Source of the DNA: a virus
Strand: one strand, 5' to 3'
Virus record (IMG/VR): IMGVR_UViG_3300036852_000252
Span: 1 to 44,528 of that record
Length of the DNA stretch: 44,528 nt
Below the pieces are notes generated by a model that had not been told where the DNA came from, did not search any database, and saw only the letters and a program-made list of their open reading frames with translations. The position numbers and the translations under genes were made by a program. Below are positions 1 through 44,528 of this stretch, piece by piece. Position 1 is the first letter of the stretch, and every line of letters starts with the position of its first letter.

Positions 1-127
1 CCGGGCGGCGAGGCCACGGCCAGGTCGTAGGTCGCGGACGGGTCGCTTGACTCATAGGTCCCGTCCTGCGAGCCGAAGTAGTCGATGACCGTCGTCCCGT
101 CGGGCTCGGCGAACATCCACGCCCAGG
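1..127. repeat. Left copy of 127-bp terminal overlap
   Basis: Bases 1-127 are identical to 44402-44528. The repeat lies inside an open coding frame that continues smoothly across the join, so it is best read as assembly overlap of a circular or circularly permuted genome rather than a biological terminal repeat. The exact value 127 equals a commonly used largest assembly k-mer, which supports that reading (inference). Confidence 0.93.
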
Positions 128-2894
128 CGACGTCATCGCTCATGATCTCGGTGAGGAAGCTGGGCTTGCGGACGAGGGCGATCGGCTCGTTGTGCAGTCC
201 GATGCGGGAGAGCGTGATGCCGACCTTCTCGTTGCCCAGGTCCGGCACGTCCACCGACTGAAGCAGCATGATCTCGTTCACCAAGAGAACACCCACCTGC
301 ATGCGCACGTCGATGAGGTTGCCGGGGATGAGATTGTCGAAGGTGAACGGCGCCGTTCCCAGCAGGTCGCAGGAGAGCTGCATCGGCTCCTCGCCGGAGA
401 CATCGAGCAGAGCCTGCGCGGCCGCCCGAGCCCCGTTGCTCGTGACGACCAGTTCCTGCTGGGAGACCTGCTGGACGAGCCCCGTGAACGCACCCACGCC
501 ACCGGCCGCTCCCCACACCGCCACCGATAAGCCGTCGGGTGTCTCACCCGTCACGATCCATTCCGACGCCACACCCAGGCCGTCCTTGGTGACCTGAACG
601 GAAGCTTGCTCGACGTGGGTCTCCAGCAGGCGCCCGATGACGTCGCCCTGCCCGATGCCGCGCAGGCGAAGGGTGCGCTTGAACATCGTCCAGTCCACAC
701 CGTCGTCCCCGAGCTCGCGCAGGGAGTCGGCGACGTAACGCTTGTCGCTTTCGAGCACGGTGCGTCTTTCCACGATGCCGCAGAGTTCCTTGTCGATGGC
801 GATGTTGGGGGATGAGTCATAGAGCATCGCGTCGGTCGCGTACTGCTCGAACACGTCGCAGAGGTCGGCCGTGCGGTCACGGCCCAGCGGGTGAACCCGC
901 CTCTCGTACCACTGGAAGAGATCGCGGCAGGAAATCGTGATGGTGTCGAAGGTGAACCCGACGCTGTCGGAGATGGGACCGACCCAGGTCTCCTCTCCGT
1001 CGCGAAGCAGGACCATCTCGTACTGATACGCCTTCAGCTTGGCCAGCACTCCCAGGCAGTGTGGCTCGACGTCGCCGATGAGGAACCCCGCGGTGCCGAA
1101 GCTCATGTCGTCGAGTCGTCGTCCCATCGATCCGCTCACGGCCTTGGCGTCCAGGAGGACGTGCCCGCCGCGTTCGGCGATGTCGACGGACCAGATCCCG
1201 CAGCCCAGCGTCTTGTTGAGCGGCGCGCCACCGGGCAGGGAGTCGGACGCCGGACAGTCGAACGTGGCCGTGACCGCATGGTCGCCGTCCATCGTGACCG
1301 TGCGTTCCTCGACGCCGGTTCCGTCCCCCGTCCATCCCTCGAACGTGCAGCCGGGCCCGGCCTCTGCCGTGAGCACCACTTCGGTGTCGGGGTCGTAGCA
1401 CTCGTCGCAATCGGACGGACAGTCGATACCGGCGGGTGACGACGTGACCGTTCCGTTCCCGACGACGGTGACCGTGAGCACGGGCTTGGCGGCGAAGGTC
1501 GCAGTAACCGCCTTGTCCGCATCCATCGTGACGACGCGCGGATCGCCCGATCCATCCCCGGACCACTCGACGAGGTAGCAGCAGTCGTCCGGAGTAGCTG
1601 TGAGCGTGACTTCGGTATCGGCGTCGTAAGTCTCGGAGCAGTCGCCGGGGCAGTCGATGCCTGCTGGCTCAGACGTGACGGCACCGCAGCCGTCGACGGT
1701 GACGTCCAGGGCGAAGGTCGAGGGTGCGTTCTGGACGGTCAGGGCGATGGTCTGGAACGTGCAGGTACCCGAGGAGCCGGTCACACGGACGTCCAGCAGG
1801 TCGTCGACGCCGATCGCGTAGTCGTTCGTGGTGTCGGTCACCCACCCAGTGCCGGTCGTGGGGACGGACACCGCCGAGGGACTGCCCACATCTCCTGCGT
1901 TCCCGCGCAGGGTCAGCGCAGTGAGGCCGCTTGTCTCCACGTATGCGGTGAGCAGCGAGGCGACGGCGCCCGACCACGGGAACTTGACCTGAGCGCTGGC
2001 CTCCGCACTTACGCCGAAGATCATCCCGGACAGGGGTGCGGAATTGTTGTTCGCCAGGGCGACGGCAGCTCCACTCGCATTGTGCGAAGCGACGAGATGC
2101 CAGACGCCGTCGGGCGACTCGATCTCGACCTTCACCTGGTTGATCGTTATGCCGGACGGGCTCGACGCTCCCTGCGTGGAGATGACGAGTAGGTCCCCGT
2201 CCTGAGCCTGAATCTGGTTCGCCGTGTCCTCGAAGTCCGCGACGGCGTTGCACGTCACTGACGGAGCTGTGCCAGCGCCAGTGGCTCCCTCAATCGTTAC
2301 GACGCACTCACCCGCCGTCCTCGCTGCGCAATGGACGTACAGGTTCTTGACGATGACATACGGCACGCCCGGCGGGAGCCGGACCTTCCACTCCTGCGTG
2401 GTGGAGGTCGTCGCATCGCCTGCGTTCACCAGCGGGTGGTAGTGCTTGGTCGTGTTCGAGACGCTCCGACCGACGTTGCTGAAGAAGACGTTCGTAAGAG
2501 CGCTGGCTGAAGTGAAGACGCAGGCGACATGCATCAGCTCGTCGGTAACGGTCCCGCCCGACCCGCCATAGTGCTCGTAGTCGAGCAGGTCGCCGTCGGC
2601 TACGGTATCGGTGTTCGTCAGGTCCTCGTAAAGACCGTTCACAGACGTAAACGTGACTATTTGGTTGCCGTAGCCGCCGTTCTTCCGAACACGGATGCTT
2701 GCGCCGGGTCGGTCGCCTCCAATCTTGTACGCCATCAGGTGCGACAGCGTGCCGGCGGTCCGATACTTCACCGCTATCCGGGCCTCGAGGTTGTCTCCCT
2801 CGAGCTTCCCCTGCGCGAGCGGGTGGTAGCGCGTAAGGCCGGAAGCCACCGAAGCCTGAGGGAACGTCGTGAGGAGGACGACTTCGTTCGCCAT
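1..2894 (-). CDS. Large minor tail protein, ReqiPepy6 Gp37-like (N-terminal part, continues at 44401)
   Basis: The ATG at 2894 overlaps the stop of the upstream gene (TGATG). The frame stays open to base 1 and continues in phase from 44401 to a stop at 43876, giving 3,420 nt and 1,139 residues. Domains from the N-terminus: a beta-rich region with a GGYGN-type segment; two tandem Cys-rich repeats of about 75 residues ending in VTATF, resembling divergent InlB B-repeats; then a long region starting near GGAPLNKTLGCG that resembles siphovirus Gp37-like tail proteins (baseplate/Tal role). The LamG-like C-terminus lies across the join. Its place after the tape measure fits a tail-tip protein that contacts the host surface. 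I translated this frame by eye; family assignment is from recognition, not a search. Confidence 0.85.
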   Translation of the reverse strand, partial: MANEVVLLTTFPQASVASGLTRYHPLAQGKLEGDNLEARIAVKYRTAGTLSHLMAYKIGGDRPGASIRVRKNGGYGNQIVTFTSVNGLYEDLTNTDTVADGDLLDYEHYGGSGGTVTDELMHVACVFTSASALTNVFFSNVGRSVSNTTKHYHPLVNAGDATTSTTQEWKVRLPPGVPYVIVKNLYVHCAARTAGECVVTIEGATGAGTAPSVTCNAVADFEDTANQIQAQDGDLLVISTQGASSPSGITINQVKVEIESPDGVWHLVASHNASGAAVALANNNSAPLSGMIFGVSAEASAQVKFPWSGAVASLLTAYVETSGLTALTLRGNAGDVGSPSAVSVPTTGTGWVTDTTNDYAIGVDDLLDVRVTGSSGTCTFQTIALTVQNAPSTFALDVTVDGCGAVTSEPAGIDCPGDCSETYDADTEVTLTATPDDCCYLVEWSGDGSGDPRVVTMDADKAVTATFAAKPVLTVTVVGNGTVTSSPAGIDCPSDCDECYDPDTEVVLTAEAGPGCTFEGWTGDGTGVEERTVTMDGDHAVTATFDCPASDSLPGGAPLNKTLGCGIWSVDIAERGGHVLLDAKAVSGSMGRRLDDMSFGTAGFLIGDVEPHCLGVLAKLKAYQYEMVLLRDGEETWVGPISDSVGFTFDTITISCRDLFQWYERRVHPLGRDRTADLCDVFEQYATDAMLYDSSPNIAIDKELCGIVERRTVLESDKRYVADSLRELGDDGVDWTMFKRTLRLRGIGQGDVIGRLLETHVEQASVQVTKDGLGVASEWIVTGETPDGLSVAVWGAAGGVGAFTGLVQQVSQQELVVTSNGARAAAQALLDVSGEEPMQLSCDLLGTAPFTFDNLIPGNLIDVRMQVGVLLVNEIMLLQSVDVPDLGNEKVGITLSRIGLHNEPIALVRKPSFLTEIMSDDVAWAWMFAEPDGTTVIDYFGSQDGTYESSDPSATYDLAVASPP

Positions 2895-3094
2895 CAGCCC
2901 TCAGCCTGCTCTGACTCCTTCACGATGGCCTCGTATGCGGCGCGATCCTTCAGTCTCTTGTGCCGCTTGCAGCGCTGCTCGAACTCCACGATCTCAAGCG
3001 TCGATTCGGGGTCGTCCGCGTCCAGGTCCATCGAGAACGTGAACACGCAAGCGCAGGCATCGGGTCGTAGGCGCTGGACGTGACACGTCGTCAT
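2894..3094 (-). CDS. Small hypothetical tail-region protein, 66 aa
   Basis: It overlaps the upstream gene by 4 nt and the downstream tail gene by 1 nt (TGATG), so it is translationally coupled inside the tail operon. The sequence has three Cys near the N-terminus (TCH, ACAC) and a charged helical C-terminal half. I recognise no family. It could be a small tail-assembly or structural accessory protein. Confidence 0.75.
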   Translation of the reverse strand: MTTCHVQRLRPDACACVFTFSMDLDADDPESTLEIVEFEQRCKRHKRLKDRAAYEAIVKESEQAEG

Positions 3095-4134
3095 AACTCG
3101 CGACTAGCCCTCGTAAGACTCCAGGTCACGTCTTCCGCCGCGTCGTTCTGCACGCAGACGCAGACCGAACTGCACGCAGGCACGACCGGCCAGCAGAAGG
3201 AGCCATTCCACTCCACGCGGTCGTAGCCGGGCTCGAAGGCTCCGCCCGCTACGGGGTTGCCGTAGCTGATGCGGTTGCGCATCGCATCGACGGTGATGGA
3301 GGCGTTGGGTGGAAGTGAGGGGATGGTGTAGAACATCGACGCCGAGATGCGGTCCTCGGGGCAGGAGCCGTCGAGAGAGTAGGTCATCGACACCGTGACG
3401 CCAGGTTCGGAGAGTCCTGAGTCACCCGTCGCAACTTGGATGACGAGCGCTTCGCCCTCGAACCAGGACTCGGTCGTGATGAGTTCGCAGCCGGTGTTGC
3501 CCGCCGTGACCGTTTCGGCGTCCACGGCGGTCGTCACCGGGCCGTAGAGCCATGGCATGGCCGTTGCGATCTGGAACTGGCCGAACTGGATGATGTAGGC
3601 GTCGTCCTCGGATACCTCGTCCCAATGCGGCCCATCGATGAGCGCCGCTCCCACCAGCGTTCTGAAGTCCGCGGAGAAGTCGTCGTCGGTGTAGTCGGCT
3701 TCGCGGCAGAACGGAAGCAGCGACATTTCGTCACCGGAGCAGCCCGCCTGGCAGAGGCGACCCCGCAGGACTTCGGTGATCCAGCGCTCGCCCCACCACA
3801 TCGAACGGGAGTCGCGCGCGATCATCCAGCCGGTGACCTCGACGATGCGTCCGGGGCGCTCCTCTCGTCCGATGACCGAACCCTCGTCCAGCAGGTTGCG
3901 TTGTTCGCGTGCAGTGGGGACAGATAGCTCGATGTGCTCGGGGAAAAAGCCGAGGAAGTCGCCCGATTCGGGATGCGTCGAGTCATACCAGGGCGCCGAG
4001 TCATCGGCAGGCGTGTCGAAGTTGTCATCCAGAGCCGGGCATGGACAAGAACCGAGGAACTCCGTATACGTGCCGGTGCGCACGCCGTTGGTGATCTCGG
4101 TCCCGCCAAGGCAGATCCAGGGCCCGAGCCTCAT
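3091..4134 (-). CDS. Minor tail protein (distal-tail-like), 347 aa
   Basis: It lies directly after the tape measure gene (4-nt ATGA overlap), where distal tail proteins normally sit. The sequence is beta-rich with many cysteines (CPCP, RLCQAGC, CSSVCVCV). The N-terminal pattern of a short amino start, a GT-rich strand and then an EVTGWMI stretch fits tail-tip hub proteins. The exact family is not recognised; the call rests mainly on synteny. Confidence 0.72.
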   Translation of the reverse strand: MRLGPWICLGGTEITNGVRTGTYTEFLGSCPCPALDDNFDTPADDSAPWYDSTHPESGDFLGFFPEHIELSVPTAREQRNLLDEGSVIGREERPGRIVEVTGWMIARDSRSMWWGERWITEVLRGRLCQAGCSGDEMSLLPFCREADYTDDDFSADFRTLVGAALIDGPHWDEVSEDDAYIIQFGQFQIATAMPWLYGPVTTAVDAETVTAGNTGCELITTESWFEGEALVIQVATGDSGLSEPGVTVSMTYSLDGSCPEDRISASMFYTIPSLPPNASITVDAMRNRISYGNPVAGGAFEPGYDRVEWNGSFCWPVVPACSSVCVCVQNDAAEDVTWSLTRASREL

Positions 4135-6668
4135 CGGCGTGAATCCCTGCCCATCAAGAACGCGATCCTCCGCGCGAGGGCTTCCATGTTCTCCTGGTTC
4201 GAACTTAGGTTGAACGTGTTCCCGGACTTGCCGAGCTTCCGCAGGATCTGCTCCAAGATCATGTTCGTGTCCGAGTTGTTGAAGACGCGGGATGTACTGC
4301 CTACGCGGATGAGCTCGGTACCGGCTTCACCGGCAAAAAGGAAACCCGGATGTGCAACACCGCCGTGCTGGAAGTGCTGCTCACGGTTGACCTTGCCGCC
4401 TTCGAGGACGTTCACGAAGACGTCGAGGCCCTTGTCCTTCAGCTTGATGCGGTTGATTTCCTTGAGTCTGTCGATGATCTTCTGTGCGGTGTCCCGGCTG
4501 ATGCCCAAGGCCCGTGCCAACTCATCGACGCTTGGATTCTTGACGATGATCTTCTCAAGCCCTGCGAGTTGCGAAGCGGTCAGACCGACCGCCGTACCTA
4601 CAGCCTTAGCTAACGCGACAGCAGCCTTATCGCCCTTCTGTTTGAAGTTGGGGGCCCACTTCTCAAGAGCCGGGTCGGCTCCTTGAAGTTTGGCGGCAAC
4701 TATGGCATCCCGCGCGGCGGTCTCGGCGCGCCCTAAACCGTTCGGTCCGGCTAGCTGATTCACGGCGTCCTGAGCGGCCTTGGCTGCCGAAGGACCGAGC
4801 TTTTCGAACTCGAAGGCCAATACAGTAGCACCTGAGGCAGCGATCGTTTCAAGATTCCCCTGGAACTTGGAGAATTGCCGAGTATTGGCCTCAGTCGTCT
4901 TCACGAACTCGGCGAGGCTCCCTTTGGCTGTCTTCGATAAGAGATCGAACGAGGCCACGAGACCAAGGTTCGATTCGGTGCGTTTGATGGTCGCCTGACG
5001 TTCCGCTTCCTCGGCCTTCTTGGCCGCTTCCTCGATCTGGTCGGCGTCCTTCAGGGCTTGTGTCGCCGCTTCGCTGCGGACCTTCTTCAGGTCCTCCTGG
5101 GAGAGCTTCTCGCCGCTTGCCGCTTCGGCAGATGCAACGAGAGCCTCCGCGTACTTCTCGACGGCTTGCCGGCCGACCTCGCTGTCGGCAGAGATTCCTT
5201 TGAGACTCGCGGCAAGTCGCGCCTGCGCACCTTCTTGGATGACCGCGGAAGAAGACAGGTTCGACACGGCCGCTTTGAGGAATGTGGCCGTCTCGTCCTG
5301 CTCCTTCATCGCAGCGGTGAACTCTCTGGTGCTGGGGTCCGCCGCCTTCTCTGCTTCGCGGAGTTTTTCGAGCTGACGTTCCAGACCCCCGATGTTCTTC
5401 TCCAGCTCCGCTGCACGGATGGCTTGGTCGAAAAACGCTTGGTCATCGCCCGTCGCCTTATTGAGTCCCTCCAACTCCTTCTTGGACTTCGCCAGCTCCT
5501 CGGTGACGCCTCTGAGCTTGTCTTGGACATCGGGTCCTGCTGCCGACGCGATAGCGACAGCGAACTGGTCAGCCTGTTCCCTTGCCTTCGCGATGCTTTC
5601 GGCGATCTGGACCCCGACGAAGACGACGCCCGCTGCCGCGGCCGCGACAAGAGCGCCTCCCAACGTGCCGAGGGCAACAGCGCCGAACCCCGCCGCTTCT
5701 TCGATTCCAGTAGCCGCCTTGCCGACACTGACGAGTCCGCCACCGACCTTCTTCGCTATCGGCAACACACCCGCTGCTGCCTGCGTGATGTTCGCCAACG
5801 GTTGCGCGACAGTCGCGATCCCGGCCACCGCCAACCCGATGCCACCGGCCACGTTGCGGATGGCCGGGTCGAGCGTGTTGAACTTGTTGACGACCCCGGT
5901 CGTGATCTCCGCAAGCTTGGCAAGGATGGGGATGGTCGTGATGCCGACCTGCACCTGCAAGCCCTTCAACGACTGTTCCAGTGCCCGCGTTTCCTCGTTG
6001 AAGTGCTTGAAGGCGACAAGGTTCCTGGACGTGAGTACGAGACCGAACTTCTGCGCTTCGGAAGCGATGTGCGCGAAGTCCTGCGCGGTCAGTGACAGGA
6101 GCTTCCGTAAATCCGCGCCCGAGCGCCCGAAGACGTTGATAAGGAAGTTGTTCTGTTTGGTGATATCGCCCAGGTGTCGGAACTTGTCGGCCAACAGCGG
6201 GATGGCGTCGGTGAGCTTGCCGGTCTTGAGTGTTGCGAGGTCGGCGGCCGTGAAATATTGCTTGAAGTTCTTCCCACCTTGCTCGATGTTCTTGGAGAGG
6301 ATGACAAGCGGCTTCGAAATCCCATCCGCGTTGACCCCGATACGATTCAGGACGAAGACAAGCTTGGATGCTTCCTCAGCCGATGCACCTGTGACCGTGG
6401 CGACCTTGCGCACCGTCGCCGCGTAGTCGCTGGCTCCCTGGATGGCCTTCTTGAACGCCACGGCTAACACGACACCGGCGGCGACGCGCGCGACGTTGCC
6501 CAACGCCTGCAGGTTCTTCTCGGCCTTGGAGGTATCGACCTTCACTTCGACGGGCTTGGTGCGCTTCGATGCGTTCTCGGCGGCCTGGGAGACGCCCTGG
6601 GTCAGCTCCCGCTCGTAGGTACGGAAGCCGGGATGGGTCTCGAGGATGGCATCGCCGACGACGGCCAT
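4131..6668 (-). CDS. Tape measure protein, 845 aa
   Basis: This is the longest intact leftward ORF in the tail module. It is Ala/Lys/Glu-rich, has long helical and coiled-coil stretches (about residues 370-600) and hydrophobic segments (AAGVVLAVAFKKA; AALVAAAAAGVVFVGVQIA), as in siphovirus tape measure proteins. These set tail length and occupy the tube lumen. It follows the two frameshift-related chaperone ORFs, the classic order. The C-terminus carries a GGVAHPGFLFAGEAGTELI segment common at tape-measure ends. At about 2.5 kb it predicts a tail of roughly 125 nm by the usual 1.5 angstrom per residue rule. Confidence 0.95.
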   Translation of the reverse strand: MAVVGDAILETHPGFRTYERELTQGVSQAAENASKRTKPVEVKVDTSKAEKNLQALGNVARVAAGVVLAVAFKKAIQGASDYAATVRKVATVTGASAEEASKLVFVLNRIGVNADGISKPLVILSKNIEQGGKNFKQYFTAADLATLKTGKLTDAIPLLADKFRHLGDITKQNNFLINVFGRSGADLRKLLSLTAQDFAHIASEAQKFGLVLTSRNLVAFKHFNEETRALEQSLKGLQVQVGITTIPILAKLAEITTGVVNKFNTLDPAIRNVAGGIGLAVAGIATVAQPLANITQAAAGVLPIAKKVGGGLVSVGKAATGIEEAAGFGAVALGTLGGALVAAAAAGVVFVGVQIAESIAKAREQADQFAVAIASAAGPDVQDKLRGVTEELAKSKKELEGLNKATGDDQAFFDQAIRAAELEKNIGGLERQLEKLREAEKAADPSTREFTAAMKEQDETATFLKAAVSNLSSSAVIQEGAQARLAASLKGISADSEVGRQAVEKYAEALVASAEAASGEKLSQEDLKKVRSEAATQALKDADQIEEAAKKAEEAERQATIKRTESNLGLVASFDLLSKTAKGSLAEFVKTTEANTRQFSKFQGNLETIAASGATVLAFEFEKLGPSAAKAAQDAVNQLAGPNGLGRAETAARDAIVAAKLQGADPALEKWAPNFKQKGDKAAVALAKAVGTAVGLTASQLAGLEKIIVKNPSVDELARALGISRDTAQKIIDRLKEINRIKLKDKGLDVFVNVLEGGKVNREQHFQHGGVAHPGFLFAGEAGTELIRVGSTSRVFNNSDTNMILEQILRKLGKSGNTFNLSSNQENMEALARRIAFLMGRDSRR

Positions 6669-7033
6669 CAGTGCGATCCGAGCTGCTTGTCCTCGCGGAT
6701 CATATCGCGCAATCTACGGTTCGCTTCATCCAGATCCATCCTTAGCTTGCGCAGACGAGCACGAGAACGAGGACGCGGCTTGCCGTTCTCAACCTCGGCC
6801 GCCCCCAGTCCCAGGATGGCCTTGTCGAGCCAGCCGGCGGGGTCGGACGTGCCCGCATCGGCGATGAGCGCGTAGGCGAAGTTCAACCGCTGCAGGGTGG
6901 TCATGTCTTGGCTGCGGCCCCCTGCGCGGCTGATCTGGCCGTCGAGGTACGCCCAGTGGTCGCTTTCCCATTTCGCGAGCCAGAGGGCGATCTCGTAGGG
7001 CGGTCGGATATCGCCCCGATCAGCCACATGCAC
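6668..7033 (-). CDS. Tail assembly chaperone, frameshifted extension
   Basis: This ORF is in the -1 frame relative to the 6901-7302 gene, overlaps its 3' half and ends on the first base of the tape measure start. The first possible start is a GTG at 7033 with no clear ribosome site, and the frame is open back to 7075. This is the G/GT arrangement of siphovirus tail chaperones, where a fraction of ribosomes shift -1 to make a longer protein. It is Arg/Lys-rich at the C-terminus. I did not find a canonical slippery heptamer in the right phase: GGGAAAG at 6969-6963 is read GGG AAA. Confidence 0.75.
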   Translation of the reverse strand: MHVADRGDIRPPYEIALWLAKWESDHWAYLDGQISRAGGRSQDMTTLQRLNFAYALIADAGTSDPAGWLDKAILGLGAAEVENGKPRPRSRARLRKLRMDLDEANRRLRDMIREDKQLGSH

Positions 7034-7302
7034 ATGTCGGAGAGCTCCTGCGTGGAGATGATGACGTCCTTGGCCTCAAGGATGGCCCGGAAGCGCTCGA
7101 TGTCCTCGTCGACGAGCACCCCTTCGATGAACAGGCGCATGTTCAGCACCGTCCACTCGTCGCTACTCAGCCGTTCGAGGGCCATCGACGGCAAGCCGTG
7201 GATGCAGGTAAACGTCTCGTCGCCGATCTCGAAGGTGACCGGTTCCTCGCCCTCTTTGCGCTGCTGTCCTTCGAACCGCTTATGCCGTTCCGCGTCTGCC
7301 AA
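6901..7302 (-). CDS. Tail assembly chaperone (G-type), 133 aa
   Basis: This acidic helical protein precedes the tape measure gene and is the upstream frame of the chaperone pair. It starts MADAERHKRFEGQ and contains a FEIGDETFTC strand typical of tail chaperones in actinophages. It should bind the tape measure and help polymerise the tail tube around it. The C-terminal 40 residues after the probable shift zone are low-complexity Ser/Arg/Ala, as expected for a region whose sequence is constrained by the other frame. Confidence 0.82.
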   Translation of the reverse strand: MADAERHKRFEGQQRKEGEEPVTFEIGDETFTCIHGLPSMALERLSSDEWTVLNMRLFIEGVLVDEDIERFRAILEAKDVIISTQELSDMCMWLIGAISDRPTRSPSGSRNGKATTGRTSTARSAAQGAAAKT

Positions 7303-7315
7303 CCCTTCCTCCTTG

Positions 7316-7717
7316 CTAGACGAGCTTGTTGACCTTGAGTCCTACGCGCTTGGCGGCGTTGATGAGGAACGGATTGGGCTTGGTTCCGGGATGATCCACG
7401 GAGGGCAGGAACATCGTCTCGCCCGTCTTGTCCCAGAAGAAGACCAGGAGCGGGTCTCCTTCGATCTGGTGCGGCCTCGTGCCGTTGTGGTGGTAGAGGG
7501 CATACGGAGCCCTGGCCTCAACGTTCCAGCCCGGCCTGCGCCCGCGAGTGACCTTGATGGAGCGAGCGAGCTTGCCCGACTTGTGCCCGCAGAGCTGCCG
7601 GGCGATGGCGGCGATACGCACAGCGAGGCTCCGCAGATACACGTCTACGGGGCCGTTGGGACCCTCGATGAGTTTACGGACGGCGCCGCGGTCGATGCGG
7701 ACGCGAGCCAAGGCCAT
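7316..7717 (-). CDS. HK97 gp10-like tail completion/neck protein, 133 aa
   Basis: The sequence shows the pattern of the HK97 gp10-like family: an N-terminal helix, LARSIKV, then APYALYHHNGTRPHQI and a C-terminal NPFLINAAKRVG. These proteins join head and tail or finish the tail end. It stands between connector-type proteins and the tail chaperones, as expected. Start MALARVRI at 7717. Confidence 0.82.
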   Translation of the reverse strand: MALARVRIDRGAVRKLIEGPNGPVDVYLRSLAVRIAAIARQLCGHKSGKLARSIKVTRGRRPGWNVEARAPYALYHHNGTRPHQIEGDPLLVFFWDKTGETMFLPSVDHPGTKPNPFLINAAKRVGLKVNKLV

Positions 7718-7757
7718 AGCCCAAGGCTACACGCGCGGTCGCACAACTCAACCGAAT

Positions 7758-8336
7758 CTAGGAGACCGCAGGCTCGCAGGCGCAGATGGTCCCGGCTTCA
7801 ACGAACGCGCGAACCTGGATCGACGCGCACCCGCCCTCGCTCACCTGCGGACGACTCTCCTGGATCTGCACCCGTCGCTTGCGCTTGGAGCCAACGCCCT
7901 CGTTCACCACGCAGCAACTGAGCGACGTGACGATGGCGTACTGGTCGATGGCCATCAGGAGCGCTGCGGCCTGTAGTTCGTCCGTGGATACCAGCTCGCC
8001 CTGGTCGTTGGTGCTTCGCGCGCAGCGGGCCGACGTGACCACGAGCGAAGCGACCCACGTCTGAGCCTTGCAGGGCTCGAATCCTGAGCTAGCCACCGGG
8101 AAGTTGTCAGAGGGGAACACCGTCTCGATGTGGACCGTGAGCATCCCGCTGCTCGGCCCGGTGCAGTCCACGGAGCAGCAGTCGACGGCGGGCTCGCCGG
8201 CCGACACGTACTGCAGGCATGGGCACGAGTAGCCCTCGGGGATGCCCTCGTCCTCTGCCAGGTCCATCATCTGCCGGCAGACACAGGAAAGTGCTAGGTC
8301 GGCGACATCGTAAAAGCTGGTCGCGCGACTGCTCAC
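7758..8336 (-). CDS. Putative head-tail connector/minor structural protein, 192 aa
   Basis: It overlaps the upstream gene by 4 nt. It is Cys-rich (CVCRQMM, CPCLQ, DCCSVDC, CCVV, CACEP) like most structural proteins of this phage, which suggests disulfides or metal sites stabilising the particle. Position between a connector-like protein and the gp10-like protein suggests a neck or tail-terminator role. No family is recognised with confidence. Confidence 0.65.
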   Translation of the reverse strand: MSSRATSFYDVADLALSCVCRQMMDLAEDEGIPEGYSCPCLQYVSAGEPAVDCCSVDCTGPSSGMLTVHIETVFPSDNFPVASSGFEPCKAQTWVASLVVTSARCARSTNDQGELVSTDELQAAALLMAIDQYAIVTSLSCCVVNEGVGSKRKRRVQIQESRPQVSEGGCASIQVRAFVEAGTICACEPAVS

Positions 8337-9100
8337 GAGACCTCGGTCGTTACCGTCGTCCTTGTGGGAGGAAGGTCAGGCGTCCAGACCGTTGAGCCCG
8401 ACTGCAAGCCGGATGGGTTACTCACGTCCAGAAAACTCGCCACTTCGGACAGTGTTCTGATCCAAGTGACGGATGAGTCGAACTGCAGGGACACGCCGGA
8501 ACGGACGACCGAGACGACGTTGGCCGGGAGCTTGCATGAGCAGTTGGGCAGGCAGGCACGAACGAGCTGACAGGTAAGGGCCGAGTTCGCCGCGATGGCC
8601 AGCTCCGTCAGTGCCAGCCCCTTCATGTACGTCACGCAGAACGCTCCGTCCGTCCCGCATTCGGCCGTGAAATCGCTGCACGATGGCCAGCATCCTCCAT
8701 CAGTACGCAGCAGGCGGTATTCGCCGTCCACGATATCGAGGCGGTAGTTCTCAGCCATCAGTTCGTCTTCGCCGATGAGCACTTCTTCGATGGAGTCCAC
8801 CGGGCCGTCTAAGACGACCTCGCACAGAGCCGTGCAGGTGCATTCGTCGTTGCAGCCGCACGTTGCGAAGTTGCGCCACTGCCCGTCTGAGCCCTTGTAG
8901 GGAGTGGGGAGTCCCGAGCCCCAGCAGCTACGCAGGCACGGTCTTACGGTGACTTCACATAGGCCGTAGCGGCGACCCGAAGCGGCCCACAGCAGCTCCG
9001 AGGACACGGCTTGCCACTTGTCGATGAGGGACTGATCCGTGCCGTCGGGCAAATCCGGGCAACAGTCGAAATCCACGTCCCATACTTCGCAAAGGGACAT
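8333..9100 (-). CDS. Putative head-tail connector (head completion) protein, about 255 aa
   Basis: The frame is open from GTG 9109; I prefer the ATG at 9100 (MSLCEVWDV), because the homologous ghost start at 9822 also begins near this point. It is Cys-rich (DFDCC, CGCNDECTCTALC, CSCK). The gene lies immediately downstream of an inserted antisense HNH gene, and its first 16 codons resemble the fragment at 9772-9822 (CDIPWEIDTDCC versus CEVWDVDFDCC). Role from position: connector between portal and tail. Confidence 0.68.
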   Translation of the reverse strand: MSLCEVWDVDFDCCPDLPDGTDQSLIDKWQAVSSELLWAASGRRYGLCEVTVRPCLRSCWGSGLPTPYKGSDGQWRNFATCGCNDECTCTALCEVVLDGPVDSIEEVLIGEDELMAENYRLDIVDGEYRLLRTDGGCWPSCSDFTAECGTDGAFCVTYMKGLALTELAIAANSALTCQLVRACLPNCSCKLPANVVSVVRSGVSLQFDSSVTWIRTLSEVASFLDVSNPSGLQSGSTVWTPDLPPTRTTVTTEVS

Positions 9101-9124
9101 CAGCACCACCCGATAGGATTAGTT

Positions 9125-9153
9125 GCCCCCGCGAGGAGTGAACCTCCGGGGGC
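9125..9153. other. Strong RNA hairpin beside HNH insertion
   Basis: GCCCCCG-c-GAGG (9125-9136) pairs with CCTC-CGGGGGC (9143-9153) around a six-base loop. It lies between the start of the rightward HNH gene and the start of the leftward connector gene. There is no U-tract on either side. It could insulate the HNH gene from the leftward transcript, act as a terminator, or mark the boundary of the inserted element. Confidence 0.6.
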
Positions 9154-9183
9154 GTGGCCCTCACCTAACAAGGAGGTTCGGAC

Positions 9184-9771
9184 GTGGCCAAGGGTATCTG
9201 CTCCGTCGAGGGATGCGAGCGACGTGCTACCTCGCTCAGTTGGTGCAGATTGCATTACGGGCGATACCGACGAGGAACTCCGCTCTCTGCACCGCTCCGT
9301 TTGACTCGACGCCACGCTGACATCATGCGGACGATCTACGCGGGGGTAACCGCAACCTCGGATGAGTGCATCATCCTGAAGTCCCACGCAAACGGCAAAC
9401 GTACGGAAGTGAAATGGAACGGCCGTTCCACGCCCGGAGCGCGACTCGTCTGGATTCTCGCTAACGGGGACCCGGGAGAGTTGCACGTCCTCCATCGGTG
9501 CAACGGCGGTTCGGGCGACCACGGATGTGTCAATCTCCGCCATCTTTACGTCGGGACTGGTGGAGACAACGTGCGGGATTGCGTCCGAAACGGACGGCAT
9601 GCATACGGGGAACGAAACGGAAACTCCATACTGACCGACGCGAAGGTCCGAGAGATCCGGGCTCTCTACGATGCGGGCGCCACTATCAAAGCATTGGCTC
9701 ATCGATTCGGCTGCGAGAGTGGCCATATGTGCAGGATCGTGCATCGCCAGATGTGGCGCCACGTAGTCTAG
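9184..9771 (+). CDS. HNH homing endonuclease, 195 aa (antisense to the tail operon)
   Basis: GTG start with an excellent ribosome site (AAGGAGG seven bases upstream). An N-terminal zinc-like motif (CSVEGCERRATSLSWCRLHY) is followed by an HNH core (LVWILANGDPGELHVLHRCNG, then CVNLRHLYVGTGGDN). A C-terminal helix-turn-helix (NSILTDAKVREIRALY, ALAHRFGCESGHMCRI) would bind DNA. This composition is typical of freestanding phage homing endonucleases. It is oriented against all its neighbours and splits the connector region, with a ghost gene start at its 3' end. Confidence 0.92.
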   Translation: MAKGICSVEGCERRATSLSWCRLHYGRYRRGTPLSAPLRLTRRHADIMRTIYAGVTATSDECIILKSHANGKRTEVKWNGRSTPGARLVWILANGDPGELHVLHRCNGGSGDHGCVNLRHLYVGTGGDNVRDCVRNGRHAYGERNGNSILTDAKVREIRALYDAGATIKALAHRFGCESGHMCRIVHRQMWRHVV

Positions 9772-9822
9772 GACACAGCAATCGGTGTCTATCTCCCATG
9801 GGATGTCGCAGGGACCAGTCAT
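9772..9822 (-). pseudogene. Ghost 5' end of the head-tail connector gene
   Basis: Just after the stop of the 167-residue gene, an ATG at 9822 opens 17 codons reading MTGPCDIPWEIDTDCCV, and then the frame runs antisense into the HNH stop codon at 9771. The peptide matches the true start of the next connector gene in pattern (C-D/E-I/V-W-D/E-I/V-D-x-D-C-C). I read it as the displaced original or allelic 5' end, left when the HNH element entered. An alternative is a short translated leader. Confidence 0.6.
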
Positions 9823-9831
9823 CCATCGAGC

Positions 9832-10335
9832 CTAGAACGCCACCGGGAGCGCCGTGACGATGTAGAGGCGGGCGGCTCCCTGTGATGCGTCAGAAGGAGG
9901 GCCGCCCTTGGTGCCATCTTGGGAAACGACGAGGAGCAGCGGATCGGTTGTCGTGAAGATGAATAACCCCGTAAGCGCTTGCTGGTTCAATGAAACCCCA
10001 CTAAGCGCGATAACACCTGAGGTGGGATTTGCAGATACCAGATCGAATCCGAACGATGTCGTATATGCCCACAAACCAGTTGTTCCAGACGTGAAGTCTC
10101 CGATATCCGCCAGATTGCTAATCCCATCCCAGGCTGTATCTACACGAAAGGTGCAGTCGACCAGCACCTCTCCCACCGTCGGCGTGTAGAACTCCACCCC
10201 ATCCGCCAGCCCCGGCGTGTCGAAGGCGAACTCGAAGGGGCCTCGGACGGTAGCGGAGCCGGAACCGCCGCCAGGTCCGAAGTCATGCCAACCGTCCTCA
10301 CGGATGGGGGGTGACTCCCACGGCGAGAGCGTCAT
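9832..10335 (-). CDS. Structural protein (head/tail decoration-like), 167 aa
   Basis: This beta-rich protein contains FEFAFDTPGLADG, DCTFRVDTAWDGISNLADIGD and a C-terminal AARLYIVTALPVAF. The combination of repeated strands and turns fits a small virion surface or fibre-like protein. It sits between two HNH genes, so the original order was probably tail tube protein, this gene, connector. No named family is assigned. Confidence 0.62.
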   Translation of the reverse strand: MTLSPWESPPIREDGWHDFGPGGGSGSATVRGPFEFAFDTPGLADGVEFYTPTVGEVLVDCTFRVDTAWDGISNLADIGDFTSGTTGLWAYTTSFGFDLVSANPTSGVIALSGVSLNQQALTGLFIFTTTDPLLLVVSQDGTKGGPPSDASQGAARLYIVTALPVAF

Positions 10336-10875
10336 CTAGCGCCCCAATCTTGCGTAACGTTCGCGACGGATACGACGCATGCACTCACGGCAGACCCTGC
10401 CTCCATCCTTCGTGCGCTTAACATTCGCACCTGTAAGCGGATGCCCATGGACGCAATGTGTTTTGCGTGCGTTCTGCGCACAGATGCCCTCACCGCGAAG
10501 AAGGTTCTCGGCGGTCGTGACTGGTTCCAGGTGTCCAGGATTCACACAGCGAGTGTTCCTGCATAGGTGGTCGATATCCAATCCCGATGGGATCGGGCCG
10601 ACCATCAATTCATAGGCGAAACGGTGAGCCGGAGTAAGGCGACCATCTATTCGGATGAGCGCGTATCTCCCGAGCTTGATGCCACGCCACACCCAGCAGC
10701 CCGTCTCGTCGTCCTGTTTGATGCTCGCCCAGAACCGTTCGACGGGAGGCAGATGCTTGTTAGTCAGCGTTCCGACAGGTCCGGGGTCACCTAGCCGCCT
10801 GATGCGGTGGTAGTGCATATTGCAGAACCCTTTCGCCTGAACCGCTCGGTTGCATCCATCGATGCTGCATTCCAT
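10336..10875 (-). CDS. HNH homing endonuclease, 179 aa
   Basis: It starts with a CSIDGCNRAVQAKGFCNMHY zinc-type motif and then has the core RFWASIKQDDETGCWVWRG, the HRFAYELMVGPIP helix and DIDHLCRNTRCVNPGHLEPVT. This is the HNH active-site architecture of freestanding homing endonucleases. A second Cys/His cluster near the C-terminus (CVHGHPLTG, CRECMRR) is also typical. It lies in the sense direction between the tail tube gene and the next structural gene and ends one base before the latter's start. Confidence 0.93.
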   Translation of the reverse strand: MECSIDGCNRAVQAKGFCNMHYHRIRRLGDPGPVGTLTNKHLPPVERFWASIKQDDETGCWVWRGIKLGRYALIRIDGRLTPAHRFAYELMVGPIPSGLDIDHLCRNTRCVNPGHLEPVTTAENLLRGEGICAQNARKTHCVHGHPLTGANVKRTKDGGRVCRECMRRIRRERYARLGR

Positions 10876-10901
10876 CTGCCAAGGCTACTAAGCCCTGACG
10901 A

Positions 10902-11597
10902 CTACGACACCGGTTCGTTGTTCTGCGGAACGGAAATCCAAGTACACGCAGCGGTTGGGGGCTCAATCGTTGAGACGAACCCGCGTCTGTGGCATTCCGA
11001 GCCGATGACTTCGAGCAGCGGACCGGGCGTGTTCTCGGCGTCTGCAGCCTGCACGTCCCAAGGTCCGAGGGACCATCCGCCTCCGGCTCGCGTGTTGCCC
11101 GTGAGCGAGAAGGTCACGCCTTCGGCGTTGACGGTCACGTCACCGAGCACGCCGTTGGTGACCCAGGGCAGCAGCCAGTAGAACCACTGGCCCGTCGTGT
11201 CCTCGGCGCATTCCTCACCGATGACGTTCTGCCAGATCTCCAAGGCGAAGCCGGTGTTGCAGGCGACCTGGCAGTCGTCCCAGCCGATGGGGTCGCCGTT
11301 GAAGTCGTTGTAGACGCTGTTGCCCGTCAGGATGTCGATGAGCTCGGGCGAAGCACTGAAGAACCCCCCCGTCAGGTCGAAGCCGTTGAACGTGGGGCAG
11401 CCGCGCTTGAAGCCGCACTGCCTGCCGTTCATGGCCTTGAAGCTGATATCCGTGCCGGCCTCGACGTTGGGTGCCATGGCGACCGATGCCCAGCACTCGT
11501 CGACGAAGGCGTTGTCGGAACCCTCGACCGGCGCACCGCATTCATCCACGCGGGTCACGCGGACGACATCGCCTTCAGCGAGCTTCGGGCATCCCAT
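10902..11597 (-). CDS. Putative major tail (tube) protein, 231 aa
   Basis: ATG with a strong AAGGAGG site eight bases upstream. The sequence is beta-rich and contains FKAMNGRQCGFKRGCPTFNGFDLTG followed by SPELIDILTGNSVY, a pattern seen in tail tube proteins of actinobacterial siphoviruses. Strong translation signal, size and location between the head genes and connectors support a high-copy structural protein. Many cysteines. The alternative is another head decoration protein. Confidence 0.65.
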   Translation of the reverse strand: MGCPKLAEGDVVRVTRVDECGAPVEGSDNAFVDECWASVAMAPNVEAGTDISFKAMNGRQCGFKRGCPTFNGFDLTGGFFSASPELIDILTGNSVYNDFNGDPIGWDDCQVACNTGFALEIWQNVIGEECAEDTTGQWFYWLLPWVTNGVLGDVTVNAEGVTFSLTGNTRAGGGWSLGPWDVQAADAENTPGPLLEVIGSECHRRGFVSTIEPPTAACTWISVPQNNEPVS

Positions 11598-11614
11598 CGT
11601 TCATTCCTCCTTGT

Positions 11615-12415
11615 TCACGAAAGACCACCGCACGCGCTAAGACCGGTGTCGATGGCGGCAACGAAGCACGGATCGAAGATGACGAGGGCCGTGTCTTCGG
11701 CGATGGCCGTCTCGACGTTGTTGGTGCGGTCGGTCGAATCGAGTGTCTCCCGCTCGCCCACCTCGGCGTAGACCTCGCCCGTCGCGTACATGAACAGCGG
11801 GTCGCCGGATGTGGGGGCAGACTCTCCCGGCTCGCGTCCGTCGTAGCCGGGAGAGATGACGACGGTATTGCGGGCCGCCGTCTGCCATACGCGTCCATCC
11901 TGCGGCGCCCAGATGGCGGCAGCCGCCAGAAGCGCCGTAGCGATCTGCGCCGTGACGTGGATGAACACCGTTCGTCCCGAAAGCGCCGTCCATGCGTACT
12001 GCTCCAAGCACCCCAGGGCCGCTACGGGGTCGGCCGCCGCGGTAAGGACGGCAGCATCACCCAGAGACGGATTGCCCGTCGCCGCGCCGGTAAGCAGCTC
12101 GGCCGCAACCCCGAACTCGCGCGTGACGTCGAGTGACTGATCCGCGAAGTCAACCACTGAAGACCCGCCAAGCCGCGAGCACTGCACGGCCTGGAACACC
12201 TGGAACGGCTGGAACTCGACCGGGTCGGAAAGGAACGAGACGTCCTTCGTCACCATCCCTTCCGGGCACGGTCCGATGTTCTGCGGCGCGATGCACTGCG
12301 CGGAGGCGAACGTCACCCCGCGCTGCCAGTTGCCGCCGATAGGTCTGGCCGCGTTGAGGAGTCCGCCGACCGGCCTACCCGACGGCGGAAACGTGATCCG
12401 CGTCGGGGACGGCAT
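11615..12415 (-). CDS. Head-associated structural protein, 266 aa
   Basis: It directly follows the major capsid gene with three bases between stop and start. It contains DVSFLSDPVEFQPFQVFQAVQC and a long helical segment (REFGVAAELLTGAAT). The position suggests a capsid-linked or head-completion role. I know related hypothetical proteins occur beside capsid genes in actinophages, but no biochemical role can be read from the sequence. Confidence 0.65.
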   Translation of the reverse strand: MPSPTRITFPPSGRPVGGLLNAARPIGGNWQRGVTFASAQCIAPQNIGPCPEGMVTKDVSFLSDPVEFQPFQVFQAVQCSRLGGSSVVDFADQSLDVTREFGVAAELLTGAATGNPSLGDAAVLTAAADPVAALGCLEQYAWTALSGRTVFIHVTAQIATALLAAAAIWAPQDGRVWQTAARNTVVISPGYDGREPGESAPTSGDPLFMYATGEVYAEVGERETLDSTDRTNNVETAIAEDTALVIFDPCFVAAIDTGLSACGGLS

Positions 12416-12418
12416 GGC

Positions 12419-14074
12419 CTATGCGGCTCCGCAGATGCAGGGCGCGTCCAGAGGAACGGCGATCGACAGCGACTCACAGCCGCGCTGCACGACACCCTCG
12501 AACGTCTCGAGGAACGCCTGGCGGTCGTTGACCGCGTTCAGCGTCGAGTCGGCGATGTTCGTGCCGAGGTCGTAGGTGCCGCCATCCAGCGTCAGCCACG
12601 TGCCATTGGGGTAGAGCACGACGTCGACCCCGTCCCCACCGACACCGCCTGCGCCGAAGTCCACCAGCGCTGCCACACCCTGGTCGGCGAAGACGTCGAT
12701 GTCGGGCGACCACACCGGCGTGATGTTGCGGCTGGTGAAGAACGCGTTGAGCTGGGCGTCGGCCACCGTGAACAGATCGAGCGACCCCGCCGGTGCCTGG
12801 TTGTTGAGCTGGACGCGGAGTGCCTCGCGCAGCCACGACGGAAGGATGGCCGTGAAGCCCGTCCCGATGAGGCGGTGACGCGACTTGAGTCCTGCCGTGG
12901 CCTGGTCGAGCACCGTGAGCACGTCGACGACCGTTCCCGACCCACCGCCGAAGGACACCTGCGTCGAGTTGGACTCGATCGTCGCGTACATCGTCTGCTC
13001 GGCGATGCGGTCATGGGCGACCATGAGCAGGTCCAGGCGGCTCCTCCAGAACTCGGGGTTGAAGCGGGCCTGGAAGTTGCCCACCGTCAGACACGCGACG
13101 ATGGCGTCGACCTTGGCCGAGTCCTCCTCTTCGCACTCCACGCGCGGACACGCCTTGGTGTCCGAGCCGGGCTCGGCGTCGGTCGTGTTCGTCCAGACCG
13201 TGATGGCCTCTTCGAGGTCGGCCACCGTCACCGAGGGCGCGAAGCGGATGCCGCCGCGGTCGGCGCGGAAGGTCGGGTTGGCGTTGAAGATCGGCCGTCC
13301 CCGGTCGCCGCAGATCGGGTGGTTGAAGTCCGCCGGCAAGGGCTCGCAGATGCCACCCGCCGCCGTGATGGCGCGGGGCGAGGTCACCTTGTCGATGGTG
13401 CGGGTGTTCTCTTCGGCCGAAAGACCGAGCGATCGGTCCTCGGGGTAGAGGCGCTCCATGTGCACGAGCACCGATCCGCCGCGCTTGACCTGCGGCGCGT
13501 ACTGCGTGAACAGCTTGGCCACGTCGTCGATGTCGGCGTTCTGGGAAAGCCCGGCACCCTGCGCGGGTCCCAGCGCCGCGACGATCACCGAGTCGTTGGA
13601 CGGCGGCTGCTCTTCGATGCGCTGCGTCCGGCGCTTGGACGACCGGCTGATCGCGTCTGCCAGAGATGCGACCTTGGCGACCTGCTTGGCCTCGGCGGGA
13701 GCCTCTTCCTCGCCACCTTCGCCTTCTCCGCCGTCGCCCTCGGCATCCCCGCTGTCGCCTTCACCCTCGTCGCCTTCGGCCTCTGCCTTGGGCTCGCCTT
13801 CGAGGCTCTTGAGCAGTTCGGCGGCTTCCTTGCGGTCGGCCTCGACCTGCTCCCGGCGCGTGATGACCTCGGCGTCGATCTTGTCGATGGCTTCCTTGAT
13901 CGTGCGACCGCTCGCGTTGTCGGGCTTGTCGCCCTCAAGCGCTGCCTTGGCCGCTTCGATGAGTCCCGCGCGCGCCTCGGCGAGCTCCTCGTCGGTCGGG
14001 GGGGACTCTTCCTTCTCACGCTTGTCTTCGTCGAGGGATTCGACGGTGGAGAGCAACTTCTGCAGATCGTCCAA
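12419..14074 (-). CDS. Major capsid protein with N-terminal scaffold-like domain, 551 aa
   Basis: TTG start with a near-perfect AAGGAGG site. Residues 1-130 are a charged, Glu/Lys-rich coiled-coil with an acidic linker (EGEGDSGDAEGDGGEG), like the delta/scaffolding domain of HK97-type capsids. The remainder reads as the HK97 fold: an RGGIRFAP arm, the long helix NFQARFNPEFWRSRLDLLMVA and a C-terminal strand region. The upstream protease (17664-19229) would remove the N-terminal domain during maturation. No separate scaffold gene is seen, which fits the fused arrangement. Confidence 0.9.
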   Translation of the reverse strand: MDDLQKLLSTVESLDEDKREKEESPPTDEELAEARAGLIEAAKAALEGDKPDNASGRTIKEAIDKIDAEVITRREQVEADRKEAAELLKSLEGEPKAEAEGDEGEGDSGDAEGDGGEGEGGEEEAPAEAKQVAKVASLADAISRSSKRRTQRIEEQPPSNDSVIVAALGPAQGAGLSQNADIDDVAKLFTQYAPQVKRGGSVLVHMERLYPEDRSLGLSAEENTRTIDKVTSPRAITAAGGICEPLPADFNHPICGDRGRPIFNANPTFRADRGGIRFAPSVTVADLEEAITVWTNTTDAEPGSDTKACPRVECEEEDSAKVDAIVACLTVGNFQARFNPEFWRSRLDLLMVAHDRIAEQTMYATIESNSTQVSFGGGSGTVVDVLTVLDQATAGLKSRHRLIGTGFTAILPSWLREALRVQLNNQAPAGSLDLFTVADAQLNAFFTSRNITPVWSPDIDVFADQGVAALVDFGAGGVGGDGVDVVLYPNGTWLTLDGGTYDLGTNIADSTLNAVNDRQAFLETFEGVVQRGCESLSIAVPLDAPCICGAA

Positions 14075-14161
14075 CGTAGCCTCCTTGGCCTCGTTTCGGC
14101 TTTGGCAACTACGCTGTCCCGGCCCCGACTTCGGGCGGTTAGGCGATCGGTTGTTATCGCA

Positions 14162-14190
14162 TGACTAACACGGATGCAGCCGCGGTGCAA
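14162..14190 (-). promoter_or_regulatory. Candidate promoter for the capsid gene
   Basis: On the minus strand TTGCAC (14190-14185), a 17-base spacer and TAGTCA (14167-14162) resemble a sigma-A promoter. It lies in the 121-bp gap between the collagen-like gene and the capsid gene, the largest gap in the head operon, where an extra promoter for capsid would be useful. Match is by eye only. Confidence 0.4.
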
Positions 14191-14195
14191 GCGTT

Positions 14196-15614
<1,419 letters not shown>

Positions 15615-16361
15615 CTATGGCCCCGCTGAGCCGACCCGTGCGAACAACGGGCCGCCGGGCTCGCGCAGGATGGCAAGCATGGCGTCGGGGTCGGGTTCCT
15701 TGCCGACGGTTCGACCGAGGATGCCTTCGCGTCTGATGCTTCCCCCGGCGGTTTTGTATCGCGTCGCGAGTTCGATGTTTCTCTTCCGCTGCGGCGTCGT
15801 GCGGTTCAGCTCACGGTCGCGCGGGTGCCACAGGTGGTAGGAGTAGCCCTCGATGCGCTCGGCGACTCCACCGAGTGTCTGACACGCGTACTGGAAACTT
15901 CTGTCCTCTCCACCCCACGCGATGAAGCGCTCGTCGTGACCACCGACGCGATCGTGCAGCTCCCTGGGAACGGCGATGGCGCCGGCCGATTGACGCAGCG
16001 CCAACTGTCCCGACGGGCTGAACGTTCCCTCGTAGACCTTCTGCGTGGCGGCCTTGTTCAGTCGCAGGTGCTTGGTGTAGGCGTGCACGAAGCAGCCCGT
16101 CTCTGCTGCGCGCTCAACCGCCGCGTGGAACTGCTCTGGCGGAATCCACATATCCGCATCCGCATGAAACAAGATGCTGGCGTTCGCCTTGCGTGCTGCG
16201 TCGTTGCGTGCTGCGGAACGGTTCACCGTCTCCGCGATGCCATAGATGATCGGGACGCCGAACGAGGACCAGTAGCGGTAGGTCCAGTGCATCGCTTTCG
16301 TTCGCCATGGACAACGCGTTTCGATCCACGGAATCAGGATGGCGACATCAGACCTGGGCAA
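15615..16361 (-). CDS. Glycosyltransferase, GT-A type (Glyco_transf_7C-like), about 248 aa
   Basis: The frame starts near a TTG at 16361, overlapping the end of the upstream glycosyltransferase; the exact start is uncertain. Features are VAILIPW at the N-terminus, a metal-binding HADADMWIP (DxD), FIAWGGEDRSF (the WGGED donor/acceptor loop) and YSYHLWHPRD. It is clearly paralogous to the C-terminal half of the preceding protein (CDADLLCP, GWGGEDISW, YHLWHP). It probably transfers sugar to a virion protein; the next gene is the Thr-rich collagen-like fibre. Confidence 0.85.
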   Translation of the reverse strand: MPRSDVAILIPWIETRCPWRTKAMHWTYRYWSSFGVPIIYGIAETVNRSAARNDAARKANASILFHADADMWIPPEQFHAAVERAAETGCFVHAYTKHLRLNKAATQKVYEGTFSPSGQLALRQSAGAIAVPRELHDRVGGHDERFIAWGGEDRSFQYACQTLGGVAERIEGYSYHLWHPRDRELNRTTPQRKRNIELATRYKTAGGSIRREGILGRTVGKEPDPDAMLAILREPGGPLFARVGSAGP

Positions 16362-17667
16362 GCTTCCTCGCCTCTTTGACGAGCGTGCGCATGGCCGGGG
16401 TCCGCCGTGAGGCTTTGAGGTAGCGGTCGTACAGCGGATCGTTCTCGCCGTGCGCTGCGCCGATGTACTTGGACGGATGCCACAGGTGATACAGCGGCCC
16501 GTTCGTCTTCCGCGGCATCCCCGCCAGCGAACGAAGCGCCATGCCCCAGGAGATGTCCTCGCCTCCCCAGCCCTCGAAGCGTTCGTCCATGGGGATGTCC
16601 TCGTACACCGAACGGCGAAGGACGACGACACCCCCGCCGATGACGCCCGAGTAGGGACCGACGTCGAGTGCGCCGTTGCGGGACTTGGCGATGGGCAGGG
16701 GATCGGCACCGCGCAGGACCTTCTGCGTCGCCGTCTTGCTGAGCCGGTAAAGGATCGAATAGGGCATGATCCAGCGCACACCCTTGCGGCACTGGTTCAC
16801 CGCGTCCTCGATGTCGGGGCACAGCAGGTCCGCGTCGCAGATGACGAGGAAGTCCCCGAAGCTCCTGCGTACACCGTCGTTCACCGCGCGGGCCTTGGAG
16901 AACGGCTCCTTGTCGTCGGTTCCGATGACGACCTGCCAGTCGTGGTGAGCTTCGAACTGTTGCAACACCTTGGCGAGTGCAGCTTCCCGGTGCTCGTCGG
17001 TTCGGCGGTAGGGGATGACGACGGAGACCTGGCCGCGTGCCGAGCCCCAGGTGTGCTCGCAGACGGCATCGTGGGGGACGTGTCCGCGTCCGTTGCGTTG
17101 AAGCTCCGTGTAGTGGTACGGGAGAAAGAGCTTCTTCGGCAGGATGTGCAGGTCTCCCCGTCCGTTGGCCTGGGTAGTGAGGAACGCCGGACCCACCGAG
17201 CGCCACGGCTGCTGCTTGGGGCGCTTGTGAAACGAGATGGGAGCCTGGTCGATGAGCAACCGCATCAGCGGATGTCCGGGGACCGAGCCGAGCAGACCGT
17301 TGGCGATGAGACCGGGCTTCTCCTGCACGGCGAAACACGTCTTGCCCGCGATGTGGGGTGCGATCGGTTTCAGCGCGACGAAGTCGTGGTCCACGTACAT
17401 GCCCCCGAACCGCCAGAGCAGCTCGTAGCGCGCGATGTCGGAGCGGAAGCGGGGAAGCAGACGGCTCGGCAGGTGCTTCGCGGCTTCGTCCCACAGGTCC
17501 TGGTTCTCAAGTCCGAGAGCGAGAAGCGAGTCCTCGTCCCATTCGGTCAGGGTCCATCCGGGGTTGACGTCGAGCCACGTCTGCGCGTTGTCGACGTAGT
17601 CCTGGGGTGCTGGTGACCCCAGCCAGATGCGATGGATTTGGCGGGGGATGACTACCCCGTCCATCAC
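16348..17667 (-). CDS. Bifunctional glycosyltransferase: GT32 domain plus Glyco_transf_7C-like domain, 439 aa
   Basis: The N-terminal half has the GT32 signature: PRQIHRIWLG, then RSDIARYELLWRFGGMYVDHDF with the DxD motif. The C-terminal half (from VSVVIPYRRTDEHRE) has CDADLLCP and FEGWGGEDISWGMALRS and matches the next gene. Two transferase domains in one protein could add two sugars in turn. ATGA overlap with the protease gene couples it to head morphogenesis, which suggests that the acceptor is a virion protein rather than a host polymer (inference). Confidence 0.88.
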   Translation of the reverse strand: MMDGVVIPRQIHRIWLGSPAPQDYVDNAQTWLDVNPGWTLTEWDEDSLLALGLENQDLWDEAAKHLPSRLLPRFRSDIARYELLWRFGGMYVDHDFVALKPIAPHIAGKTCFAVQEKPGLIANGLLGSVPGHPLMRLLIDQAPISFHKRPKQQPWRSVGPAFLTTQANGRGDLHILPKKLFLPYHYTELQRNGRGHVPHDAVCEHTWGSARGQVSVVIPYRRTDEHREAALAKVLQQFEAHHDWQVVIGTDDKEPFSKARAVNDGVRRSFGDFLVICDADLLCPDIEDAVNQCRKGVRWIMPYSILYRLSKTATQKVLRGADPLPIAKSRNGALDVGPYSGVIGGGVVVLRRSVYEDIPMDERFEGWGGEDISWGMALRSLAGMPRKTNGPLYHLWHPSKYIGAAHGENDPLYDRYLKASRRTPAMRTLVKEARKLAQV

Positions 17668-19229
17668 GCAGTGCGTTCTGCTGCGATCAGCTTCTCGAGC
17701 TCGGCGACGCGGTCCTCAAGCGATGGTCCGTCGTCGCACTGCTCGCATCCCGGCCCCGAGGTGATGACGCCGCTGGACGCAGCGATAGCTCTGGCGACGC
17801 GGAAACCCGGCGCGTTTACAGCCAGCAGTCCGACCAGACGCAGCTTCGTCCCGAACGATCGCCAGTCGCCTGAGAGCGCCGAAGCCCGCAGGATCTCGAT
17901 GTCGACGTCTGTGGCGTCCGACCGCACAGCACCAGCGACCCAGATGCCGTAGGCGTCGGGACCGACCCTGACGTCGCCCACGGCGTAGCCGGTGTGGGCG
18001 TAGTGCTCGACGGCTGCCGCCGCTTCGAGGTTGATGTTGGCGTGGCGCGTCTTCATCACCAGCGGTCCGGTGGGGATGCCGGGCAGGCGCTCGCCGGTGT
18101 GGAACCCCCGGTAGGCGGCAGGTTCCTTCGGCGGACGGGTGCAGGTCCCCGGCATCCCTCCGATGTAGCACCGGCCCCACAGGGCAGCGTGGCCGTAGAT
18201 CTGGCCGTCATCGGTAACGGTCAGAGGACAGCCGAGCTGCCGTTCCTCCTCGGGTCGTTCGGGCTCCTGCCAGACCAGACGCTCGTCGGATTCATCACCG
18301 AACTGCGGGTCGGCGAACCATTCACGCCGAACGACGCGAAGCGAGGCAACCAGCGCCATGCGTGCGTTGTTGAACGCTGCCTCGTCCACGATGGCCACCG
18401 ACCGGATGCGTCCGGCGGTAGTGACGACGATGTTCCCGCGTTCCTCGTCCACGACGTCATCGAGCGAAACGGACACTCCGACGGCACCTTCGCTGAACAG
18501 CTCTGCGGCACGCGCCACGAGCATCTGCGTCTCGGGGTCGGTCGAGTCCGACAGTGCGCCTGTGCCGCGTATCTCCTTGCCCACACGTTCGATCGTGTTG
18601 ATGGTGCCCACCGTGGCTCCTGAGTGGTCCATCTCTTCGCGGTCGAAGACCAGCGGCCATGGACCGTCTTCCCATGTGAGTGCACCGCGCTCGATCTTTC
18701 GTCCGTCACCGGTCGTGATGCCTTCGATGGCGATGACACCTTCGATGGGCGTGCCCGTCGCATCCGCCGTGAGCGTTTCCAGGGATGCCGTCTGCGCCAC
18801 GGGACATTCCGGCCAGTCCTCGATGGAAGCGCGGACCCGGTCGTAGATTGTGCAGATACGTGACCGGATGCGCGCCTTGTCCGAGTCCGACACGCCGCCG
18901 AGTGCCCCCACTCCCCGGCCGCCGGCGCAAGCGGCGAGGCCACGGGGAACGATCTGCAGCCGTCCGTCGATGACATCGGCGAAGCCCAACGACCACACAG
19001 CAGCGGTGCGCGGGTCGCCGTCTGAAGAACGCCACAGGAACGCACGGCCGATGCAGGCCACGTTGCCGTCGCAGGAATCAAGGACGCGGCGTCTGGCTCC
19101 GGGTCCGTCCCACGGTGTGTTACGCGGAGCGACAGGCAGGTTCGCGGTTCCAGAAATCGGCATCAGCCGATTCTCACCATGCGATGACGGAATACCGTAC
19201 GTCCGAACTGCCACCATGTCGCTCGCCAC
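17664..19229 (-). CDS. Capsid maturation protease, 521 aa
   Basis: Central residues show IEGVIAIEGITTGDGRKIERGALTW, PWPLVFDREEMDHSGATVG and later EGAVGVSVSLDD, the strand-His-Ser layout of phage prohead proteases. The position between portal and capsid is standard. Residues after about 330 form a second domain (GHAALWGRCYIGG, MKTRHANINLEAAAAVEHYAHTG) often found fused to such proteases in actinophages, and the C-terminus ends in a coiled coil. GTG 19229 is the longest start; ATG 19217 or ATG 19163 (MPISGTAN) are alternatives. Confidence 0.82.
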   Translation of the reverse strand: MASDMVAVRTYGIPSSHGENRLMPISGTANLPVAPRNTPWDGPGARRRVLDSCDGNVACIGRAFLWRSSDGDPRTAAVWSLGFADVIDGRLQIVPRGLAACAGGRGVGALGGVSDSDKARIRSRICTIYDRVRASIEDWPECPVAQTASLETLTADATGTPIEGVIAIEGITTGDGRKIERGALTWEDGPWPLVFDREEMDHSGATVGTINTIERVGKEIRGTGALSDSTDPETQMLVARAAELFSEGAVGVSVSLDDVVDEERGNIVVTTAGRIRSVAIVDEAAFNNARMALVASLRVVRREWFADPQFGDESDERLVWQEPERPEEERQLGCPLTVTDDGQIYGHAALWGRCYIGGMPGTCTRPPKEPAAYRGFHTGERLPGIPTGPLVMKTRHANINLEAAAAVEHYAHTGYAVGDVRVGPDAYGIWVAGAVRSDATDVDIEILRASALSGDWRSFGTKLRLVGLLAVNAPGFRVARAIAASSGVITSGPGCEQCDDGPSLEDRVAELEKLIAAERTA

Positions 19230-19337
19230 TGACCTTCATCGGTTCTGTACCGAGAAACAAATCTCCCGATTCTGCGATGGTCATTGAAACGCTTGGCAAA
19301 ACGGTAGACCCTTGCTGAGAACACCTTGTCGCGCATC

Positions 19338-21314
19338 TCAGACCTCCGTTGGCGTCTTCACAATCCTAAGCACCGGGTCGAGGAAACACTCGCATCCCTT
19401 GTGATCGCCGGGGAACCAGCCATGCACCTCTCCGTCGGTGTTGGCGAAACGACCGTCCTGCTCCTTATGCGGAAGGAAGGGAACGTCGCGATGAAGCGGA
19501 CCGTAGCGGAATCGCCAGTTCACCAACTGGACGCCGGACTTCTTCATGTCCCGAAGCGACAGCACACCCACGGCGAAGCCTTGCGGATCGGCGAAGGTCG
19601 GCGACGGTAATGCCGCGACCGTGGCCGTGCTGGAACCACCGGCCGTGGCGATGACCTGCCGCAGCAAGAGCACCGGAAGCGCGGGCATCTCGGCGTCGCT
19701 CTTGTCGAGGCTCTCGGTGACGTGGGCCGTCATCCCGTCGATGAGCATGTGAAGCGAGGCTTCGGCGGCTTGGTCCCACACCGGGCCGCGTGCGTCGATG
19801 CCGAGCTTGGTGAGGCTGGCTCTGGCCTCGGAGACCTCACGCTTCCACACCCGGCCGAGCCCTGCCATCGCATCGGCTACGCGCGCGGGGGCTCCGACGT
19901 CTTCGGAAGCGACCTTGCTCCGGGCGTGTTCGACCGCGATGGCCGCTGCGCCCTTGAGCGTCCCGAGCAACCCGACGTCGATGGCGACCAGTTGCCGGCT
20001 GAGTTCGTCGAGCGCTTCGGCTCGCGTGTCGTCGATGGCCGCCACGACCGGAGCCTTGCCGTTTCCGTTCGGTGTCGTCGAGGGAAGCGCCGGCGGTCCG
20101 ACGTCGGTCTGTCCGGTGCCTTGGGCGGGAAGCTGCGGGGCGGCCTGGTTCGCGTTGCCGGTCACGGCGAGCAGCAACGCGATGTCCTCGGCTGTAGCGA
20201 CGTCATCCTCATCCGCTCCGATCTGCTTGCGGAGATACATCGAGCCGACCACTCCCAGCCGATAAGCCTCGAAGGCATCAGCAACGGAAGACCGCCGGGC
20301 CAGGAGTTCCGAGGGGTCGGGTGTGACGACGATCTCGACCGCGCCGTCGATGGCGGCCATCATGGCCTTGGCGAGTATCTGACCGACCAAGAACCCCAGC
20401 GGTTCGACGTGGGCGCGGTAGTTCGACTCGTCCGACAGCCAAGCCGTCCAGTGGTTCACATCTGCGAACCCGAGCAACATCTCCGCCGGGATGTCGAGCT
20501 CGAGGGCCAGGTGCTTGATCTCGGCGTCGATGCGGTCCATCAGCTTCTCGTCGTAGGGCGATTCCAGGACGAGGTGCCGCCACTGCTCGATGGTCGAACC
20601 GGGTACGTCGACCTTCAGCGGAACCACGGCAGCCGCCGCGTACTCGTCTGCGATCGGGGCCTTGATGGAAGCTTCGAGCTTGGGGCCGAAGGGGTCGTCG
20701 TCGGGGAACTGCGCTTCCTTGGGGATGAGCAGGATTCCGCGCTGCGAGAGTCGGTTGCGGTCCTGCGACCGCGACAGGGCGCACTTCAGGCGGATGGACT
20801 CGGCGGTGTCGAGGGCTGAACGCACTGAGGAATCGACCTTGTCCGGGTCCTCGGGGTCGGACTGCATCCCGTAGACGATGATGTCGGCGGCGCGCAGCTT
20901 CTCTTTGCGGCGCGGTGTGGTGGAGGCGTAGACGATCCATTCGTCCTTCAGGCGTGCGTAGTAGGCATCACCCGCTACCTCGAAGAGAAGGGCCAGGCGC
21001 TTGGTCGCTTCCCTCGGCCCCAATGGCGAGGTGACGGCCTTCATCATCTGCTCGGCTTGCTCGGGCTCGACCTGCTCGCCGTTGACTTCGACGTTCCAGC
21101 CCAGCCGTCCGACCTGCTTCGCCTTGAACGTCGTGGGGTAGTGCAGGACGCCGAGGATGCGCCACAGACGCCAGGCGCGTTCCTGCCACTGCTCGGCCTG
21201 ACGGGGCATGCGTTCCAGGTCGGCCGTGGTGATGAGTTCGGCAGAGGCGGTCAGAGCCTGCGTCTCGGCAAGCTTGACGAAGCGGCCCGTCTTCGCGTCG
21301 CGTGCTCTGGTCAC
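19338..21314 (-). CDS. Portal protein fused to a MuF-like head morphogenesis domain, about 658 aa
   Basis: I place the start at GTG 21314, which overlaps the upstream stop (GTGA) and gives VTRARDAKTGRFVKLAE; the longer frame upstream is not needed. The portal region spans roughly residues 30-430 (WRILGVLHYPTTFKAKQVGRLGW; LDIPAEMLLGFADVNHWTAWLSDE). After a Pro/Gly linker a helical domain ends in WFPGDHKGCECFLDP, the Cys-His end of MuF-type proteins. Fusion of portal and MuF explains why no separate MuF gene is present. It forms the DNA entry ring of the head. Confidence 0.88.
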   Translation of the reverse strand: MTRARDAKTGRFVKLAETQALTASAELITTADLERMPRQAEQWQERAWRLWRILGVLHYPTTFKAKQVGRLGWNVEVNGEQVEPEQAEQMMKAVTSPLGPREATKRLALLFEVAGDAYYARLKDEWIVYASTTPRRKEKLRAADIIVYGMQSDPEDPDKVDSSVRSALDTAESIRLKCALSRSQDRNRLSQRGILLIPKEAQFPDDDPFGPKLEASIKAPIADEYAAAAVVPLKVDVPGSTIEQWRHLVLESPYDEKLMDRIDAEIKHLALELDIPAEMLLGFADVNHWTAWLSDESNYRAHVEPLGFLVGQILAKAMMAAIDGAVEIVVTPDPSELLARRSSVADAFEAYRLGVVGSMYLRKQIGADEDDVATAEDIALLLAVTGNANQAAPQLPAQGTGQTDVGPPALPSTTPNGNGKAPVVAAIDDTRAEALDELSRQLVAIDVGLLGTLKGAAAIAVEHARSKVASEDVGAPARVADAMAGLGRVWKREVSEARASLTKLGIDARGPVWDQAAEASLHMLIDGMTAHVTESLDKSDAEMPALPVLLLRQVIATAGGSSTATVAALPSPTFADPQGFAVGVLSLRDMKKSGVQLVNWRFRYGPLHRDVPFLPHKEQDGRFANTDGEVHGWFPGDHKGCECFLDPVLRIVKTPTEV

Positions 21315-21586
21315 GTATCCAACCTCGTCCCGATGAGCCCGACGACACAGGACACGGCCACAGCCCACAGCAGCCAGTGCGGACGCAGTACGACGAGCCA
21401 GCGATGCGTGGCGTAGACCGAGGCGACGGAAACATAACTGCCGAGGCACCATTCACAGCGGACGAGCTTCTGCAGGAATCCCGGCAGATGGGAGCGGATC
21501 GGTTCGGTGATGTCGTCTCGCCCAGCTAAACGCCAGACGCGATACGAAGCCAAGCTGAGCGCGACGAACAGCAGCGGAGCACTCAC
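21311..21586 (-). CDS. DUF1360-like membrane protein, 91 aa
   Basis: Three hydrophobic segments (APLLFVALSLASY; SYVSVASVYA; LLWAVAVSCVVGLI) flank the motif RCEWCLGSYVS, characteristic of DUF1360 proteins that occur beside portal genes in actinophages. GTG 21586 overlaps the upstream stop as GTGA; GTG 21607 is an alternative. Function unknown. Its place between terminase and portal is conserved in my experience of such phages. Confidence 0.75.
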   Translation of the reverse strand: MSAPLLFVALSLASYRVWRLAGRDDITEPIRSHLPGFLQKLVRCEWCLGSYVSVASVYATHRWLVVLRPHWLLWAVAVSCVVGLIGTRLDT

Positions 21587-21828
21587 GCCGGCACCGATCG
21601 CTGCCACGTCCCGATGAGCGCTGCCAGCACCTGCTTGCGCATCGTGTTCGTGGCTGCGCGTTCGATGGCGTCGGACAGAAGCTTCTCGGCCAAGGCAGTC
21701 GGCGAGGACCAGTCATAGGCCTTGGCCAGACCTTGCAGGCTGCGGTAGTGCGCCGCGTCGAGGTTCATGCGTACCTCGCGGCCGAGCATGACGGCGCGGT
21801 GGCCGTTGGGGACCAGGACGTCAGGCAT
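21583..21828 (-). CDS. Hypothetical protein, 81 aa
   Basis: Helical C-terminal half (SSPTALAEKLLSDAIERAATNTMRKQVLAALIGTW) after a short strand (GREVRMNLDAAHYRSLQGLAK). This strand-helix-helix layout resembles ribbon-helix-helix DNA-binding proteins, but the match is weak. It is coupled to its neighbours by short overlaps. Confidence 0.62.
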   Translation of the reverse strand: MPDVLVPNGHRAVMLGREVRMNLDAAHYRSLQGLAKAYDWSSPTALAEKLLSDAIERAATNTMRKQVLAALIGTWQRSVPA

Positions 21829-22111
21829 GGATGGACACCGCAGCCTTGATCTCGTCCAGGGTCAACGCAGCGAGCTTGGGGTCCTTCTTGCACGAGCACG
21901 TCGGGCGCATCACCTGCAAGGACTTCTCACCCACGCGCACCTTCCAGCCTCCGCCCCATCGCTTGGGCTCTGCGATGTCAGAGAACACGGCGATGTCGGA
22001 GGGCGAGCGCAGGACGTACAGCGTCCCGTCGTCGTAGATGACGCGTGCACCGAGGTTGCCGCGGTGCTTGATGAGTCCTTCCAGGCGAACGCCGTTGATG
22101 TCCAGTGACAC
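21821..22111 (-). CDS. Hypothetical protein with CSC motif, 96 aa
   Basis: GTG start directly after the short gap behind terminase. The body is beta-rich (GARVIYDDGTLYVL) with MRPTCSCKKDPK near the C-terminus. No family recognised. Confidence 0.65.
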   Translation of the reverse strand: MSLDINGVRLEGLIKHRGNLGARVIYDDGTLYVLRSPSDIAVFSDIAEPKRWGGGWKVRVGEKSLQVMRPTCSCKKDPKLAALTLDEIKAAVSIHA

Positions 22112-22149
22112 GCGCTAAGCGTAACGCGCCGTAAAGGCAGAACCGCGTT

Positions 22150-22169
22150 TCTAGAATCTAGAATCTAGA
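22150..22169. repeat. Three TCTAGA palindromes at 7-bp spacing
   Basis: TCTAGA occurs at 22150-22155, 22157-22162 and 22164-22169. The block lies in the 61-bp gap between the terminase stop and the next start. AT-rich tandem palindromes in a GC-rich genome stand out; they may be a protein-binding site, but nothing proves this. Confidence 0.6.
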
Positions 22170-22172
22170 TGG

Positions 22173-23531
22173 TCACCAGTCGGAGATGTGTCCCGAGGCC
22201 ACCGTGGCCGTGGCCGGGCCGCCGCTGCCCTCCATGAGTTCGGTCAGGGCCCACACCAACGCATCGAGGCGGTTGGGCGACCAGTCGTCACCCGGCACCC
22301 AGGTCGTGAGTTCGGTTTCGAGCTCGGCGAAGGTCCCGACGTGGTGGACCCTGTTCTGCTCGTAGACGGCAGAGACCGGCTCCGCTCGCTGCGCCTTGCC
22401 CCGCGATGCGTTGACGAGCTTCACGGGCACGGTCGGATCCGCCACGCGGATCGTGGACTCAACCATGGCCCCCCCGAAGTTGCGCTCTGCCGCAACGCGG
22501 TCACATTCGAGGTCGTGATACAGGTCGACGACGGAGCGTCCCCAGCGTTCAGGAGATGCCAGGAGGGACCGGTCGTCCAGCACTGCGTAGTGGGGACCTA
22601 GCTCGTTCTGCCTGCCGCACGGACACGGCGATTTGATGAGCCCGGCGGCGACGTTGCCGATCTCGTTGGCTCCACCGCTTGGGTCCACCCCCACGACGAC
22701 GCGCAGACAGAGGGGTTTCTCCTGCATCCGTCCGCGTTCGATCCAGACCCACAGCCATAAAGCCCCTTCCACCTCGCCCACGAGCTCTCCCTCAAGCTCC
22801 TGACGCCCTAGACGGGTTCCCTGGAACTTGGCCATGATGCGTCTGGCCCAATCCGGATCCAGGTTGTCAACGTTGTCGATGGTCCGAAGCCGGGTCTTGA
22901 CAACCGACGGATCGGCCTCGAGAAGCTTCACGAGGGGATGGCCCGCCTTGGGTGTTCCCGAGCAGACGATGCGCGCCGGCGGCATCCGGACGGCATACCG
23001 GATGGACTCTTCCCAGGCTCGCATCCCACCGACCCTCGGCATGAGCCCCGGCTCGTCCATCCACAGCCACCCGAGATTCTTCGACTGGATGTCGAATGCT
23101 CCGTCCTTGGTTCCGGCCGAGTAGATGACCGCTCCTGATCTCAGATAGAGCATGCCCTCGCCGCGGTTGTAGGTCTTGACGTAGGGGCCACCTTCCCCAC
23201 CAAGGATGCGCAAGATGCCCGATTCACCTTCGATGCAAACTGCGCGGGCATGGGCCTGAAACTTGGGCGCGACGATGCCACCATTCACATCGGGGAACTC
23301 GCGGACCCATGACGCAGCTATCTGCGCGGCAGACAGGGTCTTGCCGGAACCGCGTCCCCCACCTATCCATAAGGTTGAGTGGTCCCCTTCGGGCCATAGC
23401 TGCTCGGGACGAGCCCAGAACCCCCAATCGTTGAGAAGTGCTGCCGCTTCTTCGTCGGTGAGCTCAGCGAGAGCCTGTTTACGATCTTCCGGTGATAGAT
23501 CGGCCAGTCGTGACGCGAGGCTGTCGGTCAT
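22173..23531 (-). CDS. terL: Terminase large subunit, 452 aa
   Basis: Walker A GGGRGSGKT is at residues 57-65 and Walker B LGWLWMDEP at about 153-161. A motif-III-type CSGTPKAG follows. The nuclease half contains VVVGVDPSGG and a C-terminal DALVWALTELM, with acidic residues placed as in RNase-H-like terminase nucleases. It pumps DNA into the head through the portal. ATGA overlap with the small subunit upstream. Confidence 0.95.
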   Translation of the reverse strand: MTDSLASRLADLSPEDRKQALAELTDEEAAALLNDWGFWARPEQLWPEGDHSTLWIGGGRGSGKTLSAAQIAASWVREFPDVNGGIVAPKFQAHARAVCIEGESGILRILGGEGGPYVKTYNRGEGMLYLRSGAVIYSAGTKDGAFDIQSKNLGWLWMDEPGLMPRVGGMRAWEESIRYAVRMPPARIVCSGTPKAGHPLVKLLEADPSVVKTRLRTIDNVDNLDPDWARRIMAKFQGTRLGRQELEGELVGEVEGALWLWVWIERGRMQEKPLCLRVVVGVDPSGGANEIGNVAAGLIKSPCPCGRQNELGPHYAVLDDRSLLASPERWGRSVVDLYHDLECDRVAAERNFGGAMVESTIRVADPTVPVKLVNASRGKAQRAEPVSAVYEQNRVHHVGTFAELETELTTWVPGDDWSPNRLDALVWALTELMEGSGGPATATVASGHISDW

Positions 23532-24028
23532 TCACCTGATGCGCGTTCCACACGTCGAGATGCCAGCTCGTCCACCACCCCTTCGAGTTTCCGGCGAGGC
23601 GACTGGATGACCTCCCCGCGCGACGTGGATTCGCCCATCTCGAGGCGATGCGCCTTCATAGCGATATCCGCAGCTTGGATGAGTGCCAACGCATCCCGGC
23701 CCCCGGACACGAACACGCCTTCCTTCACTTCGATGAGACCTTCCGCCAGTGCCGCTGCCTGCTCCCCGAAGGTTTCTACGTAGTCCAGGAACTTCTCAGC
23801 GATGACGGCGCGCTTGACCGCGATCCGTTCGCTGCGGAACTTGCGCGCTGCTTCGGTATCGGCCAGACGGTCCGAATGTCCGGTCATCCCTGCTGCTGCG
23901 GCCCAATCGTGCAGGGTGGAGGCTGGTACGCCTGTTGCTTTGTGTACGTCGTAGTAGCTCTGCTCGGGATCGGACAGCAGGCGGAGGGCTTCGGCCTTCA
24001 CTTCCTCTGACCAGATGTGACGTCCCAT
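23528..24028 (-). CDS. terS: Terminase small subunit, 166 aa
   Basis: The N-terminal helix-turn-helix (WSEEVKAEALRLL, SYYDVHKATGVPASTLHDWAA) fits DNA recognition. The central helical region (AVIAEKFLDYVETFGEQAAAL, DALALIQAADIAMKAHRL) fits oligomerisation. Position directly before terL confirms the role: it should bind the packaging site and present DNA to TerL. Confidence 0.88.
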   Translation of the reverse strand: MGRHIWSEEVKAEALRLLSDPEQSYYDVHKATGVPASTLHDWAAAAGMTGHSDRLADTEAARKFRSERIAVKRAVIAEKFLDYVETFGEQAAALAEGLIEVKEGVFVSGGRDALALIQAADIAMKAHRLEMGESTSRGEVIQSPRRKLEGVVDELASRRVERASGE

Positions 24029-24096
24029 CGGTCCAGCCTAAGCCCTGTCTTCTGGGGAGTCGGCCGATTTGTCATTCGAACCTGAGTGCATGACGC

Positions 24097-24594
24097 TCAA
24101 CTCCGTGCCTCATCGATGTCGATGATCTCGGCTTCTGTCGTGCTACCCGGTAGAAGCGGCGGCATGTCCACCATCGCGGCAGTCAGTTGCGGCGTCACCC
24201 ACTCAGCGAACGTCTGCCCTGTTGGCAGCACCATGTGAGACAGGAACGCCTCGTCGAGCGTCTCGATGCCACTCTCAACGGCTTCGAGCTTCGCCTTGAT
24301 AACGAGATAGAGCGCGCGCCAGCGGCGACGGACCTCCTGAGCCCACGCCTTGTCGCGCTGGATATCGGTCCGCTTCTCCCGCCCGTAGCGACCCTGCTTG
24401 TACGCGAAGTCGGCACCGCCGGGGATCGAGATCATGAATCGGACGCGGCGGTCCTTCAGGTCGAACATCACGGCAGCACGTCCGGGCTCAGTCATGTAGG
24501 CGAACCGTTCGGCTCCGTAGCGCGTGAGGACCTGCTCGATGTCCGCGCGCGACTTCTCGGGACTGACGGTCGTCGTCTCGGCGTAGGGGCTCAC
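24097..24594 (-). CDS. Conserved actinophage hypothetical protein, 165 aa
   Basis: GTG start overlapping the upstream stop. The sequence has GAERFAYMTEPGRAAVMFDLKDRRVRFMI, then a helical region (RRRWRALYLVIKAKLEAVESGIETLDEAFL) and GQTFAEWVTPQL. Proteins of this shape are frequent before terminase genes in actinophages, but their role is unknown. Confidence 0.75.
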   Translation of the reverse strand: MSPYAETTTVSPEKSRADIEQVLTRYGAERFAYMTEPGRAAVMFDLKDRRVRFMISIPGGADFAYKQGRYGREKRTDIQRDKAWAQEVRRRWRALYLVIKAKLEAVESGIETLDEAFLSHMVLPTGQTFAEWVTPQLTAAMVDMPPLLPGSTTEAEIIDIDEARS

Positions 24595-24842
24595 CCGTCA
24601 CCGTCCTGACCAACGGAGGCACGAGCCGGTGGAAGCGCCAGCATCTTGCTCTGCACGCGCCCGAGATCGGGAATCCATCTCCGAATCACGTCGATCACAT
24701 CCGGCGCACACTCGGAGCAGAAGTGGGCCTTGTTGTCGATGAGCGGCATCCGGTTCAGTTCGAGGGTGAGCCAACCCGTATCGACGTAGCCCTCTCGGAC
24801 GACACCGCAGGCATCGCACTTGGTCGCCGTTACCTGTGTCAC
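24591..24842 (-). CDS. Small zinc-ribbon-like protein, 83 aa
   Basis: Two Cys pairs (CDACG at residues 9-13 and CSECAPD near 38) would bind one zinc ion. GTG 24842 overlaps the upstream stop (GTGA). Function unknown; it may bind nucleic acid or protein. Confidence 0.7.
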   Translation of the reverse strand: MTQVTATKCDACGVVREGYVDTGWLTLELNRMPLIDNKAHFCSECAPDVIDVIRRWIPDLGRVQSKMLALPPARASVGQDGDG

Positions 24843-24988
24843 CCGTCACCCTCCGAACCAGGGGACGCGAACAGCCATCGCACGGCACGCTCGAATCCAA
24901 GAACCGGGTCGAAGATGCAGAGTGCAGCGATGTAGCACAACCCGACGACGAGAAGAACGAGGCAGCAAATAATGATTACTGTGCTCAT
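24839..24988 (-). CDS. Small membrane protein, 49 aa
   Basis: The ATG at 24988 is the start codon provided by the last junction repeat. The N-terminal segment STVIIICCLVLLVVGLCYIAA is one clear membrane helix, followed by an amphipathic tail. It ends without the DQESDA tail and so marks the downstream border of the repeat-linked gene train. Confidence 0.75.
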   Translation of the reverse strand: MSTVIIICCLVLLVVGLCYIAALCIFDPVLGFERAVRWLFASPGSEGDG

Positions 24989-25170
24989 GCGTCCGACTCC
25001 TGGTCCGCAGCCCTAGCGGCACGTAGCTTCACCAGCACGGCATCCCAACCAGTTCGCAGGCTGACCATCGCGGGACACCCCTCTAACTTGCAGTCCTGAT
25101 CGAGTTCAAGATGAGCCTCGATGCCGTCCTCGATGGCGAGCAGGTCATCGACCAACGATTCAAGGCTCAT
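24985..25170 (-). CDS. Repeat-linked small protein, 61 aa (DQESDA tail)
   Basis: Starts MSLESLVDDLLAIEDG; helical and acidic with two Cys (DCKLEGC). The ATG comes from the variant repeat at 25167 and the tail from the perfect repeat at 24985. No family recognised. Confidence 0.8.
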   Translation of the reverse strand: MSLESLVDDLLAIEDGIEAHLELDQDCKLEGCPAMVSLRTGWDAVLVKLRAARAADQESDA

Positions 25171-25349
25171 GATGCGTCCGACTCCTGGCCCGACTTGCGG
25201 CGTCGAACCCCCGGCGGCTGCTCGTACTCGGGGTGCCGCGCCAGCATGTGCCGGTCGTAGTTGCATGGTCTGACCTTCTTGTCGCAGTACGGGCACGGCC
25301 AAGTCTCTCTAGCAGCGCGTCGGGCTCCATTGACCGTGAAGGGGCTCAT
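25167..25349 (-). CDS. Repeat-linked zinc-finger protein, 60 aa (GQESDAS tail)
   Basis: Contains CPYCDKKVRPCNYDRHMLARH, a C2H2-like finger (two Cys, then His-x4-His). It may bind DNA. Its 3' junction is a variant repeat with three extra bases, so the tail has one more residue (Ser) and the next ATG shifts accordingly. Confidence 0.82.
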   Translation of the reverse strand: MSPFTVNGARRAARETWPCPYCDKKVRPCNYDRHMLARHPEYEQPPGVRRRKSGQESDAS

Positions 25350-25828
25350 GCGTCCGACTCCTGGTCACCCACGTCATCGAGCAGGACCCCCAACCCATCA
25401 TGGAGACTGCGCACGCGGCGCACAACGAATGGTGGTTTAGGTAGGTCGAACACGGATTCCAGCACCGCCCTAGCGATATGGTCCGCGTTCGTCGCCATCG
25501 CTGGCGTACACCACGGAATACGCCGAATGGCCTCGGCGGCAGCTTCGACCTCGGCCTCGACAAGCTGTCGAACTGCCGGGTCTACGGTAGGACACTTCGG
25601 GCAATACTCATCGACCTTGGTGCCGTGCTTGCAGTAGTGCCGAGTCATTCCAATCTCCTGGTTTCGCTTGGGACAAGGCTTCGCTCCTAATGCCTGCGCC
25701 GTCCAAGCCTCACGGCCACATAGGGGACATCGAACCGTCCATGAGCGACCGGATTGCTTGCCGACTGGGGACCCGATGCGTGGTCCCCACGCTCGGATAT
25801 GCCCGCTTTTGCTGGGACGGTGGCTCAT
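25346..25828 (-). CDS. Repeat-linked protein, 160 aa, likely fusion of two cassettes (DQESDA tail)
   Basis: Residues 1-60 carry CPLCGRE and CPKRNQE; residues 61-160 begin MTRHYCKHGTKVDEYCPKC, a second zinc-binding motif. The seam at residues 56-61 (RNQEIGM) is encoded by AACCAGGAGATTGGAATGA, which is the junction repeat with two bases missing: the stop is lost and the next ATG comes into frame. Either one 160-residue fusion is made, or the inner ATG (25648), which keeps AGGAG six bases upstream, still starts the second protein. Confidence 0.8.
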   Translation of the reverse strand: MSHRPSKSGHIRAWGPRIGSPVGKQSGRSWTVRCPLCGREAWTAQALGAKPCPKRNQEIGMTRHYCKHGTKVDEYCPKCPTVDPAVRQLVEAEVEAAAEAIRRIPWCTPAMATNADHIARAVLESVFDLPKPPFVVRRVRSLHDGLGVLLDDVGDQESDA

Positions 25829-26007
25829 ACGTCTGGCTCCTGGTCATCCAGGCGCGCTTCCTTCAAGGCAACAAGCCAAGCTGCCGCCCAACACCGCCGA
25901 CATTGCCACCACCCATGAGTTCCGAGAAGGTCGCAATCCTGCTGACGAACATACTCAGCGAATGATTTGGCCTTGCCGACCAGGGAACGTTCGGTTTGCG
26001 TGTTCAT
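25825..26007 (-). CDS. Repeat-linked small protein, 60 aa (DQEPDV tail)
   Basis: Contains CDLLGTHGWWQCRRCWAAAW, a Trp/Cys-rich motif that may bind zinc. The 3' junction is a variant repeat with three mismatches, changing the tail to DQEPDV while keeping the AGGAG, the stop and the ATGA overlap. Confidence 0.8.
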   Translation of the reverse strand: MNTQTERSLVGKAKSFAEYVRQQDCDLLGTHGWWQCRRCWAAAWLVALKEARLDDQEPDV

Positions 26008-26192
26008 GCGTCCGACTCCTGGTCACTCACCCGGCGCTTCGCAAGAGCAACTCCGAGTTCGAGCGTGTCGTGGACGACCTGCGCCCGTGCTTCATCAAGC
26101 ATCGCAAGTGTCCGAAGAAGCTGCGCTACGGCGTCCAGGTCACGAGCCTTCAAAGCATTAGCGATGGCGACTTCGATGTCATCGAGCGTCAT
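26004..26192 (-). CDS. Repeat-linked helical protein, 62 aa (DQESDA tail)
   Basis: All-helical small protein (MTLDDIEVAIANALKARD, QLLRTLAMLDEARAQVVHDTL). Both ends are perfect junction repeats. No family recognised. Confidence 0.8.
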   Translation of the reverse strand: MTLDDIEVAIANALKARDLDAVAQLLRTLAMLDEARAQVVHDTLELGVALAKRRVSDQESDA

Positions 26193-26455
26193 GCGTCCGA
26201 CTCCTGGTCACTCACACGCCAGACCATCGCTCCGCACTCCCGGTCAAGGATTGCAACCACGTCGGCGAGGCGAGCATTCCGGTAGTCCCCGTCCTTTTCG
26301 TCCCATATGAACAAGCCAACGATGATCCCGTCGTCGCGTGGCTGTCGCTGTCGGGCACCGTGGGGAATGACACGCAAACCCTGCTTCGACATCTCGGCGG
26401 CGTAGATGATGTCTTCAGCCATGCCGACAGTCACGTCTGGAAACTCAAGTCTCAT
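26189..26455 (-). CDS. Repeat-linked protein, 88 aa (DQESDA tail)
   Basis: Mixed alpha/beta sequence (GLRVIPHGAR, GIIVGLFIWDEKDGDYRNARLADVVAIL). The context before the tail (RRVS/WRVS-DQESDA) is like that of its neighbour at 26004, so the shared sequence extends a few bases beyond the core here. Function unknown. Confidence 0.8.
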   Translation of the reverse strand: MRLEFPDVTVGMAEDIIYAAEMSKQGLRVIPHGARQRQPRDDGIIVGLFIWDEKDGDYRNARLADVVAILDRECGAMVWRVSDQESDA

Positions 26456-26775
26456 GCGTCCGACTCCTGGTCACCCGCCGATTGCGCCTCATGTGCGCGT
26501 TGGGCCGCGAACGCGAGGTCCATCTCCCGTGTATCAGGCAGGCCCGCCTGTTCAGCGGTAGCGAGCGCGAGTTCGGCGTCCGCTGAGCGGCCCCACGAGA
26601 ACATCAAGGCAGCGGTGTGGACCATGATCGGATCAGCGCTCTCGTCAGGCTCGGCTAGAACGATGAGGCCAAAGTCGCTGACCGGGCGGTCCCGCAGCGT
26701 GTCCCATGCCTCAAACTGGTTCGACGCCCGGACGTACTCGTTGATGCACTTGGTCGTGACGTGCCAGGTTTTCAC
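26452..26775 (-). CDS. Repeat-linked protein, 107 aa (DQESDA tail)
   Basis: The N-terminus MKTWHVTTKCINEYVRASNQFEAWDTLRDR reads as a compact alpha/beta domain, as in small proteins with a 'strand-helix, EAWDTL' pattern; the rest is helical. It starts from an ordinary site (its upstream gene lacks the tail) and ends with a perfect repeat. Confidence 0.8.
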   Translation of the reverse strand: MKTWHVTTKCINEYVRASNQFEAWDTLRDRPVSDFGLIVLAEPDESADPIMVHTAALMFSWGRSADAELALATAEQAGLPDTREMDLAFAAQRAHEAQSAGDQESDA

Positions 26776-27065
26776 GCGGCCCCCTTGAGATCGCTAGCCC
26801 TCAGTCTCGGCGCAGTCCAACCGAGCGCACGCACGGCTCGCTTGACGGCTTCCCAGGTATCCGCCTCCACCTCAATCCAAATAGACCATCGCGTGTTATT
26901 CGTTCGGTTGAACGCCGCGAGAAGCAGGCCCTCGTACCGACCGCTTCGGTTCACCCACCACAGGCCGTCACCGGGCGACCAGACAGAGGCTCTTGCTGGC
27001 GACCGCGTAATCTTCACGGTCGCCGTGCCGACATATCCGTCTGCGATTGTCCGTATCTTCATCAT
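26772..27065 (-). CDS. Small protein, 97 aa, started by a junction repeat but without the tail
   Basis: The ATG lies in the perfect repeat at 27062, but the protein ends LRASDLKGAA; no repeat is present at its 3' junction. It contains SVWSPGDGLWWVNRSGRYEG and WSIWIEVEADTWEAVKRA. The overlap with the next gene remains ATGA, so the missing repeat does not alter coupling. Confidence 0.78.
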   Translation of the reverse strand: MMKIRTIADGYVGTATVKITRSPARASVWSPGDGLWWVNRSGRYEGLLLAAFNRTNNTRWSIWIEVEADTWEAVKRAVRALGWTAPRLRASDLKGAA

Positions 27066-27640
27066 GCGTCCGACTCCTGGTCACCCGCTGGAGGATTCTG
27101 CTTCTCGAACACGGAGAACATTCGTGTCGTACGGAGGAAGCCCGTCACGACCGCGATCAGCCCGACGAGCTTCCAGTCCTTGCGTCGATAAGACGGGTAG
27201 TAGGTGTGAAGCATCCCGAGATGCGCTCCCGGCTTGAGGACGCGGCGAAACTCCCTCATGGCGAGGTTCATCGGGAAGGGTTTGCAGCCGTACTTCGCGC
27301 TGTCCTCAGGTGTGTACGGAGGATCTGAAAGAACGAGGTCGAACGACTCGTCAGCGAAGGGAAGTGCGGCTACGTCGGCCTGGATGGCTGGCTTCCGGAC
27401 ACCGTCAACGACACGGTCCACCGTGATTCCGGTGTCGATTCGTCCAGAGGGTGCGTGTAGGACGCGAACGGCGTCTGGGAAAAGGGCCAACGCTCTCTTG
27501 AGAAAGGTTGGCGGGTATTGACCGTGAAGTTCCACGCGATCCCAGCTCGTACCGCAGTACCAGACTCCATAGGTCCACCCCTTGTCTTCAACCGTGATTG
27601 GATACTTGGGGAACGCTTCATTCACCGCTGAGGCCCTCAT
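27062..27640 (-). CDS. SAM-dependent methyltransferase (DNA-methylase-like), 192 aa (DQESDA tail)
   Basis: The catalytic motif DPPY is at residues 106-109 (SFDLVLSDPPYTPED), followed by REFRRVLKPGAHLGMLH, the class I methyltransferase strand-helix-strand. DPPY is the amino-methyltransferase (N6-adenine or N4-cytosine) motif. The N-terminal SAM-binding glycine loop is not obvious. It could protect phage DNA from host restriction. The junction tail follows PPAG and is probably a flexible appendage. Confidence 0.82.
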   Translation of the reverse strand: MRASAVNEAFPKYPITVEDKGWTYGVWYCGTSWDRVELHGQYPPTFLKRALALFPDAVRVLHAPSGRIDTGITVDRVVDGVRKPAIQADVAALPFADESFDLVLSDPPYTPEDSAKYGCKPFPMNLAMREFRRVLKPGAHLGMLHTYYPSYRRKDWKLVGLIAVVTGFLRTTRMFSVFEKQNPPAGDQESDA

Positions 27641-28077
27641 GCGTCCGACTCCTGGTCATCCACATGGGAATGACGACGAACGAAGCTCTCGCAGATAGCA
27701 GCCTTCGCCTCTTGAACCAACACGTCCGACACTTCGCGCTCGCCGCATGTTCGGCACGTCAGCGCCCAAGTGCCGTCGCCGTCTAGCCGCTCGAACTTCG
27801 CTACCTCGCCCGTCGTGTAGTCCGGGTAGGCGTAGTTCGTCACGGGCGGTTCGGGAAGCGGCTCCTTGCCTTGCAGCAACCTAGCCAAGAGCGCGGAGTG
27901 CCAAGCGTCTGGGTCTAGCTGCATGATGTCTGAGCCATACACGTCGAGCCAGTTGCCCGACAGTTGCTCACCGTTGCGGTAGCGCGTGATGCGTTCCGCG
28001 TTGAGCTTGATTCGTAGCCACTCAGCCACCTTCGAGCAGGCCCACGACGCTTGCTCGGGCGTGAGAGGTTCGCTCAT
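27637..28077 (-). CDS. Repeat-linked protein with CxxC motif, 146 aa (DQESDA tail)
   Basis: N-terminal helical part (LTPEQASWACSKVAEWLRIKL), a middle segment (DPDAWHSALLARLLQG) and a single CRTCG motif near residue 108. Both ends carry perfect junction repeats. No family recognised. Confidence 0.8.
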   Translation of the reverse strand: MSEPLTPEQASWACSKVAEWLRIKLNAERITRYRNGEQLSGNWLDVYGSDIMQLDPDAWHSALLARLLQGKEPLPEPPVTNYAYPDYTTGEVAKFERLDGDGTWALTCRTCGEREVSDVLVQEAKAAICESFVRRHSHVDDQESDA

Positions 28078-28352
28078 GCGTCCGACTCCTGGTCGGCCGA
28101 CGGCCGTTCCGACAGCACGGCCTCAGCGATGAGCACGGCGTTCTCTGGAATGGGACGGTCACCGAACTCGTCCTCGTCAGAAAAGGCGTTCACGGCGATG
28201 ACGAGATCCGCGTCCTCGGTGTAGTAGAGGTCGGAGTCGGGTGGACGTACCGCGTTGATGAGCAGTTGGCCTAGTCGGAGCTCAGGGTAGTTCCCCCAGG
28301 CGTACTCGATCGCCATGAGGACTTCTTTGCGTTCGCGGGGATGGCGCTTCAC
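28074..28352 (-). CDS. Repeat-linked acidic protein, about 92 aa (DQESDA tail)
   Basis: First gene of the train in transcription order. GTG 28352 overlaps the upstream stop as GTGA; ATG 28316 (MAIEYAWGNYPEL) is an alternative start giving 80 residues. The acidic body includes DLYYTEDADLVIAVNAFSDED. Its own start is not in a repeat; its end is a perfect repeat. Confidence 0.76.
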   Translation of the reverse strand: MKRHPRERKEVLMAIEYAWGNYPELRLGQLLINAVRPPDSDLYYTEDADLVIAVNAFSDEDEFGDRPIPENAVLIAEAVLSERPSADQESDA

Positions 28353-28534
28353 GCCGAGGCCCTTCGCTGCTTCTCTGCTTCGATGTCCTTCGGATCGAAC
28401 AGAGGGCCGCGCGGTGTGTGGAAGGCGATGCGGAGCTTGCCAGCTCCGTACAACTGTTGGACGCGCTGCACCGATATGCCGAGTTCTCGGGCGACCTGGC
28501 CCGTCGTCAGCATGTTCGTCAGGTCCTTGGTCAT
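28349..28534 (-). CDS. Small helix-turn-helix DNA-binding protein, 61 aa
   Basis: LTTGQVARELGISVQRVQQLYGAGKLRIAF is a MerR/excisionase-type winged helix-turn-helix; FDPKDIEAEK completes the domain. It is coupled to the upstream repeat-rich gene by ATGA. It may regulate the gene train that follows it, or act in recombination. Confidence 0.8.
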   Translation of the reverse strand: MTKDLTNMLTTGQVARELGISVQRVQQLYGAGKLRIAFHTPRGPLFDPKDIEAEKQRRASA

Positions 28535-29301
28535 GTAGCGGACACCGGGACCTTCGCATCGATCATCCTGTCCAACAATCCAAACGCGGATTCAATGAGG
28601 GCATCCCGAGTGGGTTGCAACGCGGCCCCCGCTGCGTCCCACGCTGCGGCCCTCGCTGCGGCCCTCGCTGCGGCCCTCGCTGCGGCCCTCGCTGCGTCCC
28701 ACGCTGCGGCCCTCGCTGCGGCCCTCGCTGCGGCCCTCGCTGCGTCCCACGCTGCGTCCCTCGCTGCGGCCCTCGCTGCGTCCCACGCTGCGTCCCACGC
28801 TGCGGCCCACGCTGCGTCCCACGCTGCGGCCCACGCTGCGGCCCTCGCTGCGTCCCACGCTGCGGCCCCCGCTGCCTTTCGGCACGCCTCAAGGACGGGC
28901 TTGATGGACGGGATCTGACCGGAGTGCGTGAGTTCGGGAAGTCCTTCCAGTGCCGCCGCTTGCTCGGTTAGACCAGCGAGGCGGAGCCAGGCCGGGGTGT
29001 GGACGCGGACCAGCCAGTCAGCTGCCATCCATGCCCGAACCTCGTCGAGTTCCTTGCCGCTCGCGGTTCCTGCCAGTCGGGGGATGTAGGCCTTCAACCG
29101 CTGCCGGATGTCCTTCGGGAGCGCGTCGTTCCAACTGATGCCGAAGGCACGAAGGACCGGAGACACGCAGGCCGGTGACGCCGTGTGTGGTTCGTCGGCC
29201 CACCACGCGACAGCTTCCATGAGACACACCGAGTTCTTGCCTCTTCGTGAGTGACCGCCGCTTTGAAGCGTGATCGAATTTAGGTCGATGTGGTGCGTCA
29301 A
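28531..29301 (-). CDS. Phage/actinobacterial protein with AAWD/AARA tetrapeptide repeats, 256 aa
   Basis: TTG start with a strong GAGGAGGGG site. Residues 1-140 form a conserved-looking domain ([50 protein letters not shown]). The next 84 residues are 21 tandem tetrapeptides AA-[W/R/G]-[D/A], then a short C-terminal helix. The repeats should form one long Ala-rich helix with a stripe of Trp/Arg and Asp/Ala every four residues. The N-terminal domain is reminiscent of proteins found in Streptomyces and their phages. Function unknown. Confidence 0.82.
28621..28872 (-). repeat. 12-bp coding minisatellite, 21 units
   Basis: 252 bp made of exactly 21 units of 12 bp. Each unit is GCAGCG + TGG or AGG + GAC or GCC, so two single positions vary: W or R, then D or A. 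In protein order the units are GA, WD, RA, WA, WD, WA, WD, WD, RA, RD, WD, RA, RA, RA, WD, RA, RA, RA, RA, WD, GA. The linked pairs WD and RA dominate. As 12 is divisible by three, unit gain or loss keeps the frame. Confidence 0.95.
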
Positions 29302-29320
29302 CGAACCCCTCCTCGTTTGG

Positions 29321-29560
29321 TCATGAACCAGAGTCTACCACGGCACGACGATTCCGCATAGGACAGGTCTGCATGTGGGGCCGGTAGCGGTTCGGAGCAT
29401 CGGGGCGGCCCTTCACGATCGCTGCGAACAGAGCGCCTTTGGCCCCTTCGGTGACTTCGTAGCGGCCTGCCCAGCCTGGTTCGGGGTCGAGGGGGATGGC
29501 TTTGCCTGAGGCGGTCCGGGCCCAGAGGATGGGTTGGAAGCAGAACCGGCAGTTAGCCAT
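29321..29560 (-). CDS. Small zinc-binding protein, 79 aa
   Basis: CRFCFQPILWARTASGKAIPLDPEP followed by HMQTCPMR gives a Cys-x2-Cys ... His-x3-Cys site. The motif with GKAIPLDPEP is a recurrent small phage protein of unknown role. Its 5' end overlaps the small gene at 29553 by 8 nt. Confidence 0.75.
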   Translation of the reverse strand: MANCRFCFQPILWARTASGKAIPLDPEPGWAGRYEVTEGAKGALFAAIVKGRPDAPNRYRPHMQTCPMRNRRAVVDSGS

Positions 29561-29723
29561 CGCGCGGCTTCTGTCTCAGCGTCACGACGGCGCCGACGGT
29601 GACGTGAGCACGGATCGCCGCCTCAAGACGCACCGCCCAGGCGTAGGATTCGCAGGTCAGGACCACTTCCCACTCAGCATCTGGGTCCTCGTCCTCCCGA
29701 ATCGCCCACTTCAATCCTTCCAT
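29553..29723 (-). CDS. Hypothetical protein, 56 aa
   Basis: ATG 29723 with a strong GGAGGAGGGG site. It reads MEGLKWAIREDEDPDAEWEV, then a helical segment and a C-terminal strand. First gene after the intergenic control region at 29744-29827. No family recognised. Confidence 0.7.
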   Translation of the reverse strand: MEGLKWAIREDEDPDAEWEVVLTCESYAWAVRLEAAIRAHVTVGAVVTLRQKPRDG

Positions 29724-29743
29724 TTCTCCCCTCCTCCGCTTAG

Positions 29744-29827
29744 TTGTGTTCGCCCCTATAGAAGCGAACAGTGAACAGTACGCTTCTCTATAGGGCGAGA
29801 ACAGTAACGAACACTAGGCGAACACAA
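29744..29827. promoter_or_regulatory. Nested inverted repeats with GAACA motifs
   Basis: Outer arms TTGTGTTCGCC (29744-29754) and GGCGAACACAA (29817-29827) are perfect 11-bp inverted repeats. Inner arms CGCCCCTATAGAAGCG (29751-29766) and CGCTTCTCTATAGGGCG (29781-29797) match with two small differences. GAACA or its complement occurs six times. The 84-bp block fills the gap downstream of the RecA/RepA-like ATPase. It could be a multi-site operator, a replication origin with iterons, or a large RNA structure. TATAGA/TATAGG could serve as promoter -10 boxes. Confidence 0.75.
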
Positions 29828-29858
29828 GCTACTACCTGCGGAAACGAGGCTTTAGCGT

Positions 29859-31160
29859 TCACTCCGTGGTCCCTTCCTGAACAGAAAGCCCCCAACTTGA
29901 GCGGGCCCCCTGCCCTTTTCCGCCGAACACTAAGCGGGTGAACCGCCTGTCGGTGTTGAGAACGCGCCTCACCGTGCCTGCCGGAAGCTCAAGCCCCTCG
30001 GCGATGTCGTTCACCGTCGACTTGCCCTCTTGGGCCAGGAAGCCCCCGATACGCTCCGCCGCCGTCATGGCTTGGGGCTCAAGGTCGGGGAACTCGCCAT
30101 CGTGGGGACGGCGGACCCCTGACAGGCCCCGCTCATCGAAGTCGAACGCCCAGAGCTCGGGGCGGCACGGAGGCGCGTCGTTGGCCTCTTTCCGGTCCAG
30201 CAGCACCCCGCGGGTCAGCATGTTCTCCCCGAGTACCGAAGAGACACGGACGAGGAAGTCCGCCGCGGCGTCGAACATCACCGAGCCGAAGGTATGGGAC
30301 GAATCCGATCGCGGGGTGTGGGCGAGGATGCACCAGGCCACGCCGAAGGAGTTCAGAAGGTCCATAGCCTCGTTGGCCGGTTCGTTCGCGTTGAGGTCGC
30401 CGGTTCCTGACCGGGAGAGCGAGTCCACGATCACGAGGTCGGCGCCGTCCAGGTGTCGCTTGATGGCCTCCGACAGCGACGAGAGCGACCTTCCGCGGCG
30501 GTTCCAGGTGTTGAGCCGCCCGAAGCTGCCGCCGATGCGCTCGATGCACCACAGACGTCCGCGCAGGGTGTGGGCGGGGCGCTCGAGGTTGACGAACAGC
30601 ACGCTGGCCGGGTTGCACCGCCAGGGTAGGTCGGCTCCGAGCATCCGCGCCGCCCACAGCAGGCCCAGCCAGGACTTGCACGCCTTCGGGGGCCCGTAGA
30701 CGATCGTGCCGGCGCCCTTGGCGATAAACGGCTCGACGAGCCAATCCACGCCTGAGGGTTCGACCGAACCCATGCTGTCTGGCGATTCGCCCTCGATCCA
30801 AACCGACCACACACGTCGGCAGAACTCGTCGAGGCGCGGACGGATGAGCTTGCCCAGCACCTTGCCGTCCCCCATCTGGTCCCCGGCCTGGTTCGCCAGG
30901 TAGGTGCGGTCGCGCGCCTTCTCGACGTTGAACACGTCGGAGGCCAACGGCGCGCCGAGGGTCGTCACGAACAGCCGGGCGTGCAGCCCGGTCCGGTCCT
31001 GCCGGAGATTCGCGGCCTCGAACTCGATGCGCTTCTCGCCGGGCAGCGTCGTTTCCCCGATGACTGTCTCGCCGTCCCTCGCCATCGACACCAGCTCGCC
31101 CGTCGGCGGTCCTCCACCTTGGAGAACAGCCAGACGTTCGACGGCGGATCTAGATGGCAA
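29859..31160 (-). CDS. RecA/RepA-fold ATPase (replicative helicase-like), 433 aa
   Basis: Walker A GPPKACKS is at residues 156-163 (IVYGPPKACKSWLGLLWAA) and Walker B LVIVDSL at about 243-249. SGTGDLNANEPANEAM and AWCILAHTPRSDSSHTFGS continue the AAA_25/RepA core. A C-terminal winged helix (KSTVNDIAEGLELPAGTVRRVLN) would bind DNA. This is the only clear replication-type gene; there is no phage DNA polymerase. TTG 31160 overlaps the upstream gene; GTG 31091 or ATG 31085 are alternatives. Confidence 0.85.
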   Translation of the reverse strand: MPSRSAVERLAVLQGGGPPTGELVSMARDGETVIGETTLPGEKRIEFEAANLRQDRTGLHARLFVTTLGAPLASDVFNVEKARDRTYLANQAGDQMGDGKVLGKLIRPRLDEFCRRVWSVWIEGESPDSMGSVEPSGVDWLVEPFIAKGAGTIVYGPPKACKSWLGLLWAARMLGADLPWRCNPASVLFVNLERPAHTLRGRLWCIERIGGSFGRLNTWNRRGRSLSSLSEAIKRHLDGADLVIVDSLSRSGTGDLNANEPANEAMDLLNSFGVAWCILAHTPRSDSSHTFGSVMFDAAADFLVRVSSVLGENMLTRGVLLDRKEANDAPPCRPELWAFDFDERGLSGVRRPHDGEFPDLEPQAMTAAERIGGFLAQEGKSTVNDIAEGLELPAGTVRRVLNTDRRFTRLVFGGKGQGARSSWGLSVQEGTTE

Positions 31161-31611
31161 CGCCCGCGACCGCTTCCCGCAGATCCTCGATGGCCTGCGC
31201 GGCCTCGGCCTGGGCCCGCAGGAATCGCTCCCTAGCTGCTCCGTGGGCCACCAGACGCTCAGATGCCGGGATGGACTGGTAGGCGACCGCTAAGCCGTGT
31301 TCCTGCGCCCACAGCGCGAATCTACGAGCTTCCTCAGAGGCGCCGGCAAGCAGACCTTCCCAGGTGATGGGCCGGTCGTAACCGTGCAGGGCTTGGGCTC
31401 GTGCCCACAGCTCTGCGGCAGAACCGACGAGGTCGCTTCGCTCGACGCTTCCCATGATGCGGTCCAGGGTGACGGACGGGGCTTCGTCGATATGGCCTTG
31501 GTGAACCTCTGGCAAGCCTCGTCGGGCGTAGCGGGACAACTCGATGATGCCCGACAGCAGATCCGCCTCGGTGACGCGGCGACGGGCTTCTGCGGCAAGG
31601 TCAGCACGCAT
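31150..31611 (-). CDS. Hypothetical helical protein, 153 aa
   Basis: Mostly helical (LLSGIIELSRYARR, AAELWARAQALHGYD, ITWEGLLAGASEEARRFALWAQEHG). It overlaps the ATPase gene by 11 nt and may work with it. There is no obvious ribosome site at ATG 31611; a six-codon frame (MSLHAC) directly upstream overlaps it and could provide coupling. Confidence 0.72.
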   Translation of the reverse strand: MRADLAAEARRRVTEADLLSGIIELSRYARRGLPEVHQGHIDEAPSVTLDRIMGSVERSDLVGSAAELWARAQALHGYDRPITWEGLLAGASEEARRFALWAQEHGLAVAYQSIPASERLVAHGAARERFLRAQAEAAQAIEDLREAVAGVAI

Positions 31612-31759
31612 GGAGGCTCATTTTCCACCAGACGCCTTGTGGACGGTAAGCCCGTTGAGCGAAATGCCAACGGCGTCTGACCTGCGGGGATGATTTGAGT
31701 TCGTCCACGACACGGTCCCACACCTGTGGAAGAGTGACTAGCGGGCGTCGTGACCGTGG

Positions 31760-31788
31760 GTCATACTGTCGGCGTCGTTCTCGCACAA
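31760..31788 (-). promoter_or_regulatory. Candidate sigma-A promoter for the replication/gene-train operon
   Basis: TTGTGC (31788-31783), a 17-base spacer, and TATGAC (31765-31760). It lies just after a strong terminator and before the first gene of the next transcription unit, which is where a new promoter is needed. Predicted transcription start near 31753. Confidence 0.6.
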
Positions 31789-31828
31789 CGACAACTGTAG
31801 GGGCCATCGGCGACGAGGTCCACGAACC

Positions 31829-31868
31829 AAGAAGGGGAGCCGCGAATCTTCCGACGGCTCCCCTTCTT
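31829..31868. terminator. Bidirectional intrinsic terminator
   Basis: AAGAAGGGGAGCCG (31829-31842) pairs perfectly with CGGCTCCCCTTCTT (31855-31868) around a 12-base loop. It lies 11 bp after the stop of the small membrane protein gene on the minus strand. The A/T-rich outer stem gives a short T-run in both directions. The 268-bp gap 31612-31879 holds this terminator and the promoter, and otherwise no gene I can support. Confidence 0.85.
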
Positions 31869-31879
31869 GCGTCCAGGTC

Positions 31880-32071
31880 TCAGCCTCCGTAACCGCCGAT
31901 GCTGTCGGGGTAGTCGGCGTACATGTCCTCGACTTCACCAACCGCCCCGCCACCGTTTACTGGGATCTTGATGATCGGCTCGGCCTGCTGGTGCGAGACA
32001 ACGGTGCTGCGACCGGCGATGGCACCGAGGCCGATCGCCACGATGGCGATGCGCTTGAGCCACTTCTTCAT
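31880..32071 (-). CDS. Small membrane or secreted protein, 63 aa
   Basis: Positively charged start MKKWLKR, then IAIVAIGLGAIAG, a membrane helix or signal peptide, then a soluble tail ending GGYGG. Last gene before a strong terminator. Function unknown. Confidence 0.75.
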   Translation of the reverse strand: MKKWLKRIAIVAIGLGAIAGRSTVVSHQQAEPIIKIPVNGGGAVGEVEDMYADYPDSIGGYGG

Positions 32072-32397
32072 CCGTTCCCTCCTTCAGAATCTCTGCGCAC
32101 GGCAGCGATGATCTCACTCACTTCCTTCTCGTCCCGAGCCGTATCGCCCCACCACTCCTGCACTGATTGCATGTGATAACGAACGCGCTCATCTTCGTCG
32201 CACTCGTTCCAGCACTCTTCGCACAGAGCGAAGTGACCCTTCTGGTTGTGTGTGATGGTCTGCCCATTCGGGAACTCAACCGTAACTTCGTGGTAATCGA
32301 CGGTTCGGCCCTCAACGAACTTCCACGCCGTTCCACACTTCTGGCACCAGGAGTAGCCGGGGGCAAGGATGGCGGATAAGACTCGACCGATCCTCAC
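32068..32397 (-). CDS. Zinc-binding protein with CxxC ... CxxC, 109 aa
   Basis: WCQKCGTAWKF and LCEECWNECDED form a four-Cys zinc site with a strand hairpin between them (HEVTVEFPNGQTI). GTG 32397 overlaps the upstream stop. C-terminal helix is charged. The stop overlaps the next start (32071). No specific function recognised. Confidence 0.72.
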   Translation of the reverse strand: MRIGRVLSAILAPGYSWCQKCGTAWKFVEGRTVDYHEVTVEFPNGQTITHNQKGHFALCEECWNECDEDERVRYHMQSVQEWWGDTARDEKEVSEIIAAVRRDSEGGNG

Positions 32398-32567
32398 TTC
32401 GTTCCCCCGTCGTCCATGAACCGGCGGACGACCTCTCGTTCGACGCGGATCTGACGACCGACGCGGCTGGCTTGCAAGGCTCCGCGATGGATGAGCCGCA
32501 GCACGGTCATCTTCGAGCAACGCAGGGCCCGCGCGACCTCGGGCACCGTCATCAGGTCAGGCGTCAC
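32394..32567 (-). CDS. Excisionase-type helix-turn-helix protein, 57 aa
   Basis: LMTVPEVARALRCSKMTVLRLIHRGALQASRVGRQIRV is a classic excisionase/DNA-binding (helix_turn_helix, excise) domain of full length. No integrase is seen, so a regulatory role is more likely than excision. GTG 32567 start overlaps the previous gene. Confidence 0.85.
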   Translation of the reverse strand: MTPDLMTVPEVARALRCSKMTVLRLIHRGALQASRVGRQIRVEREVVRRFMDDGGTK

Positions 32568-32730
32568 TCGGCTCGTTTCCGGTCTTCGCCGGCACAGCAA
32601 GGTCCGTCGTCCTGCAGGCGTTGCACCACGGTCCTTCCTCGTCTTTGTGCAGCTCCCGGCAGACGCAGCAGTAGCCGTCCTCGTCTGGTTCGTAGCAGCC
32701 GAGGCGGCAGCGTGTGCACTTCTCGATCAT
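32557..32730 (-). CDS. Small multi-CxxC zinc protein, 57 aa
   Basis: ATG 32730 with an AGGAGGGG site. Eight Cys in pairs (CTRC, CCVC, CNAC plus a single Cys) within 45 residues suggest two zinc ions, as in zinc ribbons. The C-terminus EPSDA is only superficially like the DQESDA tail; the junction has a different layout. Confidence 0.75.
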   Translation of the reverse strand: MIEKCTRCRLGCYEPDEDGYCCVCRELHKDEEGPWCNACRTTDLAVPAKTGNEPSDA

Positions 32731-32906
32731 CTCCCCTCCTTCTTGGCTCGCGACCGATGCTCGGGACAGTAGGCTCCCGTGCTGCTGACGGCCCAGCCCT
32801 GCTCACGGGCCAGGCGTTCCAACGCACGAAGTTTGATGTCCTGGCGCTCGATGACCTCGGTGCAGTGCAAGGCATCGCAGACGAGGCCGTAGACGAAGTA
32901 CCTCAC
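32727..32906 (-). CDS. Small Cys/His protein, 59 aa
   Basis: GTG 32906 overlaps the upstream stop (GTGA). It reads MRYFVYGLVCDALHC, a helical middle, then STGAYCPEHRSRAKK. The Cys pairs and His suggest a metal site. It encodes its neighbour's ribosome site (AGGAGGGGAG) in its last codons. Confidence 0.72.
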   Translation of the reverse strand: MRYFVYGLVCDALHCTEVIERQDIKLRALERLAREQGWAVSSTGAYCPEHRSRAKKEGR

Positions 32907-33112
32907 GACAACCGGTAGAGCTCGTCGGCCAGGATGACGGTCTGCACCGGTTCGCCGTGTTCTCCGATGCGCTGCACGATGCAGGTTTCGCCGCGACTGA
33001 ACCAGCCGGAGTGGGCCACGATGCCGCGCCGGCTGCCCTTGAAGCGCTTCGGCAGCTCCACGCGGTCGCCGCGCTCGAACCGCATCAGCCGCAGTTGCTC
33101 TAGGCCGGTCAC
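32903..33112 (-). CDS. Hypothetical small beta-rich protein, 69 aa
   Basis: FERGDRVELPKRFKGSRRGIVAHSGWFSRGETCIVQRI resembles an SH3-like or KOW-like small beta barrel. GTG 33112 overlaps the previous stop; ATG 33085 is an alternative. It may bind nucleic acid or protein. Confidence 0.7.
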   Translation of the reverse strand: MTGLEQLRLMRFERGDRVELPKRFKGSRRGIVAHSGWFSRGETCIVQRIGEHGEPVQTVILADELYRLS

Positions 33113-33303
33113 GCCGGTTGCCTTAGCCGCGCGACCCGGCAGCGATGGTCGAACGCACGCATCATGGCCCGGCTCACATCGCGGGAGTAGACGCCCTTGC
33201 GACCGCACGAGCACTCGTAGCGGTAGAGCGTGACCGGCTGGCCGAACTCGGTCGTCTCCAGTTCGGTGATGCGGGTCCGCTTCTGCGGCCTCAGAGATGC
33301 CAT
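33109..33303 (-). CDS. Hypothetical zinc-type protein, 64 aa
   Basis: Reads MASLRPQKRTRITELETTEFG, then YECSCGRKGVYSRDVSRAM and DHRCRVARLR. Three Cys and one His could bind a metal. The start overlaps the previous gene's end; a longer reading upstream is less likely. Confidence 0.7.
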   Translation of the reverse strand: MASLRPQKRTRITELETTEFGQPVTLYRYECSCGRKGVYSRDVSRAMMRAFDHRCRVARLRQPA

Positions 33304-33425
33304 CCTGCCCCCTCCTCCATCAGCGCCCGCCACAGCTCGGCGATCTCGCGACGCAGCATCCACGCAGCAGATAAGCCGAGCCCCGGCAACAGTACGAACC
33401 GGAATAGCACATCCCAGAACCTCAT
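33291..33425 (-). CDS. Small membrane protein, 44 aa
   Basis: ATG 33425 with a GGGAGG site. FWDVLFRFVLLPGLGLSAAWML is a single membrane helix followed by a charged helix. First gene after the hairpin at 33444-33482. Confidence 0.68.
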   Translation of the reverse strand: MRFWDVLFRFVLLPGLGLSAAWMLRREIAELWRALMEEGAGWHL

Positions 33426-33443
33426 CGAACCTCCCGAAAGTTG

Positions 33444-33482
33444 GCCGGGCTCCGGCTTTCGTCGGAAGAACCGGAGCCCGGC
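33444..33482. terminator. Strong hairpin, probable terminator or attenuator
   Basis: GCCGGGCTCCGG (33444-33455) pairs perfectly with CCGGAGCCCGGC (33471-33482) over a 15-base loop. It stands in the 105-bp gap after the Gam-like gene. No clear U-run follows on the minus strand, so read-through may be partial; no promoter is evident between it and the next gene. Confidence 0.65.
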
Positions 33483-33530
33483 ATCCGACGCCCCGCCGGA
33501 GGGGTCCAACGGGTGCGCCGCAGCAGAGGA

Positions 33531-34121
33531 CTAGACATCGGCGCCGGTCTCGATCGAAAAGCCGTCCCGCTCCGGTTCGACGTGGCAGCCGTCCGGCATC
33601 AGTTCATCGGGCACCTGGGAGACCAGGAACTTGCTCGTCGTCTTCACGGCCTCGGCGCAGTTGTCAACGGCCCACGCGATGGCCTTCGATTCGTCATCGA
33701 CGACGAGCCGTGCCTTACGCCGGCGGAATGAGAGCCGCCCCCAAGGTGTCTTGACCGTGCGTTGCTTCTTGCCTTCCAGTTCCGATCGCGCCCATGCCTC
33801 TAGCTCCGGGCCGAACCGTTCGCGAAGCCAGATGGCGCGGCGTTCGTGGTCCCGCTGCATGGACTCGATGTTGTCGATGACGACGCGCTTGCGGACCTCG
33901 AGCGCAGCCGTTTCGCTCTCGGCGGTCAAGAGCATTTCTAGAATCCATTCCGCTGCTCCTCGGCTGTCGACGCGGAACGGCTGCTCGGCTTCACGGACGA
34001 GTCCGACGACTTCGCCTGTAGCGAGGTCCACGAGATACGGTCCGTGCTCGATGACGTCGCGTCCGGCTGGTCCCCCCGCGCACTGCCCTAGTTCTCCTGT
34101 TGCTCCTGCTGGTTGGCTCAT
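33531..34121 (-). CDS. Gam-like host nuclease inhibitor / Gp157-like protein, 196 aa
   Basis: Start MSQPAGATGELGQ at 34121 overlaps the upstream stop. The central coiled coil (KRVVIDNIESMQRDHERRAIWLRERFGPELEAWA) followed by KQRTVKTPWGRLSFRRRKARLVV is the pattern of Gam-like and siphovirus Gp157 proteins, which bind DNA ends and block host exonucleases. It lies next to the Erf-like gene, a common recombination pair. Confidence 0.72.
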   Translation of the reverse strand: MSQPAGATGELGQCAGGPAGRDVIEHGPYLVDLATGEVVGLVREAEQPFRVDSRGAAEWILEMLLTAESETAALEVRKRVVIDNIESMQRDHERRAIWLRERFGPELEAWARSELEGKKQRTVKTPWGRLSFRRRKARLVVDDESKAIAWAVDNCAEAVKTTSKFLVSQVPDELMPDGCHVEPERDGFSIETGADV

Positions 34122-34306
34122 TCCCCCTCCTCCATTGCTAGATCGTCCAGCACTCCTCGGATGGCTCGTTCTTTCAGCACTTCTTGGAGCCCTTCCATCT
34201 GTGCCGTAAGGGTCAGAGTGCCCGATGCGAGAAGCCCCGACAGCATCTCGGGGTCGCGCTGCATCAGTCCCCATATCCGACCGGCTTTCCGGAGGGCCTC
34301 GCTCAT
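34118..34306 (-). CDS. Hypothetical helical protein, 62 aa
   Basis: Helical sequence (EALRKAGRIWGLMQRDPEML, LTAQMEGLQEVLKERAIRGVL) between the Erf-like and Gam-like genes with 4-nt overlaps on both sides. It may be an accessory protein of that pair. No family recognised. Confidence 0.72.
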   Translation of the reverse strand: MSEALRKAGRIWGLMQRDPEMLSGLLASGTLTLTAQMEGLQEVLKERAIRGVLDDLAMEEGE

Positions 34307-35190
34307 TCCCCCTCCTTCGTTCGGCTCTCATACTCCTTGGTCAACAGGTCCTCAGCGACCTTCAGGTCGGCGATCCTGGCAGCACCTAAGACCTTCGCTA
34401 CATCCTTGCGCTTGCTGCCCAGGACGGCCTTGGCGCCCTCGTCGTCCAGGTCCATCTCGTCGCAGAGCTCGGCGATGGAACGCAGCAGCACCATGCGCTC
34501 GGCTGCGGCCTCTGCTCCTTCGTCCTCTGTGGGCTCCCATTTGGCCCCCACGGCCTGCTTCAGCCGCGAGCCCAGCGTTGCGGCCTCGGGCTCTGGGGCG
34601 CCCGCAGGGGGGTCCTGAGGGTGCTCAGGGGTCTGGGGCGCCTCCGCGAGCCCGAGGGTCTGCATCATCGAGCGCAGGACATCGGCTGATGCCTTGGCCA
34701 TGGCCGCAGCCGTGGGAACGCCGTGGTCTGCTGCGACCTTCTGCGCCTTGTCGCGCAACACCGCGCCGGAAGCGACGGCCTCGACGATCCTGCGGCGAAG
34801 GGCGTCGGCTTCGGGGTCGGCCGGTTCGGCAGCTTCCGCCTGTCGGTTGCGAACGTCCTCGGCGGACGAAATCGACTTCGATTCCGATGCGAGCACCGCC
34901 ACGATCGCGCGACCCCACGCCGATGTCTCCGCGTTCATCAGTTCGCTGTTCTTCGTGTACGGCGTCAGACCGGGGAACGGTTCGTAGGCGACACCGATGC
35001 CGGGCAACGGGTCTTCCGGTGAACGGTAGGCCGCAGCGACGTAGACGATGAACGTGCGTCCGTCGATGCTCTCGATGCGGTACGGGTATTCAAGGTCCGC
35101 CGGCCGAAGACATCCCTCAGGATGCTTCAGCTTGAAGTCCGCGATCCGCTCCGGGACTTGCTTGTAAGACGGGTCGAGTTCGAACGCCAT
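34303..35190 (-). CDS. Erf-like single-strand annealing protein (putative), 295 aa
   Basis: The N-terminal 120 residues (RIESIDGRTFIVYVAAAYRS; YTKNSELMNAETSAWGRAIVAVLASESKSISSAEDVRNR) match the strand and 'ETSAWGRA' helix of Erf-like proteins in actinophages. The C-terminal half is a charged, Ala/Pro-rich linker and helices. It would anneal single strands in recombination. Erf assignment is moderate; related proteins are often annotated only as hypothetical. Confidence 0.65.
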   Translation of the reverse strand: MAFELDPSYKQVPERIADFKLKHPEGCLRPADLEYPYRIESIDGRTFIVYVAAAYRSPEDPLPGIGVAYEPFPGLTPYTKNSELMNAETSAWGRAIVAVLASESKSISSAEDVRNRQAEAAEPADPEADALRRRIVEAVASGAVLRDKAQKVAADHGVPTAAAMAKASADVLRSMMQTLGLAEAPQTPEHPQDPPAGAPEPEAATLGSRLKQAVGAKWEPTEDEGAEAAAERMVLLRSIAELCDEMDLDDEGAKAVLGSKRKDVAKVLGAARIADLKVAEDLLTKEYESRTKEGE

Positions 35191-35732
35191 CAGGACGTTC
35201 CTTCGTACCGGCCGAGGTAGGCAATTGCGCGGTCAAGCCAATCCCCGCGACGTTCCAGGGCTTCCAACGAAAGATTGCAGGGATTGCACAAAAGACCTCG
35301 AACGCACGAACCGCAGCTTCCGTTACCAGAACAGCATGAGTGGTCATGGTCGATGCTGAAATTGCGCGGCCCGGATGGGCCTCCGCAGATAGCGCAGACA
35401 CCACCTTGCTCGGCAAGCGTTGCGGTCCACCACGCCTCATCAATCCCGTAGGTCCGACGGAGCCGTTGCCAACGGAGTAGGTCTCGGTGTTCGCGATCCC
35501 ATATCTTCCGCTGCTCCTTGGCTCGCTCCTTATTCCGTGCCTTGCTCGCCGCTGAGATCTCAGCCGCACGTTCGGGGTTCCGTCGTTGCCACGCGCGTGA
35601 GACCGCCACCTTGCACTGCTTACATCTGCGGGAGCGACCGTCCCGATATTTCCGGTCTCGCCCCATTGCATCCGCAGGCAACCAGCGATGACAGCGCGTG
35701 CATTCGTAAAGCTGTGTGGTGACTACGCTCAC
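35190..35732 (-). CDS. Recombination endonuclease VII family protein, 180 aa
   Basis: GTG 35732 overlaps the previous stop. N-terminal zinc motif CTRCHRWLP ... CKQCK; core CAICGGPSGPRNFSIDHDHSCC then CVRGLLCNPCNLSLEALE, the endonuclease VII signature (IDHDH catalytic segment and Cys zinc site). It should resolve branched DNA before packaging; a mobile HNH-type role is also possible for this family. Confidence 0.92.
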   Translation of the reverse strand: MSVVTTQLYECTRCHRWLPADAMGRDRKYRDGRSRRCKQCKVAVSRAWQRRNPERAAEISAASKARNKERAKEQRKIWDREHRDLLRWQRLRRTYGIDEAWWTATLAEQGGVCAICGGPSGPRNFSIDHDHSCCSGNGSCGSCVRGLLCNPCNLSLEALERRGDWLDRAIAYLGRYEGTS

Positions 35733-35905
35733 GGCTGGTCCTCGGTGAACCGTCCATCCGAAACGGCCAGGCAGTAGTCGCACCCGCACTCACGGCCCAG
35801 CGGATCGCGGCCCAACACGATGCCGTCGCGCTTGTGTATCTCCTGCGCGATGAACCAGCGGGCCAGACGTTCCTTCTCTTCCTTGGTCTTCGCTTCGTTC
35901 GTCAT
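35729..35905 (-). CDS. Hypothetical small protein with CGCDYC, 58 aa
   Basis: ATG 35905 (MTNEAKTKEEKERL) after a GGAGGGGC site. A charged helix is followed by LGRECGCDYCLAVSDG. Overlaps both neighbours. No family recognised. Confidence 0.7.
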   Translation of the reverse strand: MTNEAKTKEEKERLARWFIAQEIHKRDGIVLGRDPLGRECGCDYCLAVSDGRFTEDQP

Positions 35906-36141
35906 TGCCCCTCCTTGAAAGCAACAGCGCGTGCTTGCAGATACACGTAGTCCCCGTCGATGTAAAGAGCCAAGCGTCTCCCAGCCGCGCGGGCATACGC
36001 GTAGTTCCGAAAGCTGCCGACCTTGCACATAAAATCCTCACCCCGCTTGAGCTTCCATATCTGACCGTTAAGCCAGTCGTCCCACGGGTAGCGGCCTACG
36101 CGCTCACGCTCCGGGAAAGCATCTAGAACCTCCGCCATCAT
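35902..36141 (-). CDS. Hypothetical protein, 79 aa
   Basis: ATG 36141 overlaps the stop of the intein-bearing gene (ATGA). It contains YPWDDWLNGQIWKLKRGEDF, then SFRNYAYARAAGRRLALYIDGDYVYLQ, an alpha/beta pattern found in small actinophage proteins. Function unknown. Confidence 0.72.
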   Translation of the reverse strand: MMAEVLDAFPERERVGRYPWDDWLNGQIWKLKRGEDFMCKVGSFRNYAYARAAGRRLALYIDGDYVYLQARAVAFKEGQ

Positions 36142-37442
36142 TCCCCCTCCTTCGGTGGTAGTCCTGCCGCAGCTGCTTCGCTGATGCCCTTCTCCGTCAG
36201 CCAGAACGAGCCCTGCTTCCACGACGCCCAGCCGTCGCGTTCCAGCCTGCGCCCCACGGCTGCACCGTGAAGGCACGGGATCGGGTCACGGCGGGCCAGG
36301 CCACTCGGGCAGTTTCCCGTAAGGATGTTGTCTTCAAGCGCGAAGCATTGCGTGCCCGGAACGACCGCGCAGAAGACTTCCTCGATGCGGTCGGATGATT
36401 CGATGGAGACGACCTGCCATGCTCGTCGGTCTTCGCCAGACCTCGGACCCTTCTCGAAGCGCTCGCGATGCTGGGACCGAACGAAGAAGTCTGCTGTAAG
36501 CGTCGCCATGCAGAAACTCATCGTGTAGAGAGCCGTCGGAACGGTGCCAGTACCGAGCCTCATCCTTTGGCGAATCCCGTATGTCCCGATGCCTAAATGT
36601 TCAGCTAGGACGCGGACGAACTCCAGATTCTCTCGCGCGGCTGAACTCAGACTTGCAGTCGATCCCCTTTTATCGACCGTGCCATCAGCGGCGAAGTAAC
36701 CGGCCAACCAGCCGAAGAGATAACTCGGCGCCTCATTGAGCGACGGCTTCTCTCGAAAGAGGAATGGAAGATCGCATACGCGCGGATCTCCCCGATGATC
36801 GGTCAGCACATGCGACCGACCGAAGTATGGAAGCAATTCCGCTTTGGCGCCGCTTAGGGTCACGTAGGCCTGGGCCCGATGAGTACTACCGTCACCGAAC
36901 GTAACTCCATGCGCGATGCCCAAGGCCGAGGGCCTTACTCTTCGTGCCGAAGCGGGTCGGCGCCACGTCGTTGCAAGCGTGTCCCCCGGTTGCAGTCCAT
37001 CGGTACGACGGGTGAGCGGCGCGCGGCTTTGGCCCTTTATGAACCAACGATGTCCCGGCGTCGCGTAGATCACTTTCCTCACGGAGTTACGGACCAGGGT
37101 GATTCGCATCAAGGACTGTGGGCCGAAGGCCTGAATCTCGGCGTCTATCCATTTCCCGCCCGAAGTCATCAGCCGCTGTGTCGTGCCGGCGAGCTTGCCG
37201 ATCTCATGAATCCCCGACCAGGTCAGGATGCGAGTCTCGGACGCAAAACAATCGCAGCGCAGGTGAAGCTGCCAGAGCCCACCGCGTGAGACGGCTTCCA
37301 CCCTCACGCGATGAGCCCGGCGGCCCCCATCCCCGCAAGACTTCCCGCACTTGACCAGGAACGTGCCATCGCTCTGGAGGCGGGCGTAGCGGCCCTCTTC
37401 CACGGCCCGGACTTCGGCTTGAAGCGAATCAACTCTGCTCAT
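36138..37442 (-). CDS. SWIM zinc-finger protein interrupted by an intein, 434 aa precursor (121 aa after splicing)
   Basis: ATG with an AGGAGGGG site behind a candidate promoter; first gene of the leftward series. Residues 1-64 and 378-434 join to one small protein. The joined sequence reads LRCD-CPSGLARRDPIPCLHG: Cys63-x-Cys378-x11-Cys390-x-His392, exactly the SWIM pattern CxCx(n)CxH. SWIM domains bind DNA or protein. Without splicing the zinc site cannot form, so activity should depend on the intein. It also has a second Cys pair (KCGKSC, residues 31-36). Confidence 0.9.
   Translation of the reverse strand: MSRVDSLQAEVRAVEEGRYARLQSDGTFLVKCGKSCGDGGRRAHRVRVEAVSRGGLWQLHLRCDCFASETRILTWSGIHEIGKLAGTTQRLMTSGGKWIDAEIQAFGPQSLMRITLVRNSVRKVIYATPGHRWFIKGQSRAPLTRRTDGLQPGDTLATTWRRPASARRVRPSALGIAHGVTFGDGSTHRAQAYVTLSGAKAELLPYFGRSHVLTDHRGDPRVCDLPFLFREKPSLNEAPSYLFGWLAGYFAADGTVDKRGSTASLSSAARENLEFVRVLAEHLGIGTYGIRQRMRLGTGTVPTALYTMSFCMATLTADFFVRSQHRERFEKGPRSGEDRRAWQVVSIESSDRIEEVFCAVVPGTQCFALEDNILTGNCPSGLARRDPIPCLHGAAVGRRLERDGWASWKQGSFWLTEKGISEAAAAGLPPKEGE
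36312..37250 (-). mobile_element. Intein with LAGLIDADG homing endonuclease, 313 aa
   Basis: Begins CFASETRILTWSG (block A, Cys1), has ATPGH (block B TxxH, residues 128-131), two LAGLIDADG-like motifs (GIAHGVTFGDGS, about 175-186; LFGWLAGYFAADGTV, about 243-256) and block F EVFCAVVPGTQCFAL. It ends ILTGN followed by Cys+1. The penultimate residue is Gly instead of the usual His, as in some active inteins. Size and motifs fit a bifunctional, probably still mobile intein. Confidence 0.93.
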
Positions 37443-37469
37443 TTCCCCTCCTACCTTTCTGGTGCTATG

Positions 37470-37498
37470 AGCCTACAGGCACTTTAGAATCTCTGCAA
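37470..37498 (-). promoter_or_regulatory. Candidate leftward promoter at the divergent region
   Basis: TTGCAG (37498-37493), 17-base spacer, TAGGCT (37475-37470). It heads the long leftward gene series, about 28 bp before the ATG at 37442 with an AGGAGGGG site between. Confidence 0.55.
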
Positions 37499-37504
37499 GG
37501 GTCC

Positions 37505-37535
37505 TTGACGTAGCCCCTTTGGGGTCGTCTAGGGT
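37505..37535 (+). promoter_or_regulatory. Candidate rightward promoter with internal dyad
   Basis: TTGACG (37505-37510) is a strong -35; -10 candidates are TCTAGG at 17 bases or TAGGGT at 19 bases. The spacer contains CCCCTTTGGGG, a perfect dyad, flanked by GACG/CGTC, possibly an operator. It faces away from the leftward promoter at 37470-37498. Confidence 0.5.
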
Positions 37536-38098
37536 TGCCCCACGGAACCAGAGCTTCCCCGGCCGGAGGAGCGCGAATCCCCCCAACCAAAAGCCTTCGT
37601 GCTCGCGCGTTCTTCGGCTACCTTTGCGTATCAGCCCTTTTCGTGGTCCATCTGGCGACGACGCAGCATCCCCGCCCCGAGCGTTTACCCGCGTCCGCAA
37701 CCGCCTCGTTCCACCGCCCCAAGGCGACGACTTCCCCTCATCCGACGCCGGTCATCCGTTCTTCACCGAAGCGATCCGTCTGGCCGAGGCAGACGCCCAA
37801 ACCGGTAGCGAAGCCGACGCATCTTCCGACAGGCTCGGTTCCTGCACGGATCGCGAAGGCATGGCCCGGCACCAATGATGGCGAAGCCGTCGCCGTCGCT
37901 GCGTGCGAGAGCGGATTCAACCCGGCTGCGCGCAGCGGACCCTACCTGGGTCTGTTTCAAGCCGACGCGAGCTTCCGTCGTGCCTACAGCTACGGCCCTT
38001 CCGTCGAGCAGCAGACGATGATGGCGTGGCGTGGCTACCAGGCTCGCGGCTGGCAACCGTGGCCGGTCTGTGGGAAGCGGAGGTTCGGACCGCGATGA
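37535..38098 (+). CDS. Membrane-anchored lytic transglycosylase-like lysin, about 187 aa
   Basis: The frame opens at TTG 37535; the exact start is unclear because it coincides with the promoter. An arginine-rich start leads to ARAFFGYLCVSALFVVHLATT, a signal or anchor helix, then a Pro/Thr-rich linker. The C-terminal domain (AVAVAACESGFNPAARSGPYLGLFQ, with Glu in ACESGF) is the SLT/Rpf-like lysozyme fold; YSYGPSVEQQTMMAWRGYQ and WQPWPVC finish it. It would cut peptidoglycan. It lies apart from the amidase endolysin module. Confidence 0.82.
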   Translation: MPHGTRASPAGGARIPPTKSLRARAFFGYLCVSALFVVHLATTQHPRPERLPASATASFHRPKATTSPHPTPVIRSSPKRSVWPRQTPKPVAKPTHLPTGSVPARIAKAWPGTNDGEAVAVAACESGFNPAARSGPYLGLFQADASFRRAYSYGPSVEQQTMMAWRGYQARGWQPWPVCGKRRFGPR

Positions 38099-38412
38099 AA
38101 CGAAGCCCACTGAAACGGTTCACCGGCCTGAAGCGAAGGACGCCGCTCAAGGCTCGGTCGGCAAAGCGCGAGCTGCTCTACGAATCGCGGCGCGCGCTCG
38201 TCGCTCGCTTGCTCCTCGAGCGTCCGTACTGCGAGGTCTGCCACGAGGAAGCGTCGGTGCATATCCACGAAGTGCTCAGCAGAGCTCGCGGCGGATCGAT
38301 CCTTGACGAATCGAACTGCTTAGCCGTGGGGTCGTCGTGTCACCGGCGCATCCATGACAACCCGAAGTGGGCAGAGGCTCACGGCTTGTTGAAGCCAAGC
38401 TGGGGTGTCTGA
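38095..38412 (+). CDS. HNH nuclease, 105 aa
   Basis: ATGA overlap with the lysin gene. Basic N-terminus (MKRSPLKRFTGLKRRTPLKA), then RPYCEVCHEEASVHIHEVLSRARGGSILDESNCLAVGSSCHRRIHDN: CxxC, the H-x-H active site and CxxxH zinc residues. Its operon position and small size resemble the HNH proteins that assist DNA packaging more than homing nucleases. Confidence 0.88.
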   Translation: MKRSPLKRFTGLKRRTPLKARSAKRELLYESRRALVARLLLERPYCEVCHEEASVHIHEVLSRARGGSILDESNCLAVGSSCHRRIHDNPKWAEAHGLLKPSWGV

Positions 38413-38524
38413 CCTTCTCCTGGCCCAGATCATCGTTGCCGGCGTGGCGGCCTTCTTCGCCGGGCTCGTGCTCAGCGTCTTCATCGATGCGTGGCGTCAC
38501 TTCTGGTTCGGCTGGTGGCGCTGA
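38405..38524 (+). CDS. Tiny membrane protein, 39 aa
   Basis: GTG 38405 overlaps the HNH stop by 8 nt. It reads MSDLLLAQIIVAGVAAFFAG, then LVLSVFIDAWRHFWFGWWR, giving one long membrane helix with a Trp/Arg-rich end. A holin-like or lysis-control role is possible next to the transglycosylase, but not shown. Confidence 0.65.
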   Translation: MSDLLLAQIIVAGVAAFFAGLVLSVFIDAWRHFWFGWWR

Positions 38525-38530
38525 GAACCC

Positions 38531-38558
38531 TTGCGTGATGTGCCAACGTCGGTAGCCT
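38531..38558 (+). promoter_or_regulatory. Candidate promoter for a leaderless whiB transcript
   Basis: TTGCGT (38531-38536), 16-base spacer, TAGCCT (38553-38558). The expected start point, about seven bases on, coincides with the GTG at 38565, so the mRNA would be leaderless, a common actinobacterial arrangement. Confidence 0.5.
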
Positions 38559-38564
38559 CGATGC

Positions 38565-38795
38565 GTGGAGTGGATGCAGCGAGCCGTCTGCCGGGGCATG
38601 GATACGGATCTGTTCTTTCCCGCCGAACGCGACGTGAAGGGACAACGAGAGGCCCTGCGTATCTGCGAGCCGTGCACGGTCAAGCGTGAATGCCTGGACT
38701 GGGCGTTAGAGCATCAGTCCTCGTCGGAGCACTACGGCATCTTCGGTGGGATGGCTCCGGTTGAACGCGCTCTCTTGTCGCGCCGGGCCAAGTAG
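38565..38795 (+). CDS. whiB: WhiB-family transcriptional regulator, 76 aa
   Basis: Four cysteines at 9, 34, 37 and 43 (Cx24CxxCx5C) would hold the [4Fe-4S] cluster; FFP at 17-19 and the GIFGG turn near residue 58 before the basic C-terminal ERALLSRR complete the Wbl fold. Phage WhiB proteins bind host sigma-A and alter host transcription or superinfection. The family is restricted to Actinobacteria and their phages, the best host clue here. GTG 38565 or ATG 38574 may be the start. Its 3' end overlaps an antisense HTH gene by 64 bp. Confidence 0.93.
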   Translation: MEWMQRAVCRGMDTDLFFPAERDVKGQREALRICEPCTVKRECLDWALEHQSSSEHYGIFGGMAPVERALLSRRAK

Positions 38796-38911
38796 ACCCA
38801 GGACCGTGCCGTCTTCGGGCTGATGCCTAACAGCTTGGCGATGGCATGGTAGCTGGCGCCGCAGTCGCGCCAGAATAGGGCCTCGAACATACGGGGATGC
38901 GTCTTGGTCAA
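38732..38911 (-). CDS. Small helix-turn-helix protein, 52-59 aa
   Basis: TTG 38911 (LTKTHPRM) or ATG 38890 (MFEALFWRDCGASYHAIAKL). The sequence YHAIAKLLGISPKTARSWVYLARR is a compact helix-turn-helix of the sigma-region-4/homeodomain-like type. It begins nine bases after the holin-like gene's stop and ends inside whiB on the other strand. It may control late or lysis genes. It lacks a clear ribosome site. Confidence 0.72.
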   Translation of the reverse strand: MTKTHPRMFEALFWRDCGASYHAIAKLLGISPKTARSWVYLARRDKRARSTGAIPPKMP

Positions 38912-38920
38912 GTCGGCGAT

Positions 38921-39163
38921 CTACTTGCCGTTGTCGCCGCCGGAGCGGCTCCCGAAGTAAAAACCGGCGATACCTGTCACAACGGCTGCGGCCCATGCTG
39001 GGATATCGGCATTGCCCCTGAGGATGAGCTGGACGAAGGCGAGCGCGAATGAACCGATGAGCGCAAGGATGGCAAGCATCCCTCTCACGTCGAGATCGAA
39101 CCGAGCCTTCCGTTCAAGATGTTGGATACGTTCGGTCTTCTCTGCTTCCGTTGATGGGATCAT
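38921..39163 (-). CDS. Holin-like membrane protein, 80 aa
   Basis: Start MIPSTEAEKTERIQHLERKARFD, then two membrane helices (GMLAILALIGSFALAFVQLIL; WAAAVVTGIAGFYFGS) and a short polar tail. An N-terminal coiled coil with two helices next to the endolysin gene fits a class II holin. The longer frame upstream is not supported. Confidence 0.75.
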   Translation of the reverse strand: MIPSTEAEKTERIQHLERKARFDLDVRGMLAILALIGSFALAFVQLILRGNADIPAWAAAVVTGIAGFYFGSRSGGDNGK

Positions 39164-39171
39164 CGATTCGC

Positions 39172-39426
39172 TCAACCGGGCCTCCGTGGTGAATCCGCCT
39201 CGTAGCTGGCCTCGCCCTTCCCGCCCTTCTCGATGCGACCTTTGAGCGTGAAGATGAGGAGCTGCGACGGAGCGTTCCGCTTGACGACGACACGAGCACG
39301 TCTCACGGCTTCCTTCTTCGTCCACGGCATCGATTCGCTGGTCCAGCCGCCGCGGAGCTTGAGTATCCAGCCTGTTTTGCCCGGCCGCAGCTCGTAGATG
39401 CGGCGCTTGGGCTTGCGGAGTCTCAC
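39172..39426 (-). CDS. DUF2188-like protein, 84 aa
   Basis: GTG 39426 overlaps the amidase stop (GTGA). Basic start, then GWILKLRGGWTSESMPWTKKEAVRRARVVVKRNAPSQLLIFTLKGRIE, the strand-helix-strand of DUF2188 ('WxV... T..EA...A...V......I....G.I'). Role unknown; it often occurs as a small accessory protein. Confidence 0.7.
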   Translation of the reverse strand: MRLRKPKRRIYELRPGKTGWILKLRGGWTSESMPWTKKEAVRRARVVVKRNAPSQLLIFTLKGRIEKGGKGEASYEADSPRRPG

Positions 39427-40205
39427 GTCTTCCGGGGGACGTCGAGGGCGGCGATGGCGGCCAGAACCTGCTTGGTGTCCTCTGCCTGTTCCTTGCGTCC
39501 TTGCTTCACACCGTCCACGAAATCGTCCCCGACCTTCTCGGCGAGGACCTGATTCGCGGTCAGCAGGTGGCCGCCTGAGTCCTTGTACGGCGTGCCGACG
39601 TACTCCTTCAACTTCGCGTCGATGAGTCTGCCGATCTTCTCCAGGTCTGCGTCCGTCACTTCGTCCTCCTCGCCGTTTCGTACGCGGTCCAAGTACCAGT
39701 CGATGGGAAAGTTCGGGCCGGGGTCGGTGTGTGTGGACTGATGGAACGCCAGGCTCACGTTGTTGTGCGTCGTGATGCCGCGCTTGCCGGCCTTCAGATC
39801 ATCAGGCGAGAGGAAGACGACGGGGATGCCGTGACGCTTGCAGATGTCGGCGCAGAGATTGGCGGAGAGTTTCAGTTCGGGCAGGCATTCGGGGCCGAGC
39901 CAGTCGGGACGTTTCATCGATGAGAACCCCGCCTGCTCGATGCCGATGGAGTGATTGTTCGGTGGGGCGTGGAAGGCGACGTCGGCCTCACGAACGGACT
40001 GAGCTACGGAATCGGCGTCGACGCAGTAGTGGGCCGAGGCGATCCGTTCCCCACTGTGGAAGTAGTCGGCGCACCATTCGGCGCCCTTCTTGCCCAGCGG
40101 ATACTCCATGTCGTGGATGACGACGCGGGTCGGCGGGAGGTTCCCACCAGCGCGGTAGTGCTTCGCCTGCTTGAAGTAGGAAACGAGCGGCGAATCGCCG
40201 ACCAT
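39423..40205 (-). CDS. Endolysin, N-acetylmuramoyl-L-alanine amidase (Amidase_2), 260 aa
   Basis: Catalytic zinc residues appear as His31 (RVVIHDMEY), the SAHYCVD strand near His59, and the STHTDPGPNFPID motif near His159-Asp161. It cleaves the bond between MurNAc and the stem peptide. Residues after about 180 are a helical tail that may bind the wall or control activity. It is flanked by holin candidates on both sides, forming the leftward lysis module. Confidence 0.94.
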   Translation of the reverse strand: MVGDSPLVSYFKQAKHYRAGGNLPPTRVVIHDMEYPLGKKGAEWCADYFHSGERIASAHYCVDADSVAQSVREADVAFHAPPNNHSIGIEQAGFSSMKRPDWLGPECLPELKLSANLCADICKRHGIPVVFLSPDDLKAGKRGITTHNNVSLAFHQSTHTDPGPNFPIDWYLDRVRNGEEDEVTDADLEKIGRLIDAKLKEYVGTPYKDSGGHLLTANQVLAEKVGDDFVDGVKQGRKEQAEDTKQVLAAIAALDVPRKT

Positions 40206-40831
40206 CAGAAGTCCGGCTGGCCGTCCGACAGGTTATTGAGCTGGGAGATGGTCGCGTAGGCAGACCAGTTGTTGTGATGCTCGATGGAGTAGCCGCTGCC
40301 GGTGTCTACTCTGACCTTGAACTTGAAGACGGCACCGACCGGGCCGCTCGTCACGAACGGGATCGAGAACGCGCACGTATCGGAGCCCGTGTCCTGCTCC
40401 TCGGCCGCCCCGACCACGTTGTTCTTCTCGATGACGGCAGCCATCTTTGTGCAGCCCGTCCCCCCGCCCACCTGAACGTGAAGGACGGCGAGATAGACGC
40501 CCGCCCGCACGATGGTGAACCCGTCGGCGCCGTTGTACAGGCCCCCGAAGTCGTACATGACCGTAGCCATCTGCACGGTCTTGTAGTTGTTGTCGGCGGT
40601 GATGGACTGGTCGGCGTCGTTGCGGATGCGGGCGGCGTCCAGGTCGTGCAGGACCAGGAGCCCCGTCCCGTTGTCGACGATCGCGTTGCGCGGGTCTGGG
40701 TCGAGGTTGACGTCGTGAAGCCTGGGGTCACCGACGGAGCCCGCGCCCGAGGGCGTGATGGTCGAAGTGGTGTCCTCTATGCACTGGCAGCCCTCAGCGG
40801 ATGGATCTGAGCAGCCACAGGGGGAACTCAA
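40205..40831 (-). CDS. Virion surface protein with C1q/TNF-like fold, 208 aa
   Basis: TTG start with a GGAGG site six bases upstream. The N-terminus is Cys-rich (CGCSDPSAEGCQC); the body has DQSITADNNYKTVQMATVMYDFGG, IVRAGVYLAVLHVQVGGG and GAVFKFKVRVDTGSGYSIEHHN, like trimeric jelly-roll heads of phage fibres. It lies between the tail-fibre genes and the endolysin. An HNH gene has inserted antisense just upstream. Confidence 0.75.
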   Translation of the reverse strand: MSSPCGCSDPSAEGCQCIEDTTSTITPSGAGSVGDPRLHDVNLDPDPRNAIVDNGTGLLVLHDLDAARIRNDADQSITADNNYKTVQMATVMYDFGGLYNGADGFTIVRAGVYLAVLHVQVGGGTGCTKMAAVIEKNNVVGAAEEQDTGSDTCAFSIPFVTSGPVGAVFKFKVRVDTGSGYSIEHHNNWSAYATISQLNNLSDGQPDF

Positions 40832-40860
40832 AGGACACCTCCGGTACTACTATCTGGGTT

Positions 40861-41391
40861 ATGCGAAGAACACAGACTGTCGATGGGGTCCTCGCAGGAG
40901 CGAACCGAACCGCAGACGGATGCTTGCTCTTTGCCACGGGCCAGATTAGGCGCGACGGATACGGCCGCATCGGTATCAGAGGAACGAAATGGTTGATTCA
41001 TCGATGGATCTACACACAGCTCGTCGGCCCGATTCCAGACGGGATGACGGTTGACCACCTCTGCCACAACAAGGCATGGCTCGAAGGGACTTGCTCTGGT
41101 GGCCCCACCTGTCTCCATCGAAGATGTATCGAAATCACGCACCTCTCGGTTGTCCCTGCGTTCGACAATTGGCGACAGGGTTCGCTTGGTACCCCGAGAC
41201 TTCGTGCAGCGATGACTCACTGCCACAAGGGTCATCCCTTCGATGAAGAAAACACAGCCATCAGACCGGACGGCCGTCGGCGTTGTCGAGCCTGCACCCG
41301 AGAGTGGAGCCGTAGGCGACGAGATAGGAATCGTCAACACGCTTACCGACCTCGACCGCGAGGGGAAGCCTGGCGAGCGACCCGCTCCTAG
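40861..41391 (+). CDS. HNH homing endonuclease, about 176 aa (antisense)
   Basis: I prefer ATG 40861 (MRRTQTVDGVLAG), which avoids overlap with the TTG start of the opposite gene. It has DGCLLFATGQIRRDGYGRIG, HRWIYTQLVGPIPDGMTVDHLC (HNH core) and a Cys cluster (CSGGPTCLHRRC), then a second zinc-type segment (CHKGHPFDEEN, CRACTREW). Oriented against its neighbours in the 0.6-kb gap between holin and fibre genes. Confidence 0.9.
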   Translation: MRRTQTVDGVLAGANRTADGCLLFATGQIRRDGYGRIGIRGTKWLIHRWIYTQLVGPIPDGMTVDHLCHNKAWLEGTCSGGPTCLHRRCIEITHLSVVPAFDNWRQGSLGTPRLRAAMTHCHKGHPFDEENTAIRPDGRRRCRACTREWSRRRRDRNRQHAYRPRPRGEAWRATRS

Positions 41392-41439
41392 CTGGCTCAT
41401 GTCACCAGTCTACGTGCCGAGGGCGGATTTCCGAACCAT

Positions 41440-41691
41440 CTACCGCCAACGCCGCAGCACCGCCACAGCGACGAAGCCCAAAAGCGCAGCACCGAACAGC
41501 AGCGGAGCAGCGAAGGGAGCGAACACCAGAGCCGTGAACACGATCCCGCCCGACAAGAACGCCATCAGGTGCGTGGCCCAGGCCGGGAACGCTCCGCCTC
41601 CGCCGTGGTCGAACTCGGGCAAGTCGGGCGGCTCGTCGAAGCCTCCGTTGTCGACGATGTCTCGGAAACGATCCCGCTCCCTGATGCTCAT
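41440..41691 (-). CDS. Holin candidate, 83 aa
   Basis: Start MSIRERDRFRDIVDNGG at 41691 overlaps the glycosyltransferase stop by 4 nt. Acidic/polar N-terminus, then two adjoining membrane helices (THLMAFLSGGIVFTALVFA; PLLFGAALLGFVAVAVL) and VLRRWR at the end. Located between tail fibres and endolysin. Three small membrane proteins compete for the holin role: this one, 38921-39163 and 38405-38524. Confidence 0.72.
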   Translation of the reverse strand: MSIRERDRFRDIVDNGGFDEPPDLPEFDHGGGGAFPAWATHLMAFLSGGIVFTALVFAPFAAPLLFGAALLGFVAVAVLRRWR

Positions 41692-42785
41692 GCGTACCAG
41701 CCCTCCCCTTCCAAACTCTTGAGCCGCCCGAAATAGCTCACGAATCGGGACGCGATGGTCTCCGTGCCCCACGTCATCTGTGCCGCGGCCCGGATGTCCC
41801 GACGCCATCCCGCGTCTACCAGCGCCGCCTTGCTCAAGGCATCGGCGAAGTCAGCGAGCGTGTTGCAGAGCCAGCCCATGCCGGGGCTCACGTTCTCGAC
41901 GAGCCCACCCCACGCCGAGCAGACGGCCGGGGTCCCGGTCAACTGACTTTCGACGCTGACGCCCCCGAACGGTTCCAGATACAGAGTGGGGACGAGCACC
42001 GCTACAGCCTTGCCCATGACCTCGGCGCGGTCCTGCGGTCCCAACACCCCGAGATATTCGACGTCGCCTTCAAGGACCGTCCCGTCCGTGCAGGTGATCC
42101 GTCCGGGCTTGACCTCGGCCACGCCTTGACCGGCGACCCGCAGCGGCATCCCGGCCCGCTGTGCGGCCATAGCGGCGACGTGGGGGCCTTTGCGGGCCAT
42201 CAGGCGGCCGATGAACAGGGCATAGCCTCCATCGCCCTTGCCGGGCGGGAAGTCGGCGACCTCGTATGCGCGCGGGATCGTCTCGTCGTAGAACCTCACG
42301 TCGTCGGTCGGTTCTCTGGCTGCGAGGTAATGCCGCCACGCCCACGACTCGAAGACGCGATAGGGAGCGAAGACGCCCGAGTAGCCGATGCCGGTCTCCA
42401 CGGCGAAGAGCTGCGGCAGGCCGTCGGCCACTTCGCGCTGCGCCGTTCCCATCGTCAGACAGAGGATGTCGCCGGGTTCGGAGCGTTCGGTGATGGCTTG
42501 CACTGCGCGCTTGTTGAACGTGCGCCAGCCTTCACTGTCCGAAAAATCCGAGAACACGTCGCGCTTGGGCTCGTAGTCGGGCCACCATTCGCGCTGCTCG
42601 TTCCGGTTGACGATGGGCAGATGTTCGGTGACTTCGGCGTCGTTATTCTCGCCTGCGTACAGGAACGTATCGAAGCCTGCGCGGGTCATCATCGTGGCGA
42701 AGGTACGAGTGCGATCGGTGTAGGCACAGTGGGACCAGTCGCGCGTCGTCTCGCTGAACGGCATCCCGAGGACGTGGAGCCGCAT
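41688..42785 (-). CDS. Glycosyltransferase family 4-like, about 365 aa
   Basis: Start [25 protein letters not shown] at 42785 overlaps the collagen-like stop (TGATG). The C-terminal half has ALFIGRLMARKGPHVAAMAA, a nucleotide-sugar binding strand-loop, and EPFGGVSVESQLTGTPAV, the E-x7-E motif of retaining GT-B enzymes. It is coupled directly to the second Gly-X-Thr fibre gene, so the fibre is its likely acceptor (inference). Confidence 0.9.
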   Translation of the reverse strand: MRLHVLGMPFSETTRDWSHCAYTDRTRTFATMMTRAGFDTFLYAGENNDAEVTEHLPIVNRNEQREWWPDYEPKRDVFSDFSDSEGWRTFNKRAVQAITERSEPGDILCLTMGTAQREVADGLPQLFAVETGIGYSGVFAPYRVFESWAWRHYLAAREPTDDVRFYDETIPRAYEVADFPPGKGDGGYALFIGRLMARKGPHVAAMAAQRAGMPLRVAGQGVAEVKPGRITCTDGTVLEGDVEYLGVLGPQDRAEVMGKAVAVLVPTLYLEPFGGVSVESQLTGTPAVCSAWGGLVENVSPGMGWLCNTLADFADALSKAALVDAGWRRDIRAAAQMTWGTETIASRFVSYFGRLKSLEGEGWYA

Positions 42786-43876
42786 CAGGCCGCGATCCAC
42801 GTCAGGTCGATGCAGGTCGTCGGTGACGTCGACGGACCCGTAGTGCCGCCTTTCACGTTCAATGCGGTCGTGCCGTTGTTGTTGAAACCGCCGACGAACA
42901 CGAACTCCCCCGCCGCCAGTCGGACCCGTCGCGTGAAGCTACAGAGCGTCGTGTTACTGGTCGCGCTGGGGATGCCAGCCGCTGCGAAGATTCCGGTGCC
43001 CACGGCGTTCTTCTTCAGCACCCCACCTGAACTGTTCGAGGGTGATGCCTGAGTCCCGAAGAGCAGCACGACGGTGATGAGGTACATGCCGCCCAGACCT
43101 GTGGGGATCGCGACGTACTCGTTCTTCCTCGTCGCCGTCTGGCCTGAGGCTGTTGCGGTAGGGGCGGTCCAGACGACGAGTGACGTGTCGTTGGTGATGG
43201 TTTGCACGACGACGATGTCGGTCCCCGCACCGCCGGGGATGGAGATGACCTGATTCACCGAGAGTTCGGTCGTGAAGCTCGTACCCGAGCCCGTGATGGT
43301 GGTGTTGCCCGACGTCTTGGAAACCGTCCCCGTCAGAGCCGCCGCAGACGTGAAGTGGAAGGCATTGGTGTCGTCGTCCTCGGTATCCCAAGCCAGGGAC
43401 AGCGTGGTGTTCGCGGCAACACTCTGATCCGCCGAATGGCGAAGAGAGCAACCCAGCCCGACGTTGGCAGACCCAGCCCCCGTCGCCCCAGTGGGACCCG
43501 TAGGACCCGTGGCCCCGGTTGCTCCGACCCCCGTGGGGCCTGTTGGCCCCGTAGGCCCGGTCGGTCCCGTAGCTCCTGCTGGGCCGGTAGCGCCTGTAGC
43601 ACCCGCACCCGTGGGACCTGTAGGTCCCGTTTCGCCTGTCGGCCCCGTTGGACCTGCTGCACCGGTAACGCCCGTAGCCCCGGCCGGTCCTGTGGCACCT
43701 GCAGGCCCTGTGGGACCGCTTGCCCCGGCGACACCGGACGCACCGCTGGCACCGGCTGAACCGGGTGCCCCCGGAGGGCCTGGTGGTCCCATGCCCTTGG
43801 GCTTGAGGTTGCGGACCTTCTGCTCAAGCGCGGCGAGCTGCTCGGGGAGCGTGTGAGGACGGACGTGGCGAGGCAT
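42785..43876 (-). CDS. Collagen-like tail fibre protein, 363 aa
   Basis: Residues 1-27 include a coiled-coil start ([15 protein letters not shown]). About 37 Gly-X-Y triplets follow, rich in GPT, GAT and GPA. The rest is a beta-rich C-terminal head ([47 protein letters not shown]) similar in layout to that of the 14196-15605 protein. It overlaps the large tail protein upstream and the glycosyltransferase downstream by single bases, so all three are coupled. Confidence 0.9.
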
Positions 43877-44528
43877 CAGGGGTCCCAGTGGGCCATGACG
43901 CGCGCGGCCGAGATGGCACCGCTTCCGATGCCGGCGAAGGCGTATTCGACGGAGCCTGCTTCACCGGGGAAGTAGCCAGCCTGCGTCACCTGCACGAAGT
44001 CGTAGGCGGGCTGGTTGATGAGCGTGGCATCGGAGTCGAAGAGCACGCCGTCGAAGTAAACGCTCTTGTCGCCGTCCAGGTCCACCGTCAACACGAACTG
44101 ATGCCAGTCGCCGTCGCGAAGTTCGTACGGTGGGGCGCCGCCCATGCCCCCGGTCAGTGTGCCGTCGCTATAGATCGCGGTGAACGTGCCGTCTTCCTCG
44201 ATGGTCATGATGTACATCGGATTGGATGAACCGTCCCACACCTCGAATCCAATCGGTCCTCCCACCGCTCCGTCGGTGAACCGGAACCACCATTCGAGCC
44301 AGAGGTCGCCCGCGGGCAGGACGAACCCCGTAGCGAGGACGGCACGGACGTAGTCGTTCTCCGCAGACGAGAACCGTACCCGCTTGGAACCGCCGAGGCG
44401 TCCGGGCGGCGAGGCCACGGCCAGGTCGTAGGTCGCGGACGGGTCGCTTGACTCATAGGTCCCGTCCTGCGAGCCGAAGTAGTCGATGACCGTCGTCCCG
44501 TCGGGCTCGGCGAACATCCACGCCCAGG
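43876..44528 (-). CDS. Large minor tail protein, C-terminal LamG-like part (same gene as 1-2894)
   Basis: This is the last part of the 1,139-residue tail protein that begins at 2894 and crosses the artificial end of the window. An internal Met (44517) is not a likely start because the frame continues upstream without a stop. The region reads as a concanavalin-like jelly roll: LWLEWWFRF, a [12 protein letters not shown] segment and a YFDG turn are typical of LamG carbohydrate-binding folds. A C-terminal lectin-like domain on a tail-tip protein suggests glycan recognition at the cell surface (inference). The stop touches the start of the collagen-like gene at 43876. Confidence 0.82.
44402..44528. 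repeat. Right copy of 127-bp terminal overlap
   Basis: This is the second copy of bases 1-127. Removing it gives a circle of 44,401 bp in which the minus-strand tail gene (start 2894, stop 43876) is uninterrupted. Confidence 0.93.

Follow-up and report, generated by a model that had tools for sequence, protein, structure and literature searches.

A near-invariant coding repeat at overlapping gene junctions in an accessory gene array of an uncultured tailed phage

Introduction

It has long been asked whether phage mosaicism arises via conserved boundary sequences or through illegitimate joining. Most mosaic boundaries carry no conserved boundary sequence (PMC3029335). Cassettes with boundary repeats have been described in Island3, where a short repeat gives two neighbouring genes, 67 and 68, the same C-terminus (PMC3029335), and in Corndog, where gene 14 is flanked by a 17-bp repeat (PMC4351075). 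The start-associated sequence (SAS) of cluster K mycobacteriophages and cluster EF Microbacterium phages is a conserved direct repeat that contains a Shine-Dalgarno (SD) sequence and marks the starts of numerous small, unrelated non-structural genes; its conservation exceeds the need of pairing with 16S rRNA (PMC3203893, PMC7302621), and control by a factor has been proposed (PMC3203893). Here, we describe an unusual array of coding translation seams, which proved real, in an uncultured tailed phage and compare it with these systems.

Results

The phage and the gene array

The window, by which we mean the whole analysed virus record of 44,528 bp, carries a 127-bp direct terminal repeat and so probably represents a complete phage assembled as a circle. 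Its recognised genes include those for TerL, portal, major head, tape measure and endolysin, and endonuclease VII and Mu Gam-like proteins are encoded as well. Twelve small leftward ORFs (g1 to g12) form the array, outside the head and tail genes, between a helix-turn-helix gene (28349-28534) and the packaging genes, with all repeat copies on the minus strand within 3.1 kb (24985-28094). When the region was compared with phages at the DNA level, the matches listed fell in a 12-nt GDAARAAAW-coding repeat at 28562-28933.

The protein encoded by g3 is a methyltransferase (Pfam PF08241, 1.7e-6; PHROG 3816, 2.4e-26), in agreement with the first-pass annotation; what was named a zinc finger there amounts to a sub-threshold C2H2 match (E 0.015). 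By a coding score based on codon usage and trained on long genes of the window phage, the own frame of most array ORFs clearly scores best, that of g7 and g9 does so marginally, and for g8 and g12 an antisense frame slightly outscores their own. For the ORFs with weak codon scores, support comes mainly from the chain of exact overlaps. No convincing paralogy was found among the array proteins (best E about 0.01 over 31 aa), nor were relatives of g2 and g6 found in viral contigs or relatives of g3, g4, g6 and g9 in phage records.

Anatomy of the repeat

The 21-mer GACCAGGAGTCGGACGCATGA is present in eight exact and two altered copies; it had been described as eight base-identical copies in a constant frame with AGGAG eight bases before the ATG, which our analysis confirms, finding 0 copies in 100 dinucleotide shuffles. 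Three more copies, or eleven in all, had been counted; we find two more (25170-25190 and 25825-25845) and, hence, ten junctions. In the frame of the upstream gene, which is constant in the eight exact copies, the repeat reads GAC CAG GAG TCG GAC GCA TGA, that is, DQESDA*. The AGGAG core sits within the D-Q-E codons of this tail, spanning Q and E, and the next ATG starts on the last base of the A codon and runs into the TGA, which makes a 4-nt ATGA stop/start overlap at 10 of 10 copies. The order given in the first-pass annotation (tail, stop, ribosome site, start) therefore requires correction, since the ribosome site lies inside the tail codons and the ATG overlaps the stop at all ten junctions. 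The spacer from AGGAG to the next ATG is 8 nt in nine copies and 11 nt in one.

The exact copies join the end of g1 (28074-28316) to the start of g2 (copy 1, 28074-28094), g2 (27637-28077) to g3 (copy 2, 27637-27657), g3 (27062-27640) to g4 (copy 3, 27062-27082), g5 (26452-26775) to g6 (copy 4, 26452-26472), g6 (26189-26455) to g7 (copy 5, 26189-26209), g7 (26004-26192) to g8 (copy 6, 26004-26024), g9 (25346-25828) to g10 (copy 8, 25346-25366) and g11 (24985-25170) to g12 (24839-24988; copy 10, 24985-25005), all on the minus strand. The two altered copies, on the same strand, are copy 7 (25825-25845, GACCAGGAGCCAGACGTATGA, tail DQEPDV), between the end of g8 (25825-26007) and the start of g9, and copy 9 (25167-25190, GGCCAGGAGTCGGACGCATCATGA, tail GQESDAS), between the end of g10 (25167-25349) and the start of g11. 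Two of the three mismatches in copy 7 alter residues (S to P and A to V), and copy 9 has an in-frame TCA inserted before the TGA, which results in the 11-nt spacer. The junction of g4 and g5 (26772-26775, minus strand) is a GTGA without the repeat (CTCAAGGGGGCCGCGTGA) that carries AAGGGGG, and the g4 protein (26772-27065), though encoded inside the array, ends in DLKGAA and lacks the tail; g4 and g5 together resemble a single unit of two genes bounded by seams. The proposed chain of eleven linked genes comprises twelve ORFs, with a repeat-free link at g4/g5.

Codon choice is identical in 8 of the 10 copies, and so are the bases beyond the SD and ATGA (GACC and TCGGACGC). Column conservation begins at about -21 and ends at +3, with a sharp 3' stop at ATGA; on the 5' side, it fades about 4 nt ahead of GACC, and no conserved block was seen in the columns upstream of -21. 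All ten tails retain a Q-E-(S/P)-D core.

Comparison with described systems

Like SAS, the window repeat is an SD-bearing direct repeat just upstream of many starts, in one orientation and in a non-structural region. However, SAS is 13 bp long, with the consensus GGGATAGGAGCCC in cluster K or GGGAAAGGACCCC in cluster EF, whereas the window repeat is 21 bp long and shares only the AGGAG core of the K form (PMC3203893, PMC7302621). SAS is mostly intergenic, between genes more than 50 bp apart, is accompanied at about half its sites by an extended inverted repeat of 17 bp and is common to the whole cluster; the window repeat lies inside the upstream ORF at 10 of 10 sites, with 4-nt overlaps, shows no inverted repeat and is known from one genome. 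The contrast to cluster K that had been drawn earlier is borne out by the 6 of 125 SAS copies that lie inside ORFs (PMC12699233), compared to all ten copies here. The cassettes of Island3 and Corndog likewise have short direct repeats at gene ends around a variable gene, but these are single events, with repeats of about 50 bp and 17 bp, whereas the window has ten copies in one array, built around the SD and the start. The window repeat differs from SAS and from the boundary cassettes in being coding, overlapping and nearly invariant.

The ninR region of phage lambda is said, from the work of Kroger and Hobom in 1982, to be a chain of interlinked genes. It resembles the window array in that small accessory genes are connected by ATGA overlaps and have similar SD-bearing ends (tails RAA, EAA, EAA and EGA), but its junctions are only weakly alike, with 8-14 of 21 positions identical. 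In Ruegeria phage vB_RpoS-V16 (MH015258), twelve early genes start at 843-5807; in 11 of these 12, GGAGTC occupies the SD position, both inside upstream genes and in non-coding gaps. This fixed SD word is restricted to a module, as in the window, and includes two GGAGTCGGACGCATGA overlaps; the arrangement is nevertheless looser than the window array, the word occurring also outside coding sequence. It shows reuse at the level of bases rather than peptides in another phage, an analogy that is clouded because the first 6 kb of V16 are 3.3-fold enriched in GANTC, which GGAGTC contains. In the window, GANTC (CcrM-type) was rejected as a driver, there being no enrichment outside the repeat copies themselves.

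Rarity of the junctions

Pairwise identity of the junctions within the array averages 18.2 of 21 positions, compared to 10.4 for the other overlap junctions of the window phage and 9.0 for ATGA junctions elsewhere (2055 pairs from 80 other loci, none above 18). In a survey of 199 locus-strands, the biggest cluster of alike junctions, with nine members, was that of the window, followed by clusters of 4, 3 and 2. The exact 21-mer was not found elsewhere in IMG/VR, in searches that may leave out near-identical records. The 16-mer GGAGTCGGACGCATGA occurs in 8 contigs at nine sites, seven of which are ATGA overlaps of open frames, and V16 is the only one of these contigs with more than one exact copy. 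In GTDB genomes, an 18-mer gave three single matches, in unrelated bins.

Translation signals

Pairing of the repeat SD with 16S rRNA is moderate (-6.9 kcal/mol), whereas the GGAGG junctions found at 32-36 kb in this genome pair more strongly (-11.7). The conservation is thus not accounted for by SD strength on its own, and fixation of all 21 bases needs copying or extra selection. By folding, the SD is no more accessible at the repeat (0.49) than at other junctions (0.57). An RNA hairpin at the seam was considered and rejected, no common structure being found among the copies. The layout of coupled termination-reinitiation is present, with the stop/start overlap at 10 of 10 copies and the SD inside the upstream gene.

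The shared tail

The homologues of g3 (six sequences, two of them nearly identical, 60-70% identical to g3) align with it until the conserved domain ends (MFSxFE) and then continue with three to thirteen unrelated residues, DQESDA being present in none of the six. The relative of g1 in the contig described below ends in LSEREET*, with its own SD, GAGAGG, where g1 of the window ends in LSERPSADQESDA. Together with the identical codons, these tail-less homologues uphold the earlier proposal that constraint or copying acts at the DNA or RNA level. The alternative raised with it, that the tail is a localisation or turnover signal, is disfavoured because a back-translated search of 2.9 million viral contigs (IMG/VR) found DQESDA* in other codons at two sites only, neither of which overlaps an ATG start. 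As far as the searched sequences go, the DQESDA tail is known from the window genome only, at the ends of unrelated proteins. The Q-E codons and the third base of the A codon are fixed by the SD and the ATG; given that AGGAG lies in the D-Q-E codons and that the ATG shares bases with the A codon and TGA, the tail is probably a by-product, the coding reading of the ribosome-binding site.

A relative with different genes between conserved flanks

The sole close relative found, contig IMGVR_UViG_3300036852_000461 (G001), shares with the window phage TerL (67% identity), TerS (48%), g14 and the end of g1 (81% over 26 aa). The conserved flank g14 (24097-24594, minus strand) has 69% amino acid identity in G001 and 43-49% in mycobacteriophages. 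On the other side, the 3' part of g1 (28105-28178, minus strand) is 84% identical in G001, a similarity that breaks off 10 nt before the repeat is reached. G001 has none of the array genes between g1 and g14 and carries wholly different genes there; gene content differs completely between the conserved flanks, with one break, 10 nt from the repeat, in this comparison to one relative that lacks the 21-mer. After g14, both phages share GTTGAGCGTCATGCACTCA, beyond which the window phage proceeds to TerS and G001 has extra genes behind CAGGAAACGGACGCATGA. The likeness of the CAGGAAACGGACGCATGA junction to the seam (10.6) is within the shuffled range (9.1-11.5), and its status as a homologous seam is suggestive. 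The comparison fits an accessory interval of variable content whose breaks lie at seams or close to them, and the one aligned breakpoint makes recombination at the seam plausible.

Discussion

The explanation that we consider probable is that the 21-mer is a standardised translation-initiation seam of a leftward accessory operon, the copies of which were homogenised within the genome, with the tail as a tolerated by-product. Under this explanation, a ribosome ending the upstream gene would reach TGA having just decoded AGGAG as Q-E; pairing of 16S rRNA with AGGAG, eight bases before the ATG that overlaps TGA, would hold or recruit the 30S subunit, and translation would restart at this ATG by coupled termination-reinitiation. 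The tail would be the unavoidable coding reading of the Shine-Dalgarno sequence, spacer and start, and its shortness, its acidity and its position beyond the folded domain may be why it is tolerated. The near-identity of the copies would stem from copying within the genome, presumably by short-homology exchange or conversion between seams or by gene insertion through the seam, and, besides copying, from selection preserving a working start. Within this account, the sequence, frame and overlaps of the copies, the tail-less homologues and the different gene content of the relative are observed; reinitiation, tolerance of the tail and the route of copying are inferred. Against pure initiation stand the 12 further fixed bases that initiation does not require.

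The repeat could be kept chiefly as a recombination seam, with cassettes of one or two genes exchanged between 21-bp copies and each bringing a stop and a start, which we regard as possible, if on the whole unlikely. The conserved flanks g1 and g14-TerL that enclose completely different genes in G001, the end of g1 homology just before the repeat, the homology break after g14 followed by inserted genes and CAGGAAACGGACGCATGA, and the apparent two-gene unit g4-g5 are all consistent with such exchange, for which Island3 67/68 and Corndog 14 provide precedents (PMC3029335, PMC4351075); the phage also encodes the endonuclease VII and Mu Gam-like proteins. However, no second genome with the 21-mer was found, so that no breakpoint is seen inside any copy, the G001 site does not exceed shuffled expectation, and 21 bp is short, with no annealing recombinase recognised among the proteins scanned. 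A plug-in linker combining a stop with a ribosome site and a start, by means of which unrelated genes would be added, removed or reordered by short homology, every inserted protein being given the six-residue tail, is likewise a tentative and rather improbable account.

That the repeat is the target of a factor from the phage or its host, either a protein or a small RNA, which would switch translation of all array genes together, appears still less probable: the fixation of GACC and TCGGACGC in 8 of 10 copies invites the same argument that was made for SAS (PMC3203893), but the copies share no hairpin, there is no candidate factor, and the two variants differ at these very bases. That the tail serves as a peptide tag for localisation, turnover or assembly is highly unlikely, even with the Q-E-(S/P)-D core in all ten tails, considering that the homologues of g1 and g3 and g4 inside the array lack it, that the codons are identical rather than synonymous, and that the two DQESDA* sites with other codons in IMG/VR do not overlap an ATG start. 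We give hardly any credence to a recent duplication artefact, in which one gene and its junction were duplicated repeatedly and the gene bodies then diverged; near-identical copies confined to 3.1 kb could suggest it, but the array proteins show no convincing paralogy, and g1 and g3 each have homologues of their own elsewhere. The most likely reading is a coupled unit of initiation whose copies were homogenised within the genome, with the tail as a by-product, and the unit possibly acts as a gene-swapping seam as well.

Taken together, ten near-identical coding seams in one array represent a clean natural case for the question of boundary sequences in phage mosaicism. They also imply that C-terminal tails shared by unrelated small phage proteins can be by-products of ribosome sites rather than tags.

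Additional overlap junctions

A second, weaker set of similar overlap junctions, (G)AAGGAGGGGGAATGA, is present on the minus strand of the window phage genome (32730, 34121, 34306 and 36141), with encoded tails that include KEGE and EEGE. Immediately past g14, the conserved gene flanking the array, the window phage and its relative G001 have in common GTTGAGCGTCATGCACTCA, which opens a mini-ORF (24098-24070 in the window and 7754-7801 of L012, the G001 side). In G001, this mini-ORF ends in SQETDA and a stop at a seam-like ATGA, which is followed by inserted genes. At locus L096, three consecutive overlap junctions (around 6567, 6686 and 6850) 3' of the methyltransferase homologue resemble one another in their SD unit, GCGACGGAGGGGAGATGA.

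Coding repeats and a LAGLIDADG ORF match

Within the ORF at 28531-29301 of the window, a tandem repeat with a 12-nt unit (28562-28933) encodes an alanine-rich WDAARAAAW pattern; similar repeats are present in mycobacteriophages and some Pseudomonas phages. Collagen-like Gly-X-Y coding repeats were detected in two separate genes (14615-15366 and 43467-43732), the latter of which matches tail-fibre families. The 434-aa ORF at 36138-37442 matches LAGLIDADG and, weakly, intein-splicing domains.

GANTC in Ruegeria phage V16

The fixed SD word of Ruegeria phage vB_RpoS-V16 (L114, MH015258), GGAGTC, includes GANTC, the site that CcrM methylates in Alphaproteobacteria. Positions 1-6000 of this phage hold 71 GANTC sites compared to 21 expected, a 3.3-fold enrichment, and no enrichment was found outside the first 6 kb, across the remainder of the 50 kb read.
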